DNA of 64,000 nt, from NCBI GenBank assembly GCA_944324165.1, contig CALUVG010000010.1, positions 1 through 64,000 on the forward strand, read 5' to 3'. The notes under the pieces were generated by a model. The model was given only the letters and a program-made list of their open reading frames with translations. It made no database searches and was not told the origin of the DNA. A program made the position numbers and the translations under genes. This document shows, one piece after another, positions 1 to 64,000 of the stretch; position 1 is the stretch's first letter; every line of letters starts with the position of its first letter. This stretch comes from Candidatus Gastranaerophilales bacterium. Its GTDB lineage: Bacteria; Cyanobacteriota; Vampirovibrionia; Gastranaerophilales; Gastranaerophilaceae.

Positions 1-416
1 AAACTTTGACCTTGCTCTTTGAGCTTGTATTTTGTAAGTGCGATTGCTTTGCCGATACAAATTCTATTCGGGTGCAGGAGCAAGCTCATAAATATTTTGA
101 TTTCTTCTTCTGTTAGACATGTTCTGTATTCGTTTACAGAAACATATTTGTAATTAGGAATTAGCCTTGTGTAATCCTCTGTTCCGTCTAAACTTGCTTT
201 CCAACGATGCAGGCTTCCTCGTGAGATTTTACCTAAAACACTGAAAAGGTAGGAATTTGAGCTGTTATGTAGTTTGACAAAATCATAGTCCGCCTGAAGT
301 TTGTTAACAGCTTTACGGCGAAACTCTTGCCATTTGCGGATTAAATCAAGTTTTGCAAGAGCATTTTGTTTTGCCTTCTCAGGAGTGTATTTGACTGTCT
401 CAACTTGGTTTTCCAT
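1..416 (-). CDS. Mu-type DDE transposase, N-terminal part (cut by window edge)
   Basis: The reading frame opens at an ATG read leftward from 416 and runs off the window without a stop. The roughly 138 visible residues start MENQVETVKYTPEKAK and include a helix LAKLDLIRKWQEFRR, then RGSLHRWKASL and LTEEEIKIFMSLLLHPNR. That series of small helical DNA-binding segments resembles the N-terminal end-binding part of MuA-like transposases. The catalytic DDE core would lie outside the window, so activity cannot be judged. If the call is right, the gene belongs to a transposon or Mu-like phage that extends left. A family call from the N-terminus alone is moderate. Confidence 0.55.
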   Translation of the reverse strand, partial: MENQVETVKYTPEKAKQNALAKLDLIRKWQEFRRKAVNKLQADYDFVKLHNSSNSYLFSVLGKISRGSLHRWKASLDGTEDYTRLIPNYKYVSVNEYRTCLTEEEIKIFMSLLLHPNRICIGKAIALTKYKLKEQGQS

Positions 417-417
417 T

Positions 418-471
418 GTCTCAAAATCCTTGTAATGCTATGTGCAACACATTCATCACTCGTTTTGAGAC
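418..471. repeat. inverted repeat in the transposase leader
   Basis: GTCTCAAAA at 418-426 is repeated inverted as TTTTGAGAC at 463-471, immediately upstream of the transposase start codon at 416. The position suits an operator or attenuator for that gene. No regulator gene is visible next to it, so the role is inferred. Confidence 0.4.
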
Positions 472-514
472 AGAAGTCAAGTGTTTGTTTGAGAACTTTT
501 TATATAATAATTTA

Positions 515-1558
515 TCAAGCTTCAACTATTTTGACATAATTCATTTTATAATCTGTTGACTCAATATCAATATTCATTTGATATACTGGAATGTTTTTTT
601 CTTTGGCAATATATTTTAAAATCTTAGAATTTATTGAACTAATATCAATCCCTAAATATATGGCTTTCGGTTTTAATTTTATTTGTTCTGTACATCTTGG
701 ATTGTCACTAAGTGAAATTAAACGCCATTCTTTTTCATAACTCCAATTTGTTGATTTACTTAGCAATGCTTTATAAATAACAAGTTGATCATCAGATAGT
801 GCAGTTCCTTCTTTTAAAAATTGTTGCATTAAAAATAAATTTGCAGAATAAATCAATAAAGGTGTTACATCAAAACGCTCATCGGAATATTTTACTGGAT
901 ATAGTGACTCATTATGTCTGTTGGGACATTGCTTTTGACAAGTGGTACAAAGATTAATATAATCATTAAAATTATATTCAAGTACAAAGCCTTTATGTGA
1001 ATCAGCATAATGTGCCCACATGACATTTGATGAAACATCTTCAGAAAAACAAGCTATACGAGGAGTTGATTTTAAATAAATAAAAACATCTTTCCAGGCA
1101 CTATTAAATATAGAATCTATAACATTTTGAGCCGATAGTAATAATTGTTTAATTTCTTCATTTGGTACACTCTTTAACTTGTTTATATATGTAACAAGTT
1201 GTTCTTTATTTACTTTGTTTAAATTTAATTTGTTTAAAATTTCAGGAGTTTTTTCTATTAAATTAATTATTTTATCTTTGTTGTTTACATTTAAAACATT
1301 TTCAATAAATTTTTGTTTATCTGCTTTGATTAAAGAATCATAAGGATCATTAAAACTATTAGGATATGATAAAGAAATAATATCATTATCAAAATCACTT
1401 AAAGTATAATCAGTAATTTTTCGATATCTAAATAAAGATGATGGAGTTATTGCTTTTACGGATTTAATTATTTCCTCAAATTTTTGTTTTTGAATTTCAT
1501 CACTGTCAAAGCCACTAATAATTGTGTTATAAAATTTTTCAATAAATTCGTTTTTCAT
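515..1558 (-). CDS. DUF2971 family protein
   Basis: 347 residues. The order of motifs is that of DUF2971: LFRYRKI near residue 42, LSYPNSFNDPYDSL near 63, ACFSEDVSSNVMWAHYADSH near 168 with GFVLEY after it, and YEKEWRLI near 274. The family is common on phages, plasmids and defence islands, and its biochemical activity is not established as far as I know. Four cysteines near residues 205-212 (CTTCQKQC) could bind a metal. It sits between the cut-off transposase and the repeat cluster at 1711-1852, so it looks like transposon cargo. Confidence 0.75.
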   Translation of the reverse strand: MKNEFIEKFYNTIISGFDSDEIQKQKFEEIIKSVKAITPSSLFRYRKITDYTLSDFDNDIISLSYPNSFNDPYDSLIKADKQKFIENVLNVNNKDKIINLIEKTPEILNKLNLNKVNKEQLVTYINKLKSVPNEEIKQLLLSAQNVIDSIFNSAWKDVFIYLKSTPRIACFSEDVSSNVMWAHYADSHKGFVLEYNFNDYINLCTTCQKQCPNRHNESLYPVKYSDERFDVTPLLIYSANLFLMQQFLKEGTALSDDQLVIYKALLSKSTNWSYEKEWRLISLSDNPRCTEQIKLKPKAIYLGIDISSINSKILKYIAKEKNIPVYQMNIDIESTDYKMNYVKIVEA

Positions 1559-1710
1559 AATATCAATACTATCATAAATTTTTAGTAGATTAATTTAATT
1601 GTTTAGTTGTTGTCATGAAGCATATAATAATTTCGTTAATTTTTCAATATGGTGGAATGATAGAAATAAAATAATAAATCTAGATCTTATTGATAATTTA
1701 GGGTATCTAA

Positions 1711-1852
1711 AATTGCAAGTAAAAATAAAATTGCACTTTCTTGCACTGGGGTTATCTTTAAACACCAAGCTAATTTTAGCCTAATGTGGTTTTAGAAATT
1801 TGCAAATGGAGTGCAAAAGATTGCAAGAAATGAGTAATTGAGTGCAAGAAAA
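1711..1852. repeat. cluster of AGTGCAAGAAA-type repeats, possible transposon end
   Basis: Seven TGCA-centred sites lie in about 140 bases. Direct copies are at 1799-1809, 1810-1819, 1820-1830 and 1841-1852, the best being AGTGCAAGAAAAG. Inverted or diverged copies are near 1713, 1730 and 1735-1746, where the reverse reads AGTGCAAGAAAG. Mixed-orientation clusters of 10-20 base sites are typical of transposase binding sites at Mu/Tn7-like ends. No terminal dinucleotide or target duplication was identified. The rest of 1559-2112 holds no convincing gene. Confidence 0.4.
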
Positions 1853-2112
1853 GACCGGCACATCTCAATACTAAAAAACAGCCTCAATCGTGCTGTGTGT
1901 TTGATTTTTTATTAAATTTTCTTTGTCTCAATGTCCCAGAAACATATTAATTAGACTCCAAAATGGACTCGAACTCGAAAAATTGTTAGTATAAAAGGTT
2001 TTTGGCGATTTTTAAAAATTTAATCAAAAATTTGCAACAGTCTGAAACGTAGATTGGAACTTGAAAAGCCACTAAAAAAGAGCCTTTTCGGCTTTTGTTG
2101 TAAAATATGGGT

Positions 2113-2149
2113 CGCAGTGGACTCGAACCACCGACCTCACCCTTATCAG
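2113..2149. repeat. distal attachment site of island 1 (tRNA-Ile 3' fragment)
   Basis: All 37 bases match 13607-13643. The match stops at both sides: 2112 is T where the tRNA has C, and after 2149 the anticodon-stem sequence diverges. The fragment lacks the D-arm half of the tRNA, so it is not a functional tRNA gene. Confidence 0.92.
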
Positions 2150-2254
2150 TGCGTTTTTAAAGTTTGACCGATTTTGATTTTTTCTTGCTATACTTGCATT
2201 TAAAACCATTTTGCACACTCAGTAAAAGAAGATAAAACTACATAAAATTACATA

Positions 2255-2280
2255 CAAGTACATAAATATTACATAAAATT
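2255..2280. repeat. arm-type repeat of island 1, left copy
   Basis: The 26 bases match 13508-13533 exactly and contain the unit ACATAAA twice (more copies just upstream at 2240-2250). One copy lies about 100 bases inside the left attachment core and the other about 75 bases inside the right one. That placement is expected for integrase or Xis arm-binding sites. Confidence 0.7.
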
Positions 2281-2353
2281 TTGTAAATAAATAAAATACT
2301 ACCTATTGACTTTTTGTAGTCTTTAACCTACAATATAAATAGGTAATATTCAT

Positions 2354-2698
2354 ATGGCAGAAAACGAACATTTAAAGAAAATTATATATTACAAAACGGT
2401 TGATGGACGTTGTCCTTTTGACGAATGGGTAAATTCATTAGACAATAAAAATAAATCAATAATTGATAACAGAATAGAACGTTTAATGGATGGTTTATAT
2501 GGTGATCACAAAAAATTATCTAATAGCTTATTATCAGAATTAAGATTTTTTGTTGGTAAAGGCTATCGTGTTTACTATAAAGACCTTACAAATGTTGTGA
2601 TAATAATTGTTGCTGGAAGTGATAAAGGCAACCAAGACAGGGTTATTAAACAAGCAGAAAAATATCTTAAAGATTTTATTGAAAGGAACTCAAAATGA
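2354..2698 (+). CDS. higB: RelE/HigB-type toxin
   Basis: 114 residues, the usual size for the RelE/ParE-superfamily branch annotated as addiction-module killer protein (HigB/Gp49-like). Visible features are the N-terminal strand KIIYYKTVDGRCPFDEW, the central GLYGDHKKL, the strand ELRFFVGKGYRVYY and the C-terminal GSDKGNQDRVIKQAEKYL, which carries the conserved basic residues of this group. Such toxins are ribosome-associated mRNA endonucleases or gyrase poisons; which one cannot be told here. The stop overlaps the next start (ATGA), so it is translationally coupled to the antitoxin. A promoter-like AT-rich stretch precedes it. The toxin-first order fits the HigBA arrangement. Confidence 0.85.
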   Translation: MAENEHLKKIIYYKTVDGRCPFDEWVNSLDNKNKSIIDNRIERLMDGLYGDHKKLSNSLLSELRFFVGKGYRVYYKDLTNVVIIIVAGSDKGNQDRVIKQAEKYLKDFIERNSK

Positions 2699-3048
2699 CA
2701 GATTTTGCAGAAGAATTTAATTTAGATATGGATAAAGTTATGGCTAATACCCTTAGCCATGAAGATTATATGAATAAAAAGTTACAAGATAAGGATTACC
2801 AGAGAATTTATCTTGAAACTTCTCTTGAAGAATTTGCAAAAGATGGCAATATAAATGCTTTTATCCGTTCTTTACAATATGTTGTAAAAGCACGTGGACG
2901 TGGTGCTATTTCAGCATTAGCAAAAGAATTAGACATGGATAGAAGTAATTTATCTGATATTCTTAATGGTAAAGTACAACCCAAAATTAGCACAACATTA
3001 AAATTATTGAATGGTTTGGGGTACAAAATAGAACTAAAATCTGCATAA
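2695..3048 (+). CDS. higA: HigA-type antitoxin, Xre HTH
   Basis: 117 residues. The N-terminal half is a likely toxin-binding region. The C-terminal half carries an HTH of the addiction-module antidote type: ISALAKELDMDRSNLSDILNG around residues 80-100, followed by VQPKISTTLKLLNGLGY. It starts inside the toxin stop codon and ends just before the convergent ATPase gene at 3056. It is expected to bind the toxin and repress the shared promoter upstream of 2354. Confidence 0.85.
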   Translation: MTDFAEEFNLDMDKVMANTLSHEDYMNKKLQDKDYQRIYLETSLEEFAKDGNINAFIRSLQYVVKARGRGAISALAKELDMDRSNLSDILNGKVQPKISTTLKLLNGLGYKIELKSA

Positions 3049-3055
3049 GATGAGA

Positions 3056-5308
3056 TTATAATTTTATAATTTCATTATAATGGGGCTCATCAACTAGTTT
3101 TATAAAATTGAACAATTGTTCAATCTCTTTTTTAGTTACAAACAATTTGAATTCTTCTAGGGCTTCTAAATCTTCGCATTCTTCAGTATGACTTGAAGCA
3201 TTTGCAATATCTTGTAAATATTTAAATTTACATTTTTCATCAATGGGTATATCTTTTGTTACACCATTGTATCTTTGGTATATTCCACTTGTTTTGGGAC
3301 ATCTGAAAGCTAAAAATATTTCTAGTACTTTTCTAATAGAATTGCCCAATGGAATTTCTTTTATTTTCTCGTCTTCCATTTGCATAACTTCTTTGAGGTA
3401 TTTAATTGTATGTGTATATTCAGAGGTAAAATTTCTTAAATATTTATCTGCATTTTTTATATAAGAAGTTCCATCTCTATTAATTTGGAATAATTCATAT
3501 AAATTACCTTCTTTTTCGCTTGTTTTATATTTAAATATATCTCGCATTTTCTTGTAAAAATAAAAATTATGAGTTAATACAAATAATTGTTCAAAGGCTT
3601 TAGATTTATCAAATATATGAGCAATTAAGTTAATTAAATTATACAAATATTGTTGGTCTAAACTACTTACTGGGTCATCAATTACAACAATCGAATTTTT
3701 TAAGTCAAAATTATGAGTTTTAAGAGTGGCTAAAAAATATGCGAACGCAATAACTGTTTTTTCCCCCTCACTTAAATTTTTTGCAATTTCTCCACTTTCA
3801 CGATAAATAGAATATGATTTTGAATCTTCGTTATAATTAAGTGTATATTTTTTGTGTCCAAAAACAATATAAATATATCGTTCAATTTCGCTCATAGGGG
3901 CTTTTTGATTGGTTAACTCTGCATTTAGGTTTTTTATTTTTATTTCAATAGTTTTAGTTTCTGCTTCAGCTCTTTTTATCTCAGCAGTAAGTAGATTTAA
4001 TTTATTCAATCGTTCAATTACATCAGCTTTACATTGCTGAACATAAAACCCTATAACAATCTCTTTAGCATTGCTTTTTATAGTATGAAAGTTGTCAATA
4101 CCCTCATTATGTTTTAATATTAAACTATTTAAATTATCCCGAATTCCTGTAAAATTTTCAATTACTTCTTTATTTTCTAAACTAAATATGTTATCTGGGG
4201 CACTTTTTTTCAGAACTAATGTGTTAATTGTATTTTCTAAAAAACTTTTATACTTATCAAAAGCTATAGAATAATTATTTAAATTTTCTTGTGACATTTT
4301 AATGCAAAAATCTTCTGTTCTTAAGGAAAAACTTCTATTTTTAATATTATCATAATCTGATTTTAAACCGTTCAACAATTCATCTAATGTTTTTTCAAAT
4401 TCTAAAAAACTATCATCTTTTGTAACAATTTTTTGAATATCATTGTAACGTTGTTCCCAATTCATAAGTTGCTGATTACAAAATGGACATACATTTTCTG
4501 TTTTTAAATCTAATCCTTTTTCAAGCCATTGAACCAATTCCTCTTTTATATTGGCTCTCTTAAATTTTTTATTTAAAAGATTTTCAAGTTTTAAAAGTTT
4601 ATCATTGGTGATAATTTCAAAATTTATTGGGGGTATTTTGTTTTTAACAGGTTGAATATATTGTTTGGCATATTCATTTTTTTCATCTTCTGTTATAGTA
4701 GATTTATTTTCACAGTATTTAAAATAATCATGTTTAAAGTGTCGTATATTGTACTCTGGAGTATTTTGTATATGTAAATCGCGTCTTACTAACTCTGCAG
4801 CATCTTTATAAAGATTATCAAGTTCCGTATTTATTTCATCATAATCATTTTGTGCAATTAACTTCTTTTTTCCTTGTATTTCAATATAGTAACTTGCTAA
4901 TTTTTGGTTAAGTTCTGAGATTTTATCTTTAATTTCTTTGGCTGTTTCGCCTATTGTATAAGTAAGAGCGGTAGTTTGAGCGTTATTATTATCTAATGTC
5001 AAATTATTACTAACAAAATCTCGGTTAAAAACTTTTATTCTATTACAGTAAGAATTTTCTTTAAATTCTTTTATATGTTGCTCATTATCAAGTAGAATAT
5101 CAAAATCCTCTTTATATGAATTTTTATCAAAAAAATTATCATCAATTTTACCATTATTTAAACATATAAAAAAATTAGACAAAGTTGTCTTTCCAGTTCC
5201 ATTTAACCCCCAAATAAGATTATATTTTTTAAATTCTGCTAGATTATTATCCGCATTAAACTCCTTAAAACTACCAAAATTTTTAATCTTTAATATTTTT
5301 TTAAGCAT
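3056..5308 (-). CDS. RloC/PrrC-like AAA ATPase (AAA_13 family)
   Basis: About 750 residues from the ATG at 5308, chosen because GAGGAA lies nine bases upstream; the frame is open to 5350. Walker A GLNGTGKT is at residues 34-41. A long coiled-coil middle contains CPFC (zinc-hook-like). Near the C-terminus come the signature NLSEGEKTV, Walker B SIVVIDDPVSSLD and LTHNFYF. The end has IRKVLEIF followed by a NASSH segment, similar to the HEPN-type nuclease end of PrrC/RloC anticodon nucleases, which cut tRNA during phage infection. That nuclease assignment is by resemblance; the Arg, Glu and His need confirming by alignment. It is convergent with the antitoxin gene. Confidence 0.72.
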   Translation of the reverse strand: MLKKILKIKNFGSFKEFNADNNLAEFKKYNLIWGLNGTGKTTLSNFFICLNNGKIDDNFFDKNSYKEDFDILLDNEQHIKEFKENSYCNRIKVFNRDFVSNNLTLDNNNAQTTALTYTIGETAKEIKDKISELNQKLASYYIEIQGKKKLIAQNDYDEINTELDNLYKDAAELVRRDLHIQNTPEYNIRHFKHDYFKYCENKSTITEDEKNEYAKQYIQPVKNKIPPINFEIITNDKLLKLENLLNKKFKRANIKEELVQWLEKGLDLKTENVCPFCNQQLMNWEQRYNDIQKIVTKDDSFLEFEKTLDELLNGLKSDYDNIKNRSFSLRTEDFCIKMSQENLNNYSIAFDKYKSFLENTINTLVLKKSAPDNIFSLENKEVIENFTGIRDNLNSLILKHNEGIDNFHTIKSNAKEIVIGFYVQQCKADVIERLNKLNLLTAEIKRAEAETKTIEIKIKNLNAELTNQKAPMSEIERYIYIVFGHKKYTLNYNEDSKSYSIYRESGEIAKNLSEGEKTVIAFAYFLATLKTHNFDLKNSIVVIDDPVSSLDQQYLYNLINLIAHIFDKSKAFEQLFVLTHNFYFYKKMRDIFKYKTSEKEGNLYELFQINRDGTSYIKNADKYLRNFTSEYTHTIKYLKEVMQMEDEKIKEIPLGNSIRKVLEIFLAFRCPKTSGIYQRYNGVTKDIPIDEKCKFKYLQDIANASSHTEECEDLEALEEFKLFVTKKEIEQLFNFIKLVDEPHYNEIIKL

Positions 5309-5438
5309 TAATATATTCCTCATATATTGAAAATCAGCATGTTTTATCAATACTAATCTATCCTAATATATGAAAGTTTAGCAGAAAGCTTATTTTTTTC
5401 ATAGTCATAAAAATTTTTTAATTATAATGTTTGCCAAT

Positions 5439-6029
5439 TTACTTAATTTTCAAAAACCTATGCAGATTAGCAGTAGAAGTGTTGTATTGTCTTGCTATTA
5501 TTGTTTTTGGCACTTTTAATTCTACCAGTTTTAATATTTCATCTCTGTTTTCGTCAAGTTTTGATTTGCCCCTGCCTTTTGGTCTACCTAGTTTTACTCC
5601 GCTTGCTTTCTTTGCGTGCAGAGCCTCTATAGTCCTCATACTTATTAAATCCCGTTCTATCTGTGCCACAAGTGCAAATATTGTTGTTGTTACGGTAGAT
5701 GTTATTGTTTTATCATTGTTTGAAAAATCTTCTTTTATTGAATACAAGGTTATGCCTTTACGCTTAGTTATGTCTATTACTTCAAATATCTGTGTTATTG
5801 ACCTTGCTATCCTTGAAAGCTCCGGAACAATTAAAATATCTCCCTGTTTCATTTTTTCTAACAATGCACCTAGTTGTCTGTTTTTAAAATTTGCTTTTCC
5901 GCTGATTTGTTCTTCCTCAAATTCAACGTTACCTAATTTCTTGTCGTTTGCGAATTTCAACACATCAAGTTTGTTTTTCTCTGTATTTTGTTCTATTGTA
6001 CTTACTCTTAAATAAGCATATGTTACCAT
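5439..6029 (-). CDS. serine recombinase (resolvase/invertase family)
   Basis: 196 residues from the ATG at 6029, which has AAAGGAG seven bases upstream; an in-frame start at 6113 has none. The N-terminal YAYLRVST with the nucleophile serine, then GDILIVPELSRIARS and IEALHAKKASGVKLGRPKG, are the resolvase catalytic domain and linker. The end KTIIARQYNTSTANLHRFL is a short HTH. It may invert or resolve DNA in the island or be a leftover transposon resolvase. No obvious res or inversion sites were found beside it. Confidence 0.88.
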   Translation of the reverse strand: MVTYAYLRVSTIEQNTEKNKLDVLKFANDKKLGNVEFEEEQISGKANFKNRQLGALLEKMKQGDILIVPELSRIARSITQIFEVIDITKRKGITLYSIKEDFSNNDKTITSTVTTTIFALVAQIERDLISMRTIEALHAKKASGVKLGRPKGRGKSKLDENRDEILKLVELKVPKTIIARQYNTSTANLHRFLKIK

Positions 6030-6220
6030 GTTTTGTCTCCTTTCCAGTCTAAAATGCCTGTCGTTACTTAAAAACCTATCTTTTATATTTTTATTATCAA
6101 CCCTTGAATACAAAAAATCACGCCTTTTCAGTTTACTAATCAGTAAAATAAAAACGTTCGTTTTTACGATAGGGGCTAAACTTGAGCATACAAAGTTTTT
6201 ATTAAAATAAAAGGGAGATT

Positions 6221-6436
6221 ATGGACATAGAAAACATTAATAAACAAATTCAGCAAGAAAAAGAACATCATGCAAGAATAATAAACAGATTAAAAAAAGA
6301 AATTTGTAAGCAGAATGAAAGACATCAACGCATTATGTTTGATTTACAAAACAAAAAATTTCAACAGCGTGAAACAAAACAAGAAACCTTTAATAAAATA
6401 CTTGAATTAATTGAGCAAGCATTAGATAAAAAATAA
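6221..6436 (+). CDS. small coiled-coil protein, unknown
   Basis: 71 residues, strongly charged and almost wholly helical in pattern (KQIQQEKEHHARIINRLKKE onward). A GGGAG sequence precedes the ATG by about six bases. It lies divergent from the serine recombinase and abuts the convergent Xre gene with no gap. No family is recognised. Confidence 0.55.
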   Translation: MDIENINKQIQQEKEHHARIINRLKKEICKQNERHQRIMFDLQNKKFQQRETKQETFNKILELIEQALDKK

Positions 6437-6763
6437 TTATTTAATGTGTTTTTGTAAGGTCTGTATCATATCTGAATATAAATCTAATTGTTTTTCTGTT
6501 GAAGTATTAATTATTTTATGCAGGTGTAATTTTTGTTCTGAGATATTACTTTCATCTCTTAATCCAAAATCTTTGAGAGATAAATTAAGAACATCTATAA
6601 TTTTAAAAAAATTATCTAAAGCTGGGTAGTTTTTCCCAGTTTCAATTTTACTTAAATGCTTTTCACTAATACCTACCTTTTCGGCAAGTTCTGACTGCTT
6701 TAATTTTTGTTTTTTACGAGCTGTCTGAATTATTTTAGCAACATATTCTTTGTTAAAATCCAT
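6437..6763 (-). CDS. Xre-family transcriptional regulator
   Basis: 108 residues. The HTH spans residues 10-65, with KLKQSELAEKVGISEKHLSK and IETGKNYPALDNFFKIIDVL, typical of phage-type repressors. The C-terminal 35 residues may dimerise. A 26-bp perfect palindrome lies 77 bases upstream, in the divergent gap to 6948, and is the obvious operator candidate. Confidence 0.85.
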   Translation of the reverse strand: MDFNKEYVAKIIQTARKKQKLKQSELAEKVGISEKHLSKIETGKNYPALDNFFKIIDVLNLSLKDFGLRDESNISEQKLHLHKIINTSTEKQLDLYSDMIQTLQKHIK

Positions 6764-6839
6764 GTAACTAAACCTATTACTTTACTATAAAATAAACTAC
6801 ATATAACTACTTCTAAACATTACAAATAATGAATATTTT

Positions 6840-6865
6840 ATTATTCAATACATGTATTGAATAAT
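6840..6865. promoter_or_regulatory. 26-bp perfect palindrome, candidate Xre operator
   Basis: TTATTCAATA, CATG, TATTGAATAA at 6841-6864, extended by one A/T pair on each side. It sits between the divergent Xre gene (start 6763) and the membrane-protein gene (start 6948), so binding there could control both. Confidence 0.6.
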
Positions 6866-6947
6866 TGATTGATTTATTATAGGGTAATTATATAGATTAC
6901 TTATTTAAAAATTCACCATTAGTGATTACCAACTAAAGGAGTTAATT

Positions 6948-7553
6948 ATGGCTGATGAAGAAAATGTTAATGTAGCAGAAGTTGAAAATAACGAGGTTAC
7001 AGAAGTTATAGATGTAACCGATTTTCAAGATACAGCAAGCAGTGTTAATGCTACTGATTGGCAAAAATTTGGACATATTGCAACTAAAATACTTAACTAT
7101 TCGTCAATAGTTGCTGCATATTTGGGGGTATTTGCATTTTTATCATATCCTATACTGCATGTGATTAATTATTTCTGTCATATTGAAAGTTTTATGAAAA
7201 CATTGCCATTAGGTTATACTATGACTATTACTGGTATGGAAGATAGCCAAGGTTTTGTTACTGCTACATTTATTATTTTTGGCTGTTTATGTGTATTTAT
7301 CGCATTAAAATTGGGATTGTGGTTAATACAAAAATATTCAATCGCATCAAAAATATGCTGCATATTGCTTGGTAGTGGTTTTTTGTATCTTATGATCGAT
7401 AAACAAGCTAATGATGTACTATTATTGAGTTTGGTAGCTATATCTTTTATAATCTTCATGCTTTTTGTTGGAATTCCTCTAATTATAATTATCCATAACA
7501 CATTTTTACCATTTTTTAGAGGTTTAGTTCCTTCTGGTTTTTACATATTATAA
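6948..7553 (+). CDS. membrane protein, unknown
   Basis: 201 residues. AAAGGAG precedes the ATG. The first 45 residues are acidic and soluble; after them come four hydrophobic segments, around residues 50-72, 98-122, 128-148 and 155-185. No family is recognised. With the two small genes after it, it forms a rightward cluster controlled by the Xre/palindrome region. Confidence 0.65.
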   Translation: MADEENVNVAEVENNEVTEVIDVTDFQDTASSVNATDWQKFGHIATKILNYSSIVAAYLGVFAFLSYPILHVINYFCHIESFMKTLPLGYTMTITGMEDSQGFVTATFIIFGCLCVFIALKLGLWLIQKYSIASKICCILLGSGFLYLMIDKQANDVLLLSLVAISFIIFMLFVGIPLIIIIHNTFLPFFRGLVPSGFYIL

Positions 7554-7557
7554 ATTT

Positions 7558-7830
7558 TTGTTTAGATTTTTCCCACATACATCTGCTCTAGCTAATTTAT
7601 GTGAAAGTGGAGAAAAAGCAGTTGAAAAATATGAAAAAAGTAGAACAATAAAGTATGCCAAAAATTGGGGTAACAATCAAGTAATAGTCGATTGTTCTGA
7701 TGGTAGTTCGTTTACCCTAAATGGACAGTTGGATAGCTATACACCAAATAGTGTACGAGTAATAAATGGTTCAACAATAACGACTTATGATCCGCATATT
7801 AAACGCTTAGAAAGTTGGAATATATATTAG
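7558..7830 (+). CDS. hypothetical protein, probable TTG start
   Basis: 90 residues if the TTG at 7558 is the start, four bases after the previous stop; no ATG is available near the beginning. Coupled translation from the upstream gene would explain the missing ribosome site. The second half (DCSDGSSFTLNGQLDSYTPN, then VRVINGSTITTYD) looks like a small beta-rich domain. Just downstream, about 30 codons open in another frame (about 7833-7928, ending VDSEGAVDI) may be a gene remnant. Confidence 0.4.
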   Translation: MFRFFPHTSALANLCESGEKAVEKYEKSRTIKYAKNWGNNQVIVDCSDGSSFTLNGQLDSYTPNSVRVINGSTITTYDPHIKRLESWNIY

Positions 7831-7941
7831 TTAATTATGCAGAATTTATAAAAAAAAGAGGAGTTAAAAATATTACCACTGAACATTCTGTAAAATTTGT
7901 TGACAGTGAAGGGGCTGTAGATATTTAATTTAAGTAAGAAT

Positions 7942-8151
7942 ATGCTACATGAAAATGTTATTGATTTAGAAGTATACAAAACTAGAAAAAGCAAAATGGA
8001 AGTTGCTAAAAAGTTTGTTATTCGCAGATTATGGTTAAAAATAATTCTCTACTTGCTAAAAATAATTTTTTATTTAGCTATGGACTTAATCCTAATCACT
8101 ATTAGTGTTATTTTAATAATGAAGATTAATTTGATTGTTCAACTTCTCTAA
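7942..8151 (+). CDS. small single-span membrane protein, unknown
   Basis: 69 residues. A basic N-terminal half (YKTRKSKMEVAKKFVIRR) is followed by a hydrophobic stretch from about residue 33 to the end. It is last in the rightward cluster. Phage-inhibitory and toxin-like peptides can have this shape, but nothing here shows function. Confidence 0.4.
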   Translation: MLHENVIDLEVYKTRKSKMEVAKKFVIRRLWLKIILYLLKIIFYLAMDLILITISVILIMKINLIVQLL

Positions 8152-8478
8152 TACTTAAAACTCACTTATTCAATAAAAGACAAGCAAATTTAACTTTTGC
8201 AAGTTCTATTATTCTGTTCTAATCTTCTATTTTTAGTCACATTCCCATGCCAGTCCGCTCATTTTTCTTTCTGCAGCAATTTGAATTTTGGTACTACGTT
8301 TTTGCTATCTCTGTTAGTTCATTTTTAATGTTATTTGCTATTATCGTTGCAGGTATATAATAAATTATCAGCAATCATCTAAAACTCCTGTTAAATCAGT
8401 AATAAATCGCCAATGAGCAAATATTTAAAAAAGGTTGACTTCCTCGTATATGGATTGTCAACCTTTTGCATTTTGGGA
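8152..8478. other. intergenic, no gene seen apart from a terminator
   Basis: No convincing reading frame. A short leftward stretch (about 8236-8310, reading KIQIAAERKMSGLAWECD then stop) looks like the tail of a decayed gene. The terminator at 8429-8467 closes the region. Confidence 0.4.
8429..8467. terminator. bidirectional terminator hairpin
   Basis: An 11-bp stem, AAAAGGTTGAC at 8429-8439 with GTCAACCTTTT at 8457-8467, loop of 17. A/T tracts on both sides allow termination of the leftward retron operon and of rightward transcription. Confidence 0.7.
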
Positions 8479-8739
8479 TTAATCTTTATTTTTATTAAAC
8501 TTTTCTGCTTGTTCTGTTTTATCAATTGTTGCAAGAAATTTATTAAAAGCATTTTTAGTATTTTTTCTTAATAATTTGCTGTCTGAAATGCCTAAATAGT
8601 CTAAATACAGTTTTTCTTGCCTTTTTATTTCTTTTCGTTTTCGGGCAATTTCTTTTTGCATTTCAGCAATGAATTTTTCGTCTGCTGCTTTTTGGTCTGC
8701 CTCACTAACTGGAAATAATGGTTTTTGTGGATTCCACAT
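8479..8739 (-). CDS. small basic coiled-coil protein downstream of the retron RT
   Basis: 86 residues from the ATG at 8739, preceded nine bases upstream by a perfect AGGAGG. The frame is open back to 8832 inside the RT gene, but those earlier starts have poorer sites. It begins MWNPQKPLFPVSEADQKAAD and continues with a lysine/arginine-rich helix (MQKEIARKRKEIKRQEKLY). It is last in the Xis-hypothetical-ncRNA-RT operon and ends before a terminator. It could be the retron partner or effector, but no family is recognised. Confidence 0.6.
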   Translation of the reverse strand: MWNPQKPLFPVSEADQKAADEKFIAEMQKEIARKRKEIKRQEKLYLDYLGISDSKLLRKNTKNAFNKFLATIDKTEQAEKFNKNKD

Positions 8740-8809
8740 TGTAATAATCCTCCTTTTACTTATTGGTACTTTAACATAATGTGCCATTTCTGTTTTTCCT
8801 TTCCGCTTT

Positions 8810-9733
8810 TTAAGCTGTTTTTGTACTGCCATATCTTTTTTGTAATTTTTTTAACTGTTTTATCGCTTTAGTTTTCGTTACCGCCATTTTATTGGGTTCA
8901 AACTGCTGTATATAAGCAATTTTTGCAATAATACTCTGTAGTTCTGTTATGGACATGTCCGACAAATCTTTTTCTTTAAGAGCTTTTATAACAGAGTGTC
9001 CAATTTTAAACGGTGCTGACATTTTTCCGCTTTGGTTTATATGTACACCTGTAACAACAGCATGTCTAAAGCTATAACGTTTTGTTTTTGATTTTTTCAA
9101 ATATATGCCATGTGTTTTTAAGGCATTGTTAATATACTTAATAACCCAGTTCCCAATGTGCTTATGTGATGAAAGGGTTATGTCATCGACATATACAGTC
9201 ATATCAATATCGTATTCCTGCATTTTCTTGTAAATACTGTCAAAAATATCCTTATGTGCAAAGTTAACTAATATCGTGCTTGTTGGGGCTCCTGTCGGTA
9301 AATATCCGTTATATGTCGTAAGTTTTACAAGCAAATCTAATGCTTCATCTTTCGCCCCGAAAGTTTCTGCGAAAAATTTTCTTATGTACTTTTCCTGTGT
9401 ATTCGGAAAGTAGTGCGATATATCCAAGGTTACTACTTCCCGTTTCTGTCTGGATTTTTCAGCATTTTTAATATTACTTTGTCCTTTAAACCCTGCTGTA
9501 CAATATGGCGGGCATGGTAAGGAATTTTGTATAAAATCTTTTAATGTTTTTTGTTTAGGTTTCAGCTTATCATTCGGTTTTTGAATATATCGCTTTTTAC
9601 CGTTTTTGATTTTTGAAAAGGTGATATATCCTATGCCAATTGCTTGATATAACTCTTCTGGTGTAATTTTTAGCATTGTAAATAATTCCTCAACAGAAGA
9701 TAATCTGCAAGGAACAGTCTTTGCTGTCTGCAT
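8810..9733 (-). CDS. retron-type reverse transcriptase
   Basis: 307 residues, normal for retron RTs. The order of motifs fits: GFKGQSNIKNA (residues 81-91, the region-X NA element), VVTLDISHYFPN (100-111) with the first catalytic Asp, LPTGAPTS (145-152), the active-site YVDD (181-184), and VTG (227-229), the triplet conserved in retron RTs. DGR RTs lack VTG and have a different motif 4; group II intron RTs are longer with a maturase domain. It should make msDNA from the structured RNA encoded just upstream. AAAGGAG precedes the start. It overlaps no upstream gene, leaving 290 bases for the msr-msd. Confidence 0.88.
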   Translation of the reverse strand: MQTAKTVPCRLSSVEELFTMLKITPEELYQAIGIGYITFSKIKNGKKRYIQKPNDKLKPKQKTLKDFIQNSLPCPPYCTAGFKGQSNIKNAEKSRQKREVVTLDISHYFPNTQEKYIRKFFAETFGAKDEALDLLVKLTTYNGYLPTGAPTSTILVNFAHKDIFDSIYKKMQEYDIDMTVYVDDITLSSHKHIGNWVIKYINNALKTHGIYLKKSKTKRYSFRHAVVTGVHINQSGKMSAPFKIGHSVIKALKEKDLSDMSITELQSIIAKIAYIQQFEPNKMAVTKTKAIKQLKKLQKRYGSTKTA

Positions 9734-9807
9734 ATTTCTACTCCTTTATAATGAATTTGCGAGAGAGAGTTTTTACTGCAAGAACTTTTGTTCAAGGTGG
9801 TTCAGTT

Positions 9808-9998
9808 AACTGCAATTACCTGTATCTCTCAACTTGGGCGAGCACCGCAAGGTGCGAAGCTTGAAAAAAAGAAAAAGATGTTGCTTTAATATTATAGTAA
9901 TACTATAAGGATCTATTCTTTTCTGATTAACTTAATAATCTTTTCAATCGCTTTATTTTTCCGATTGACTGTTACCACTTTATTAAGTAATTACAGTT
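9808..9998 (-). ncRNA. candidate retron msr-msd RNA
   Basis: Read leftward, AACUGUAAUUAC (9998-9987) pairs with GUAAUUGCAGUU (9819-9808): 12 bp with one U-G wobble, enclosing 167 nt, as expected for the a1/a2 pairing. Inside are a two-part msr-like stem (ACTTAATAA 9988-9980 with TTATTAAGT 9938-9930; inner TCAATCG 9968-9962 with CGATTGA 9950-9944) and an msd-like GCACC-TTGC-GGTGC hairpin at 9855-9842. The stem immediately 5' of the RT gene is the right place. A clear branching G directly after a1 is not seen, so the exact ends are uncertain. Confidence 0.55.
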
Positions 9999-10023
9999 TG
10001 TGTGTATGCTGTACTTTTTTTAT

Positions 10024-10410
10024 TTATATGCTTTTTTGCTCCTTAATTAAAGAGGTTTCATCTTGGCATATTTCTTTATAAAATCCTTCCGAACCAAATA
10101 CTCGAAGAATTTTTTCACCTTGATGCTCAATAATTTCGCTATTACATATTACAGGCTGACCTAAATGCATTTCGCTTAAGTCTAGTAGACTTTTTAAGAT
10201 AAATTCGGCAATAGCTAACAAATTTATTATATTTTCAAATTGACTAAAAGATACTTTGAAATCCAAATCAACTGTCTCTAAATAGCCATTTTCATCTACC
10301 TTAGGTGCTGAAATCGTAGCGTTTTTAACTGTCACACCAAGATCACGCGGACATGATAACTGCTTAATACATTTTTTAATTTCATCTGTTGAATTTTTTT
10401 TCTTATTCAT
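10024..10410 (-). CDS. hypothetical protein upstream of the retron
   Basis: 128 residues, with AAAGGAG before the ATG at 10410. The start overlaps the Xis-like stop by eight bases. The middle (VDLDFKVSFSQFENIINLLAIAEFIL) suggests alternating strand and helix; there is one cysteine pair but no motif. It ends 26 bases before the candidate msr-msd, so the RNA may be processed from a common transcript. No family recognised. Confidence 0.6.
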   Translation of the reverse strand: MNKKKNSTDEIKKCIKQLSCPRDLGVTVKNATISAPKVDENGYLETVDLDFKVSFSQFENIINLLAIAEFILKSLLDLSEMHLGQPVICNSEIIEHQGEKILRVFGSEGFYKEICQDETSLIKEQKSI

Positions 10411-10639
10411 TTTTTTCTCCTTTCTTTTGTCTTTTCTTTAATTTGGCACCTGCCATAAACCATTTGATAACTTCATCTTTGATGAATATCGGTTTTCTGC
10501 CAAGCTTGCGATAAATATCACATGGAAGTTGACCGTAAGATATCCAACTGTATATAGTTGAAATTTGTACCTTTAGCATTTCTGCAACTTCGGCACATGT
10601 CAACAATTCCAAATTTTTATTTATCTTTTCCGTTTCCAT
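10403..10639 (-). CDS. xis: excisionase-like MerR/HTH_17 DNA-binding protein
   Basis: 78 residues from the ATG at 10639 (the frame is open to 10684, without a ribosome site). The HTH is LLTCAEVAEMLKVQISTIYS, then WISYGQLPCDIYRKLGRKP and FIKDEVIKWF, the winged-helix fold of HTH_17 excisionases. These bend attachment DNA and direct the integrase to excise. It heads the leftward operon that includes the retron. Confidence 0.7.
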   Translation of the reverse strand: METEKINKNLELLTCAEVAEMLKVQISTIYSWISYGQLPCDIYRKLGRKPIFIKDEVIKWFMAGAKLKKRQKKGEKNE

Positions 10640-10889
10640 TCTTCCATCATAGGACACAAAAAAAGTACATTTTTTAAACTGCAAAAAATTTTATAAAAAA
10701 ATTAATTTTTTATAAAAAATCTGTTTTATTTAGCAATGGCTGTATATATTGATATTATTGGCCTTTGTAGACTATTTACATAAATCTTCTTTTTTATGCA
10801 TATAAAAAAAGCGTGAGTTCTATTCTGAAAAAAAGCATAAAAAGTCCATTTGATATATTTTCTTTAAAGAAAATTTCAAATTATGCCTT
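10640..10889. other. intergenic with AT-rich imperfect palindromes
   Basis: TTTTATAAAAAAATT at 10689-10703 faces AATTTTTTATAAAA at 10704-10717 (one unpaired A). TTTTCTTTAAAGAAAA lies near 10858-10875, just after the end of the 393-residue gene. These may serve as promoter or operator for the Xis operon and as a terminator, respectively. Confidence 0.35.
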
Positions 10890-12071
10890 TTATTCCCCAA
10901 AACATTTAACAATCAATGGTTTTAGCTGATTTATAATATCAATTAATTTATTATAATTATTGGCATTATCAATCTCTTTTTCTAGCTTATTTATAAATTT
11001 TATCAATGTCTTTTTTCTTTTTTTCCTTAAATCAACTATATCAGATATTTCATTTAATTTAACTTGATAAACATATTTTTTAAAATCCATTTCTTTAATT
11101 GAATCAATATAATCATTTGGTTCCCATTCCGCAATATTCAACTTTAAATCATTTAGTTTGCTAAATAATTCTTTGCAGTTATTACATAATTTAGTTGCTT
11201 TTGGATTTTTCACATTAGGATTACAGCATTTACAAATTTTCATATCAGTTGTGTGTAATGATTTTACTATCTGCTTATGAGCTTGTTGTATCTCTTGAAA
11301 AGACATATGTTGTAGGATTGTTCCAGTATCTATAATAGATTGAAAGAAATCAATAATACTAATTTCACTAATTTGTCTTAAAAGTTTCTGTTTCAAAGTT
11401 CCACATATTTTATTATCTTGATTTAATATAAATGTAGACCTTTCATCATCCTGTAATGTGTATGCTGTAGATTTGTAAAAATAATCTAATTTGTTATTTT
11501 TTCGCTTAGCCTCAATTTCAAGTTTTATTAACTTATTATCATAAAAGTAATAATAGAATTTGTTCTCAGAAAAACTGTCAATAAACATCTTTAACAGTTT
11601 TGTTTTATCTTTGTTTGTTATTCCTGCTATTTTATCAGGCGGTGTATCAATAATATCTATGTGCTCTTCGACAACATTTTGCATGTTTTGATTTTTATTC
11701 TTAGGCAGCGTTTGATAACTGTAGTAACATTCACATAAAGCATATAAGTGTAAGTACAAATGAGTATAAGCAGAAATATCTTTTTTGAAATTTTGATATC
11801 TTGGAATATCTAAACCTCTTATTAATTTACCATCTTCGTAAATAAGCGGAGGTAATACAGGCAATCTGAGTTCTATAAACCCATAAATATATTCAAATAA
11901 ATAATTTAATAATTTACTTTTATAAAAATCTATAGAAGTATCTTCTAATATGTTATCTTTATCAGTAATTAAATCTTCTGAACAATTTCGTAAAAATGTT
12001 TTTATATCTTTATCATCTGCATATGTGATAAGTTCAATTAGAAATTCACCAAGTCTATCATTACATATCAT
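10890..12071 (-). CDS. orphan zinc-ribbon protein, unknown
   Basis: 393 residues, lysine-rich and mostly helical in pattern. One likely zinc ribbon, CKCCNPNVKNPKATKLCNNC, is near residues 282-301. No catalytic motif or known domain is recognised. It has its own transcription unit between the Xis operon and the integrase, a usual place for accessory cargo in such islands. Confidence 0.6.
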   Translation of the reverse strand: MICNDRLGEFLIELITYADDKDIKTFLRNCSEDLITDKDNILEDTSIDFYKSKLLNYLFEYIYGFIELRLPVLPPLIYEDGKLIRGLDIPRYQNFKKDISAYTHLYLHLYALCECYYSYQTLPKNKNQNMQNVVEEHIDIIDTPPDKIAGITNKDKTKLLKMFIDSFSENKFYYYFYDNKLIKLEIEAKRKNNKLDYFYKSTAYTLQDDERSTFILNQDNKICGTLKQKLLRQISEISIIDFFQSIIDTGTILQHMSFQEIQQAHKQIVKSLHTTDMKICKCCNPNVKNPKATKLCNNCKELFSKLNDLKLNIAEWEPNDYIDSIKEMDFKKYVYQVKLNEISDIVDLRKKRKKTLIKFINKLEKEIDNANNYNKLIDIINQLKPLIVKCFGE

Positions 12072-12270
12072 ACGGTTATTATATTATAAATATTTAGAAA
12101 TGTAACAATATTAAGTTTTGACTAACTTATATTTTCTTTTATTTATTACGCAATTTTATTTTTTCTTTTACTAGCCTTGCACCTAAAACATTTGTCCCCG
12201 TTGATTTTTTGCTAGTTAGTTGTAACAATAAATGTACAATTATTTACTGAAGAAAGGCTAGCAAATCACC

Positions 12271-13392
12271 ATGGGTGTTTATGAAAAAAACGGACATTGG
12301 TATTTTGAGATAATGATACGCAAAAAGCGTTATTGTCGTGCTATTCCCGAAGCTACAAACAAAAAAGAGGCTGAAAAGTATGTAACTGTATTCAAAGCAG
12401 ACCTTTTGCGTGGCAGGCTTGATTTAGCAGAAAATATTGGTCAAAAATCATTTGTTGAAATTGCTGATATGTACATTAAATATGCCGAAACTAATCTTTG
12501 TGCTTCTGATACAGCAATAAGAATTGCAAAACGTTTTAAAGAACTATGGAAAAATAAAACCATTGCTGATATTACCCCTAAAGTTATCGAAAATTATAAA
12601 GAAAACAGGCAAAAAACGGCATTTGCTAAACGATATATTGAAGGGAAAGAAGTTGTAAAATATATTTCGCCTGCCACAATCAATCGTGAACTTGCAGCTT
12701 TAAGCAAAATGTTTTCCTTAGCAATTGCAAATGGATATGCAAGAGAGAACCCATTGAAAGAAGTAAAAAAATTACGTGTAACAAATAAACTTGAGCGTCA
12801 TTTGTCTATTGATGAAGAAAAAAGAATGCTACAAGTATGTGATGATGATTTTTCTTTTTCTAAGCTTCCACTGGCAGAACAAGAAAAATTACGTAACAAA
12901 CACAACGGAGAGCACGCATATTTAAAACCGATTCTAATAATGGCACTGAATACTGGCATGAGAAAAAGTGAAATTTTAAATATGACTTGGGATTGCGTGA
13001 ACTTTGAAACAAATGAAATTTCCGCATTAAATACCAAAAATGGCAAGAAAAACACAATTCCCATGAGTAGCAAACTACGTCAAACTCTTATGAAAATGTA
13101 TCAGGTAAGAAATAACAATAAATATGTATTTACAAATCCTTATACCGGAACAAAATACAATGATATAAAAAAATGCTTTAAAACGGTATGCCAGTTAGCA
13201 GGAGTTAAAAATTTGCGTTTTCACGATTTACGACATACGGGAGCAACAAGAATGGTTGCAGCCGGAGTTCCATTGCCTGTAGTACAGCAAATTTTAAACC
13301 ATGCAAGTATTCAAACTACAATGAGATATGCTCATACAATGCGTGAACAAGAAATTTCAGCAGTTGAAGCTCTTGCAAATTTTAACGTGTAA
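12271..13392 (+). CDS. int: tyrosine integrase of island 1
   Basis: 373 residues. An N-terminal arm-binding domain (GVYEKNGHWYFEIMIRKKRY) is followed by a SAM-like core-binding domain (about 60-165) and a catalytic domain with ALNTGMRKSEIL (first Arg), FHDLRHTGATRM (His-x-x-Arg), LNHASIQTTMRYAHT (His and nucleophile Tyr). GAAAGG precedes the ATG. It ends 209 bases from tRNA-Ile and reads toward it, so it should catalyse recombination at 2113-2149 and 13607-13643. Confidence 0.93.
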   Translation: MGVYEKNGHWYFEIMIRKKRYCRAIPEATNKKEAEKYVTVFKADLLRGRLDLAENIGQKSFVEIADMYIKYAETNLCASDTAIRIAKRFKELWKNKTIADITPKVIENYKENRQKTAFAKRYIEGKEVVKYISPATINRELAALSKMFSLAIANGYARENPLKEVKKLRVTNKLERHLSIDEEKRMLQVCDDDFSFSKLPLAEQEKLRNKHNGEHAYLKPILIMALNTGMRKSEILNMTWDCVNFETNEISALNTKNGKKNTIPMSSKLRQTLMKMYQVRNNNKYVFTNPYTGTKYNDIKKCFKTVCQLAGVKNLRFHDLRHTGATRMVAAGVPLPVVQQILNHASIQTTMRYAHTMREQEISAVEALANFNV

Positions 13393-13507
13393 ACTTTAAT
13401 TCTATAAATTAATAGAGCAGTCTTTGATAAAACTGCTCTATTTTTTTGCTTTAATTTTTACCTATCTTGCAGAGTATGACTGATTTTTACTGTGTTCTCA
13501 AAACAGG

Positions 13508-13533
13508 CAAGTACATAAATATTACATAAAATT
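13508..13533. repeat. arm-type repeat of island 1, right copy
   Basis: Identical over 26 bases to 2255-2280, in the same orientation, between the integrase stop and the attachment core. Confidence 0.7.
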
Positions 13534-13601
13534 ATTTTCTAAAAATTTTTGCATTAAAAAAGCAAGACCTGAAAGCCTTGCTATTATTGTCTTTTTAAAT
13601 A

Positions 13602-13675
<74 letters not shown>

Positions 13676-13816
13676 GTATTTTATTTACATCCGGCAATAA
13701 TCTTTGCCTTTGCTATTTGTAAATCTCTCCAAGACTTACCCGCATGAACTAATTTAATATAAAAAAAAATTAAAATCAACCCTTTTTTTAAAATCATATC
13801 CCTTTTTCGTTACAAC

Positions 13817-13845
13817 TTGCCTTATTCAAGTTTGTATGCTATAAT
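13817..13845 (+). promoter_or_regulatory. sigma70-type promoter of the diguanylate cyclase
   Basis: TTGCCT (13817-13822), 17-bp spacer, TATAAT (13840-13845), 28 bases before the ATG at 13873. Confidence 0.7.
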
Positions 13846-13872
13846 CCTTCTATTAAGAAGAGGATAACTGTT

Positions 13873-14745
13873 ATGAAAAATATTGTTGTTTATACCGATA
13901 AAAAGGTCTCTGATCTCGCTGATATACTGGCATCTATTGATGATGTTAACGTTAGAATTGAAGATGCCGCTAATCTTAGAGATTATGAAACTCTTAATCC
14001 GGGGGTTATTGTTATAGAAAATGTTCCGGATATTAAAGATGTTCTTATGGTTACTAAATTTAAGTCTCCGGTATTATTTATTAATGATGTTTTTAAAAAT
14101 ACTACCGTAAGAGCACTTGCTTATGATTTTATCAGAACGCCTATTGATAATGATGAACTTATCATTAGAACAAAATGTCTGTTAAAAATTAAAGAACTTC
14201 GGGATAAAATTAAGGTAGTTTCTACTACAGATGAACTTACAGGATTACATAACAGAAAATATCTCCAAGAAAGACTTGAACAAGAAATTTCAAGATCTAA
14301 ACGTTATGGTACTAAACTTTCTTGCCTGTTGTTTGATTTAGATTTCTTTAAAGTGGTTAATGATATTTATGGTTATGAATGGGGCGATGTACTTTTACGT
14401 TCTATCGCCGATAAATTAAAACAGCTTATTAGAAAAGAAGATATTCTTACACGTTATGGCGATGAAGAATTTCTTTTAATTTTACCGAATACTTCTGAAG
14501 ATAATGCATTTTTATTCGCAGAAAGATTTAGACGGGATATTGAAAGAATGGAATTTATTCCTGCCGGCGAAGAAGAAAGACATCCAATTACAATATCCGG
14601 CGGTATATCTACATATCCTTGTCTTGAAAATACGGAAGAAGATGCCAATACTATTATCAGATACGCAGAACATGCTCTATATAATGCTAAAAAACGCGGT
14701 AAAAATAAAATTGTTCAGTTCTCTAAGCTTAATCTTGGAGAATAA
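13873..14745 (+). CDS. diguanylate cyclase with N-terminal receiver-like domain
   Basis: 290 residues. Residues 1-110 look like a receiver fold but lack an obvious phosphoryl-accepting Asp (VIVIENVP replaces it), so it is probably a pseudo-receiver. The GGDEF domain starts at STTDELTGLHNRKY. Its signature is GDEEF (residues 196-200), an accepted active variant, and RKED (187-190) lies five residues before it, matching the RxxD product-inhibition site. Likely a cytosolic c-di-GMP synthase. GAGGATAACTGTT precedes the ATG. Confidence 0.9.
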   Translation: MKNIVVYTDKKVSDLADILASIDDVNVRIEDAANLRDYETLNPGVIVIENVPDIKDVLMVTKFKSPVLFINDVFKNTTVRALAYDFIRTPIDNDELIIRTKCLLKIKELRDKIKVVSTTDELTGLHNRKYLQERLEQEISRSKRYGTKLSCLLFDLDFFKVVNDIYGYEWGDVLLRSIADKLKQLIRKEDILTRYGDEEFLLILPNTSEDNAFLFAERFRRDIERMEFIPAGEEERHPITISGGISTYPCLENTEEDANTIIRYAEHALYNAKKRGKNKIVQFSKLNLGE

Positions 14746-14760
14746 TTTCCTTTCTAAATT

Positions 14761-14799
14761 AGCCGTGGTTTGATTTATTAATTGAGTCGCGGCTTTTTT
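14761..14799 (+). terminator. terminator after the diguanylate cyclase
   Basis: AGCCG (14761-14765) pairs with CGGCT (14790-14794), followed by six T. Confidence 0.55.
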
Positions 14800-14803
14800 C
14801 TGG

Positions 14804-15556
14804 TTATTTGTTATTAACACCGTATCCGAACATTGCAAAATCATATTTAGTCGGATCTGTTGCGTCAAATTCCCGTAAATTTTGTGTAAGTTCTAGAACA
14901 GATTTGAAATCGTTTGCCTTGCGGGTTAAAAGTCCCATTTCTCTCGAAATTCTTGCCACATGCACATCCAGAGGGATAAGCAAGTCAGATGCAGGCATGA
15001 AATTCCATATTCCTAAATCTACCGGACCTTTGCGTATCATCCATCGCAGATACATACACATTCTTTTCATAGCCCCGCCGTTTTTAGGATTTGGTATCAT
15101 AAAATAAAATCCCTGACCGGCTTTTTCTCTGACATTTGAATAAAAATAGTCGGTTACAGGTATAAACATATTGTTTTCTTGCGGATTTTCATAACCATAT
15201 TTAAATAGTTCCTCAAGCCCGCCATTTTTCTCGTAAAGACTGCGCAAAATTTTGAATATATCCGCAAAATCTTCACTTGTGCCAAAACGATAATTGAATA
15301 TCCCCAGCATTTTAGGCTCAAAATTCAATATGAAATTGTAAGGTTCGTCCTGAGCAATTTCTGTAAATAGTTCATTCAACTTCTTTATAAAAACTTTTCG
15401 GTTGCCGTAAGCAAGAAGTGATGCAATAAAACCGGCTATCTCACAGTCTTGTTTGGACTTATTATATTTATGACAGAATTGTATCGGGTCATGTTTTATA
15501 AAATCAACTGTCTCGTATTTTTTTACTAAATTATCTATTTCTGCTTGAGTAATCAT
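14804..15556 (-). CDS. TIGR02757 family protein
   Basis: 250 residues with the family landmarks DPIQFCHKYNKSKQDCEIAG, FIASLLAYGNRKVF, CMYLRWMIRKGPVDLG and LDVHVARISREMGLL. Its LD-x-HV-x-R context resembles the helix-hairpin-helix DNA glycosylase superfamily, but function is unproven. It is convergent with the cyclase gene and divergent from HepT. Confidence 0.8.
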   Translation of the reverse strand: MITQAEIDNLVKKYETVDFIKHDPIQFCHKYNKSKQDCEIAGFIASLLAYGNRKVFIKKLNELFTEIAQDEPYNFILNFEPKMLGIFNYRFGTSEDFADIFKILRSLYEKNGGLEELFKYGYENPQENNMFIPVTDYFYSNVREKAGQGFYFMIPNPKNGGAMKRMCMYLRWMIRKGPVDLGIWNFMPASDLLIPLDVHVARISREMGLLTRKANDFKSVLELTQNLREFDATDPTKYDFAMFGYGVNNK

Positions 15557-15599
15557 AATTGTAAAATATCACAGTTTTTTTGTATAAGCAAGATTTTTA

Positions 15600-15628
15600 T
15601 TGCAAGCAAATTTCATGTATGTTATAAT
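15600..15628 (+). promoter_or_regulatory. near-consensus promoter for a leaderless hepT mRNA
   Basis: TTGCAA (15600-15605), exactly 17 bases, TATAAT (15623-15628). The hepT ATG begins at 15635, seven bases after the -10, so transcription would start at or next to the start codon. Confidence 0.7.
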
Positions 15629-15634
15629 TTCTGT

Positions 15635-16045
15635 ATGACAAAAATGATAGATTATTCAAATTTAGAAGATGCACAATGTACACTAAAAGATAGTGTTAAG
15701 GCTTTAGATGATTACTCAAGTTGTGCTTTTTTCGATATGCTTGAAGATTCTTGTGTAAAGAGATTTGAGTATACACTTGAATTGTCTTGGAAAACTATGA
15801 AAAAAATATTGAAAAAAGTGTACGGTAAATCTGATGACGAATTGACTGTTAATAATATTTTTCGGTTAATGCAAGGATATGGATTTATTTTGGATTGGCA
15901 AAACTGGAAAATGTATTATGAAAAACGTAATAATACTGAACATGAGTATAATCTCGCAAAATCCAGAGATTTAATAAAAATAATCCCGCAATTTTTGCAG
16001 GACACCGATTTTTTTATTAATAAGCTGAAGGAGAAATTGGTATGA
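15635..16045 (+). CDS. hepT: HepT-like HEPN toxin (HI0074 family)
   Basis: 136 residues from the ATG at 15635 (alternative 15644). The body VKRFEYTLELSWKTMKKILK is the nucleotidyltransferase substrate-binding/HI0074 helical bundle. RNNTEHEY near residue 92 matches the HepT active motif R-x4-H-x-Y exactly, with the Tyr that MntA adenylylates in characterised systems. HEPN toxins of this type cleave RNA. The stop overlaps the mntA start by four bases. It has no ribosome site, consistent with a leaderless transcript. Confidence 0.87.
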   Translation: MTKMIDYSNLEDAQCTLKDSVKALDDYSSCAFFDMLEDSCVKRFEYTLELSWKTMKKILKKVYGKSDDELTVNNIFRLMQGYGFILDWQNWKMYYEKRNNTEHEYNLAKSRDLIKIIPQFLQDTDFFINKLKEKLV

Positions 16046-16332
16046 TACCTGGCGTGACAGAAGAGGAAGAAAAAATCATTAAAGATATTTTAAAGAACTA
16101 TCCGTATGAGTTTTTTTATTACGGCTCCCGTGCGAACGGAGATTTCAGCAGGTCATCTGATTTGGATATTTTGATAAAGGGAGAGGATGAGATGCCGTGG
16201 AATGTTCTGTCTAAATTACGTTTTGAATTTGATAACAGCCTTATTCCTTATATTGTGAACTTTGCGGATTATCATAAAATATCTAAAGATTTTTATGCAC
16301 TGATTGAAAAAACACTGGTTAAAGTTTTTTAA
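16042..16332 (+). CDS. mntA: MntA-like minimal nucleotidyltransferase antitoxin
   Basis: 96 residues. FYYGSRANGDFSRSSDLDIL contains GS, ten residues, then DLD: the GS-x10-D-x-D motif of MntA antitoxins, which inactivate HepT by AMP transfer. A third acidic residue is available downstream (VNFADYHKIS). Start and stop overlap (ATGA) shows coupling with hepT. GGAGAAATTGGT precedes the ATG. Confidence 0.87.
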   Translation: MIPGVTEEEEKIIKDILKNYPYEFFYYGSRANGDFSRSSDLDILIKGEDEMPWNVLSKLRFEFDNSLIPYIVNFADYHKISKDFYALIEKTLVKVF

Positions 16333-16751
16333 TTTTTTCGCAAATTTTTAAAATAATCTTTTAAAAGCCTGTTGCATTCTTCTTCCATAATGCCGCCATA
16401 CACTTTCATTTTTGAATTTGCTATAGTTCTTAAATCAATAACAGAGCCCAAAGCACCATAGTTCGTGTCATATGAGCCAAAATATACTACTTTTATTCTT
16501 GATTGAAGAATTGCCCAGGCACACATAGGACATGGCTCCAGAGTTACATACAATTCACAATCATCGAGACGCCAGCGGTTAAGTTTTTTGGAAGCCTCGC
16601 GTATTGCTAAAATTTCAGCGTGGGAAGTCACATCATTGTCGTATTCCTTTTTATTACAAGCAGATGCTATAACTGTGCCATTTTGGAGAATTATTGCCCC
16701 TACAGGAATTTCGCCATCTGCAAGTTTGGCAGCCGCAATTGCTCTTTGCAT
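16329..16751 (-). CDS. tadA: tRNA-specific adenosine deaminase TadA
   Basis: 140 residues, close to the family size. Zinc/catalytic motif HAE (H44, E46) and PCPMC (C74, C77) are intact; GEIPVGAIIL is the usual N-terminal strand. It converts A34 to inosine in tRNA-Arg. The ATG shares one base with the histidine kinase stop (TAATG), so it is co-translated with the two-component genes, an unusual partner. Confidence 0.92.
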   Translation of the reverse strand: MQRAIAAAKLADGEIPVGAIILQNGTVIASACNKKEYDNDVTSHAEILAIREASKKLNRWRLDDCELYVTLEPCPMCAWAILQSRIKVVYFGSYDTNYGALGSVIDLRTIANSKMKVYGGIMEEECNRLLKDYFKNLRKN

Positions 16752-18442
16752 TATGAAACAACCTCTTTGGAGCTATCTAATTGAAGGGTTAATTCTACAC
16801 AGAAACCACACTCTTTTGTTGAAGAAAGTTTGATTTTGCCATGCATTGCCTCTATAAGACCTTTTACGATAAACAGCCCTAAGCCTGTCCCTCTGGTTGT
16901 TCTTGTTGTATTGTCATCAAGCCTTACAAACTTTTCAAAAAGCTGCTGCAGTTTTTTCTCAGGTATTACATTGCAAGCATTTTTTACAAGAATAACTGCA
17001 TCATCTCCTTTTGTATAGCCGTCAACAACAATTTTTGTATCCGGATCTGCGTATTTAGCTGCATTTTCCAGTAAATTTACAAATACTTGTATCAATCTGT
17101 CTTTATCAGCAAGAACAGATGGAAAATCTTCTGCGATATTAAAAACAATTTCTTTGTTATCCTTATTTTTTATTAAAACTTTTGCTTCCTCAAGAACTTC
17201 CGGCAGCCAGACGGTCTCAGTGACAGTGCGCAAGCGCATTCCTTCTATATCGGGTATTGTAAGTAAGTCTTCTATTAGACGTTTTAGGCGTTCAGATTGT
17301 TCTTTGATTATACGAAGAGATCTTTGTTTAGTCGTTTCATCTATTGTTATATCCTGTCTCATCAGACGTGTTGTATAGCCCTGAATGCTTGTGAGAGGTG
17401 TGCGAAGTTCATGGCTTACTGTATCAATTAAGTTTGAGCGAAATTCATTAAGTTGTTTTAATTCTTTGTTATTTTTCTTTAATTGGATATAGGATTTTCG
17501 AATTTCGGACGCCATACGGTTGAACTCAAATGCCAGAAAAACTATTTCATGCGGCGTGAAAGCCGTTGTCAAAAGTCTGATTTGCCTGTCATAATTACCT
17601 TTTGATATTGCTATTATTCCTTTAAACAGCTGCCGAATGTTTATATAAAGATAATATGTGTATAATGCTGTTACAAAAATTATAGCCAGAAATGCCGCAA
17701 GAAATGAAAGGATGATTTTATAGCGGTTATTTATAATGGCTGTTTGTGTAATTTTTTCAGTAGTATTTACTATAATCGTGATTTGCGGATCGACTTTTTT
17801 AAAATATACTAATGGCTGGTTTTTCACATCTCCGAAGATTACAGGTGTATCTTCCTGTAATTTTTCAGGCAGCAAGGAAAGAGAATCTTTAAAAACTTCT
17901 TCTGTGTAATTGTGGGATGCAATTAAGTTGCCATCGTTTGTCATTACATAAATCTGTCGTTTGTCATCTTTTAGAGAGCTGAAAATTTCTTCTTTTAAAT
18001 TTTCTAATCTATATGTAGCTGCTAAAAATGTTCCGTCTTTCAATTTTATATGCAGAGTTGTTTTGCCGTTTGCACGGTCTTCTTTATATAGTTTGTCAAG
18101 TGCCTCCTGAGTTGGGATAATTTTTATACTTTCGCAATCGACAAAGTTTTTAGCTACATTACTTAAATATACTTGTTTTTGACTGTAGGTTGGAATATAG
18201 TCCAGAGAAAAAACTAATTGTTTAAGATTATTGTTTACGGTCGTAGCAAAAAAGTCAATTTCATCAGATACCATGCTGGCGATTAAAACTGCGGATTCTC
18301 TTAATTGATAGCGTACAGACTGCTGATTAATATTGTTAATTACAAATGCACTGATTGTCATGGGGATAAGTACAGAAAAAAACAATACTATGGCTATTTG
18401 TTCAACAATTTTTAATCTTTTAAATCTAAAGAATTCAAACAA
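16751..18442 (-). CDS. membrane sensor histidine kinase
   Basis: 563 residues. TM1 is near residues 16-36 and TM2 near 245-268, flanking a roughly 210-residue extracytoplasmic sensor of Cache-like pattern (YVMTNDGNLIASHNYTEE). HAMP follows, then HisKA with SHELRTPLTSIQGY, the ATPase N-box LENAAKYA and the G-box GTGLGLFIVKGL. The two-base gap to the regulator shows an operon. The stimulus is unknown. Confidence 0.92.
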   Translation of the reverse strand: MFEFFRFKRLKIVEQIAIVLFFSVLIPMTISAFVINNINQQSVRYQLRESAVLIASMVSDEIDFFATTVNNNLKQLVFSLDYIPTYSQKQVYLSNVAKNFVDCESIKIIPTQEALDKLYKEDRANGKTTLHIKLKDGTFLAATYRLENLKEEIFSSLKDDKRQIYVMTNDGNLIASHNYTEEVFKDSLSLLPEKLQEDTPVIFGDVKNQPLVYFKKVDPQITIIVNTTEKITQTAIINNRYKIILSFLAAFLAIIFVTALYTYYLYINIRQLFKGIIAISKGNYDRQIRLLTTAFTPHEIVFLAFEFNRMASEIRKSYIQLKKNNKELKQLNEFRSNLIDTVSHELRTPLTSIQGYTTRLMRQDITIDETTKQRSLRIIKEQSERLKRLIEDLLTIPDIEGMRLRTVTETVWLPEVLEEAKVLIKNKDNKEIVFNIAEDFPSVLADKDRLIQVFVNLLENAAKYADPDTKIVVDGYTKGDDAVILVKNACNVIPEKKLQQLFEKFVRLDDNTTRTTRGTGLGLFIVKGLIEAMHGKIKLSSTKECGFCVELTLQLDSSKEVVS

Positions 18443-18444
18443 AA

Positions 18445-19161
18445 TTATTCTCCTGCAAACGGCGTTAATTTATAACCGACATTTGTGACTGTATGAAGGT
18501 ATTTAGGATTTTTGGTATCAGGTTCAATTTTATTACGCAAACCGCCTACATGAACCCTTAACATACGAACATCTTCATTGCTATCGTAGCCCCAAACCTC
18601 ATCAAGAAGGGTTGCAAGTGTTACCGGATGATTAAAATGCTGCATCAGGCTGTATAAAATTTCAAACTCTGTTGGCGTTAATTTTACTCTTTTGTTCACA
18701 ATAACCGCCTCAAGCGTTTCCGGAGAAATTTCTATATCACCCACTTTTAAAATTTCATTAGATAGTGAAGAGTCTGTTTCTACATTATTACGACGCAAAA
18801 GAACACGTATTCTCAAGAGTACTTCCTGAATATCAAACGGTTTAACCAGATAGTCATCGGCTCCGCAGTCGAATCCTTCTGTTTTATCATCAATGGTACC
18901 TTTAGCAGTAAGCATTAATATCGGAATTGCCAGTTTTGCCTGACGAATATTTTTACAAACTTCAAACCCATTCATTTTAGGCATCATTACATCAAGCAAA
19001 ATTAAGTCATAGGTATTGTTAAGAGCTTTGTTAAGCCCCTCAAGTCCATCTTTTGCAGTATCAACGAAATATCCGCTTTGCGCAACGTCAAACTCTAAAA
19101 GTTCTCTAATTTCGTCATCATCGTCGACTATCAGAATGCGTTTTTGAATGGTATTGCTCAT
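18445..19161 (-). CDS. OmpR/PhoB-type response regulator
   Basis: 238 residues. The receiver has the acidic pocket IVDDDDE, phospho-acceptor D57 in LILLDVMMP and the Lys in DYLVKPFD. The C-terminal winged helix ends in DVRMLRVHVGGLRNKIEPD. It is the first gene of the operon regulator-kinase-tadA and probably autoregulates. Confidence 0.93.
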   Translation of the reverse strand: MSNTIQKRILIVDDDDEIRELLEFDVAQSGYFVDTAKDGLEGLNKALNNTYDLILLDVMMPKMNGFEVCKNIRQAKLAIPILMLTAKGTIDDKTEGFDCGADDYLVKPFDIQEVLLRIRVLLRRNNVETDSSLSNEILKVGDIEISPETLEAVIVNKRVKLTPTEFEILYSLMQHFNHPVTLATLLDEVWGYDSNEDVRMLRVHVGGLRNKIEPDTKNPKYLHTVTNVGYKLTPFAGE

Positions 19162-19254
19162 TTTTAATCCTCATTAAAGACCGTGCTCTTAGTCTTATTT
19201 TATAGTATTTTTCGTAACAATGCAATAAATATAAAGATATGTATCAGTGAAAAG

Positions 19255-20688
19255 TTATTTAAATCTTCTCATCATAGCTTTAGCTTTGTTAATCGCATGT
19301 TTGCCCATTTTACCCTTATACCCGCCAAATCCACCAAGTGCGCCTAAATTTGCAGGATTTGGCAGACCGGATCCCATTTTACCCATAAGACCTTTCATAT
19401 CACTCATACCCTTCATCATGACCCGCATTTGTTCAAATTGTGTTATGAAACCGTTAATTTCCTGAATATTTAATCCTGTGCCCTTTGCCAGACGCTTTTT
19501 ACGACTGGAGTTCATTAATTGCGGATTACGGCGTTCTTCAGGGGTCATGCTCTGGATTATTACTTCAATTTTTTTAAATTGTTTTTCTCCTTCATGAGAA
19601 ATTTTTTGCCTGTCATCTTTACCTATATTAATTCCAGGCAGCATGCCTAAGATCTGTTCAAAGGAACCAAACATTTTCATCTGTTTTTGGAGTTTTAAGA
19701 AGTCCTCAAAAGAGAATTCGGATTTAGACATTTTCTCTTGCAGTTCAAGTGCCTGCTTTTCATCAAAGACTTCCTGAGCACGTTCAACAAGCGATACAAT
19801 ATCTCCCATGCCAAGAATTCTGGTTGCCATGCGTTCCGGATAGAAGTCTTCAAGCGCATTAAGTTTTTCTCCGGTACCTGTTAATTTTATAGGTTTACCT
19901 GTGCAATAAGCGACTGACAATGCAGACCCGCCGCGGGAATCTCCATCCAGTTTCGTCAGTACAAGCCCTGTGAGTCCTAGTTGTGCGTCAAAGTTTTCGG
20001 CGACATTAACGGCTTCCTGCCCTGTCATTGCGTCAATTACCAGAAGTTTTTCATTTGGTTGGAATATTCTGTCTATCAGCATTAATTCAGCCATCATATC
20101 AGTATCAATTTGCAATCGACCGGCGGTATCAAGAATAAGAGTATTAAATCCGTTTTCTTTGGCGTAATCAATAGCACTGCTTACAATCTGACGAACGTCT
20201 TTAGTATCAGGTATTGTAAAAACTTCAGTACCAATTTCTTTACCCAGTGTTTGTAACTGCATAATAGCAGCCGGACGATAGACATCACAAGCAACAAGGA
20301 GCGGGTTTCTTTTCTCTTTTTTAAGTTTTACGGCTAATTTAGCACTTGAAGTTGTTTTACCGGAACCTTGCAGACCTAACATCATTATGATATTAGGATG
20401 TCCTGATAAATCCAGAGGTTTAGCCTCTTTACCCAAAAGTTCGACAAGTTCGTCATGTACAATTTTTACAAGCTGTTGTGACGGATCCACACCTTGCAGA
20501 ACATTTTCGCCTTCAGCTTTATCCTTTATGGAAGATATAAAGGCTTTAACTACACGTAAATTAACATCAGCTTCAAGAAGTGCACGTCTTATTTCCCGCA
20601 GTGCATCCTGCATATTATCTTGGGTTAATTCTTTATTGCGTGTTTTATTAATTATACCCTGAAGTTTTTCACTTAAACTGTCGAACAT
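19255..20688 (-). CDS. ffh: signal recognition particle protein Ffh
   Basis: 477 residues. N domain (1-90), then the GTPase G domain with GLQGSGKTTSSAKLA (G1), DTAGRLQ (G3) and TKLDGDSRGG (G4), and an M domain from about 300 with glycine- and methionine-rich stretches at the end (MRVMMKGMSDMKGLMGKMGS). It binds signal sequences and SRP RNA. Expressed alone, with AAGGGG before the ATG; the neighbouring genes are unrelated. Confidence 0.97.
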   Translation of the reverse strand: MFDSLSEKLQGIINKTRNKELTQDNMQDALREIRRALLEADVNLRVVKAFISSIKDKAEGENVLQGVDPSQQLVKIVHDELVELLGKEAKPLDLSGHPNIIMMLGLQGSGKTTSSAKLAVKLKKEKRNPLLVACDVYRPAAIMQLQTLGKEIGTEVFTIPDTKDVRQIVSSAIDYAKENGFNTLILDTAGRLQIDTDMMAELMLIDRIFQPNEKLLVIDAMTGQEAVNVAENFDAQLGLTGLVLTKLDGDSRGGSALSVAYCTGKPIKLTGTGEKLNALEDFYPERMATRILGMGDIVSLVERAQEVFDEKQALELQEKMSKSEFSFEDFLKLQKQMKMFGSFEQILGMLPGINIGKDDRQKISHEGEKQFKKIEVIIQSMTPEERRNPQLMNSSRKKRLAKGTGLNIQEINGFITQFEQMRVMMKGMSDMKGLMGKMGSGLPNPANLGALGGFGGYKGKMGKHAINKAKAMMRRFK

Positions 20689-20781
20689 TTTTTCCCCTTC
20701 AAAATTTAGTCTTTATAACAGAATAACATAAAAGAAGGAAAAATGTTAGTATCTACAAGGTAATTTACCTGTAAAAATTAA

Positions 20782-21162
20782 TTAATAGTTGAATATACTA
20801 GGTGGTTCTTCTTCTTCCTTTTTAGGAGGTTCTTTATCAAGTTTACCTTCTTCGTATTCTCTTAGGGCTTCTTCCAGATCGCCGAAATTATTGTTTTTAG
20901 GGTTTGTAATATCGCTTATATCGCCTAAATCTGGATCCCAGGTTTCTAAAACTTTTTCTTCATCTTCTTTTGTGATTTTAGGTTTACGCCATTTTTTAAA
21001 CAAATCAAGGATAGAGTATCCATTAGATGTTGCGCCTAAAAACAAGTCATCATCATCGTAAAATCCTTTAAAAGTCTGGTGCTGCGGATGAGATTTATTA
21101 ACTGTATTTGGTTTAATATTATTGTTTTGATTGTAATTATAATTAACAGAACAAACCTTCAT
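20782..21162 (-). CDS. lineage-type small protein, unknown
   Basis: 126 residues, asparagine-rich N-terminus (NYNYNQNNNIKPN) followed by QTFKGFYDDDD. The short TFKGF element near the N-terminus resembles many unknown proteins of gut Melainabacteria (from memory, unverified). The middle is charged and the end is rich in E, K and P (PPKKEEEEPP). No signal peptide or TM. Probably real; function unknown. Confidence 0.6.
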   Translation of the reverse strand: MKVCSVNYNYNQNNNIKPNTVNKSHPQHQTFKGFYDDDDLFLGATSNGYSILDLFKKWRKPKITKEDEEKVLETWDPDLGDISDITNPKNNNFGDLEEALREYEEGKLDKEPPKKEEEEPPSIFNY

Positions 21163-21332
21163 TTATACTGCCTTTCTAACACTTACTATTATTGAGCATG
21201 ATAACGCCTAAAAGAAATTTTATGCTACCTGCGTAATAAAAAATTTACATAATTTTACATAGAGAAAAAATAAAACATCATAAAAACGAATGATTTAATT
21301 TGAAGAGTGCTTTGCTAGTATTTAACTATACT

Positions 21333-21399
21333 CCTTAGAGACTAAGATACACATATCCCTAATCAACAGCTATGCACCTTAAGTACATAGCTTTTTTTT
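21333..21399 (+). ncRNA. candidate small RNA with intrinsic terminator
   Basis: In a 366-base gap without a gene, a TATACT -10-like box (21327-21332) is followed by a small hairpin CTTAG-AGA-CTAAG (21334-21346) and by a strong terminator, AGCTATG (21368-21374) with CATAGCT (21386-21392), then eight T. No convincing -35 box is seen. The product would be about 60-70 nt. Confidence 0.4.
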
Positions 21400-21528
21400 A
21401 AATATATTGAAATAAACATTTAAATAAATTACGTTGTACAATAGTCAGGCAGAATATCGTAACATTGACTGGTGAACAGTTATTATTAGTATTGTCAATG
21501 ATATACTATACAACGCCTTTACAGTTTT

Positions 21529-22245
21529 TTATAACTTAAACGGATAGTCATCAGGAATTTTCCAATTGTTAAGTTGAATAAGTGCTGTACACCAGATTTT
21601 TATTTGATTATCTTTACTGCACGCATATTGCCCGTTTGTCAGATTTTCTTTTGTGACTTCTGTCAATCCGTATTTATATGGTTCAAATCCCTTGTTTAAA
21701 TGGAATTTATCCCGTGTATCCTGACTTGCCGGAGCAAATCTGAATGCAAAATATTTAATCCCGCAATCTTTTCGAATAAGTGACTCAGGTGATTGTGGAC
21801 CATCAACATATATTCCAAATGTGTCGGAGTTAAAATCTTTTCCATTAGGGAAAAAATAGTAATCGACACCATCACTGGTATTTTTTCCTACTAAAACAGT
21901 TCCGTCATTTAAATATATAGCTATATTATATCCCCCTGCTGCCTGAAATTCTTTAATTTTTGAATATTGCATATATGGTAGAATATAATTTTCATAATAA
22001 CTTTTGCAATTAGCGGTATTATTCAAACTGTCTTCAGCTTTCTCATAGCAATTAGCCCAGGTTTCTTTGTGACCATTTTTAATTTCTGACATTAATATAG
22101 CCTGGTTCATTAAGCTATAAATTTTTTGTAATTTAGATGCGACTACCTGTTTTTTATAGGATTGGAGCAGATTGGGCACAGTCAACACTGCTACGATACC
22201 GATTATTGCGAGTGTGATCAATACCTCAGCTAAAGTAAAATTGGA
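21529..22245 (-). pseudogene. pilin-like (N-methylation) protein, 5' end lost
   Basis: The frame reads NFTLAEVLITLAIIGIVAVL, the class III prepilin leader and hydrophobic helix, followed by about 215 residues of a type II/IV pseudopilin-like body. The normal ATG and basic leader before FTLAEVL are missing. Upstream codons stay open through sequence that is the reverse of an Xre gene fragment but contain no ATG, GTG or TTG. The only internal ATG would remove the cleavage site. So the gene is probably decapitated, or expressed from a rare start. Confidence 0.6.
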
Positions 22246-22246
22246 A

Positions 22247-22366
22247 TGTTCAAGGGAGTTTATTAGCCGTGTAGAAAATGGAAGAGAGAAGATAAGTTTA
22301 AAAATGTTGTTAAAGTTATCATACTTATTTAAAGTAGATCCTTGTGAGTTTTTTAAAAAGTCATGA
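22247..22366 (+). pseudogene. 3' half of an Xre regulator gene
   Basis: The frame reads CSREFISRVENGREKISLKM then LLKLSYLFKVDPCEFFKKS and stop, the second half of an Xre HTH (recognition helix to end). The first HTH half is absent and replaced by the pilin fragment, head to head. No start codon or ribosome site belongs to it. Confidence 0.65.
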
Positions 22367-22405
22367 TTTTAAATAATTGTAATAGAATACGGAATGAAAA
22401 ATAAC

Positions 22406-22433
22406 TTGACAAAAGATTTTGAGTTGATAGAAT
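22406..22433 (+). promoter_or_regulatory. promoter of tRNA-Ser
   Basis: Consensus TTGACA (22406-22411), 16-base spacer, TAGAAT (22428-22433), 24 bases before the tRNA. Confidence 0.7.
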
Positions 22434-22457
22434 AGAGATACATCCATACAACTGTTT

Positions 22458-22547
22458 GGAGGAGTGCCAGAGCGGTTGATTGGAGCAGTCTTGAAAACTG
22501 TCGAACGTTCACGCGTTCCGTGGGTTCGAATCCCACCTCCTCCTCCA
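22458..22547 (+). tRNA. tRNA-Ser(TGA)
   Basis: About 90 nt with a long variable arm, as in class II tRNAs. Acceptor GGAGGAG pairs with CTCCTCC, the anticodon loop CTTGAAA gives TGA, the T-arm is GTGGG-TTCGAAT-CCCAC, and CCA is encoded. Integration target of island 2. Confidence 0.95.
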
Positions 22548-22582
22548 TTTTGAAAGAGCCTCAAAAGGCTCTTTTTTAGTGC
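22521..22582. repeat. attachment site of island 2, left copy (in tRNA-Ser)
   Basis: Starts in the T-arm of the tRNA and runs through its terminator. Matches 32918-32979 at 60 of 62 positions. Confidence 0.9.
22553..22577 (+). terminator. terminator of tRNA-Ser, island-borne copy
   Basis: AAAGAGCC, loop TCAAAA, GGCTCTTT, then T-run. The same hairpin with loop TTGA is at 32950-32971, part of the duplicated attachment sequence. Confidence 0.75.
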
Positions 22583-22631
22583 ATTTTGGACATATAAACA
22601 TTTCCGTAAATATACATCGCATATCCCTCTT

Positions 22632-22649
22632 GGGGACTACGTGGGGACT
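22632..22649. repeat. GGGGACT arm-type pair, left end
   Basis: GGGGACT at 22632-22638 and 22643-22649, 11 bases start to start, about one helical turn. The same spacing recurs at the right end. Confidence 0.65.
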
Positions 22650-22691
22650 AAGAAATTTTTCTGCTATAATAATAAAAACTAGGAGTATGAC

Positions 22692-24581
22692 ATGGTAGAA
22701 CAAGCAGAATTAACACTTACTTTTGACTTGAGAACAATAGAACATCTTGGTATTCAAATGTATAAAACATTACCGCCTGTTCTTGCTGAAATGATTTCTA
22801 ATGCTTATGATGCAGATGCAACATTTGTTGATATTAAATTAATTGAAAATGATAGTAATAAACAAATCCTTATCATTGATGATGGTTGTGGAATGTCTTT
22901 TGAAGAAATAAACAATTCATTTTTAGTGATTGGTAGGAATCGTAGAAAAAGCGATTCTCAAAATATTGGATTAACTCCTAAGGGAAGAAAAGTTACAGGT
23001 AGAAAGGGACTAGGTAAATTAGCAATTTTTGGAATTGCTACTCACATAGAAATTCAAACTGTAAAAGATGGCAAAGAAAATATTTTTGCAATGGATTTAA
23101 ATGATATACTTGACGAAAAAAATAACGGAATATATAAGCCACAAATTATAAAATATAATGAAGATGTTACTTGTAAATCAGGAACCAAAATTATTCTTAG
23201 TGGGATAAAACGAAAAAATCCAATAGATATTTTTGATTTAAAAGCAAGTATTGCCAAAAGATTTGCTTTTGATGTCCCAGATTTTATTATAAATATTTCT
23301 AATGAATCTGATGAAACAGTAACAATTACAAATGATACAAAATGGGAGTATATAAATTCTCAATTTGAATGGGTTTTTGATGATAAACACTGTAACGAAG
23401 ATTCTTTCCTACAAGATAATAAGATTATTGGGAAAATTGTTACTACAAAAACTCCATTACCAGAAGAACAAAGAGGTATATTTTTATATGCAAGAGGTAA
23501 GTTAGTAAATGCTAATGAGTTCTATGGTATAAAAACAACAACCTCCCTAGCATATAATTATATGACTGGTGTATTTTATATAGATTATGTGGATGATTCT
23601 AGCACTGATTTAGTAACAACGAATAGGGAAGGTTTAATATGGGAACGTGAAGAATTGCAAACTCTAAAAGCATGGTTAGTCGATAAATTACAATTTGTAG
23701 AAAAACAATGGAGTGAAAAAAGAACCCAACTAAAAGAAGATGAAATATCAAAAGTAACGGGTTATAAACCTAGTGAATGGATTGAAACATTACCTAAAAG
23801 AAAACAAAAACTTGCAAAAGGATGGATAGATAGTATTTATAAAGATAATTCAATTGACGAAAACAAGGCAGGTGAATTAATTGACCATTTACAAATGTGT
23901 TTAAAATTTGATTCTTTTGATGATATGGTAACTGACTTGGAAAATTCTGGGTTAGATGAAGTAAAAGTTTTAGATTTATTTAAAGAATGGCATTTAGTTG
24001 AAGCTCAAGAATTATATAATCTTTCAAGGGGTAGAATTAAAGCAATACAAAAACTTGAACAATTTATAAATGAAGATGCAAAGGAAGTTCCTACTATCCA
24101 TAATTTTATAAAAGAATTCCCTTGGATATTAGATCCTAAAATGACTATCTATAAGGATGAATGCACATACTCAACATTACTACAAGAACATTTCCCTGAA
24201 AATAATGAAGTATTAGAAGAAGATAAAAGATTGGATTTCTTGTGTACTGGTTTTGGAGATACACTATATATTGTAGAATTAAAAAGACCGTCATGCAGAA
24301 TTTCTCAAAAAGAGTTAAGCCAATTATTAAAATATCATGCATTTATAAAAGATCACTTAATTGGGACATCTGAATCTTCATATCATCAAGTTGCAAGTTA
24401 TATTATTGGTGGTAGTATTGTTGGTAATACAGAATTTAATATGCAAATTGAAGCGATGAAGACACAAAGAGTTTATATTGAAATTTATCCCGAAATGTTG
24501 TCTAGAGTTAAGAATTACCATAAAGAATTTATAGATAAGTATAATGAATTACAGAAAAGAGAAACGACAAGTGTTAGTTAA
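22692..24581 (+). CDS. GHKL ATPase fused to a PD-(D/E)xK nuclease domain
   Basis: 629 residues. The N-terminal GHKL ATPase shows AEMISNAYDAD (E33, N37), IIDDGCGM (62-68) and GRKGLGKLA (around 103-112), as in Hsp90/MutL/MORC-type proteins. A helical middle follows. The C-terminal 150 residues (IKEFPWILDP, then D515 in RLDFLC and E529-x-K531 in VELKRP) match the PD-(D/E)xK pattern of Shedu/DUF4263-like nucleases. The combination suggests an ATP-gated DNA nuclease for defence. AGGAGTATGAC precedes the ATG. The end overlaps the next gene, so the two are coupled. Confidence 0.75.
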   Translation: MVEQAELTLTFDLRTIEHLGIQMYKTLPPVLAEMISNAYDADATFVDIKLIENDSNKQILIIDDGCGMSFEEINNSFLVIGRNRRKSDSQNIGLTPKGRKVTGRKGLGKLAIFGIATHIEIQTVKDGKENIFAMDLNDILDEKNNGIYKPQIIKYNEDVTCKSGTKIILSGIKRKNPIDIFDLKASIAKRFAFDVPDFIINISNESDETVTITNDTKWEYINSQFEWVFDDKHCNEDSFLQDNKIIGKIVTTKTPLPEEQRGIFLYARGKLVNANEFYGIKTTTSLAYNYMTGVFYIDYVDDSSTDLVTTNREGLIWEREELQTLKAWLVDKLQFVEKQWSEKRTQLKEDEISKVTGYKPSEWIETLPKRKQKLAKGWIDSIYKDNSIDENKAGELIDHLQMCLKFDSFDDMVTDLENSGLDEVKVLDLFKEWHLVEAQELYNLSRGRIKAIQKLEQFINEDAKEVPTIHNFIKEFPWILDPKMTIYKDECTYSTLLQEHFPENNEVLEEDKRLDFLCTGFGDTLYIVELKRPSCRISQKELSQLLKYHAFIKDHLIGTSESSYHQVASYIIGGSIVGNTEFNMQIEAMKTQRVYIEIYPEMLSRVKNYHKEFIDKYNELQKRETTSVS

Positions 24582-25344
24582 ATTTCAAATTATTCATAAA
24601 CTTAAAGAAAAAGATTTTATTGAAATTATTAAATCTGCAGTAAAATTAGTTAATGATAAGATTCTTAAAGAACATCCACCATATTGTGAAGAAGAGGATT
24701 TACCAATTAGTCCCATATTTACTTATCATACTGAACAAAAAAGTTGTTCGTTAAGTGGAATATGTCTCGATTTATCGCAATACGCTGAAGCCTATTATGA
24801 TGATTATGATTCTACTATATCAATGGGGTTCTATTGGGGAGCTGGTGCTGCAATTGATGAAGTTATTGGTTACATTGATTTATATATTGAAACAATAAAA
24901 TCGAATAAAAATATTATCCAAATAATAAAATATGAAGACACAAACCTTCAAAATGCATATTGGCTATTGACTAAAGAAATATATGAATTAGAAATGAGTT
25001 TGCGAGAACTAATTAATTTTTTATTATTTAAAAATTCTAATGATGGTGATATCTGTTCTTTACTCAAAAATAAAGTGAAGATAAGACATTCTATAAATAA
25101 ATTTTTCTTTGATGAAAATCAAGAAAATGAAATTTTTTCCTTGGATTTCACGCATTATCAACAAATATTTGAAAGTTATCCAGAAATATTTACTAAATCT
25201 ATATTGGATGATATTGATAAAATAAGGATATTTAGAAATTCTGTTATGCATAATAAAGGCTATACTTCAACTAAACCAACAGAATTTTGGGATGCTAAAG
25301 ACCGTTTATTTGATTTTATTACAAATTTTTGGAATTCTGTATAG
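24544..25344 (+). CDS. HEPN-domain protein partnered with the GHKL nuclease
   Basis: 266 residues from the ATG at 24544, inside the previous gene; a GTG at 24571 has a better upstream AGAG and may be the true start. The N-terminal half has no recognised motif. The C-terminal half is helical and ends with KIRIFRNSVMHNKG, where RNSVMH fits the HEPN catalytic motif R-x4-H of RNases found in toxin-antitoxin and abortive-infection systems. Its 38-base overlap with the ATPase-nuclease gene implies one functional unit. Confidence 0.65.
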   Translation: MNYRKEKRQVLVKFQIIHKLKEKDFIEIIKSAVKLVNDKILKEHPPYCEEEDLPISPIFTYHTEQKSCSLSGICLDLSQYAEAYYDDYDSTISMGFYWGAGAAIDEVIGYIDLYIETIKSNKNIIQIIKYEDTNLQNAYWLLTKEIYELEMSLRELINFLLFKNSNDGDICSLLKNKVKIRHSINKFFFDENQENEIFSLDFTHYQQIFESYPEIFTKSILDDIDKIRIFRNSVMHNKGYTSTKPTEFWDAKDRLFDFITNFWNSV

Positions 25345-25362
25345 CAAATATTATCATTTCAT

Positions 25363-26250
25363 TTATTTATTAATCTTCTTAATACACCTCAAATAATGCT
25401 CGTTAAAATCTTTGCAGCCGCAGGTAAGGCGGATGTTTTCAAACGGATATTTGGCGCAGATTTTATCTGCTATCGGTCGTGAAACTTCATCATTATCTAC
25501 AAAAAGATAGTGCTTTTTGTATTTGTCAAACTCTATGTGATCAATATGTTTTGGCAGAGAATTTATTCCGTTTGTTGGAGTTACAATATGATATTTACTT
25601 GACTGTCCGTGTTCATTCAGGTGTTGCCATAATGAATAAGCATCCAAATAGCCTTCAACTATACACAAAATCTCTGTGTCTTTATTATAACGATTTACTG
25701 CGGAAAGATTATTCGGTGAACCTTTTGAGCGACAAGTGCCTTTTTTAGAAAAATCCCTAGGGCGGAGTTCATAACCTAATATATCCATGCCGGAATCCGT
25801 TCTATATCCGTAGCTTGGAAATACCCACTTATCATCTTGCCAACTAAAACCTATATTCATAAATTCAACTGTCTTTTTTGTAATGCCACGCTTTTGATAA
25901 ATTAATTCCAGCAGCTTATCATTACCTAATAAATAATCGTTACGTGTATCAAAAGCAAGAGCATAATATAACTGAATTTCAGGTGATAAAGGAGGTGTTT
26001 CATCTTTGTATTCGTATTGTGTCGGTTGGCTTAATCTTCTTAGCCTAGGGTTGCTCATAATTTCTTTATAAATCATCTTTGAATGTTCCCGATTTGCAAA
26101 GCAGTGCAGTATCCCTTTGCGCTCATTAAATTTTAAATTATCTCTGCCGGTGTCCATACAATAGGGACATTGAAATATAAATTCATCACCTTGCTTTTTA
26201 TTGAAATATGGCGTCAAATAATACAAAACTTGTCCTATATTTAATCTCAT
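25363..26250 (-). CDS. DnaG-like primase (zinc finger plus Toprim) of the island
   Basis: 295 residues. The N-terminal zinc-binding segment has CPYC near residue 29 and HCFANREH near 49. A Toprim-like domain has LCIVEGYLDAYSLW near 193 and YLFVDNDEVSRPIADK near 248, giving the E and D-x-D metal sites. Likely primes replication of the excised island with the helicase-like gene just upstream on the same strand. Confidence 0.75.
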   Translation of the reverse strand: MRLNIGQVLYYLTPYFNKKQGDEFIFQCPYCMDTGRDNLKFNERKGILHCFANREHSKMIYKEIMSNPRLRRLSQPTQYEYKDETPPLSPEIQLYYALAFDTRNDYLLGNDKLLELIYQKRGITKKTVEFMNIGFSWQDDKWVFPSYGYRTDSGMDILGYELRPRDFSKKGTCRSKGSPNNLSAVNRYNKDTEILCIVEGYLDAYSLWQHLNEHGQSSKYHIVTPTNGINSLPKHIDHIEFDKYKKHYLFVDNDEVSRPIADKICAKYPFENIRLTCGCKDFNEHYLRCIKKINK

Positions 26251-26385
26251 TTGTAAAATCCTCCGTTAGTGTTGTTAAACTTGTTATTGTACGGTTACAA
26301 AAAGGGTTCGACAATGACTGCCGCCCGTAATCGCCGAAACTATTGTCAAGAAAAACATTGACAATAGTAACGACAATAACGATTA

Positions 26386-27814
26386 TTAAATTAAATCTTC
26401 AAGTGTTCGGGTTTCTTCGCCTAATTCCTGTTTTTCAAGCTTAATGAGCCTGTATTTTGTGCCAGAATTCCGATTAATTGACGTAACTTCCAGAAAGTAA
26501 CCTTTTTCAAGTGCCATTTCCCGTATAGAGTCAATATAATCATCAAAGCGGTCTTTGAATTTATCGCGGGATATTCCAAAATTATTAAAGTGCTTGTATA
26601 TAAGGTCAGTTCTTTTAAACCCTTTACCTAAATTGTTTAAGAAAAAATCCCATAATCTATCATAAGCATCATCAGATTTAGGTTTGTATCTAAGGAATGT
26701 TTCAAAGTCTTGTGATATAAATTCAACGGTATCAATAGCCTGCTGCATATCTTCCGCATTAACAACCAACTCTGTCGGGTGATTTAAGCAAGCATACAGG
26801 CATGCAATTTTTAGGGCTTTGTGTTGCCGGCTTTGAATTTCTTTTTTACGCAAGACATCTTCTGTTGCATTTTCAAGTTCTTCCATTCTTACTTTATAAA
26901 GATAATGAACATCTTTTAGGGCTTCTTCGGTTATTTTATAAACCGCATTTGTTGGTATTTTGTTTTGAAGATTTCCATAAATCGTTCAGAAAGTTTTTTG
27001 CAATCTTTATAAAATTGTTGTTCTTTTCTAAAAGCGACTTCTTTGTCATATTCAATAATTTTATCCTGTTGTTTCTGGAAAGATATAACGCATCTTCTAC
27101 CTAAGCCGGTTTGCATAAGCAGGTTGAACATATTTTTGAGATTCCCGCTGCTAAACAGGGTTGGATCTGAAAGAAACAGACAATTTACAGGCATGTCCTC
27201 AATACTTGCTTCCCGCTTACCATGCTTAATTGATTTTGAGGGAATCTTACCGTCATAACCGTCATATAGACAGCCTAGGAATTGTTTTTCGGTATTTTGC
27301 GCGGAATCTAAAAACATTCCAAATTCCGACATCTTATAGGTAATAGCCCCGAATCCTGCTTCTTTTAGAGTTTTGGCATCTTCAAAAGCCCCTCTTGTGT
27401 TCCGTCCACGACTTCTAAGACAGGATAGCGAATAGATTTTTCAGCTTCTTTTATAAGTTGTTTTATGGGCTTATTGTTTTTATCGGTATATTCTTCTCGA
27501 ATTTTTTGTTTCTTTTCAAGGTAATACGCTTCTGCTTTTTCATTAAACCAATTTCTGAACGGTTTAAATACCAAACTATCATATTCGTTTGAAATTCTAT
27601 CTTTACCGCCGCCTGACGGAAGCAATATAATCGCATAATAATTAGGGATGTCGATAGTATCAAGTTTCTTATACCGCACACCTTTTGAGGTTATCATTTG
27701 TGCAACTTTCAGAAGTTGTATTGATGTAATAGCCGTTTTTGATGTGTTCACATAACGGTTTGAAAATACGTCTAATGTTTCATTCATAATTTTGGGTAAT
27801 CTAATTTTTGTCAT
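26386..27814 (-). pseudogene. helicase-like replication ATPase broken by two -1 frameshifts
   Basis: Three consecutive fragments of one protein. The first (27814-27365) holds IILLPSGGGKDR, a Walker-A-like loop, and ends in DGTQEG. The second (open from about 27390 to 26931) continues FEDAKTLKEAGFGAIT and SEFGMFLDSAQN, with VNCLFLSDPTLF as a Walker-B-like strand. The third runs to 26386. Each junction is a -1 shift at a run of four identical bases (CCCC at 27389-27392; TTTT at 26958-26961, plus-strand letters). The order suits a DUF3987-type island helicase. Decay, sequencing error or programmed shifting are all possible. Confidence 0.65.
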
Positions 27815-28058
27815 GATTTTGTTCTCCTTTTCTGTATTCTTTCATGTTCCTAATTGCTTCAATTCTTAAAGTTGATTCAAATAATTCTGAATCAATAAGG
27901 TATTTACCCCGCTTGCCACCGATTTTGATAGCCGGATAAATCCCTTGCCTGATCCCCATTCGGATTGAGTATTCTGAAATGCCGAAATGTTTAACTGCTT
28001 CTTGAATTGTAAACATTTGTTTTTGTTTAATCCCCAGTAAATTGTTGTTATCTGCCAT
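27801..28058 (-). CDS. xis: excisionase-like HTH protein of island 2
   Basis: 85 residues. MFTIQEAVKHFGISEYSIRM then GIRQGIYPAIKIGGKRGKYL is the HTH_17/MerR-like winged helix of excisionases. GGAGGAAAA precedes the ATG. It heads the leftward replication operon, overlaps the ATPase fragment by 14 bases and is divergent from the repressor gene. Confidence 0.75.
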   Translation of the reverse strand: MADNNNLLGIKQKQMFTIQEAVKHFGISEYSIRMGIRQGIYPAIKIGGKRGKYLIDSELFESTLRIEAIRNMKEYRKGEQNHDKN

Positions 28059-28202
28059 TTTTCCTCCTTTGCCAAGTATATACTTGACAGATTATATTAA
28101 CATGTGATAAAATAATGTTATATAAGCATGACATGAATTAAAATTTTGTCAATATGCAAATCAAAAATTCTGCATTTAATAACAAAGTTAAGGAGATATA
28201 AC

Positions 28203-28814
28203 ATGCCACGTAAAAAAGAGCTGACATATCAAACGGAACAACAAGCATTTGCAAAAGCAATTAGAAAAATAATGAAAGAAAATAACCTAACTCAAAAAGA
28301 ATTAGGAAAAATTATAGGAGTCGCTCGTCAAACTATTAGTCAATATGCAAGTGGACAAAGTATTCCTGATGTAAATATTATTTATTCTATAAAAGAAAAA
28401 TTTGGATTATCAGCAGATTATGTGCTGGGGTATGCAGAAGCAACAAAACCAAGTAATGAAATGATACTAAAAGAATTAGGTATAGATGAAAACGCATGCG
28501 AAATTCTAAAAAGTTATATTAAGAAAAATTCAACAAATAGAAAGAATGACAAAATAAAAATGCTTAATTATCTTATTGAAAACATTGAAGATGATTTGCT
28601 AGAAAATCTATATAATTACTTATTTCATGATGTAGAAATCAAAGATGGAGACAAAGATGCACAAATTTCACTTTGTGCTTGCAATGTAAGCAGTAGAGAA
28701 ATAATCGGTGCGCTATATAACACAACTTTGACACAATTCTTCTTCGCAAATCTTATAGAGAAACTGGCAAATCTAAAAAAAGATATTGACAAAACTTTAG
28801 AGGAAAAACAATAA
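28203..28814 (+). CDS. Xre-family repressor of island 2
   Basis: 203 residues from the ATG at 28203 (AAGGAGATATAAC just before it; the frame is open to 28146). The HTH is around residues 16-70: NNLTQKELGKIIGVARQTIS, QYASGQSIPD, then FGLSADYVLGY. The C-terminal 120 residues are helical, without an S24 peptidase motif. The stop and the integrase start share a base (TAATG). The divergent 145-base gap to xis probably holds the lysis/lysogeny-type switch. Confidence 0.85.
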   Translation: MPRKKELTYQTEQQAFAKAIRKIMKENNLTQKELGKIIGVARQTISQYASGQSIPDVNIIYSIKEKFGLSADYVLGYAEATKPSNEMILKELGIDENACEILKSYIKKNSTNRKNDKIKMLNYLIENIEDDLLENLYNYLFHDVEIKDGDKDAQISLCACNVSSREIIGALYNTTLTQFFFANLIEKLANLKKDIDKTLEEKQ

Positions 28815-30196
28815 TGGCAAGCATTGAAAAGCGAAAAGACGGATCGTATAGAATAGTCGTTTCCTGCGGTTATGATTTAGGCGGCAAAAAGATTAGAAAA
28901 TATAAGACAATTAAACTTCCGCCCAATCTAACCGAAAGACAAAAACAAAATGAACTTCTGCGGCAAAAAATACTGTTTGAAAATGAGGTTCTGAACAAAA
29001 ATTATCTTGACGGTGAAAAAATAACTTTCGCAGAGTTCACAGAAATATGGATTGAAAAACACGCAAAAATAAAATACGCGCCGGCATCACTGAAACCCTG
29101 TCTGGCAAGATTAAAAGATAGAATTATTCCGGAATTGGGGCATCATAAATTAAGTAAAATTCAAACATATCACTTAGAAGAATTTTATAACAAATTAAGA
29201 AATAACGGTTCAAGACTTGAAGATTTTTATACTCCGACAAAAAATATGTCGGAGTTTTTGTCTAAATATAAGACCATAGAACTTGTACAGATAACAGGGA
29301 TTACGAACAAAACTTGTCTACGGTTAAAAAACGGTGAGAAAACAAATTTCAAAACCGCTCAAAAAATTTGCAAGGTCTTTGATTTGGATTTCAAAAAGAT
29401 GTTCAAAAGAACAAATGACAGCCCGTTATCTGATAAAACGATTAAGCACCACCACACAGACATTAGTTCAATATTTACTCTTGCGGAAAGATGGAATTTG
29501 ATTAACCATAACCCTGCTAAAAAGGTGGATTTAGGGAAGATTTCTAAAAAACAGGTAAAATATTACGATGACGAACAAATCGCAAAACTTTTCAAAGAAC
29601 TTGAAAATGAGCCATTGACATATAGAACAATAATCTGTCTTGCGATAGATGTCGGTTTGCGTTCCGGTGAACTGTGCGGTTTAAAGTGGGAAGATGTGAA
29701 TTTTGACACAGGTGTTTTGACAATCAACAAACAGCGACAATATGTAAGCACTTTTGGGGTAATGGAAAGAAAACCTAAAACCGAAAATGGCATCAGAGCA
29801 GTTACACTATCTTCTCAAATGATTACAATGCTGAAACAGTACAAACAAAAGCAAGCAGAAGATAAATTAAAACTCGGCTCGGCTTGGAAAAACGGAGAAT
29901 ATTTATTTAAGCACGATGACGGACAGGATTTACACCCGACAAGACCTTGCAAATGGTTTATGAACTTTTTGAAACGTCATAATTTGCCAAAAATTACTTT
30001 TCATGAACTTCGGCATACAAACGCAAGTCTGCTGATTGCAAATGGAGTGGATGCTGTAACATTAAGTAAAAGACTGGGACACGCTGATAAAACTGTTACA
30101 TTAAATACTTACTCTCACGCAATTCAAAGCAAAGAAACTCAAGCCGCAACTACAATGGACAATATATATTCAACGTTAAAGAGAAGATGTCTTTGA
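28814..30196 (+). CDS. int: tyrosine integrase with an inserted HTH domain
   Basis: 460 residues, longer than island 1's integrase. N-terminal AP2-like arm-binding part (GSYRIVVSCGYDLGGKKIRK), core-binding part (70-130 and 205-260), catalytic part with LAIDVGLRSGELCGL, FHELRHTNASLL, LGHADKTVTLNTYSHA. Between residues about 135 and 200 the core-binding domain is interrupted by ELVQITGITNKTCLRLKNGE and an Xre-like continuation (FKTAQKICKVFDLDFKKMF). The insert may let the protein sense or bind additional DNA. Coupled to the repressor. Confidence 0.9.
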   Translation: MASIEKRKDGSYRIVVSCGYDLGGKKIRKYKTIKLPPNLTERQKQNELLRQKILFENEVLNKNYLDGEKITFAEFTEIWIEKHAKIKYAPASLKPCLARLKDRIIPELGHHKLSKIQTYHLEEFYNKLRNNGSRLEDFYTPTKNMSEFLSKYKTIELVQITGITNKTCLRLKNGEKTNFKTAQKICKVFDLDFKKMFKRTNDSPLSDKTIKHHHTDISSIFTLAERWNLINHNPAKKVDLGKISKKQVKYYDDEQIAKLFKELENEPLTYRTIICLAIDVGLRSGELCGLKWEDVNFDTGVLTINKQRQYVSTFGVMERKPKTENGIRAVTLSSQMITMLKQYKQKQAEDKLKLGSAWKNGEYLFKHDDGQDLHPTRPCKWFMNFLKRHNLPKITFHELRHTNASLLIANGVDAVTLSKRLGHADKTVTLNTYSHAIQSKETQAATTMDNIYSTLKRRCL

Positions 30197-30198
30197 AG

Positions 30199-30915
30199 TC
30201 AAAGAAGATACTTTTTGAGGTAACGACACCATTCAGTAGCTAAGAAATTATCAATAGCCCTTTCTAAGTCAGAAAAATGCCTTTCTTGAACCAAAAATAA
30301 GTAATCCCTCACAGAATACCTTGAAGCCCTTAAATAAAACATTTTTGCATTTTTCGTTTCTTCCATATCTATAAACCGGTAAAATCTTTTTAAATATTCA
30401 TTTTCAGGCTTTCTATCCCTATGATTATAAATAATTACCGTTGCCCCTTGTATATAATAATCTGCCGCTTCTTTATACGTTGTGTATTTGTTACCGTTTT
30501 TTGAATAAGGATTTGTGCTTTTAACTTCAAGCCCGTTGTCCGGATCTAAAAATATTACATCTTGCTTACCTAATTTCTTTAAAGCTTCCAAATGCCATTT
30601 ATCGCGGCTCTTGCCCTCAAGTATTCTGTTCCAAAATAAAGTATTTTCAAAGAGTTTTGCTCTTTCAAGTCTTGCAACTGTTCTGTTATTACTCAACCCA
30701 ATTTTCTGTAGGGCGCAATACAAATCAATATCTGGAGTATCACAATCACATTCTAAAAATTTTGTGTGCTTACCGTCTGTAAAAGTTTTTGAGTGTTCGG
30801 GTTCATCCGGTGTTAGATACCAGTTTAAACCTATGCTGAAACCTGCATTTTCAAGCCCTCTCAAAATACCTAATTTTGTATAATCACCAACATCACCTGC
30901 ATATTGATTTTTCAT
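30199..30915 (-). CDS. conserved island protein, unknown
   Basis: 238 residues. The N-terminal KNQYAGDVGDYTKLGILRGL and central DVIFLDPDNGLEV are distinctive. Similar proteins beginning NQY-GD-DY-K-GLLR occur on phages and integrative elements (from memory; no function known to me). The DPDNG segment could bind metal. It is convergent with the integrase gene, three bases from its end, so it was probably added as a cargo cassette. Confidence 0.6.
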   Translation of the reverse strand: MKNQYAGDVGDYTKLGILRGLENAGFSIGLNWYLTPDEPEHSKTFTDGKHTKFLECDCDTPDIDLYCALQKIGLSNNRTVARLERAKLFENTLFWNRILEGKSRDKWHLEALKKLGKQDVIFLDPDNGLEVKSTNPYSKNGNKYTTYKEAADYYIQGATVIIYNHRDRKPENEYLKRFYRFIDMEETKNAKMFYLRASRYSVRDYLFLVQERHFSDLERAIDNFLATEWCRYLKKYLL

Positions 30916-31075
30916 AACCCGCCTTTCTTATCTATTTTTAACAAGGATTTATTCATAAATAATCCTTGTTATTTGTTATTAATCTATAATAAACAACGAT
31001 TATTTGCAAACTGTATAACCTCAAAAAATGTTTATGAGAGATATTGACCTCATAACATGAAAGTGGGGTTGTGAT

Positions 31076-31393
31076 ATGGAATTAAAGAAACTACTTGGAA
31101 AGAGAATACAGGAATTAAGAACCAAAAACGGCTTGAAGCAATCAGAACTAGCCGAGAAAGTTGGCATTGCAACAAAACACCAAAGTTGTATTGAAACAGG
31201 CAAGAACTATCCGTCAGCCGAACTGGTTGAAAATTATGCAAAAGTTTTCGGCGTTGATGTCGCGGAGATGTTAGACATAACACATATTAAAACAACAGAT
31301 GAACTTTTATCAGACATCTTTTCAATGCTTAAATCCGCAAGTGAAGAAGAGATTCTCATGGCACATAAAGTATTAAAAGGTTTGTTGCATTAG
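31076..31393 (+). CDS. Xre-family regulator
   Basis: 105 residues. HTH at residues 8-62: NGLKQSELAEKVGIATKHQS then CIETGKNYPSAELVENYAKV. Similar in style to the regulator at 6437 on island 1. It is 58 bases upstream of the HEPN gene and in the same direction, so it may control it. Confidence 0.85.
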   Translation: MELKKLLGKRIQELRTKNGLKQSELAEKVGIATKHQSCIETGKNYPSAELVENYAKVFGVDVAEMLDITHIKTTDELLSDIFSMLKSASEEEILMAHKVLKGLLH

Positions 31394-31451
31394 AGAAAAG
31401 GCTCTCTTTGTGATACACTCACAGTAAAAGTAGCAAAGAGGTAATAACATC

Positions 31452-32762
31452 ATGTATTCCATAGAAGATTTAATAGAGCAAATTCCTGAATATAAAACAA
31501 AAGATTTATTTAATGAAATTTATAGTTTATTCACACAGAATCAATATCGTGCAACTATTGTTATGCTTTGGACTGTTGTAATATGTGATTTAATTTATAA
31601 ACTTCAATATCTTGAAAACTTATATTCAGATGAAACTGCGATAAAAATATTAAATGAAATACGAGATTTTCAAGCCAAAAATCCTAAAAATCCTGATTGG
31701 GAAAAAATATTAGTTGAAAAAATTGAAGCGCGTACAGAATTATTATCAAAAATAGATAGAGAGAATTTAGAATATATACAAAAGCAGCGTAATCTATGTG
31801 CACATCCTATAATCACAGAGGACAAATTATTTCAGCCATCTAAAGATTTAACACGTTCATTAATTCATTTAGCGTTAGAAAGTATATTAATAAAGTCTCC
31901 ACTATTAGTAAAAAATTATATCAATACAATAGTTGACGATTTTGCCAAAAGACAGTCAGATTTTTTTCTAGATGATGAAAAAGCAATAAAATATTTTGAA
32001 TCAAAATATTTAAAACACTTAAATAAGACACAAACATTAAAATTATTTAGGGCATTATGGAAATTCGTTTTTAAAGCACATACTCTACAAGAAGAACAAA
32101 ATATATATATCAATGAAGTTTTACTTTCATATTTAATTCAAAAACATAAATTTGAGTGTATTGAAGAAATTAAAGCCAATACTGATTTTTATACATTCGA
32201 TAATAAAAACAAAGTGGTAAATCCAATATTTTATTATTTTATTATCAAGAATGAATTCTTGTATGATTTATTTTCTGAACATACAAAAGTTCTTATAGAA
32301 AATGAATACCAGAGTTTTCCTAAAAACATTCCTTGTTCGTTTTTAAGCAATAATTTTGCTGAACACATTGAAAAGTTAAAACAGGATTATGATAAAAAAA
32401 CGGAAAAAACTCCTCGCATAGAAGATATACAGATTGCCAATTTATATAGTAAAGCAAAAAAATATGATGAATTAGTAAAATTTTATACACTATGTATTGA
32501 GTGGTATAGTAAAAGTTGGAATTATGACGAAGCAGATTACTATTTTAAAATACTAATAAACCCTTATTATAAAAATTTTAGTTTAGAGTTACTTATACTA
32601 CTGATTAATTCAACATCAAACAATAGTCAAACTTTTGATAGAAGAAAAGCCGGATATGAACATAAACTAATAGCTAGACAATTTATTGGAAAAGGCGGTA
32701 AGCTTGAACAAGTTCAAACAGAATGGTCAAATTGGGATGATTTAATAAAAGAATCTGCTTAA
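31452..32762 (+). CDS. HEPN-like protein, unknown cargo
   Basis: 436 residues, helical throughout. QKQRNLCAHPII near residue 118 contains R-N-x3-H (RNLCAH), the HEPN RNase motif, in the usual setting before an alpha-helical segment. The C-terminal 300 residues have no recognised domain but could be a sensor. AGAGGTAATAACATC precedes the ATG. It is the last gene before the right attachment site, a typical place for anti-phage cargo. Confidence 0.6.
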   Translation: MYSIEDLIEQIPEYKTKDLFNEIYSLFTQNQYRATIVMLWTVVICDLIYKLQYLENLYSDETAIKILNEIRDFQAKNPKNPDWEKILVEKIEARTELLSKIDRENLEYIQKQRNLCAHPIITEDKLFQPSKDLTRSLIHLALESILIKSPLLVKNYINTIVDDFAKRQSDFFLDDEKAIKYFESKYLKHLNKTQTLKLFRALWKFVFKAHTLQEEQNIYINEVLLSYLIQKHKFECIEEIKANTDFYTFDNKNKVVNPIFYYFIIKNEFLYDLFSEHTKVLIENEYQSFPKNIPCSFLSNNFAEHIEKLKQDYDKKTEKTPRIEDIQIANLYSKAKKYDELVKFYTLCIEWYSKSWNYDEADYYFKILINPYYKNFSLELLILLINSTSNNSQTFDRRKAGYEHKLIARQFIGKGGKLEQVQTEWSNWDDLIKESA

Positions 32763-32785
32763 AGATATAGAAAATAGTGTCATTA

Positions 32786-32822
32786 GGGGACTGTTTGGGG
32801 ACTAATTTTACGCAAGGGGACT
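32786..32822. repeat. GGGGACT arm-type sites, right end
   Basis: GGGGACT at 32786-32792, 32797-32803 (again 11 bases apart) and 32816-32822. With the left-end pair they probably mark integrase or Xis arm sites. Confidence 0.65.
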
Positions 32823-32917
32823 ATAGTTTTCGGGAAGTTACAGTATGAAATTGTATCTAAATATCAACAAAAACAAGACTTTTGACAATTTACAACAGGT
32901 TACGAAAATTATAGAAA

Positions 32918-32979
32918 TGGGTTCGAATCCCACCTCCTCCTCCATTTTGAAAGAGCCTTGAAAGGCTCTTTTTTAGTGC
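32918..32979. repeat. attachment site of island 2, right copy
   Basis: The original 3' end of tRNA-Ser with its terminator, displaced 10,397 bases from the intact gene. Only the T-arm onward is present. Confidence 0.9.
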
Positions 32980-33393
32980 GTTTCAGCTTTGTCCTCAGTT
33001 GTATTTTTATGTCCGATTCGTTGTACAGAAAATAAAAAGTTGCTCGGGCATACTTGACCAACACCGCTAAATCACAGACAGTCGGAAGCTGCTTGATTAT
33101 AAAAAATCAAATTGGACGAAATCTGACTTTATTAGGACACAAAATTACAAAGAATAATTTTAATCAGGCTATAATTTAATCAAATTATAGAACTTCCGAA
33201 GTCCAATCAATGTCCAATTTATCGTTGGGCAGGTATGCCTAATCTACTGGCTGGCTTGTTAGGATGAAAGCCCAACATATAAGTTGCATAAAAACTAACA
33301 TTCAATTTGGGAGTTTTTCATAACAAATATTAATTTTACAAATCTGCGGAACTAATTTAACAATTTACAGCCTTTTTTATGATATAGTAAACA
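32980..33393. other. intergenic after island 2, hairpins only
   Basis: No gene seen. GTTGGGC at 33224-33230 can pair with GCCCAAC further on (about 33269-33275), enclosing smaller hairpins. AAAAACT (33290s) with AGTTTTT (33310s) could terminate transcription. The GTTGGGC/GCCCAAC pair resembles the hairpins at 55139-55206. Confidence 0.35.
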
Positions 33394-33999
33394 CTATATG
33401 GATACTATAAAATTAATTCCTGCTTTTTGTGCGGCTTCTTTGCATTTTAAGTGGTATGCAAGATTTTTTGCTAAAATTCTCATATTTTGCATACCTTCTT
33501 TATCCTGTTTTACTTCATCCGGATTTTGTCCGTGAACCATGTTCCAGTATCTGCCTGAAATAATAGGCATCTGGTTGATTTGAAAGTATTTATTTAACTG
33601 ATCAAGCGTTGCGGTTGTGCCGGCACGTCTCGCTGAAACTATTGCTGTTCCCGGTTTATGTTTAAATGAATCATGTCCGGACATATAATCAACGAAAAAT
33701 GCTCTGTCCAAAAACGGGACGATACCACCTGCGGCTGAACCATAATGTACAGGTGAACCGATTACATATCCGTCAAATTCTCTGGCGTACTCAACAAAAT
33801 CGTTAACTTTATCTTTAATTACACACCTGCCTATTTTGCCGCAGGCACGGCAAGCGCGGCATGGAGTTATTGTTTCTTTGCCTATATAATAAATTGTTGT
33901 TTCTATTCCTTCATCATTCAGAGTTTTGGCAATTTCACTTAATGCAGTGTGTGTACATCCTTTTTCGTTAGGAGAACCATTAATTAATAATACTTTCAT
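33394..33999 (-). CDS. NAD(P)H-dependent FMN reductase / flavodoxin family
   Basis: 201 residues. The N-terminal strand and phosphate loop LLINGSPNEKGCTHTAL bind FMN. CRACRACGKIGRCVIKD is the cysteine cluster typical of iron-sulfur flavoprotein-like reductases, and SPVHYGSAAG is the isoalloxazine loop. Cytosolic oxidoreductase of unknown substrate. It is divergent from an AraC-type gene, which is its likely regulator. Confidence 0.87.
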   Translation of the reverse strand: MKVLLINGSPNEKGCTHTALSEIAKTLNDEGIETTIYYIGKETITPCRACRACGKIGRCVIKDKVNDFVEYAREFDGYVIGSPVHYGSAAGGIVPFLDRAFFVDYMSGHDSFKHKPGTAIVSARRAGTTATLDQLNKYFQINQMPIISGRYWNMVHGQNPDEVKQDKEGMQNMRILAKNLAYHLKCKEAAQKAGINFIVSI

Positions 34000-34141
34000 G
34001 TTTTAACCTCTAAAACTTATAAAGCTATATGTTATTATTATTTATGATTTTTAGGATTTTTTAAGACCTTATTCTACCTTTTTCTTATCTAATTCTCTCA
34101 TTTTTGTTTTTATGTTATTATATAAATCAGGAGAGTTGTAC

Positions 34142-35026
34142 GTGGAATCTAAATATACGGCAATAAGAGATATTATTTTAAGAAATATACCGGATGTCGG
34201 GAATTATGCCACTTCTATTGACGGGGTGAGAATTGTAAAACGAAACAGTCCTACCGAATTTTTGAGATGTTTTTACAATCCTAGCTGTATTTTTGTTTTA
34301 CAAGGATTGAAAAATATGCTTTACGGAAACGAAAACATTTTTTACACAAAGGGGCAATATGTGGTATCATGTACTGATATTCCTGTTTCAAGTCGTGTTG
34401 TTGAAGCAAGCGAGGATACTCCTTTTGTTGTATTAATTTTAGAATTGGATTCTAACATAATTTCCAATCTTATTTTAGAAACTAAATTACCCAAAACTCC
34501 TGTTCAGGATACCAAGGCACTTGCTATAGCTGATACTGATGAAGAGCTTTTAGATGTATTTTACAGATTAGCAATGCTAATCGAAAAGCCGGAGGCTGAA
34601 CAGCAAATTATGTCGCCTATAATTATCAAAGAAATTTATTATAGATTATTGACAGGACCTTTGGGCAATCAGTTGCGTTTGATTAATACCAGGGGGACAC
34701 TTTCAAACCAAATAGCACAGGCAATAGCCTTAATAAAGGAGCGTTATTGTGAGAAACTTAATATGGATGTGCTTGCTCAGAGTGTAAATATGGCACCTTC
34801 TTCGTTCTATAGAAATTTTAAGAAGGTAACACGGGTAAGTCCGTTACAGTATCAGAAACAGTTAAAACTGTATGAGGCTCAAAGATTAATGCTTTCCGGC
34901 AACTATGATGCTACAACTGCAAGTTATGAAGTGGGTTATGAAAGTCCGACACAGTTCAGCCGTGAATATAAAAAAATGTTTGGCAATCCGCCGAAGACCG
35001 ATGTTAAAAATTTGGCTGCTGTATAA
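34142..35026 (+). CDS. AraC-family transcriptional regulator
   Basis: 294 residues from a GTG at 34142 with AGGAGAG seven bases before it; the ATG at 34112 lies in the -10-like region TATTATATAAAT, so it is less likely. The N-terminal AraC_N cupin-type domain (VRIVKRNSPTEFLRCFYNPS) is followed by two HTHs: LNMDVLAQSVNMAPSSFYRN and ASYEVGYESPTQFSREYKKM. Probably activates the divergent flavoprotein gene in response to a small molecule. Confidence 0.87.
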   Translation: MESKYTAIRDIILRNIPDVGNYATSIDGVRIVKRNSPTEFLRCFYNPSCIFVLQGLKNMLYGNENIFYTKGQYVVSCTDIPVSSRVVEASEDTPFVVLILELDSNIISNLILETKLPKTPVQDTKALAIADTDEELLDVFYRLAMLIEKPEAEQQIMSPIIIKEIYYRLLTGPLGNQLRLINTRGTLSNQIAQAIALIKERYCEKLNMDVLAQSVNMAPSSFYRNFKKVTRVSPLQYQKQLKLYEAQRLMLSGNYDATTASYEVGYESPTQFSREYKKMFGNPPKTDVKNLAAV

Positions 35027-35131
35027 TTACCTCTTAAAATTATTAGAAGAATTAATTGTTCCGTTATTTTTTTAAATCGTCACTAATGCTGTGATTAGAT
35101 GAATTTTGTGTATTCATAATATCTTCTAAAA

Positions 35132-35656
35132 TTATAATTTGCAGCTTATAATCAGGTTAATTCCCCAGTTTTTACCGGAGTTGTCTTTTATATCCTGTAA
35201 GTTATAACGCTGTGCCTCAAGCGAAATGGATGTATTTTTAGAAATATCCTGAGTTACACCGGCAAATATACCTGCACTATTTGTCCATTTATTTGTCTTG
35301 TAGTTAATTTTACCTGTGTAATGAGGATTGGCATATAGCGTTGTTTTATCAGTAACGGGTATGTTGACGCTTAATGGTGAGTATCTTATTTGAGTGGCTG
35401 CACTTTTTAGCCCGACAGTGTTACGAATTCTCAGATTTTGATTCAATATCCCTTTTTTATCATAGTTATAGCTGCCTTTAAGATCCAAAACTGCCATTGC
35501 ATCTTTATTAAAATCAGTACCTACACCAAGAAATGCACCTGCAGATCCTCTTTTTGACACTGCTTTTTCTTCCAGACCTGCTATTGTTAAATTACTTCCA
35601 TCTAAATTTTGATATGTGCTGATTGATGTGTTTCCCCTAAGTCCATCGACAGGCAT
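35132..35656 (-). CDS. beta-barrel-like protein, unknown
   Basis: 174 residues. From residue 38 to the end it alternates polar and hydrophobic residues in strand-length pieces (AVLDLKGSYNYD, LRIRNTVGLK, TTLYANPHYTGKINY, SISLEAQRYNL), ending in WGINLIISCKL, as in outer-membrane barrels. No signal peptide is visible. GAGGAAAATT precedes the ATG. Function not recognised. Confidence 0.55.
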   Translation of the reverse strand: MPVDGLRGNTSISTYQNLDGSNLTIAGLEEKAVSKRGSAGAFLGVGTDFNKDAMAVLDLKGSYNYDKKGILNQNLRIRNTVGLKSAATQIRYSPLSVNIPVTDKTTLYANPHYTGKINYKTNKWTNSAGIFAGVTQDISKNTSISLEAQRYNLQDIKDNSGKNWGINLIISCKL

Positions 35657-35852
35657 AATTTTCCTCCTGAATTTCCCCGTATATTTTTATAAAGGATTTT
35701 TATTTAGAATAATTGCTACTATTCTGAATAAATTTTTACAATTATTAAATGTCATACAGTTATAATTTGTTGGATTTTAATATTAATTAGGTCTTGTATA
35801 ACTTTATTGTTATGCTATTATCAAAGATGTAGTTACATTTTTAATAGATGCT

Positions 35853-36587
35853 ATGAAAATTTTAAAAGATAAGATTTTAGATTTTGTATATACTCTAACA
35901 AGAGCAAATAAAAGAATTTTAAAATTACAACAAGAAATAGAATCTCTGAAAAAATATATAAATGATTTAATGAAGTATCAAATTCATTGTCAGGACGATA
36001 ATCCGGAATTTTATCCTATAGTTTTGACTTGCGGTGAGCAGGAATTATTAAAGCGATACTTATATACAGCTAAAAATTATCTTGAGTTTGGATCCGGCGG
36101 GTCAACATTTTTGTCTGTGAATTTTCCCAATTTGAATATTTATTCTGTAGAATCAGATCAAAATTGGATTAAATATTTATCATCATGGAAGATTATTAAA
36201 AATGCCATAGATGAAAAAAGGTTATATTTTATTCATATAGATATCGGAACAACCGGTGAGTGGGGATTTCCTGTTGATTTGAGTCAGAAAAATAAATTTT
36301 ACAGATATTCTTCTGACGTGTTTGAACAGAATGCAGTAAAATTTGATACTGTTTTTGTTGATGGACGATTTCGGGTTGCCTGTGTATTGAAGACAATAAT
36401 GCAATGCAGTGATGATGTTGTAATTTTAATTCATGATTATCCGAATAGGGATTACTACCATGTTATTGAAAATTATTTAGATATAGTTGATAAGATAGAT
36501 AATTTATATGTTTTTAAAAAGAAATTAAACATAGATTATAATGAAATAGAATCTTGTTATGAAGAATATAAAGAAATTTTTTACTAA
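35853..36587 (+). CDS. class I SAM-dependent methyltransferase-like protein
   Basis: 244 residues. LEFGSGGSTFLSV near residue 76 is the motif I glycine loop, YSVESD the motif II acidic strand end, and FDTVFVDGRFRVACVL a motif IV/post-I-like segment. A 60-residue N-terminal helix with a coiled-coil pattern precedes it. It resembles the proteins found in surface-glycan regions. The ribosome site is weak. Confidence 0.65.
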   Translation: MKILKDKILDFVYTLTRANKRILKLQQEIESLKKYINDLMKYQIHCQDDNPEFYPIVLTCGEQELLKRYLYTAKNYLEFGSGGSTFLSVNFPNLNIYSVESDQNWIKYLSSWKIIKNAIDEKRLYFIHIDIGTTGEWGFPVDLSQKNKFYRYSSDVFEQNAVKFDTVFVDGRFRVACVLKTIMQCSDDVVILIHDYPNRDYYHVIENYLDIVDKIDNLYVFKKKLNIDYNEIESCYEEYKEIFY

Positions 36588-36630
36588 AATATTATAAAAA
36601 GATATTTTTGTGCTAAAATGAATAAAGTAA

Positions 36631-36703
36631 GGGGCGTTAGCGCAGTTGGTAGCGCACGACACTGGCAGTGTCGGGGTCAGGGGTTCGAATCCCCTACGCT
36701 CCA
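36631..36703 (+). tRNA. tRNA-Ala(GGC)
   Basis: 73 nt. Acceptor GGGGCGT pairs with ACGCTCC (one G-T), the discriminator is A, and CCA is not encoded. Anticodon stem CGACA/TGTCG with loop CTGGCAG gives GGC. TAAAAT at about 36613 is a likely -10. Confidence 0.93.
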
Positions 36704-36742
36704 TTTTTTGTAAAGTTTTTGCTTTTATGGATTAAATTTGTT

Positions 36743-37429
36743 ATGAGTGCAACAGACGATTTACTGGAACTTAAAAATGAAGAGAAAGCCCGGCATTTAA
36801 TGCAGTTTTATAAGACAAAAAAAGGACAGTATGCTTACGGGGATAAATTCCTTGGAATTTGTGTACCGCAAACGCGTCAAATTGCTAAAAAGCATTATAA
36901 AACAACTGATTTTGACAGGTTACAATTGATGCTTGAAAACGAATACCATGAAGTGCGATTATGTGCACTTTTGATGATGGTGCTGCTTTATGAAAATACA
37001 GATAATAAAAATGAAGTTTTGAATTTGTATATTAATAATACCCATCATATAAATAATTGGGATTTAGTTGATCTTAGTGCTCCAAAAATTGTCGGTACAG
37101 ATTATATAAAATCAAAAAATCCTGAAATAATAAGAATGCTTGCCCAAAAAGATAACCTTTGGGCGCAGAGAATTTCTGTTGTCTCTCAGCAAAGTGTTAT
37201 CAAAACGGGTGATTTTCAACTTATGTTTGAACTTGCACAAAAATTTCTTTTTCATAAACACGATTTAATGCAAAAAGCCGTAGGCTGGATGCTCAGAGAA
37301 GTCGGCAAGCAGAATGAAAGAGCTTTGCTGGATTTTTTAGATAAAAATTATAAAAATATGCCGCGGACTATGTTACGGTATTCTATCGAAAGGCTGACTC
37401 CTCAACAAAAAAAATATTATATGAGTTAA
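36743..37429 (+). CDS. DNA alkylation repair protein, AlkD-like
   Basis: 228 residues from the ATG at 36743; the open frame extends back into the tRNA, which cannot be coding. Repeated HEAT-like helices with GDKFLGICVPQTRQIAKKHY, NNWDLVDLSAPKIVG, LWAQRISVVSQQSVI and LMQKAVGWMLREVGKQN match the AlkD family, which removes alkylated bases. The last motif is the family signature. Confidence 0.9.
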   Translation: MSATDDLLELKNEEKARHLMQFYKTKKGQYAYGDKFLGICVPQTRQIAKKHYKTTDFDRLQLMLENEYHEVRLCALLMMVLLYENTDNKNEVLNLYINNTHHINNWDLVDLSAPKIVGTDYIKSKNPEIIRMLAQKDNLWAQRISVVSQQSVIKTGDFQLMFELAQKFLFHKHDLMQKAVGWMLREVGKQNERALLDFLDKNYKNMPRTMLRYSIERLTPQQKKYYMS

Positions 37430-37430
37430 T

Positions 37431-38228
37431 CTACTGAAAGTAATATTCCAACTCGGAATTCAAATCCAGTTTTTCGGCATTTTGTTTAAATATTTTAGTT
37501 TTTAGACCTATTTTTGCCAACCGATATTTTATGCTTACTGCCAGTACACCTAATCCGTATTTACAGGAACGCACAAAATTTATTGATGAAGCTTCTTTAA
37601 AATATTTTGTAGGGCAAGAAAGCTCGCCTATCTTAAATCCGTAATAAAAAAGCAATGCAATCATCTCATTATCAAAAATAAAATCGTTATTACATGCCTC
37701 AAGCGGTAATTTTTCAAGTACCTCTCTTGTAAATCCTCTAAAGCCTGTGTGGTATTCAGAAAGTCTTTCACCTGTAAACAAATTTTCAAACCCTGTCAAA
37801 AATTTATTTGCGATAAATTTATACAGAGGCATTCCGCCCTTGAGTGCTGAATTTCCCAGCATTCGTGATGCAAGAACGGCATCGTACTCGTCAAATGCCA
37901 TCATCGAAACAATCGCAGGTATAAGTTTAGGTGTATATTGATAATCCGGATGTAACATAACAACAATATCAGCATTTGCTTTTAAAGCTGCTTTATAACA
38001 TGACTTTTGATTACCGCCGTATCCTTTGTTTTCTTTATGCACAATAGTTGTAATATTAAGTGCTTTTGAGACTATTTTGGTATCATCCTGTGAATTATCA
38101 TCAACTAAGATAACTTCATCAACAAAGTCTTTATATATTTCATCATACGTCTGTTTTAACGTTTTTTCGGCATTATATGCCGGCATTATAATTACAACTT
38201 TTTTCCCGTTAATCATTTTATCATCCAT
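37431..38228 (-). CDS. family 2 glycosyltransferase (dolichyl-phosphate mannosyltransferase-like)
   Basis: 265 residues. VVIIMPAYNAEKTL, EVILVDDNSQDDT and VVMLHPDYQY (the D-x-D-like metal site) form the GT-A core. Acceptor-side RGFTREVLEKLPLEAC follows. No clear membrane anchor after the core. It likely transfers a sugar to a lipid or glycan. A strong terminator lies between it and HPF. Confidence 0.85.
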   Translation of the reverse strand: MDDKMINGKKVVIIMPAYNAEKTLKQTYDEIYKDFVDEVILVDDNSQDDTKIVSKALNITTIVHKENKGYGGNQKSCYKAALKANADIVVMLHPDYQYTPKLIPAIVSMMAFDEYDAVLASRMLGNSALKGGMPLYKFIANKFLTGFENLFTGERLSEYHTGFRGFTREVLEKLPLEACNNDFIFDNEMIALLFYYGFKIGELSCPTKYFKEASSINFVRSCKYGLGVLAVSIKYRLAKIGLKTKIFKQNAEKLDLNSELEYYFQ

Positions 38229-38231
38229 TAA

Positions 38232-38265
38232 AAAAAGTGCTTACGTTTTAACGTAAGCACTTTTT
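38232..38265. terminator. 16-bp bidirectional terminator
   Basis: AAAAAGTGCTTACGTT (38232-38247) and its exact complement (38250-38265) with a two-base loop and A/T flanks. It separates the leftward HPF gene from the glycosyltransferase gene. Confidence 0.9.
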
Positions 38266-38276
38266 GCGTTATTAGT

Positions 38277-38663
38277 CTATTCTTCGATAGCTTCTACAAT
38301 TTCTTCCTCATCAGTTTCGTCTTCAGTTTGAGTCGAAGCATCAGTTCTGATAGAAGATTTGTCAGAGCCTAAAGTTTTGTCTTTAAACTTTTTAACCTGT
38401 CTGTCCAGTTTATCGGCAAGCAAATCAATACTTGCATACATAGATTCTGCAGATTCTTCACAGCGAACAACACCTGTTGTCATTTTGCATGAAACTTCAG
38501 CAACATGTTTGCCTGAAGCTGCAGGGTTTTTGATAACTGACAGTACAACATCAATGCCTTGAATTTGATCATAATGGTTGGCTACTTTACCAAATTTTTC
38601 TTTGACATAAGCTTTGATAGCATCGGTAATTTCAATGTTTCTACCGTTAACGTAAATATGCAT
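38277..38663 (-). CDS. hpf: ribosome hibernation promoting factor
   Basis: 128 residues from the ATG at 38663 (GGAGG five bases upstream; another ATG at 38675 overlaps that site). MHIYVNGRNIEITDAIKAYV and AEVSCKMTTGVVRCEESAES carry the HPF/RaiA fold, which binds the 30S subunit and silences ribosomes in starvation. It is longer than short HPF by an acidic tail (TEDETDEEEIVEAIEE), yet lacks the long-HPF dimerisation domain. Confidence 0.9.
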   Translation of the reverse strand: MHIYVNGRNIEITDAIKAYVKEKFGKVANHYDQIQGIDVVLSVIKNPAASGKHVAEVSCKMTTGVVRCEESAESMYASIDLLADKLDRQVKKFKDKTLGSDKSSIRTDASTQTEDETDEEEIVEAIEE

Positions 38664-38767
38664 GTGAACCTCCATATAACATACTGCTTAATTATTATAC
38701 CACACTTTTTACACATTTGTAAAGTGTTGATGAAAAAATTCACTGCATAATTTTATTGATATATAAA

Positions 38768-38989
38768 TTAATCTTCAATAATAAATTGCTGCAACTCAAC
38801 GTTAGGAGTACCGATAACTCTAACCAGTTCCAATACAGATGCTTTCATCTGACATCTTTGTGAGGAGCCGCTAAAAAAGTCTTTGTAAAAACATCCTTCA
38901 CAGTTGCATCCTCTTTTATAACATTCCAAAGCCGTAGGCGTCCACCTTCTAACAGCTACAGCTCTACCCATATCCCTACTTCTGAACAC
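38768..38989 (-). CDS. small cysteine-rich protein, unknown
   Basis: 73 residues from the GTG at 38989 (GGAG nine bases upstream); the ATG at 38971 gives 67. ECYKRGCNCEGCFY holds three cysteines that, with C in SQRCQMK, could bind zinc or iron-sulfur. The conserved look of RRWTPTALECY suggests a real lineage gene. It follows a structured leader with its own promoter, so its expression may be RNA-controlled. Confidence 0.65.
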   Translation of the reverse strand: MFRSRDMGRAVAVRRWTPTALECYKRGCNCEGCFYKDFFSGSSQRCQMKASVLELVRVIGTPNVELQQFIIED

Positions 38990-39086
38990 TTATAAATTCT
39001 CCAATTAAACTATCTTGTAAAACGCAGATTTTCGACGTTGAACTCGTCGTTATCTCCTCCCCGAGAAGGTTTCAGCCACCCGGTAA
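38990..39086 (-). ncRNA. structured 5' leader upstream of the cysteine-rich gene
   Basis: From a promoter at 39091-39118 a leader of about 95 nt runs to the GTG. It holds the hairpin CTTCTC-GGG-GAGGAG (39068-39054, one G-T pair) and CGACG-AGTTCAA-CGTCG (39049-39033). Stem-loops that close to the gene suggest a riboswitch or protein-binding leader. I do not recognise the family. Confidence 0.4.
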
Positions 39087-39090
39087 TTCC

Positions 39091-39118
39091 ATTATAGAAA
39101 ATAAGGATATTTTTTCAA
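39091..39118 (-). promoter_or_regulatory. promoter of the structured leader
   Basis: Read leftward: TTGAAA (39118-39113), 16-base spacer, TATAAT (39096-39091). Confidence 0.65.
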
Positions 39119-39216
39119 GGGTGAAACATGTGATTATGAACATTTGTAACAAAGGGCGCAAATCCTTGAAAATTCACCATTTTCAGAAGTCAATAACCCG
39201 TAGAATTAAGCTATGA

Positions 39217-39278
39217 CATGCTTTTGAGCATGATGACATCATGCAATCATGCGTCCTGCATGGGTTTCCATGCTTTTT
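39217..39278 (+). repeat. CATGC-rich hairpin cluster ending in a terminator
   Basis: Six CATGC/GCATG units occur in about 60 bases. They form CATGC-TTTTGA-GCATG, the 17-base palindrome GCATGATG-A-CATCATGC (39228-39244), and GCATGG-GTTT-CCATGC (39258-39273) followed by five T. The last would terminate rightward transcription. The 39119-39216 stretch before it holds no gene. Confidence 0.5.
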
Positions 39279-39333
39279 GATTAAATTAAGTTTTGTAAAG
39301 ATTATGGCATGTGAGCAATTTTACGGGGATTTT

Positions 39334-40362
39334 TTAAAAATTGGTGTTATTTGTTCCGCCATTAATCGTTGACATAATGCCGTCAAATGTTTTTTGAAGG
39401 ATGTAGTCAATTGAATCTTGAGTTTCGTATGCAATATGAGGGGTTATTATTACGTTAGAATATTTTACTATCTCATGTGCAATTTGAACTTCTTCGTAGC
39501 AATGCAGAGGACAATTCTGCATTTTTTCGGCAAAATCTTCACACTTTAAATTGAAACTTTCACAATTTAATACATCTAATGCTGCGCCTTTTATTTGTTT
39601 TTCGTCAAGCGCATGTTTTAAGGCTTTTATATCTACCAACTCACCTCTGGCTGTGTTTATAAGATAGGCATCCGGTTTCATAATTTCAAACTGCGGATAG
39701 GATATGATATTCTTATTATCACCTGTAAAAGGAGTATGTAGAGTTACAATATCGGAGATTTTTAGCAGATTGTCAAAAGAAGTGTATTTAACATCACATT
39801 TGTCTCGTAATTCTTGTTTTTCTTTAAGATCATATGCAGCTATTTTCATGCCAAATGCATGAGCTAGTTTGCATACTGCCCCGCCTATTGCTCCTGTGCC
39901 GATGACTCCAAGTGTGAGTTTTGAAATATCACGTCCGAGAAAACTTATATTAGTTTTTTGTAAGTTTTTAAGGCAAATAGCTGAAACAACAATATTTCTC
40001 ACGAGAGCAAGAATTAAACCGAATGTAAATTGGGCGACAGATGTGCTGCCGTAATTCATAACATTAACTATTTGAATATTTCTTTTTGCCGCAACTTTTG
40101 AATTAATATGGTCTATGCCTGTTGAGCGTGTGGATATTATCCTTAAATTTTTAAATTGGTTAATTACTTCTTCGCTGACTTCTGAATCAATAAATACACT
40201 GATTACCATTGCGTTATCTTTGTCCGCATCGGATAATTCTTTTACTGTTTCCTCATTTAAACTTTCACTAAAAAATTTAATATTAAAATTACTAAGATGA
40301 TTATTTGCAAAAAAAGCATGTTCAGTTGTGCGGTAATCAAAGACCAGCATATTTATTGACAT
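39334..40362 (-). CDS. D-2-hydroxyacid dehydrogenase (D-lactate dehydrogenase-like)
   Basis: 342 residues. NAD loop LGVIGTGAIGGAV near 147 with the acidic residue in AAYDLKE. Catalytic Arg in NTARGELVD, Glu in LDVLNCE, His in ITPHIAYETQD, giving the R/E/H triad. The closest style is bacterial D-lactate dehydrogenase (LdhA), reducing pyruvate with NADH, consistent with a fermenter. GGAGAAAG precedes the ATG. Confidence 0.88.
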   Translation of the reverse strand: MSINMLVFDYRTTEHAFFANNHLSNFNIKFFSESLNEETVKELSDADKDNAMVISVFIDSEVSEEVINQFKNLRIISTRSTGIDHINSKVAAKRNIQIVNVMNYGSTSVAQFTFGLILALVRNIVVSAICLKNLQKTNISFLGRDISKLTLGVIGTGAIGGAVCKLAHAFGMKIAAYDLKEKQELRDKCDVKYTSFDNLLKISDIVTLHTPFTGDNKNIISYPQFEIMKPDAYLINTARGELVDIKALKHALDEKQIKGAALDVLNCESFNLKCEDFAEKMQNCPLHCYEEVQIAHEIVKYSNVIITPHIAYETQDSIDYILQKTFDGIMSTINGGTNNTNF

Positions 40363-40476
40363 ATAAAACTTTCTCCTTATAAGTTCATTGCAATATATTA
40401 TTTTTAGAAAAATTACATAATTCTATTGCACAAAAGTATATATTAATCGAATAAATAAATTACACCAAAAGAGAAT

Positions 40477-40494
40477 GTTTTTGCCTGCAAAAAC
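40477..40494 (+). promoter_or_regulatory. palindrome upstream of hsp20
   Basis: GTTTTTGC (40477-40484), CT, GCAAAAAC (40487-40494): an exact 8-bp inverted repeat, 33 bases before the hsp20 ATG. It is a candidate heat-shock operator or RNA hairpin. It is not a CIRCE element. Confidence 0.5.
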
Positions 40495-40527
40495 GTTTAC
40501 ATTAAGGATGAGAAAGGAGTTCAGCAA

Positions 40528-41010
40528 ATGAAACATGAACTTATGATAAGAGAACCTGAATTGTACTTTGACAGTATTCATAATGAATTGAATAATTTAC
40601 TCAGAGATACATTTCTTACACATACAATGGCAAATCCGTTGAATATAAAGAAGGTATCAACATGGCGTCCTGCTATAGAAGTTACGCAAAGTGATAAATG
40701 CTATAAAGTAAAAGTGCAGCTTCCCGGTATCAAAAAAGATGATATAGAAGTTGAGTTAGACAACGATTTTCTTACTCTTACAGCAGAAATGCAGGAAGAA
40801 AAGGAAGAAAAAAACGAAGATGAAAAAAATCTTCGTTATCATACAAGCGAATTCCGTTATGGGAAGTATAGACGTACAATTTCTTTTGACCAGCCGATAC
40901 AGGCAGACGAGGCTACTGCTGAATACAAAAACGGCTTGTTAACAATAAAAATTCCTAAACGCGAAGAAAAGCATGCAGAAAGCAAAAAGCTTACAATAAT
41001 CGAAAAATAA
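40528..41010 (+). CDS. hsp20: small heat shock protein, Hsp20/alpha-crystallin
   Basis: 160 residues. The alpha-crystallin domain runs from WRPAIEVTQSDKCYKVKVQL to LTIKIPKRE, with DDIEVELDNDFLTL, FRYGKYRRTISF and the terminal A-x-x-x-NGLL-x-I strand. ATP-independent holdase. AGGAG ten bases before the ATG. Likely stress-induced. Confidence 0.93.
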   Translation: MKHELMIREPELYFDSIHNELNNLLRDTFLTHTMANPLNIKKVSTWRPAIEVTQSDKCYKVKVQLPGIKKDDIEVELDNDFLTLTAEMQEEKEEKNEDEKNLRYHTSEFRYGKYRRTISFDQPIQADEATAEYKNGLLTIKIPKREEKHAESKKLTIIEK

Positions 41011-41032
41011 TATATAAACTTCGTGTCCTAAA

Positions 41033-41185
41033 GCCGAATCATCCGTGATATTTTCGGGCGTACAAATTAGCGGCAGGACCCGGACGGTCGTCGTTAGTGA
41101 GCGGGGAAGTACGTTGAAAACCTGCGAGACGGTCGACAAAAAGGCACGGTGCACATAAAAAGTGGTGCATTGTGCCTTTTATTTT
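41033..41185 (+). ncRNA. structured RNA candidate, unknown family
   Basis: About 150 nt after hsp20, much more GC-rich than its surroundings. Pairings: GCCGAA (41033-41038) with TTCGGGC (41053-41059); GCAGG (41073-41077) with CCTGC (41121-41125); CCCG (41079-41082) with CGGG (41102-41105); GTAC (41060, 41109). It ends with a two-part terminator, AAGGCAC (41141-41147) with GTGCCTT (41172-41178) and TGCAC (41150-41154) with GTGCA (41165-41169), then TTTTATTTT. It lacks the SRP GGAA-loop motif and tmRNA hallmarks. It could also be an hsp20 3' untranslated region. Confidence 0.5.
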
Positions 41186-41338
41186 GTACTTTTGAATTAA
41201 TTTTAAAACTAAATTAATGTCATTCATTGTATTACTTATTTTTTTATGTTATAATATTTTGCAGATGTTATAAAGCCAATACAGGTATTATAATCCCAGA
41301 ATTCAACTTATACACTATAAAAAATTATAATTAAAAAT

Positions 41339-41554
41339 ATGATAAAAAACAGATTAGCAGAATTAATGGGTATAAAAAGACTGGAAAGAGCCGACATCGC
41401 AAGGATGACGGGGCTTCAGTCAAAAACTATAAAAAAGATTTTTTATAATGAGACTAAAGGAATAGATTTCGATACTCTGGACAAACTATGCTGGGTATTA
41501 GAATGTAATACTCAGGAATTATTCAGATATATTCCTGATGATTTAGTAAAATAG
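41339..41554 (+). CDS. small Xre/HTH_26-type regulator
   Basis: 71 residues, a bare HTH: ERADIARMTGLQSKTIKKIF then FDTLDKLCWVLECNTQELF. This compact form is common in gut bacteria. No partner gene is adjacent; it may repress the following alcohol dehydrogenase operon. Confidence 0.75.
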   Translation: MIKNRLAELMGIKRLERADIARMTGLQSKTIKKIFYNETKGIDFDTLDKLCWVLECNTQELFRYIPDDLVK

Positions 41555-41669
41555 GTTGATTGCTTATTGACAATAACGACTTTATACTTTTACACATTAA
41601 TATCCCTTGCAAATAAATTTCACTCAGCATATAATGTGGGAGGAAAAGTGTTAAGAAAGGAGAGCTATT

Positions 41670-42878
41670 ATGTGGGAAAAAGATATTAATATCCATGAAG
41701 TTCGCGAAATACGTACCAGAACAAGTGTGTTCTTTGGCGTTGGTGCAATTAAAAAAATTGACGATATTGCACGTGATTTAAAGGCTAAAGGTATAGATAA
41801 AGTTATAGTAATGTCGGGGCGTAATGCATATAAAGCAACCGGCGCATGGGATTATGTAGAAAAAGCACTTAAAGATAATGGCATCGGTTATGTTAACTTT
41901 GATCAGGTTACACCTAACCCTACAACGCATCACGTTAATGATGCGACAAAAATTGCAAGAGAATTTGGAGCAAAAGCTGTTATTGCAATAGGTGGCGGAT
42001 CTCCTACCGATGCAGGTAAATCTGTGGCTATTTTACTTGAATATCCGGACAAAACTGCAAATGATATTTATGAATTTACTTTCACACCTGAAAAAGCCGC
42101 TCCTATTGTTTCTATTAACCTGACACACGGTACAGGTACAGAAACAAACAGATTTGCGGTTGTTACAGTTCCTGAAAAGAATTTTAAACCTGCAATTGCT
42201 TATGATTGCATTTATCCTATGTATGCAATTGATGACCCGCAATTAATGACAAAACTTTCACCAAAACAAACAAGATATGTTTCAATTGATGCGGTAAACC
42301 ACGTTGTAGAAGCTGCAACAAGTGCTGTGCTTTCACCTTACTGTGTAACACTTGCAAGAGAGGTTATAGCACTTGTTCATCATTATTTGCCAAAAGCATT
42401 GGAAAATCCGGATGATTTGGAAGCAAGATATTTTCTTGCATATGCTGCAATGATGGGCGGCGTATGTTTTGATAATGGCTTATTGCACTATACACATGCG
42501 CTTGAACATCCATTGAGTGCTGTAAAACCTGAACTTGCTCACGGGTTAGGACTTGCAATGCTGCTGCCTGCTGTTATTAAAACAATTTACAAAGATAAAG
42601 CAAATATCTTAGCAGACATTCTTGCTCCAATTGTTCCTGATTTGAAAGGTGAAGCATTAGAAGCCGAAAAAGCTGCTAAAGGCGTTCAGGCATGGCTTGC
42701 ATCAGTAGGTGTTTCTGAAAAACTTACTGATGAAGGATTTAATGATGCTGATGTTGATAAACTTGTTGATCTTGTTTATACAACACCTTCTTTAAGTTCT
42801 CTTCTTGATATTGCACCGAGCGGCAATGGTAGAGATGTTGTAGAAGCTATTTACAGAGATTCACTAAGACCTCTATAA
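41670..42878 (+). CDS. iron-containing alcohol dehydrogenase
   Basis: 402 residues. GGGSPTDAGKSVAI (NAD-binding loop) is near 114, and metal-binding His occur in DAVNHVVEAA and HALEHPLSAVKPELAHGLG, with the Asp in LTHGTGTETNRFAV-type context upstream. The full length and all four metal ligands appear present. Reduces aldehydes in fermentation. GAAAGGAG precedes the ATG; a strong terminator follows. Confidence 0.92.
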   Translation: MWEKDINIHEVREIRTRTSVFFGVGAIKKIDDIARDLKAKGIDKVIVMSGRNAYKATGAWDYVEKALKDNGIGYVNFDQVTPNPTTHHVNDATKIAREFGAKAVIAIGGGSPTDAGKSVAILLEYPDKTANDIYEFTFTPEKAAPIVSINLTHGTGTETNRFAVVTVPEKNFKPAIAYDCIYPMYAIDDPQLMTKLSPKQTRYVSIDAVNHVVEAATSAVLSPYCVTLAREVIALVHHYLPKALENPDDLEARYFLAYAAMMGGVCFDNGLLHYTHALEHPLSAVKPELAHGLGLAMLLPAVIKTIYKDKANILADILAPIVPDLKGEALEAEKAAKGVQAWLASVGVSEKLTDEGFNDADVDKLVDLVYTTPSLSSLLDIAPSGNGRDVVEAIYRDSLRPL

Positions 42879-42895
42879 TAGTTTAAGATAATTTA

Positions 42896-42930
42896 AGAAG
42901 ACTTCGCATATAAGAAGTCTTCTTTTTTTA
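42896..42930 (+). terminator. terminator after the alcohol dehydrogenase
   Basis: AGAAGACTTC (42896-42905), loop of eight, GAAGTCTTCT (42914-42923), eight T. Confidence 0.92.
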
Positions 42931-42977
42931 TATTTGGGTTATAATTATTTTACAAAGTTTGTTAAAGGAATATTATT

Positions 42978-43274
42978 ATGATGAAAATTACCCCGAAATT
43001 AACCCCTGGAAAAGTTGTTATTAAAGCAAATACAATTGTTAAAAAGTTTTATGATAAAAAAGGTGTATTGACACTTTCCTCAGAATTTGACAGAAAAAGC
43101 GGCAGATTGAAAAAGGATGTGTTTATGAATTCTGCAGGAACTAATCCGATTCGAATTTCTAAATATGATAATAATGAAAATCTAGTTAAAGATACTTTTT
43201 ATAAGGCAGATGGCAAGCTTATGGGTATTGTAGATTACGCTGATATTAACCATAATTTGGATTTGATGATATAA
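42978..43274 (+). CDS. small lineage-type protein, unknown
   Basis: 98 residues. Repeated short units (FYDKKGVLTL, FDRKSGRLKKD, KYDNNENLVKD, FYKADGKLMG) look like a YD/F-D-repeat, that is beta-turn repeats. AAAGGAAT precedes the ATG. Seven bases separate it from the U32 peptidase, so it is probably in its operon. Function not known. Confidence 0.6.
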   Translation: MMKITPKLTPGKVVIKANTIVKKFYDKKGVLTLSSEFDRKSGRLKKDVFMNSAGTNPIRISKYDNNENLVKDTFYKADGKLMGIVDYADINHNLDLMI

Positions 43275-43281
43275 TTTTTTT

Positions 43282-45060
43282 ATGAGAAAGACAGAACTTC
43301 TTGCGCCGGCTAAAGATAAAAGGACTGCAATTGCTGCGATTAATTGCGGGGCTGATGCTGTTTATATTGGTGCAGCGAATTTTGGTGCCAGAAAAAATGC
43401 TCCTAATTCGCTTGAAAATATTAAAGAAATTGTTGATTATGCACATAAATTTTATGTGAAAGTTCATGTTACGGTTAATACTATTTTGACTGATGAAGAG
43501 TTAGAGCAGGCAAAAGAATTAATAAAAAAACTTTATGATATTGGCGTGGATGCAATAATTGTGCAGGATACAGGCATATTGGAACTTGCTGTAAGAGGAG
43601 AAATACCGCCTATTGTTTTGCATGCAAGTACGCAGTGTAATAACAGAACACTTGAGAAAGCTGAATTTTTTGATAAAACCGGACTTTCACGCGTTATACT
43701 GGCGCGTGAATTATCAATTGAGCAGATAAAAGAGATTTGTTCAAATATTAAAGCGGAAGTTGAAACTTTTGTGCATGGGGCTTTATGCGTATCATACAGC
43801 GGACAGTGTTATTTAAGCCAATATATAGGCGGGAGGTCTGCAAACAGAGGAGAATGTGCCCAGCCGTGCAGAAAAAAATATACTCTTGTTGATGAAAAAG
43901 GTAATATAATTGCAGAAAATAAGCATCTGTTAAGTTTACGTGATTTTAATGCTTCTAAACATCTTAAGAATCTTACTGAGGTAGGTGTAAAATCCTTTAA
44001 AATAGAAGGGCGCCTTAAGGATGAAAATTATGTGAAAAATGTAGTAGCATACTACAGAAACGAACTTGATAAGATATCTGCGAAAACATCTTCAGGCAAA
44101 TGTTTTTTAGATTTTGAGCCTGATGTGAACAAGAGTTTTAATCGCGGATTTACTGATTATTTTCTTGAAGGACGGAAAAAATGTTTTAACTTTGACAGCC
44201 CAAAATCCACCGGTGAAAAACTGGGCAGAGTTATAAAGGTTTATAAAGATTGTTTTGAGATAAAATTTGAAGGCGATAAAAAGATAATAAATCCACAAGA
44301 CGGCTTGTGTTTTTTTAATGGGGATGAACTTTCAGGCTGTCTTGTGAATAAAGTTTTGTCAGGCAAAATTTATCCGAATAAAATGAATGGCATAACTTCA
44401 GGCATGATAGTTTACAGAAATTATGATGTTGAGTTTGAAAAAAAACTTACAAATACGCGTACAAAACGACGTATTAAAGTTGATTTTAGTTATGAAAATG
44501 GAATTTTAACAGCTTTGGACGAAGACTCTAACAGAGTTCAAATTTCTGTAGTATCAGCGGAAAAGGCAAATAATCCTGAAAAGATGCTGGAAAATTTCAA
44601 AAATCAATTACAAAAAACAGGCGATAGTGATTTTTATACCGGTGATATAGAAATCAATGAAGAGGTGCCTTTCCTGCCTGTATCTGAAATAAATAGCCTA
44701 AGACGTGATATTCTTAAAAATTTGATGAATGAAAGGTTGAAAAATTACCCGCGTGAAATACAGCAGCCTTTGCATTATACAAAATTTCCATATGATGAGT
44801 ACGATTATCATGCAAATGTGCATAATAAAATGGCAAAAGTTTTTTATGAAAAGTGCGGCTGTAAAATTACTGAAAAATCTTTTGAAAGTTCTATACCTCA
44901 ACAAAACGATGTTGAACTTATGCGTTGCAAACACTGTTTAAAATTTGCTTTTGACCTGTGTAAAAAATCTATAAAACTTTTTCTTATTGATGAAAAGGGA
45001 GAGAAATATCCGTTGAAATTTGACTGTAAAAATTGTGAGATGGCTGTATTAAAACCTTAA
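43282..45060 (+). CDS. U32 family peptidase
   Basis: 592 residues. ELLAPAKDKRTAIAAINCGA near residue 4 is the typical barrel start; FVHGALCVSYSGQCYLSQYI and NRGECAQPCRKKY are the U32 signature with its Cys pair. C-terminal extension ends in two C-x2-C pairs (CKHC, CKNC). Members include tRNA hydroxylases and collagenase-like proteins; which this is cannot be told. Confidence 0.88.
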   Translation: MRKTELLAPAKDKRTAIAAINCGADAVYIGAANFGARKNAPNSLENIKEIVDYAHKFYVKVHVTVNTILTDEELEQAKELIKKLYDIGVDAIIVQDTGILELAVRGEIPPIVLHASTQCNNRTLEKAEFFDKTGLSRVILARELSIEQIKEICSNIKAEVETFVHGALCVSYSGQCYLSQYIGGRSANRGECAQPCRKKYTLVDEKGNIIAENKHLLSLRDFNASKHLKNLTEVGVKSFKIEGRLKDENYVKNVVAYYRNELDKISAKTSSGKCFLDFEPDVNKSFNRGFTDYFLEGRKKCFNFDSPKSTGEKLGRVIKVYKDCFEIKFEGDKKIINPQDGLCFFNGDELSGCLVNKVLSGKIYPNKMNGITSGMIVYRNYDVEFEKKLTNTRTKRRIKVDFSYENGILTALDEDSNRVQISVVSAEKANNPEKMLENFKNQLQKTGDSDFYTGDIEINEEVPFLPVSEINSLRRDILKNLMNERLKNYPREIQQPLHYTKFPYDEYDYHANVHNKMAKVFYEKCGCKITEKSFESSIPQQNDVELMRCKHCLKFAFDLCKKSIKLFLIDEKGEKYPLKFDCKNCEMAVLKP

Positions 45061-45061
45061 G

Positions 45062-46015
45062 TTATGCATTTTTCTTATAGTTCATAATTTTGTCTTTTAT
45101 TTTAATGCCTCCCCAGGTGCTTGTCGTAAACAGTGCTGCGATAGATGCATAACTCAGCCATGCAATTGCATAACTTCTGCCGAGTATTTTAAGTTTATCC
45201 GGCTGCATATATTTTTTCGCGAATTTTAGCCCGTTAATTGATGCAAGTCCTTCTTCGGCAAGCATTGGTATAAATGAAACAAGAGTTAATTTCCCGGCAT
45301 TGTTTTTTATGAAATCTTTTACTTTTTCAAATTTTGATTTTTCATTTTTAGGAGTATTTTTTACATCATGGCTAAGACCGACAGCAAGCAATAACGGCAT
45401 AATCAAAGGAACACCATACGGGGTTAAATTGCGTGCTTTTTGAAGGAATTTACCTATTTTAGAGAAAGTTGCATTATATGCATGACCTGCTTCATGATAT
45501 GCTGATACGTAACTTTGAGTCTCTGGAATAATTATATGTTTAGTTGCCGGTGCAAAACAGGCATTTAAGCCTTCCGTAATTTTCTGTACAAAACTTTCTC
45601 TTAAGGCTTTGGAAATATAAGAATTGCCTTTGATGTCTTTTGATAGAATGTTAGATAATTCTTCCTGTTTTTTTTCGGTCGCAACAAATAACTTAACACC
45701 TTTTTCTTTTAATCCGGTTTCTTCTAAAATATTTTCTATATTAGATTTTGTTTGTTCAAGCGAATCAAGATTTGGCAGTATGTTCAACATTATATTTTTA
45801 TATACAGGCAAATTTTCAAAAGAAACTTTTTTCAGATATTCATTTGCCAGATAGGCAGTAGGTGATAACGCCAGGGCTGTTCCTGCAGTAATACCGGCGG
45901 CTTTTCTGAGTGGTGAAGTTGGATTTTCTTTTGCGGGAATTTTTTGTGGCGTTGGGGTTATAAAATATTTTGAATTTTCTGAGCTATAGCCTGAAATGAA
46001 AGTATTCATACACAA
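45062..46015 (-). CDS. membrane protein with a zinc-peptidase-like HEAGH motif
   Basis: 317 residues. The N-terminal region up to about 50 is proline-rich, then TAGTALALSPTAYLANEYL. AYHEAGHAYNATF near residue 171 is an HExxH zinc motif, and a later AEEGLASINGLK could supply the third (Glu) ligand. Hydrophobic segments flank it (VPLIMPLLLAVGLS and AIAWLSYASIAALF). It resembles a gluzincin-type membrane peptidase. It is convergent with the U32 gene. Novel family to me. Confidence 0.6.
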   Translation of the reverse strand: MCMNTFISGYSSENSKYFITPTPQKIPAKENPTSPLRKAAGITAGTALALSPTAYLANEYLKKVSFENLPVYKNIMLNILPNLDSLEQTKSNIENILEETGLKEKGVKLFVATEKKQEELSNILSKDIKGNSYISKALRESFVQKITEGLNACFAPATKHIIIPETQSYVSAYHEAGHAYNATFSKIGKFLQKARNLTPYGVPLIMPLLLAVGLSHDVKNTPKNEKSKFEKVKDFIKNNAGKLTLVSFIPMLAEEGLASINGLKFAKKYMQPDKLKILGRSYAIAWLSYASIAALFTTSTWGGIKIKDKIMNYKKNA

Positions 46016-46042
46016 CTTAAAAACAGCACAAAATATTTTTTG

Positions 46043-46864
46043 CTATTCATCACGCAATGCTAAATAATCATGAAGTGCCGCCTGCCAGTTTCTGCAAATG
46101 CCTTTGTTGTCCATAACACTGTAATGCGGGCGTTTGGCAGGGCGTGGAAATTCTTCTGTAGTGCATGGCAAAACATTAATATTTATGTTTGCCTGCTTAA
46201 AAATTTCTTTAGCAAATCCAAACCAGCTTGTTTGACCTGAGCCGCAAACATGATATGTTCCATATGGCTGTGAAAGGAGTTTTAAGATCCCGTTTGCAAG
46301 TTCTACTGTCCAGGTCGGGCAGCCTACTTGATCATCAACAACTTTTAACTCGTTATTTTTCCCGGCAAGACCAATCATAGTTTCAACAAAATTTTTGCCA
46401 TGATGCCCGTAAAGCCAGCTTGTACGTGCGATATAATATTTTTCGCAGTATTTTTTAACCATTTCTTCACCGCGAAGTTTTGTAAGCCCGTAATTATTTA
46501 AAGGTTTGGTATCATCCTGCGGGGTATAAGGGGTTGTTTTAGTGCCGTCAAATACATAATCTGTTGAAATATAAACAATTGGAATATTTAATTTTGCACA
46601 GGCTTTTGCAACATTTTCAGTTCCAAGGATGTTTATTTTTTCTGCTGTTTCGTAATCTTCTTCTGCTTTATCTACATTTGTGTATGCCGCACAGTGAATA
46701 ACCATATCCGGATGAGTTTGTTCTATTACTGATAAAGCCATTTCATCATCAGTAATATCAAGGTTATTGATGTCAGTTTCAATTACAAACATCCCTGTAT
46801 CTTCTAAAATCGGGCATAAATCTTTGCCCAGCATTCCATTAGCACCGGTTACTAAAACTTTCAT
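46043..46864 (-). CDS. rfbD: dTDP-4-dehydrorhamnose reductase
   Basis: 273 residues. VTGANGMLGKDL is the NADPH loop; CAAYTNVDKAEEDYE and YISTDYVFDGTKTTPY with Y-x3-K (YGLTKLRGE) are RmlD hallmarks. It makes dTDP-L-rhamnose. Last gene of the rfbC-rfbB-rfbD operon; its start overlaps the rfbB stop by one base. Confidence 0.93.
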   Translation of the reverse strand: MKVLVTGANGMLGKDLCPILEDTGMFVIETDINNLDITDDEMALSVIEQTHPDMVIHCAAYTNVDKAEEDYETAEKINILGTENVAKACAKLNIPIVYISTDYVFDGTKTTPYTPQDDTKPLNNYGLTKLRGEEMVKKYCEKYYIARTSWLYGHHGKNFVETMIGLAGKNNELKVVDDQVGCPTWTVELANGILKLLSQPYGTYHVCGSGQTSWFGFAKEIFKQANININVLPCTTEEFPRPAKRPHYSVMDNKGICRNWQAALHDYLALRDE

Positions 46865-47844
46865 TATACCAGACTCGCTTTCTTGTTTTCAATATTTTTA
46901 ATCCATTGTTGATTATTTAAATACCAGTCAATTGTCAGCTTAATACCTTCTTCAAAAGTTACGGAAGGAGCCCAGCCGAGTTCAGACTGAATTTTATCAT
47001 TACATATTGCATAACGTCTGTCATGTCCCAGTCTGTCGTCGACATATTTTATATAGCTTTCATTTTTGCCCATTGCGTCAAGTATAATTTTGGTTATTTC
47101 AAGATTAGTTTTTTCGTTGTGTCCGCCGATGTTATAAACTTCACCAACTCGACCTTTGTGCAGTACAGTATCAATGGCGGCACAATGATCGTAAACATAG
47201 AGCCAGTCACGAACATTTAATCCGTCACCGTAGACAGGAACTTTTTCCCCTTTAAGAAGTTGTGAGATAAAGAATGGGATTAATTTTTCCGGATACTGAT
47301 AAGGTCCGTAATTATTAGAACAACGGGTTGTTAAGACAGGCATTTTGTATGTTTCAAAGTAAGCACGTACAAGCATATCTGCCCCTGCTTTAGATGCTGA
47401 ATACGGACTGTTTGGCGCAAGCGGCGTTGTTTCATAAAAATATCCGTCTTTGTCCAGTGTACCATAGACTTCATCGGTTGATACCTGTAAATATCTGGAT
47501 GTTTTAAATTCTTTTGCCGCCTGTAAAAGATTTAAAGTACCTTTTATATTAGTTTCAACAAATATTTCCGGTCCTGTAATTGAGCGGTCTACATGGCTTT
47601 CTGCTGCAAAATTCACAACCGCATCAACCTGTTCAACAAGTTCCGGCACAAGATTTTTGTCGCAGATATTTCCGTGTACAAATGTATAATTCGGGTTGTT
47701 TTTTACATCATCAAGATTTTCTATATTTCCTGCATAAGTAAGCGCATCAAGATTTATAACCTTGTAATCCGGATATTTATTCAGGATGTGTCTTACAAAA
47801 CAACTGCCTATAAATCCGGCTCCACCGGTTACAAGAAGTTTCAT
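46864..47844 (-). CDS. rfbB: dTDP-glucose 4,6-dehydratase
   Basis: 326 residues. VTGGAGFIGSCFVRHILNKY NAD loop, FAAESHVDRSI, STDEVYGTLDKDGYF and YSASKAGADMLVRAY (Y-x3-K) match RmlB. Second step of rhamnose precursor synthesis. Start and stop overlaps with both neighbours. Confidence 0.95.
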   Translation of the reverse strand: MKLLVTGGAGFIGSCFVRHILNKYPDYKVINLDALTYAGNIENLDDVKNNPNYTFVHGNICDKNLVPELVEQVDAVVNFAAESHVDRSITGPEIFVETNIKGTLNLLQAAKEFKTSRYLQVSTDEVYGTLDKDGYFYETTPLAPNSPYSASKAGADMLVRAYFETYKMPVLTTRCSNNYGPYQYPEKLIPFFISQLLKGEKVPVYGDGLNVRDWLYVYDHCAAIDTVLHKGRVGEVYNIGGHNEKTNLEITKIILDAMGKNESYIKYVDDRLGHDRRYAICNDKIQSELGWAPSVTFEEGIKLTIDWYLNNQQWIKNIENKKASLV

Positions 47845-48401
47845 TATTTCAATTCCTCCAGATTAATATTCTTTAATGTTGGTTGTACTTTGTCTTTTTC
47901 GCTCAATACCGGTTCAAACTCAATTTCCCAGTCGATGTTTATATCTTTGTCACACCAGAGCACCCCTCTGTCGTGCTGCGGGGAGTATTCTCCGCTAGCC
48001 TTGTATAAAAGTTCTGCTTCATCTGAAAGTACAACAAACCCGTGTCCGAAACCTTCAGGAATATATAACATCTGTTTATTTTCTTCAGAAAGCTCAACTT
48101 TCACATATTTACCAAAAGTTTTCGACTCCGGTCGAAGATCCACTGCAACATCAAAAATTCTTCCGCGTGCGCATCTGACAAGTTTTGCCTGTCCATAAGG
48201 CTTCGCCTGATAATGCAGTCCTCTTAAAACATGTGCAGTTGATTTTGAATGATTATCCTGATTGAATTCCACGTCTATACCATTTGCGAAAAAGTCAGAT
48301 TTTTTATAACTTTCCATAAAAAAACCGCGGTTGTCGCCAAAAACTTTTGGCGTTACAAGAATAACATCCTCTATCTCCAGTCTTTTAAATTCAAAAGGCA
48401 T
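47844..48401 (-). CDS. rfbC: dTDP-4-dehydrorhamnose 3,5-epimerase
   Basis: 185 residues. RGFFMESYKKSDFFANG, FNQDNHSKSTAHVLRGLHYQ (catalytic His), RGRIFDVAVDLRPES and IPEGFGHGFVVLSD match RmlC. It heads the operon. The first enzyme RfbA is not beside it. A divergent 150-base gap separates it from the efflux operon. Confidence 0.95.
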   Translation of the reverse strand: MPFEFKRLEIEDVILVTPKVFGDNRGFFMESYKKSDFFANGIDVEFNQDNHSKSTAHVLRGLHYQAKPYGQAKLVRCARGRIFDVAVDLRPESKTFGKYVKVELSEENKQMLYIPEGFGHGFVVLSDEAELLYKASGEYSPQHDRGVLWCDKDINIDWEIEFEPVLSEKDKVQPTLKNINLEELK

Positions 48402-48484
48402 ATTTAACTCCCTCTTATATCTTAAATATTAGCATAAATTATTTAATATGTACAGTAACTTAATTATTCTAAATAACTACCCTG

Positions 48485-48534
48485 TTTGTTGACAACAAAT
48501 TATTTTTTATGATAGCATTGTTGTAAAAACAACA
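48485..48534 (+). promoter_or_regulatory. efflux-operon promoter with two TGTTG/CAACA palindromes
   Basis: TTGACA (48489-48494), 18 bases, TAGCAT (48513-48518). A 15-bp palindrome TTTGTTGACAACAAA (48485-48499) overlaps the -35, and TGTTGT-AAAA-ACAACA (48519-48534) follows the -10. The shared half-sites suggest a repressor with two operators. Confidence 0.6.
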
Positions 48535-48551
48535 GACATAAGGGAGAGAAA

Positions 48552-49742
48552 ATGAAAAAAAATATAATAATTCTGGTTGCAATAGTAATTGCCGCTGTAA
48601 TTTTCCGCCTTGGTTATTCAAAATTTACCCAGTTTATGGCAGGCAGAGCCGCAAAAAACAGACCTGCTCCGCAAGTTCTTGCTGAAACCATTGGCGAAGA
48701 AGAAATTATAAGAAATTATCAAGTGCAGGGCAGAGTAATGTCAAAATACCGTGTAGATGTTCTTGCTCGTATTTCCGGATATTTGCAAAAGAGTTACTTT
48801 AAAGAGGGTGATTTTGTAAAAGCCGGTCAAACTCTATTTTTAATAGAACCGACTGAATTTTCTAATGCGGCAAAAGTAGCCGGCGCAAATGTCGCAAATC
48901 TTAAAGCACAATTAGTTTACGCGGAAAAACAACTCGCGCGTGCAGAAGATCTTGTTAAAAAAGACTATATTGCAAAATCTCAGTATGATAATATGTTATC
49001 CCAGAGAGATTCATTAAAAGCACAACTGGCATCTGCACAGGCTGCATATAGTGATGCAAATCGTAATTTAAGTTATACAAATGTCAAATCTCCGGTTGAT
49101 GGACGGGTCGGTATAATATCAGTTACTTTAGGAAACTATGTCTCACCTTCTTCAGGACCGCTTACCACAATTTACAGCACAAATCCTATTTATGTGACAT
49201 TTCCTCTTGATTCTATAGATTTTGCGGCTATTTCGGCATCAGATAAAGAAGATAATAAAAACCGGAAAGTAGAAATTATACTGCCTAACGGGCAAAAATA
49301 TAACCTTACAGGCGTTCAGGATTTTCAGGATAACAAGGTAGATCAATCTACCGGTACTGTTACAATGAGAGCAACTTTTGAAAATCCGGATAATGCGCTT
49401 ATCCACGGTGAATTCGTTACAGTGAAACTCTACGCAAATCGTCCGTCACTTGTGCCGGTTGTGCCTCAGACTGCTGTTCAGGAAAATCAGGCAGGCAAAT
49501 ATGTTTATAAGCTTGATGAGAATGAATTGCCGCAATTGACATACATAAAAACAATAGGACAAAGCGGTGATAAATGGATTGTTGATGAAGGACTTGTAAA
49601 AGGCGACAGAGTTATAGTTGACGGTTTACAAAAGGTTACCCCGGGTAAGCCGGTTAGACTTGTAAGTGCTGAAGAAATGGCTAAAATAAGAAAAGCTGAA
49701 ACAGCATCGGATGATAATAAAAAAAAGAAAAATAAAAAATAA
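48552..49742 (+). CDS. RND efflux periplasmic adaptor (MFP)
   Basis: 396 residues. The N-terminal hydrophobic segment (residues 5-20) anchors it, followed by a barrel/lipoyl part (VDVLARISGYLQKSYFKEGD), the alpha-hairpin coiled coil (NLKAQLVYAEKQLARAEDLV), and LSYTNVKSPVDGRVGII, a typical MFP signature. The lysine-rich tail is odd. With the next two genes it forms a tripartite pump. Confidence 0.93.
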   Translation: MKKNIIILVAIVIAAVIFRLGYSKFTQFMAGRAAKNRPAPQVLAETIGEEEIIRNYQVQGRVMSKYRVDVLARISGYLQKSYFKEGDFVKAGQTLFLIEPTEFSNAAKVAGANVANLKAQLVYAEKQLARAEDLVKKDYIAKSQYDNMLSQRDSLKAQLASAQAAYSDANRNLSYTNVKSPVDGRVGIISVTLGNYVSPSSGPLTTIYSTNPIYVTFPLDSIDFAAISASDKEDNKNRKVEIILPNGQKYNLTGVQDFQDNKVDQSTGTVTMRATFENPDNALIHGEFVTVKLYANRPSLVPVVPQTAVQENQAGKYVYKLDENELPQLTYIKTIGQSGDKWIVDEGLVKGDRVIVDGLQKVTPGKPVRLVSAEEMAKIRKAETASDDNKKKKNKK

Positions 49743-49762
49743 TTTTCAAATAAGGAAAACAG

Positions 49763-52700
49763 ATGTCGGAACAACAAAAATCAAATTTATTCATACAAAG
49801 ACCTAAACTTGCAATAGTAATCTCGCTGGTTATTGTACTTGCAGGGTTATTAATGATAAAAATGCTGCCATTGGAAGAATATCCTTCCATTACCCCTCCT
49901 CAGGTTGTTGTAACAGCAACTTATGCAGGGGCAAGTTCTGACGTTGTTGAATCTACTATTGCGGCTCCGGTCGAGGCTCAGTTAAACGGGGTTGAAGATA
50001 TGATTTATATGTCTTCTACATCCCAAAACGGACAATATCAGCTTACGTTATACTTTAACATCGGGTCAGATCCGGATATGGCTGTCGTAAACGTTCAAAA
50101 CCAGCTTCAGTTAGTTACCCCGCGTTTGCCGGAAGAGGTCAGAAGATACGGGCTTTCTGTTAAGAAATCCACCGGAGGTCCGGGGCTTTTGATGATATCT
50201 GTAAATTCCCCGACAGGCACATATGACAATTTATATATTGCAAACTATGCTTCTATATATATTAAAGATGAGCTTGCACGTATTAAAGGTGTTGGTAAGG
50301 TTAGTGTATTCGGGTCTTCGGAATATTCTATGCGTGTCTGGCTTGATGCGGCGAAAATGGCAAGTCTGGGTATTTCAATCAGTGAAGTAAACTCTGCTAT
50401 TACACAACAGAACACACAGGCTCCGGCAGGTGACCTTGGGGTCGAACCAATGGTGAATAAGCAGATGATTAAGCTTACACTTCGCACTCCGGGACGTTTG
50501 AAAGATGTTGAGGAATTTGAAAACATTATCATACGTTCTAAAGCTGACGGATCGCAAATTAAGCTGAAAGACATCGCAAGAGTAGAACTGGGGGCGGAAA
50601 GCTATTCCTATTTCTCCCGTATAAATGGTAAAAATGCCGCAATTATTTCAATACAACAGCTCCCGGAAGCCAATGCTATTGATTTGTCAAATAAAATACA
50701 GGCTAAGATGAAAGAACTTAGTAAAGGTTTCCCTCAAGGGATTGAATATAAAATACAGCACGATGAAACAGATTTCGTACGTGAATCTATTAACGAGGTT
50801 GTTAACGCTATAGGGCTTGCTATTATACTTGTTGGTATTGTTACTTACCTTTTCCTTGGCAGTGCCAGAGCTGCATTTATTCCGTTTTGCGCAATTCCTG
50901 TTTCTTTGATAGGTGTATTTATATTTATGAACCTGTTAGGATTTTCAATAAATCTTTTGATTTTGTTCGGGTTAGTTCTTGCGGTAGGTCTTGTTGTTGA
51001 CGATGCTATTGTTGTATTGGAAAATACACAGCGTCATATTCAGGAAGGCAAGCAACCGCGTGAGGCTACGGAAGTTACAATGCAGGAAGTTTTCGGGGCT
51101 GTACTTGCTACTTCTCTTGTTTTGATGGCGGTATTTGTTCCTGTTTCATTTATGGCAGGTATTACAGGACAAATGTTCAGACAATTTGCATTGTGTATCG
51201 CCACATCTATCGGGCTTTCAACTCTCGTTGCCTTAACCCTTGCCCCTGCACTTTGTTCAATGATTTTGAAAACTAATGATCAGCAGAATGAAATTAAATT
51301 TATTCAGAAATTTAATGAATGGTTTAATAAGGTAAGGGACAAATATTTAACCGGTGCACAAATATTTATAAATTCACCGAAAATTACACTTATTACATTT
51401 GTTTCTATAATTGCATTTATTCTTGTAATGTTTAATATAATACCTACCGGATTTTTGCCGACGGAAGACAAAGGGGCAATATTTTCACAAATTCAGTTGC
51501 CGGAAGGGTCTTCAGCTTCAAGAACAGATATTGTTGCCAGTGAAATCGAACAGAGAATGCTTGATATGGAAGGTGTTCACAGCACAATCACAATGGTAGG
51601 TTATTCAGGTGAAAACACAGCTTTGATTGTTGCAGATCTTGATGAGTATAAATACCGTAAGAAAAAATCTTTGTCTATGCAGAGTATTTTAACAAAAATG
51701 CAAAAAGAATTTGCAAATTATCCTTCTGCTACAATTGCAACTTTCGCGCCTCCTGCAATTTCGGGGTTAGGTATGTTTGGCGGATTTGAGTATCAGCTGC
51801 TTGATAAGGGTAACCGAAATCCGCAGGAATTATACGATGAAGCAGTAAAAGTTATTGCGGAAGCTAATAAAGATCCGGCATTTTCTCTTGTATATACTTC
51901 TTTCACAGCAAACTTGCCGCAAATGCTCATTGATATAGATGAGGCTAAGGCTATGGCGCAAAACGTTTCTATTTCTGAAATTTACACGGCACTTGCAGGA
52001 TATTTTGGTAAATCCTATGTAAATGACTTTAATAAATACGGTCGTGTATATCGTGTATATTTGCAGGCAGATTCTCAATTCAGAGAAAAGCCTTCTGATA
52101 TTGACAGAATTTATGTAAAAAATACACTTGGAAACATGGTACCTTTATCCTCTGTTGTAAAAATAAAAAATATTGTCGGACCTTATAGTTTAACCCGTTT
52201 TAATATGTATCCGGCAATTACAATCAACGGTATGGCATCTGAAGGAGTAAGTTCCGGTCAGGCGATGAAAGCAATGGAATTCTTATCAGACGAAATCTTA
52301 CCAAAAGATATGGGTTATGCCTGGTCAGGTAGTTCATTACAGGAACATGAGTCTGAAGGACAAATAGGACCAATTCTTGCAATGTCACTTGTGTTCGTTT
52401 ATTTATTCCTTGTAGCCTTGTATGAAAGCTGGATGCTGCCGGTTGCCGTACTTTTAATTTCACCGGTTGCACTTGTCGGAGCATTGTTCTTCCAGTACGT
52501 CGCAGGGTATTCACTCGATCTGTATTCTCAAATCGGGCTTGTTATGTTAATCGGTTTAAGTACCAAACAGGCAATTCTGATTATTGAGTTTGCAAAAGAT
52601 GCGCATGAGGCAGGCATGGGAATTAAAGAAGCCGCATTACAGGCTGCAAAATTGAGGTTCCGTGCGGTTATGATGACGAATATTGCATTTATTTTAGGTT

Positions 52701-52915
52701 TGCTGCCTCTGGTATTTGCCTCCGGCGCAGGTGCTGCAAGCCGTCATTCTGTCGGTATGACCGTATTCGGAGGTATGATGGCGGTTGCCTTTATAGGTAC
52801 TTTCCTTGTTCCTGCCTTCTATGTAATGGTAGAAAATATGAAAATCTCTATTGCTGAAAAATTAAAAGAAAGAAAAAATAAAAAAAATAATAATACAAAG
52901 GACAAAAATGTTTAA
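49763..52915 (+). CDS. RND efflux transporter permease, HAE1/AcrB-type
   Basis: 1050 residues, family-typical. N-terminal RPKLAIVISLVIVLAGLLMI, then LEEYPSITPPQVVVTATYAG; the TM4 proton relay has LAVGLVVDDAIVVLE with two Asp; the second half repeats the fold (GLVMLIGLSTKQAILIIEFA). Expected to export drugs or bile-like compounds. Ends eight bases into the TolC gene. Confidence 0.95.
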   Translation: MSEQQKSNLFIQRPKLAIVISLVIVLAGLLMIKMLPLEEYPSITPPQVVVTATYAGASSDVVESTIAAPVEAQLNGVEDMIYMSSTSQNGQYQLTLYFNIGSDPDMAVVNVQNQLQLVTPRLPEEVRRYGLSVKKSTGGPGLLMISVNSPTGTYDNLYIANYASIYIKDELARIKGVGKVSVFGSSEYSMRVWLDAAKMASLGISISEVNSAITQQNTQAPAGDLGVEPMVNKQMIKLTLRTPGRLKDVEEFENIIIRSKADGSQIKLKDIARVELGAESYSYFSRINGKNAAIISIQQLPEANAIDLSNKIQAKMKELSKGFPQGIEYKIQHDETDFVRESINEVVNAIGLAIILVGIVTYLFLGSARAAFIPFCAIPVSLIGVFIFMNLLGFSINLLILFGLVLAVGLVVDDAIVVLENTQRHIQEGKQPREATEVTMQEVFGAVLATSLVLMAVFVPVSFMAGITGQMFRQFALCIATSIGLSTLVALTLAPALCSMILKTNDQQNEIKFIQKFNEWFNKVRDKYLTGAQIFINSPKITLITFVSIIAFILVMFNIIPTGFLPTEDKGAIFSQIQLPEGSSASRTDIVASEIEQRMLDMEGVHSTITMVGYSGENTALIVADLDEYKYRKKKSLSMQSILTKMQKEFANYPSATIATFAPPAISGLGMFGGFEYQLLDKGNRNPQELYDEAVKVIAEANKDPAFSLVYTSFTANLPQMLIDIDEAKAMAQNVSISEIYTALAGYFGKSYVNDFNKYGRVYRVYLQADSQFREKPSDIDRIYVKNTLGNMVPLSSVVKIKNIVGPYSLTRFNMYPAITINGMASEGVSSGQAMKAMEFLSDEILPKDMGYAWSGSSLQEHESEGQIGPILAMSLVFVYLFLVALYESWMLPVAVLLISPVALVGALFFQYVAGYSLDLYSQIGLVMLIGLSTKQAILIIEFAKDAHEAGMGIKEAALQAAKLRFRAVMMTNIAFILGLLPLVFASGAGAASRHSVGMTVFGGMMAVAFIGTFLVPAFYVMVENMKISIAEKLKERKNKKNNNTKDKNV

Positions 52916-54317
52916 AAAAATATTATTGTTAAATTTAATAATCTTACTCGGCAGCCTCGGATTTTGCGCAGATATAGGCAATACAATTAAAGAGGATGAA
53001 TACCCCCATGCGGATGCAGTGTTACCCCAAAAAACAGATTCAAATTTTATAATTCAGGGCGGTGTTGAAAAAAATATTGATATGACACTTGACAGATGTT
53101 TGGAATTGGCATTGGGCAACAATCCGCAGATAAATTCCGCATTTCACGATATACTGGCGTCAGATTCCCGAATAAAACAAGTTTGGTCAAATTACTTTCC
53201 AAAAGTCAGCTGGCAAACCGGTTATACAAGAATTCGTCAATTGCAATTGTCTGACGCTTTGGGACAAAATTTAACCTTCAATTATTATGTTCTCGGACAA
53301 ATAACATTGCAGCAAATGCTTTATGACTTTGGGGTAACTCAAAATCAGGCAACAATAAGACGTTTGGATTATGAAGGATATAAAACAACTCTTGCCGCAA
53401 CTATTAATGATGTTATTTATCAAACAAAGGACGCTTATTACAATCTTTTATATACCTTTGAAAACAGAAGAGTTGCGCAGGATACTGTGGACAAATTTGA
53501 ACTGTTTTATAATCAGGCAAAAGCTTTTTACGAAATAGGAATGAACCCTAAGGTCGATGTTACAATAGCAGAGGCAAACCTTAGTGATGCGAAACTAAAG
53601 TATATTCAAGCTGATAATGCCGTAAATCTTGCTGTCGCCAGACTGAATAATGTTATGGGTGTGCCTTTTATTGACAAATATAATGTTCAGGATAAATTGC
53701 GTTATCAGCCTGTAGATATTTCTTTTGAACAGGCGATAGAAATTGCACGTGATGCACGTCCAGAACTTAAACTTGCTGAACTGAAAGTTGAAACTGCCAA
53801 TCAAACACTAAAACTTGTTAAAAAATCATATTATCCAACATTGTCTGTTGAAGGTCAATTGCAAATAGGTGGTAAAAGCTGGACATCCAACCACGGTTAT
53901 AATATCGGCGGATATTTAAATTTCCCAACAGTAAACGGTATGCTTATCAAAAACGAAATAAGCGAAGCCAGATATCTATATGACAAAGAAATAGCAAATG
54001 CTAAAAATACACAGAATACAATTTATCTTGAGATTCAAAATGCTTTTTTGACTTTGCAGGAAAAGAAAAATCAGATGCCGGTTGCGCTTTTGCAGGTTAA
54101 ACAGGCAAAAGAAAACTATGAACTTTCGTACGGGCGTTACAGAGTAGGTGAAGCAAGCCCTACAGAGTTAAAAGACGCACAAATTTTGTATCAGAACGCA
54201 CAGTTGAATTACTATAATGCTTTGTATCAGTATAACTCTGCTAAAGCTCAATTAGAAAAATCTATTGGTAAAAACATAAACCCGGAAAATGATGAAATAA
54301 TAGAGCTGAATTCTTAA
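52908..54317 (+). CDS. TolC-family outer-membrane efflux protein
   Basis: 469 residues. Signal peptide LLLNLIILLGSLGFCA, cut near residue 22. Two structural repeats of long helices, MTLDRCLELALGNNPQINSA and VSFEQAIEIARDARPELKLA, form the tunnel. It is the outer-membrane duct of the upstream pump. A related gene is at 58712. Confidence 0.92.
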   Translation: MFKKILLLNLIILLGSLGFCADIGNTIKEDEYPHADAVLPQKTDSNFIIQGGVEKNIDMTLDRCLELALGNNPQINSAFHDILASDSRIKQVWSNYFPKVSWQTGYTRIRQLQLSDALGQNLTFNYYVLGQITLQQMLYDFGVTQNQATIRRLDYEGYKTTLAATINDVIYQTKDAYYNLLYTFENRRVAQDTVDKFELFYNQAKAFYEIGMNPKVDVTIAEANLSDAKLKYIQADNAVNLAVARLNNVMGVPFIDKYNVQDKLRYQPVDISFEQAIEIARDARPELKLAELKVETANQTLKLVKKSYYPTLSVEGQLQIGGKSWTSNHGYNIGGYLNFPTVNGMLIKNEISEARYLYDKEIANAKNTQNTIYLEIQNAFLTLQEKKNQMPVALLQVKQAKENYELSYGRYRVGEASPTELKDAQILYQNAQLNYYNALYQYNSAKAQLEKSIGKNINPENDEIIELNS

Positions 54318-54448
54318 TATATCCGAAATGCCGGTATGTGTTAACAAAAATTAACAATTCACTTCTTAAAAAGGCAATTTTTTGGGGTTAGCAAACTTTA
54401 TATATATGTAAGCAATATATAGTATATAAAGAGAGAAGAGAGCAAGTT

Positions 54449-54691
54449 ATGACAACTAACACATTTGGTACACTTACAAGAAGAAGACAACCTGTAAAAA
54501 AAGAATTTAGAATAGAAGATATAAAATATTTAGAGAAAAAAGATAAAAGAATGCGTTTTAATAATGCTCAGGATCCAATATATTATGTGTTTGAGTGTAT
54601 TGAAAACAGACCGATTAAAACATTGGCAAAAGAATTTGTAAGAGATTCATTTTTTGAAATAGCAAATTTTGTAACAAAAGTTGTAAGATAA
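54449..54691 (+). CDS. small basic protein, unknown
   Basis: 80 residues, charged N-terminal half (TRRRQPVKKEFRIEDIKYLE) and an amphipathic end. AGAGAAGAGAGC precedes the ATG. Its own terminator follows at 54734, so it is a single transcription unit. No family recognised. Confidence 0.55.
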   Translation: MTTNTFGTLTRRRQPVKKEFRIEDIKYLEKKDKRMRFNNAQDPIYYVFECIENRPIKTLAKEFVRDSFFEIANFVTKVVR

Positions 54692-54733
54692 GTTGGAAAA
54701 TCAATAAGGAAATTAGGATATAGGTAAAGATTA

Positions 54734-54757
54734 GGCGGTTTAAAGACCGCCTTTTTT
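54734..54757 (+). terminator. terminator
   Basis: GGCGGT (54734-54739), loop TTAAAG, ACCGCC (54746-54751), six T. Confidence 0.92.
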
Positions 54758-54775
54758 ATTTGTTTTTATATACAG

Positions 54776-54843
54776 CGGGTCGGCGCGCTGATAAACGGAG
54801 TAGGCAGCGCACCGAACCCGAAGTCTGCTATATTTGCAGACTT
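54776..54843. repeat. tandem strong hairpins, REP-like
   Basis: Left arm CGGGTCGGCGCGCTG (54776-54790) pairs with CAGCGCACCGAACCCG (54805-54820), one bulge and one G-T, loop of 14. Directly after it, AAGTCTGC (54821-54828) pairs with GCAGACTT (54836-54843). No gene is seen between 54758 and 55102. Confidence 0.55.
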
Positions 54844-55102
54844 TACAAAATCTGCCATAAAAATAGCCGTTTTCACGGCCAAACTCATATTGGTAAAAGG
54901 TTAGTGTGTGTAGGAGAAAATAAAGAAAAAGAAAATGGTTTATATTACATGTATGCCACAATAATGTATATCCATAACATATACATCACATATATTTTAC
55001 ATATCTTAATGGTTTTATAACTCATATATAAGTAAGACCCTTGAAAAATTCAGAGAGATATGAAATAATAGAAGTATGAGGACTGAACCTAGAGGAGTTT
55101 TG

Positions 55103-55390
55103 ATGGCAGGAAAGCCGGCAACAAAAGAAGAAAATACAGTAGGTTGGGGTTTCCACCCCAACAATAATAATACAATGCCGGAAGTAAGTTGGGCATACTT
55201 GCCCAACAATGGAAATTTTGCGTTACAAAATTCCTATGTATGTGAAAACTTGCAGAGCGAACATAAGGTACTCACCACAGCCACATATGAGGCTAAAACC
55301 CGCATGAATAGTGCATTTTCGGGGGAGGGGGTTCAAACTCTAAGCCCAGCAAGGCTTTCCGCCACATTACATATTTTGCAAAAAAATTAA
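55103..55390 (+). CDS. possible small protein with repeat inserts
   Basis: 95 residues from the ATG at 55103, which has GAGGAG six bases before it. Two hairpin inserts code for GWGFHPNNNN and SWAYLPNNG: GTTGGGG-TTTCCA-CCCCAAC (55141-55160) and GTTGGGC-ATACTT-GCCCAAC (55187-55206). No domain. It may be a chance frame over repeats. Confidence 0.3.
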   Translation: MAGKPATKEENTVGWGFHPNNNNTMPEVSWAYLPNNGNFALQNSYVCENLQSEHKVLTTATYEAKTRMNSAFSGEGVQTLSPARLSATLHILQKN

Positions 55391-55597
55391 GAGGATACAA
55401 AACTGGCTTAACATAAGTTAATGAACTTGTGTTAAGTTTTTTTGCGTATAAAAAGAGTAAAACTGAGAGATATGAAAAGAGGAACAATAATCAACAATAG
55501 AATAATAAAAAAGGAACCGCAGACTCAAAAACTGACGGAACGCACAAACACGGACACCTTGCGTGCTCTCCCAATTCCTCTCCAATGTGGAGGAGAA

Positions 55598-55654
55598 CGT
55601 CATCCCGCAGCGGCACCGACGCGGCATACGGAAGTCGTCGCCTTGCGGGATCTC
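55598..55654 (-). repeat. 57-bp imperfect palindrome, copy 1
   Basis: Read leftward it begins GAGATCCCGCAAGGCGAC and ends CCGCTGCGGGATGACG. Its partner at 57847-57903 has the same length and ends and about 45 of 57 matching bases. Confidence 0.75.
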
Positions 55655-55659
55655 CACAA

Positions 55660-55734
55660 CCTCTCCCAGGGGGAGGTCAAATTTCTTAGTGAGCAGCGCG
55701 AACTTAGAAATTTGGGAGGGGGTCGGACAAGTCC
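55660..55734 (+). repeat. 75-bp imperfect palindrome, copy A
   Basis: CCTCTCCCAGGGGGAGG, AAATTTCT, then AGAAATTT and GGAGGGGGTCGGACAAGTCC. Copy B at 55874-55950 shares this plan. GC-rich relative to the region. Confidence 0.65.
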
Positions 55735-55873
55735 GCATTTATACACTGAGTGGCTGCTAAAGAAGTCCAATTACCCCCACCAAACTCAAAATCGTCACCC
55801 TGGAGGATTTTCGGAAGGGCGCCGTGTTTGCCGTGTGGCGCAAGAATTATTATCAACCAACGAATCATATTTT

Positions 55874-55950
55874 CCTCTCCAGGGGGGAGGAAGAAATTTG
55901 TTGCCGAACGGAGAGAGGCTAGAAATTTCAGGAGGGGGTCGGACCAGTCC
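55874..55950 (+). repeat. 75-bp imperfect palindrome, copy B
   Basis: CCTCTCCAGGGGGGAGG, GAAATTTG, then AGAAATTTCAGGAGGGGG and TCGGACCAGTCC, nearly repeating copy A 215 bases downstream. A further inverted pair (GAACCACT/AGTGGTTC) lies at 55971-56007. Between 55391 and 56101 no gene is seen; the long open frame there is repeats. Confidence 0.65.
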
Positions 55951-56101
55951 ATATATACTCCCCCCACCCGAACCACTAAACTCACGAAAGTTCGTTAAGT
56001 GGTTCCGCCCTCCCCTCAGGAGAGGACACCAAGCCAACCAAGAGAAAACAATCAGTAATACACAATCAGAAGATAGAAACAACAGAAAGGAGCAACTCCA
56101 A

Positions 56102-57253
56102 ATGAAAACCAAAAACAAAATCAACGAATCAACCGCTCAGACACATTCCAGAAACAACGGTACTCACCATACTCACTTCACTCACTTAGTCACGTCCCCA
56201 AAAGCCGCGTTTACTTTGGCGGAAGTCCTCATCACCCTCGCCATAATCGGCGTAGTAGCAGCGATAACGATACCAAGCCTCGTTAAGAACTACAACGAGA
56301 AGGCATGGGGCACAGCAAAAGATGTCTTTGAAAAACGCCTTGAAGTCGCAACTCGCCAAATGAACACAGAAGAAAAACTTGCGGGCTACTCAAATACCAT
56401 GGACTTTGTGAACGAATTGAAGAAGTACATAAAAATAACAAGAGTATGCGACAATAACAATATTACAAAGTGTTTTAACAAAGAAGTGATATGGAACGAG
56501 GGCGAAGACCCAATTGATATGTCCACAATCAAAAACGCGGCATCACTCGGTCAAGACGATTGGGATACAGACACAGTTGCAGTACAATTTGCAAACGGCG
56601 TAAACGCGATAATTGCCTATAATCCAAACACAACACAAGACCCATTTAACAATCAGTTCAGCGCCACCTCAAACAGCATGGCAATACTTTACGATGTGTC
56701 AGGCAATAAGAATCCAAATATGAAGGACAAAGATATAAAATATATTAATGTAACAGAATTAGCTGGTACAACAGGCTGTGCGATAAATCCAGATTTAGTC
56801 GGCGGCATGTGCATAAGCCAGATACTCGCCCCAGGAACAGGGTATAGCCCTATGACATTAGATGAATGTAATCAGGCAGTATCCGACGGAGAATTAGGGA
56901 TACAGGCTTGTTACTACAGTAGTGATTATTGGGCAGGTGCAGTAAAAGCATGCGGCGGAATAAACAATATGCCAACAATGGCTCAGTTAGGAGAACTAGC
57001 AACCTATGTATATAATCATGATAGTACAATAGGCGCCCAAGAGGATATAAGCAGTGGACTTACGCTTGATACAACCAAAGCAAGTCAATTCCTCTCAGTT
57101 TCACCATATTCTAGTTACTTCTTTGTTTGGTCTGGGCAGGAGGGCAGCAGCCTCATCGCGCACAACCGCTACTTCGGCTCTACCAACACGCGCTGGAACA
57201 GCAACGGCCGCGGCAACAGCAACAGGCTCGCGGTTTGTCTAGGTGACAACTAG
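56102..57253 (+). CDS. pilin/pseudopilin-like protein with DGR-type variable C-terminus
   Basis: 383 residues from the ATG at 56102 (GAAAGGAG nine bases upstream). A threonine/histidine-rich leader of 35 residues precedes the prepilin motif AAFTLAEVLITLAIIGVVAA, so it is exported and probably assembled in a type IV-like pilus or secretion system. Cysteines are sparse in the body. The end, VWSGQEGSSLIAHNRYF then GSTNTRWNSNGRGNSNRLAV and CLGDN, looks like the variable face of a C-type lectin fold. See the variable-region feature. Confidence 0.78.
   Translation: MKTKNKINESTAQTHSRNNGTHHTHFTHLVTSPKAAFTLAEVLITLAIIGVVAAITIPSLVKNYNEKAWGTAKDVFEKRLEVATRQMNTEEKLAGYSNTMDFVNELKKYIKITRVCDNNNITKCFNKEVIWNEGEDPIDMSTIKNAASLGQDDWDTDTVAVQFANGVNAIIAYNPNTTQDPFNNQFSATSNSMAILYDVSGNKNPNMKDKDIKYINVTELAGTTGCAINPDLVGGMCISQILAPGTGYSPMTLDECNQAVSDGELGIQACYYSSDYWAGAVKACGGINNMPTMAQLGELATYVYNHDSTIGAQEDISSGLTLDTTKASQFLSVSPYSSYFFVWSGQEGSSLIAHNRYFGSTNTRWNSNGRGNSNRLAVCLGDN
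57143..57232 (+). other. candidate DGR variable region in the pilin gene
   Basis: Twenty-four of 30 successive codons end in C (AAC, AGC, GGC, CGC, TAC, TTC, CTC, ATC, CAC, ACC), although the surrounding genes prefer A/T third bases. Adenine-specific mutagenesis of AAC codons in a template repeat yields NNC codons. No template repeat or DGR-type RT was seen in this window. Confidence 0.55.
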
Positions 57254-57449
57254 TGCTGAGTGCGTTTGACGAGACTGCTTTTAAAGACGTTAAGACGTTA
57301 GGACGCGTCTTGGATTTGCTCCACGCTCACGGAGTCTCGCCTATAGTGCATACGCACAAGTCGGCTCGTTCCGTTCGCTATCCGGACTCGCTCGCTCTGC
57401 TCACTCCGTCCGTCCGCAAATCCGCTAAGACGATAAGTTCGTATCATAA

Positions 57450-57489
57450 AATCAGGCAATGTGGATATCCCATGTTGCCTGATTTTTTT
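57450..57489 (+). terminator. terminator, copy 1
   Basis: AATCAGGCAA (57450-57459) with TTGCCTGATT (57475-57484), then T-run. A near copy is at 57763-57797. Confidence 0.75.
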
Positions 57490-57762
57490 ACATGTCACCG
57501 CGCAACTGCTTGGTTGCTCGCAATAAACGGGTCTACGGGCTGCTCCGCCGGCTCCACGCCGCCGTGTGCGCCCTGCGCCCTCTGCTCGCAATCCGCAAGT
57601 TTTGTAGGGTGGGCAAAGCAATGCGTGCCCACCTTTTTTACTTGTCGGCTTGGTAAAGCCGAGCTACAATGTTGTTGTCGGGCTAAAGCCCGACCTATTG
57701 TTAACTGGGGTGACTAAGTGATTAGGTGATTAAGAGATTAGGTGACTAAGAGGGGTCATTTT

Positions 57763-57797
57763 CAGGCAATGTGACATTCCATGTTGCCTGATTTTTT
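57763..57797 (+). terminator. terminator, copy 2
   Basis: CAGGCAA (57763-57769) with TTGCCTG (57784-57790), then T-run; same stem as copy 1. Confidence 0.7.
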
Positions 57798-57846
57798 GTA
57801 AATACTTAGTGCCTTAGCCCCCTAGTGCCTTAGTGCCTTTAACATA

Positions 57847-57903
57847 GAGATCCCGCAAAGCGACAACTGTGGTATATCGCGCCAAAACCGCTGCGGGATG
57901 ACG
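57847..57903 (+). repeat. 57-bp imperfect palindrome, copy 2
   Basis: GAGATCCCGCAAAGCGAC at the start, CCGCTGCGGGATGACG at the end; opposite orientation to the copy at 55598-55654. The two copies flank the pilin gene. Confidence 0.75.
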
Positions 57904-58014
57904 TGTTGTGTCATCGTGTCCGGCTTTCAAAATTCATCCATTTAAATGGTTGATTTTTTTAAAATCATCATTAATATAAATGTACGAAGGTAGAATTTTA
58001 AAAGGACTATTATC

Positions 58015-58569
58015 ATGGGTAATTCAAATTTATTTACCGGTATATATGCGGGACTTACTAATACTTATGCGCAGCTTGCCGCTCAAAATCCAAACGGGCT
58101 TACGCTCGAAGGTATTTCAGAAGCCCGAAATGATATACAGAATAATCTTACTTTGAACCAATCTTTTGCATCATATTTGCAGACTAATTTTAATAATATT
58201 GATAAAGACGGAGACGGGATTATTTCATCTGAAGATATGACAAACTTAACAAATATGATGAGTGCTCAAGGATTGACTAAAGCTGAATTGACGCAGTTGT
58301 ACGCATCCGGCGCAAGCGGGCTTTCAACCGATACTATTAACAATATTCTGGAACATTTTGATGATATGGATACAAATCATGACGGCAGAATTACACAGGC
58401 TGAAATCTCTGCTTATACCGTAAATTCCGCAAGACAGGAAAAAGTTGATGAATATGCTCATAAAGCCGCTACTGATATGTCTGTATTCTATGGCAGCGAC
58501 TCTTCATCATCCGATTCAGGAACTTACAGTATGTTAAGTTATAGATACAAAACAAGTAGTAACTCATAG
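58015..58569 (+). CDS. EF-hand calcium-binding protein
   Basis: 184 residues. Two canonical EF-hand loops, DKDGDGIISSED (about residues 62-73) and DTNHDGRITQAE (about 122-133), each with Asp/Asn at 1, 3, 5 and Glu/Asp at 12. No signal peptide. Serine-rich end. AAAGGAC precedes the ATG. Probably a calcium buffer or sensor. Confidence 0.82.
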   Translation: MGNSNLFTGIYAGLTNTYAQLAAQNPNGLTLEGISEARNDIQNNLTLNQSFASYLQTNFNNIDKDGDGIISSEDMTNLTNMMSAQGLTKAELTQLYASGASGLSTDTINNILEHFDDMDTNHDGRITQAEISAYTVNSARQEKVDEYAHKAATDMSVFYGSDSSSSDSGTYSMLSYRYKTSSNS

Positions 58570-58619
58570 TACACACACTTAGTAACAAGCGCGGTAATGC
58601 GCTCGGAAAAGGGAATTGG

Positions 58620-58645
58620 AGCTTATCGAAAGATAGGCTTTTTTA
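58620..58645 (+). terminator. terminator with GAAA tetraloop
   Basis: AGCTTATC (58620-58627), GAAA, GATAGGCT (58632-58639), one T-G pair, then T-run. Confidence 0.75.
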
Positions 58646-58711
58646 TTTGTTATATTTTCAAAAATTCAATTTTGTGATATATTGTGAATATTACAAACTT
58701 TAAGTATAAAA

Positions 58712-60028
58712 ATGAAAAAAGTTCTACTGATAATATTAGCATATCTTTTATTTTTACCCTCCTGTTGTTTGGCAATAGAAGATATTAATAAGGTAAATTT
58801 GCAGCAGGCTATTAATATCGCTGTAGAAAATAATATTGATTTACAAAGTGCAAAACTCAATATTGATATTGCTAAAAATCAAATAAAAACTGCTAATAGA
58901 TTGAACAACCCTGATATAAATACATTTTATAACCTTGGAGCAGCGGGCTGGAGTGAACCACAGCAAATGGGGGCATCCGAGCTTATAGAAATAGGCAAGC
59001 GTTCGGCACGTAAAAACCTTGCTAAAGCAAATCTGGAACTAATTAATGAATCCGTAAGGTATACAAAATTTAAATTAAAAATGGATGTTCGAGAAGCCTA
59101 TGTAAAACTTGTTGCTGCAAAATCTGTTTTATATACATTAAAACAACAGCAGGATTTGCAGGAAAATTTATTGCATATTGCTCAAAAAAGATACAAAGCA
59201 AATCTTGTGCCGGAAATAGATGTTATTCAGGCGCAAATTGCCCTAAATCAAATGATTACTCAGGTAAATTCGGCAGAAGTGAATGTTAAAACAGAGTTCA
59301 ATAATTTTAACAAAGTTATAAATGACAAAGAGGGTAAGGTTTATGACACTGTAGATAAGATTTTTGCAGAAGAAAACAATTTTGAAGAACTGTTAACGCC
59401 TGAACCGCAAATGGATGTACCTACTTTTGAAGAAATTGATGAACGCGCACTTGCAAATCGTTTTGATATAAAATTAGCTGCTAATCAGATAGAAGTTGCA
59501 CGCAAAAATCTTATTGTTGTTGCAAGAAAAAGAATTCCCGATATAGAACTCGTGGGCGGCTGGATGTATCAGCGCGCCAATCATACAGATGACAACCGAT
59601 TTAACAGCGGAGCTTATGTCGGGGCGAATATCGTTAATATACCGCTTTTCTACAACTATTCTCCGGAAATTAAAAATGCAAAATTGGAACTTGATCAGGC
59701 AATAATGAATTACAATTCGACTAAAAACAAAGCTTTGATAGATTTGCATTCTGCTTATAGCAAATTTCTTACGGCAAGAACAAATTTAAACGATTATGAG
59801 AAAAAGATTGTAATAGATTCTGAAGAGTTGATTAATGTGTCAGCAAAAAGTTATGAACAGGGAAAATCTGATATTACATCATTGATAGTAATGAAGAAAT
59901 CTTATCAGTCTATAATTCTCGGGTATACTCAGGCAATCGAAAATTATTACAATAGCTGGACAGATTTTTTGCGCGAGGTAAATTCGCAAGAGTTTGACCT
60001 TTATGCGGATGATGAGGATAATCTGTAA
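58712..60028 (+). CDS. TolC-family outer-membrane protein
   Basis: 438 residues. Signal peptide IILAYLLFLPSCCLA; the cysteines in PSCCLA could be a lipobox-like site. NLQQAINIAVENNIDLQSAK and DERALANRFDIKLAANQIEV are the two TolC-type repeats. It resembles metal-efflux TolC proteins (CzcC-like). No RND partner sits beside it. Confidence 0.85.
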   Translation: MKKVLLIILAYLLFLPSCCLAIEDINKVNLQQAINIAVENNIDLQSAKLNIDIAKNQIKTANRLNNPDINTFYNLGAAGWSEPQQMGASELIEIGKRSARKNLAKANLELINESVRYTKFKLKMDVREAYVKLVAAKSVLYTLKQQQDLQENLLHIAQKRYKANLVPEIDVIQAQIALNQMITQVNSAEVNVKTEFNNFNKVINDKEGKVYDTVDKIFAEENNFEELLTPEPQMDVPTFEEIDERALANRFDIKLAANQIEVARKNLIVVARKRIPDIELVGGWMYQRANHTDDNRFNSGAYVGANIVNIPLFYNYSPEIKNAKLELDQAIMNYNSTKNKALIDLHSAYSKFLTARTNLNDYEKKIVIDSEELINVSAKSYEQGKSDITSLIVMKKSYQSIILGYTQAIENYYNSWTDFLREVNSQEFDLYADDEDNL

Positions 60029-60943
60029 TCAGGCTCTTGGGTGAGTTTCGTTATAGACTTCTTTCAGATGCTGTGAAGAAACATGGGTATAAATTTGTGT
60101 ATTTGAAATACTGGCATGCCCCAAAAGTTCCTGCACAACTCTCAAATCAGCTCCGTTTTCAATCAAATGTGTTGCAAAGCTGTGGCGGAAAACGTGCGGT
60201 GTGACATGTTTTGGCAAACTTATTTTTTCTACAACTTCATTAATAACATTTCTGATTGTGCGTGGCTGCAGCCTATATCCTGTATTGTTAATAAAAACAG
60301 GTGAGTCTTCTTCAACAGGTGGCAGGCTATATCCCTTCGCGATTAAAGGTCTTGCCGTTTCAATGTAGCGTTCAAGATATGATTTAGCTCTGTCCGTGAC
60401 AAGAATAATGCGTTCTTTTGAGCCTTTGCCAAATACACGTATTTCATTGTTTTTGAGGTTCAAGTCTCCAAAATTTAGTCCGGATAATTCCGAAACACGC
60501 ATGCCGCTTGCCCACAAAAGTTCTAAAATTGCGCGGTTTCTATATCCTGCCGGGGTTTCTATTTTGATATTATTCAGGATTTTTTCAACCTCATCAGGTG
60601 TTAAAAATTTTGGCAAAGACTGCGGGCGTTTAGGGGTTGTTAAACTCATTGCAGGATTGGACTCTATTTTTCTTTCCCTGTATAAAAATTTATAAAATGT
60701 TCTTAGTGAGGCAACCTTTCTTGCAACCGTTGTTTTTTTGTAATTAAACTTTTGGATAAAATGTAAATATTCTCTTACTTTGGAAAAGTTAACATTTGTA
60801 CACTCTTCACTATCAAGCCAGATTAAAAAGCTTAATATGTCCGAACAGTACGCTTTTGCCGTATGTTTAGAGAAATTCCGCTCTACTAAAATGTATGTTT
60901 TAAAATCTTCCAGATCTTGTTTTGAATTAATATTTAAACTCAT
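60029..60943 (-). CDS. xer: tyrosine recombinase XerC/XerD
   Basis: 304 residues from the ATG at 60943 (the frame is open to 60982). N-terminal SAM-like domain (YILVERNFSKHTAKAYCSDI), catalytic LLWASGMRVSELSGL, GKGSKERIILV (Lys), HVFRHSFATHL (His-x-x-Arg) and LGHASISNTQIYTHV (Tyr). Probably a chromosome-dimer resolving Xer, not an island integrase: no attachment repeat is beside it. The choice between XerC and XerD is not made. Confidence 0.9.
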   Translation of the reverse strand: MSLNINSKQDLEDFKTYILVERNFSKHTAKAYCSDILSFLIWLDSEECTNVNFSKVREYLHFIQKFNYKKTTVARKVASLRTFYKFLYRERKIESNPAMSLTTPKRPQSLPKFLTPDEVEKILNNIKIETPAGYRNRAILELLWASGMRVSELSGLNFGDLNLKNNEIRVFGKGSKERIILVTDRAKSYLERYIETARPLIAKGYSLPPVEEDSPVFINNTGYRLQPRTIRNVINEVVEKISLPKHVTPHVFRHSFATHLIENGADLRVVQELLGHASISNTQIYTHVSSQHLKEVYNETHPRA

Positions 60944-61024
60944 AATTTGCCTTGTTGCTTTTTTCTCATATATATTATACAATGTTATCAGGTGAATGTG
61001 AATAACTTAATAGCAGGAGAAAAA

Positions 61025-62881
61025 ATGAATTATAAAAAACTTTTATTATCTTCAGTGATTGTAGCAGGCATGCTATTTGTATCAACACAGGCTTTTTCAG
61101 AAGAATTGCAGGCGGGTGTAACTAAAAGTCAAACTAATAAAGCCCAAATTCAAAAACAAGCAGCAAACAGAAAATATGGTGATATTGAGAAATTAATAGA
61201 ATATAATCACTACAAAGAAGCTGAAAGTAAACTGGAATATATACTTGAACGCAATCAGCAAGATATTGATGCACTTGCGCTCCGCGCTGTGTCATGGGCA
61301 AAGCAGCATAAGCTTGAACCTGCACAAAAAGAAATTGATAAATTAATGAAAAATAATCAGAAAAATCCAATCCTGCATTATGCTCAAGGTATAGTTTATA
61401 TGAATCGTCAGACTTCTTCTGATGTAGATTATATTAAAGCTATACGCGATTTGAATAATTCTGCTATTAAAGAATTCGTAACAGCTGTAAATCTTGATAA
61501 TACTTATTATGCAGCATACAATGCAATGGGTGTTGCAACCCTTAAACTTGGCAACAAAGCCGATGCAAAGGATCTGTTTAATATTGCAGTTGATATTAAT
61601 CCGCAATATGCCAGCGCTTATGACAATCTTGGTGTTCTGGAAATGATGAATAATAATTTAGATGGTGCTGAACAATATTTCCAGAAAGCCTTGAAATACA
61701 ATACAACAAACCCAACTTCTATGTATCATATGGGACAGGTTGAGGCAAGACGCGGTAATTATTCAAATGCATTAACTTGGATTAACCATTCAGTTCATAT
61801 TAATCCAAATTCAGCACCTGCATTAAACTTACAAGGTGAATTGTATCTAAAACAGGGTAACCAGCCTGCGGCTTTGAATTCCTTCAGAAAAGCAGTCCTT
61901 GTTAAACCTGAACATTCAGCGTCTTATCTTAACCTTGCAAATGTTTATGAAAAAAGAGTTGATAATGAAATTGCAATTGAACAGTTGAAAACACTTCTTG
62001 CTATAAATCCTAAATATCAGGAAGGTAAACTGAAAATCGCTAACCTTTCTTTAACTGAAAGAAAATATGAACAGGCTCTTGATTATTATTCTCAACTGTT
62101 AGGCGATGAACAATATAACGAAGATGCAATAATCGGGCTTGCAAATACATATTATGAAATGTCAAAAGATCATGCGGACAGTGCGAACATCACGACAAAT
62201 AAAGAACTTTATATAGCTTATGAATACATAAATAAAGCTATTGAAAAATGTCCGGATGACCTGGAATTACACCTTGCAAAAATTAAAATTGCACAATTGG
62301 TACACATGGAAGATATGCCTAAAGAAAGTCTGGATTATATAATTAAGGCTGCCGGTAATAACATGATGGATTCCGTTATTAAAGGCGAAGCTTATCTGGC
62401 ACTTGGCAGAGAAGCAGATGCTGTATATACCTTTGAAAATGCTGTTAATTTTGCACAAAGTGTTGATGACTGCTTGTATTTAGGTGAAATTCTTGTTCAT
62501 CATAAACAATTTAGAACAGCCAGAACTGCACTGAAGAAAGCCTTAATGAAAGATCCAAATAATATTATCGCTAAAAACGGTATAGGTTATATTGATCTGT
62601 GTGAAATAAAATCAAATGAATTCTTTGATGTTGCAAAAAGACAGTTTAAAGAAGAAAATTATGCATCTACAATTGAATATTGTAACCGTGCAATTGACTT
62701 CTATCATAACAATGCAGATATAGCAAAATTGAAAGCGCAAGCCTACGAAAAAGAATTGAATTACAGAGGTGCTGTAAAATATTATACTCAGTATCTGGCA
62801 TTCAACCCGAATGCATCTGATAAAGCCGCTGTAACAAAGAAAATTGAAAAATATAAACGCAAAGCAGTTAAACAGCAGTAA
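61025..62881 (+). CDS. exported TPR-repeat protein
   Basis: 618 residues from the ATG at 61025 (GCAGGAGAAAAA before it). Signal peptide LLLSSVIVAGMLFVSTQAFS. At least nine TPR-like helix pairs, e.g. ASAYDNLGVLEMMNNNLDGA and SMYHMGQVEARRGNYSNALT. Likely an envelope scaffold. It is the first of three rightward genes. Confidence 0.85.
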   Translation: MNYKKLLLSSVIVAGMLFVSTQAFSEELQAGVTKSQTNKAQIQKQAANRKYGDIEKLIEYNHYKEAESKLEYILERNQQDIDALALRAVSWAKQHKLEPAQKEIDKLMKNNQKNPILHYAQGIVYMNRQTSSDVDYIKAIRDLNNSAIKEFVTAVNLDNTYYAAYNAMGVATLKLGNKADAKDLFNIAVDINPQYASAYDNLGVLEMMNNNLDGAEQYFQKALKYNTTNPTSMYHMGQVEARRGNYSNALTWINHSVHINPNSAPALNLQGELYLKQGNQPAALNSFRKAVLVKPEHSASYLNLANVYEKRVDNEIAIEQLKTLLAINPKYQEGKLKIANLSLTERKYEQALDYYSQLLGDEQYNEDAIIGLANTYYEMSKDHADSANITTNKELYIAYEYINKAIEKCPDDLELHLAKIKIAQLVHMEDMPKESLDYIIKAAGNNMMDSVIKGEAYLALGREADAVYTFENAVNFAQSVDDCLYLGEILVHHKQFRTARTALKKALMKDPNNIIAKNGIGYIDLCEIKSNEFFDVAKRQFKEENYASTIEYCNRAIDFYHNNADIAKLKAQAYEKELNYRGAVKYYTQYLAFNPNASDKAAVTKKIEKYKRKAVKQQ

Positions 62882-62890
62882 ATAGCAGAC

Positions 62891-63151
62891 ATGAAAAAAT
62901 TTGATATTCGCAAATCTTTTGAAGATTTTTGGAAAGAACCCTTGAGTATATTGACCGAGGGTTTATTCCAACTTGTGAATATTCAGTCAAATATTTTTGC
63001 TCAAAAACCTTCTCTCACTGTAGAAATGGTAAATAAAAAAGCACAGATTACTGTTGTGAATAATGAAAAAATGTACAACCTTTTTCAAACCGTTCTCTAC
63101 AAAAGACGCTTGAAAGAACAACGCGAAAAAGCTATTTCTTCAACAAAGTAG
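62891..63151 (+). CDS. small protein between TPR and EngB, unknown
   Basis: 86 residues, no motif. Starts FDIRKSFEDFWKEPLSIL; ends in a basic helix (YKRRLKEQREKA). Ten bases from the TPR gene and nine before EngB, so in one operon. Real gene likely. Confidence 0.65.
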   Translation: MKKFDIRKSFEDFWKEPLSILTEGLFQLVNIQSNIFAQKPSLTVEMVNKKAQITVVNNEKMYNLFQTVLYKRRLKEQREKAISSTK

Positions 63152-63160
63152 GCGGTAATT

Positions 63161-63739
63161 ATGGCAAATTTAAAGTATATAAATGCTAAATTTTTGATAA
63201 GCGCGGAAAAACTTTCGCAGTGTCCGGAGTATACACTGCCGGAATTCCCTTTGATAGGACGTTCAAATGTAGGCAAATCTTCATTTATAAACGGGCTGGC
63301 GAATAATAAAAAATTGGCGAAAACTTCGAATACACCCGGTAAAACTCGTTTAATCAATTTTTTTAATTTTTCCGATAAGTTTATGCTGGCAGATCTTCCG
63401 GGATATGGTTATGCAAAGGTATCAAAAGAAGCGCAAAATCGCTGGCAGAAATACTTAGAAGAATATTTACTGGAAAGAAAACAAATAAAATCACTTATTC
63501 AACTGATAGACGGACGTCATGAAATTCAAAAAAATGACTATCAAATGCGCGAATGGATAACTGCCTTTAACCTGCCAATTATGACCGTTATAACTAAGAT
63601 GGATTATGTATCACGTTCAAAAGTATTAAATGTTATAAATTATGTAAAAAAAGAATTTGGCGGTGAAGTGCTCCCGTTTAGTGCTGTTGATAATCGTTAT
63701 AACGAAAAAATTTTGATGACCCTGCTGGAATTAGAATAA
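63161..63739 (+). CDS. engB: ribosome biogenesis GTPase EngB (YsxC/YihA)
   Basis: 192 residues. GRSNVGKSSFINGLAN (G1), TPGKTRLINFF (G2), LADLPGYGYAKV (G3, family signature), ITKMDYVSR (G4) and LPFSAVD (G5). Needed for large-subunit assembly. GGCGGTAATT precedes the ATG. Confidence 0.95.
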   Translation: MANLKYINAKFLISAEKLSQCPEYTLPEFPLIGRSNVGKSSFINGLANNKKLAKTSNTPGKTRLINFFNFSDKFMLADLPGYGYAKVSKEAQNRWQKYLEEYLLERKQIKSLIQLIDGRHEIQKNDYQMREWITAFNLPIMTVITKMDYVSRSKVLNVINYVKKEFGGEVLPFSAVDNRYNEKILMTLLELE

Positions 63740-63858
63740 GTGAAAACAGAACGTTTCAAGCATGGTTAAGACGTTTTATTATTGACGTTTCAGCCTTGAC
63801 AAGACTGCTTTAGCGCATACAATTATAGTGTATATAACCAAAGGGAGTATAGAAAAAA

Positions 63859-64000
63859 TGATGGATCGTATACAAGTTACACAAGAAGTAGAAAAAATGT
63901 GCTGCGTAAAACGCGGCGTAAAAGGTGAACCGGCTCCTATCCCTCAAGAAGGTGAATGGACAAAATGTAAAGAAATTAAAGACATTTCCGGTTTGACACA
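63859..64000 (+). CDS. start of an unidentified gene, cut by window edge
   Basis: 47 codons visible from ATG-ATG at 63859, with AAAGGGAG before it. MMDRIQVTQEVEKMCCVKRG contains two adjacent cysteines, then GEPAPIPQEGEWTKCKEIKD. TTGACA at about 63796, 16 bases, TACAAT is a possible promoter. Family not recognised from this fragment. Confidence 0.6.

Follow-up and report, generated by a model that had tools for sequence, protein, structure and literature searches.

What takes the place of the methyltransferase when a nuclease of a restriction-enzyme family is carried without one? The question is raised by two adjacent genes in a 64,000-nucleotide stretch of DNA from a Candidatus Gastranaerophilales bacterium (phylum Cyanobacteriota in GTDB; contig CALUVG010000010.1), the whole of which we call the window. 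The first gene, A (22692..24581, + strand), is predicted to encode a 629-residue protein with a GHKL-S5 ATPase, a helical region, and a PD-(D/E)xK nuclease; the second, B (24571..25344, + strand, GTG start), is predicted to encode a 257-residue protein with a ferredoxin-like N-domain and a HEPN-type C-domain. The original prediction, which located both reading frames correctly, proposed that the pair was a candidate new defense system. Its parts and its logic proved to be known, as GHKL-nucleases and HEPN genes linked to restriction-modification (R-M) loci have each been described before, but the pairing of the two without a methyltransferase, and the swapping of partners by B, appear to be new: we found neither the combination of a methyltransferase-less HgiDII-type nuclease with this HEPN-type family nor the partner swapping in the open-access literature, PADLOC, or NCBIfam.

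Results

A matches the NCBIfam model NF050001 (BbrUII/HgiDII) over residues 8-622 with an E value of 1.3e-93 and a score of 315 bits. Because the curated cut-off of this model is 550 bits, A is a divergent relative of the modeled enzymes and not an equivalog. PADLOC REase_II models also match A, and judged by its sequence its architecture is a known one, that of the BbrUII/HgiDII restriction-enzyme family (paraMORC3). The Pfam domain HATPase_c_3 was found at residues 28-156 (E 1.1e-22), and the GHKL residues E33, N37, D40, D63, G65, G67, G103, G106, and G108 are invariant among 33 family members. In an AF2 model, the predicted MORC/Hsp90-like ATPase module (residues 10-345; 22719..23726, + strand) had a mean pLDDT of 81.5; it matched MORC3 (5ix2_B) with a Z score of 24.5 and an rmsd of 3.2 over 300 aligned residues, and MORC2 (Z 23.5, ~300 residues) was the other best structural match.

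The putative PD-(D/E)xK nuclease, recognized by its conservation and by a profile match to SduA_C, occupies residues 461-629 (24072..24578, + strand). D515, E529, and K531 (codons 24234-24236, 24276-24278, and 24282-24284, + strand) had been named as its catalytic residues, and conservation in the 33 members indicates that this choice was correct: D515 and E529 are invariant, and K531 is K in 27 members and M in 6. A further invariant residue, E465, completes what we read as an E-D-ExK site. The proposed ATPase-nuclease fusion stands, and A keeps all of the motif residues that were checked. The description of the nuclease as Shedu-like holds only at the level of remote profile similarity. A single direct profile comparison of the nuclease with SduA_C (PF14082, DUF4263), as distinct from a database search, gave an hhalign probability of 96.5%, and SduA_C matched 6 of the 33 family members (best 5e-5), but A itself had no SduA_C match in Pfam at E<=1. 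These comparisons suggest a distant relationship between this nuclease and that of Shedu. In a fold search with A, the ATPase filled the match list, and no nuclease-domain match was among those listed.

The resemblance to Shedu prompts an explanation in which A acts alone. VcSduA has the same domain order and protects as a single gene (PMC12137116), and A might likewise recognize phage DNA or a replication intermediate and cut it without killing the host, with B adjusting A or being dispensable. We consider this unlikely, although it deserves serious attention: the remote relationship to SduA_C would fit it, and most homologues of A lack B. On the other hand, profile matches place A much nearer to the HgiDII family than to SduA_C, and B, with its HEPN motifs intact and under purifying selection, stands beside A in 3 of 3 members of the clade to which A belongs. 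The refuting condition that had been set, that homologues of A always occur without B, holds for most of the homologues and fails for the closest clade, which always has B.

The next gene does overlap A, as had been proposed, but the proposed overlap of 38 bases exists only if B starts at the most upstream ATG (24544), which gives the longest reading frame. We dropped this start. Because relatives begin at the position of GTG 24571, we prefer that codon, from which the window protein begins MLVKFQIIHKL; its counterpart in a genome of another genus (G113) begins, from an ATG, MLARFQIIHKL. With this start, the overlap is 11 nt (GTGTTAGTTAA), and it is also 11 nt in G113. In the third genome that carries the pair (G133), A and B are separated by a 4-nt gap. 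The tight coupling of the two genes that had been claimed is sustained, and the pair has been retained in three genomes. In G133, a DUF4365 gene whose N-terminus resembles PADLOC Aga_REase (7e-19) follows B by <=15 nt (L017 5206-6264, - strand) and is possibly a third member of the operon.

Our assignment of B rests on the conserved start in G113, the AF2 model, the HEPN motifs, and weak HEPN-family matches in relatives. The model (mean pLDDT 79.6) places a ferredoxin-like domain at residues 1-123 and is helical in the C-terminal half. The HEPN motif RNSVMH, to which the original prediction had drawn attention, lies at residues 222-227 (R222-x4-H227; 25234..25251, + strand), and RNxxxH is present in 15 of 15 relatives with a complete C-terminus. 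A second candidate motif, EMSLR (E141-x3-R145; 24991..25005, + strand), lies inside a predicted helix (124-155), and EMxxR is present in 18 of 18 relatives. Both correspond to the HEPN signatures Rx4-6H and Ex3[KR] (PMC3710099). Because R-x4-H arises in 11% of shuffles of B (RN-x3-H in 0.9%), the motif in B alone would be weak evidence. Among the 18 relatives, we found weak profile matches to Abi_2 (six), HEPN_Swt1 (two), and HEPN_MAE_28990 (one); the best match to Abi_2 (PF07751) was 1e-4, and one relative scored 21.4 bits against a gathering threshold of 25.6. B itself had no meaningful family match in Pfam, PADLOC, or NCBIfam, reached no curated HEPN threshold, and did not match PF07751. 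Foldseek/VIA gave mainly ferredoxin-like matches to residues 1-128, with no HEPN chain among the matches listed, and a structure-by-sequence search with B returned nothing useful. Taken as a whole, the sequence comparisons indicate that B is very probably a HEPN protein.

HEPN domains are common toxins (PMC3710099), and the overlap of the two genes would also suit a toxin-antitoxin-like pair in which B is the toxin and A its neutralizer, the nuclease being secondary. This seems to us distinctly improbable, as A is large and its ATPase and nuclease residues are fully conserved, relatives of B are paired with unrelated restriction proteins, and one locus (L047, described below) keeps B without A. 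A search for an RNA antitoxin near the pair with Rfam passed the tRNA alone; sX4, at 22450-22649, was under threshold and overlaps the tRNA.

The attachment site that had been reported next to the genes is real. It consists of a tRNA-Ser(tga) gene (22458..22547, + strand; ARAGORN and Rfam tRNA), which is the integration target, and a 66-nt direct repeat (95%) whose left copy (22521..22586, + strand) comprises the 3' end of the tRNA gene plus a hairpin and whose right copy (32918..32983, + strand) closes an integrated element of ~10.4 kb. A and B are the left cargo of this element, at its tRNA-Ser end. A probable operon promoter and ribosome site (22662..22685, + strand) precede A; by reading the sequence, we identified a putative extended -10 element (TGCTATAAT, 22662-22670), which was not among the picks of a consensus promoter scan, and AGGAG at 22681-22685. 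The element also includes an integrase, a repressor-like HTH gene, and primase-like genes. A 238-residue reading frame (YAGDVGDYTKLG..., DPDNG; 30199-30915, - strand) adjoins the integrase and is kept in G113, and it has no match in Pfam, NCBIfam, PADLOC, or PHROGs. At the far end of the element lies a homologue of PD-T7-3 (PADLOC, E 1.1e-114), a second defense cargo. G113 carries a related element beside tRNA-Ser (L016/L049), in which A is ~91-92% and B 86-88% identical to the window proteins and PD-T7-3 is replaced by an ApeA-like HEPN gene (PADLOC Cas13-ApeA, 2e-18; L016 82-1002, + strand). The right-hand slot of the element is thus an exchangeable cargo slot.

Both A and B are under purifying selection. 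A comparison of the window with G113 gave Ka/Ks ratios of 0.12 (A) and 0.11 (B), similar to those of the integrase and the primase, and on these values we rejected decay of the two genes. Within A, synonymous divergence falls from 0.57 (residues 1-350) to 0.13-0.18 (residues 351-629), a drop suggestive of recombination spanning the nuclease end. In the window, a primase-like replication gene of the element (26386-27814, - strand) is split among three reading frames, and it is a single 475-residue reading frame in G113 (L016 5452-6879); the window element may no longer replicate, or the breaks may be assembly errors. The state of this gene and the rarity of the pair in the order could be taken to mean that A and B are themselves a decaying remnant without present function. 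We find this scarcely credible, given that both genes are intact, are strongly constrained, and keep all of their catalytic residues.

Members of the A family normally come with a C5 methyltransferase, so the unusual feature of A is the absence of this enzyme. A scan of viral contigs with the single sequence of A as query found no relative. Of 80 homologues of A on viral contigs, 77 are accompanied in the same stretch by a C5-methyltransferase gene, which in nearly every case is the immediate neighbor; L054, L060, and L127, which is truncated, lack one, and none of the 80 has B. Annotated plasmid relatives of A likewise adjoin a C5 methyltransferase. None of the three A-B loci has a linked C5 methyltransferase. 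In a tree of A, the three A-B genomes, which belong to one order, form a monophyletic group with a support of 1.0; the nearest sampled relatives are methyltransferase linked, and the tree does not fix the exact sister. A linked C5 methyltransferase was probably lost in the A-B lineage, and the simplest reading is that its loss was accompanied by the gain of B. Separately, we noted one relative of A, lying at the end of its contig (L019 5018-7302), that has no methyltransferase on the available part and is preceded by a 216-residue reading frame.

It could be that an ordinary R-M system persists and that an unlinked host methyltransferase protects against A, with B carried as a passenger or acting as an abortive-infection gene of its own. 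Restriction is the normal role of the family (PMC2292703), and because other, adenine-type DNA methyltransferases occur unlinked in each of the three genomes, protection of A by such an enzyme is conceivable. We nevertheless regard this as improbable. No PF00145 gene was detected in G133 (92% complete), and in G113 PF00145 is present only as fragments of a broken gene. The window genome has two PF00145 genes, both unlinked to A-B; one (on C6) has its own 186-residue neighbor upstream, and the other (on C2) lies among phage-type genes. The mobile element that carries the A-B pair, moreover, has no linked methyltransferase.

A genome scan with B yielded 17 loci: 14 behind HsdS, two A-B loci (L046 and L049), and L047. 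Scans of viral contigs and searches of plasmids with B found no relative. In the 14 HsdS loci (L034-L045, L048, and L050), B lies directly 3' of HsdS, mostly with an overlap or a gap of a few bases, and HsdM lies upstream, except on contigs that start inside the operon. The hosts include cyanobacteria, Chloroflexota, Acidobacteria, Betaproteobacteria, Syntrophus, Dojkabacteria, Latescibacteria, and two archaea. The HsdM of the HsdM-HsdS-B loci has a nuclease-like N-terminal HSDR_N_2 domain, and no HsdR was seen in the cyanobacterial HsdM-HsdS-B loci examined. The HsdM-HsdS-B loci (L029-L031, L034-L045, L048, and L050) constitute a candidate three-gene defense system in their own right.

In L047, the B protein is 70% identical to that of the window. 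The genes upstream of it encode a reverse transcriptase of the AbiP2 type and an AIPR protein similar to AbiU/MzaE, and immediately before the intact B is an 18-codon remnant of the C-terminus of A (KNYHKNIIDKYNELKKRK, 78% identical). Because this remnant precedes B, A must once have been present and have been lost by displacement or deletion, whereas B was retained, and because B has persisted after the loss of A, B may not need A. B may now be a partner of the AIPR protein or a leftover. The locus (L047 3416-7777), with McrBC genes downstream, is a defense island in which the replacement of a gene is visible.

Discussion

We have observed two intact genes with complete sets of catalytic residues, coupled and under selection, without a linked methyltransferase, and a B family that is found repeatedly behind restriction genes. 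Our preferred reading, which we put forward tentatively and at somewhat less than even confidence, is that A and B form a two-gene, two-tier anti-phage defense descended from an R-M system of type II, in which A would attack DNA and B would be a latent RNase coupled to A, by analogy with PrrC. GHKL dimers are ATP-driven clamps. A would be an ATP-gated DNA endonuclease whose MORC-like GHKL dimer closes as a clamp on DNA or on a DNA-protein complex, thereby licensing the C-terminal PD-(D/E)xK nuclease; as there is no linked C5 methyltransferase, A should be gated otherwise than by the linked modification of its family. B would be a HEPN RNase kept latent, its translation coupled to that of A, and the A complex would either restrain it or serve as its trigger. 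Once A has engaged invader DNA or has been neutralized, B would cleave RNA (tRNA or mRNA) and stop the infected cell. The release of B upon the engagement or failure of its DNA-targeting partner is inferred from its position, from the analogy with PrrC (PMC2610378), and from the broader case made in PMC3710099; the physical interaction of A and B, the RNase activity of B, its target and trigger, and the abortive outcome are likewise inferred, and B may be triggered by A or silenced by A.

A broader proposal is that B is a plug-in RNase module common to unrelated DNA-restriction machines (the GHKL HgiDII-type nuclease, the MAD2-like HsdM-HsdS, and possibly the AIPR protein) and that pairing with B allowed a type II-like nuclease to drop its methyltransferase, gating by the A-B complex replacing DNA methylation. 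We offer this as speculation that may well prove wrong. The A-B clade provides a natural and testable case of a restriction-enzyme family escaping its protective methyltransferase, with the methyltransferase-linked relatives as controls, and the B family provides a way to study how a single RNase is connected to diverse DNA sensors. Should the PrrC logic hold, two-tier DNA/RNA immunity would no longer be confined to type I systems but would include a GHKL nuclease.

Several known systems share parts of this arrangement. In the MADS system, the resemblance is to Mad2 and Mad5: the HsdM associated with cyanobacterial B matches MAD2 (E 1.4e-92, under the cut-off) and the HsdS matches mad5, but the B loci contain only HsdM-HsdS-B and not a full mad operon, and the window has neither gene. 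The Abi_2/AbiF/AbiD family (PF07751; PMC12373285, PMC3710099) shares RNxxxH and accounts for the weak matches in 6 of the 18 relatives of B, whereas neither B nor its close relatives match the family and no RNA-antitoxin signal was found nearby. Abi2 has been recorded in R-M operons, and a survey published in 2013 covered HEPN genes linked to R-M loci (PMC3710099).

VcSduA, a GHKL-Shedu protein, depends on the residues of both its ATPase and its nuclease and gives protection at every MOI (PMC12137116); the same study groups GHKL-nuclease proteins of the build of A with Shedu. Like A, it is likely to be an ATP-gated nuclease without a methyltransferase; unlike A, which has B as a neighbor, it is a single gene with a recognized DUF4263. 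The BbrUII/HgiDII enzymes are homologous to A over its full matched length and have the same ATPase and nuclease residues, but A scores below the curated threshold and its locus has a HEPN-type gene where the C5 methyltransferase would be. The methyltransferase M.HgiDII recognizes GTCGAC (PMC5867850). In the part of the paraMORC3 description that we consulted (Iyer 2008, PMC2292703), these proteins, like A, combine GHKL-S5 with a C-terminal restriction-fold domain carrying E-D-ExK, and some are noted as standalone genes; the A-B combination was not found in that part.

The closest parallel in logic is PrrC, whose HEPN RNase gene lies inside the EcoprrI R-M locus; the R-M protein keeps PrrC silent, and inhibition of that protein by a phage activates PrrC (PMC2610378, PMC3710099). 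PrrC has its own ABC ATPase where B has a ferredoxin-like domain, and the EcoprrI partner is of type Ic whereas that in the window is of the HgiDII type. In both cases, however, a HEPN-type gene is part of a restriction operon, A-B here and HsdM-HsdS-B elsewhere, and the position of PrrC behind hsdS recurs in the B family.
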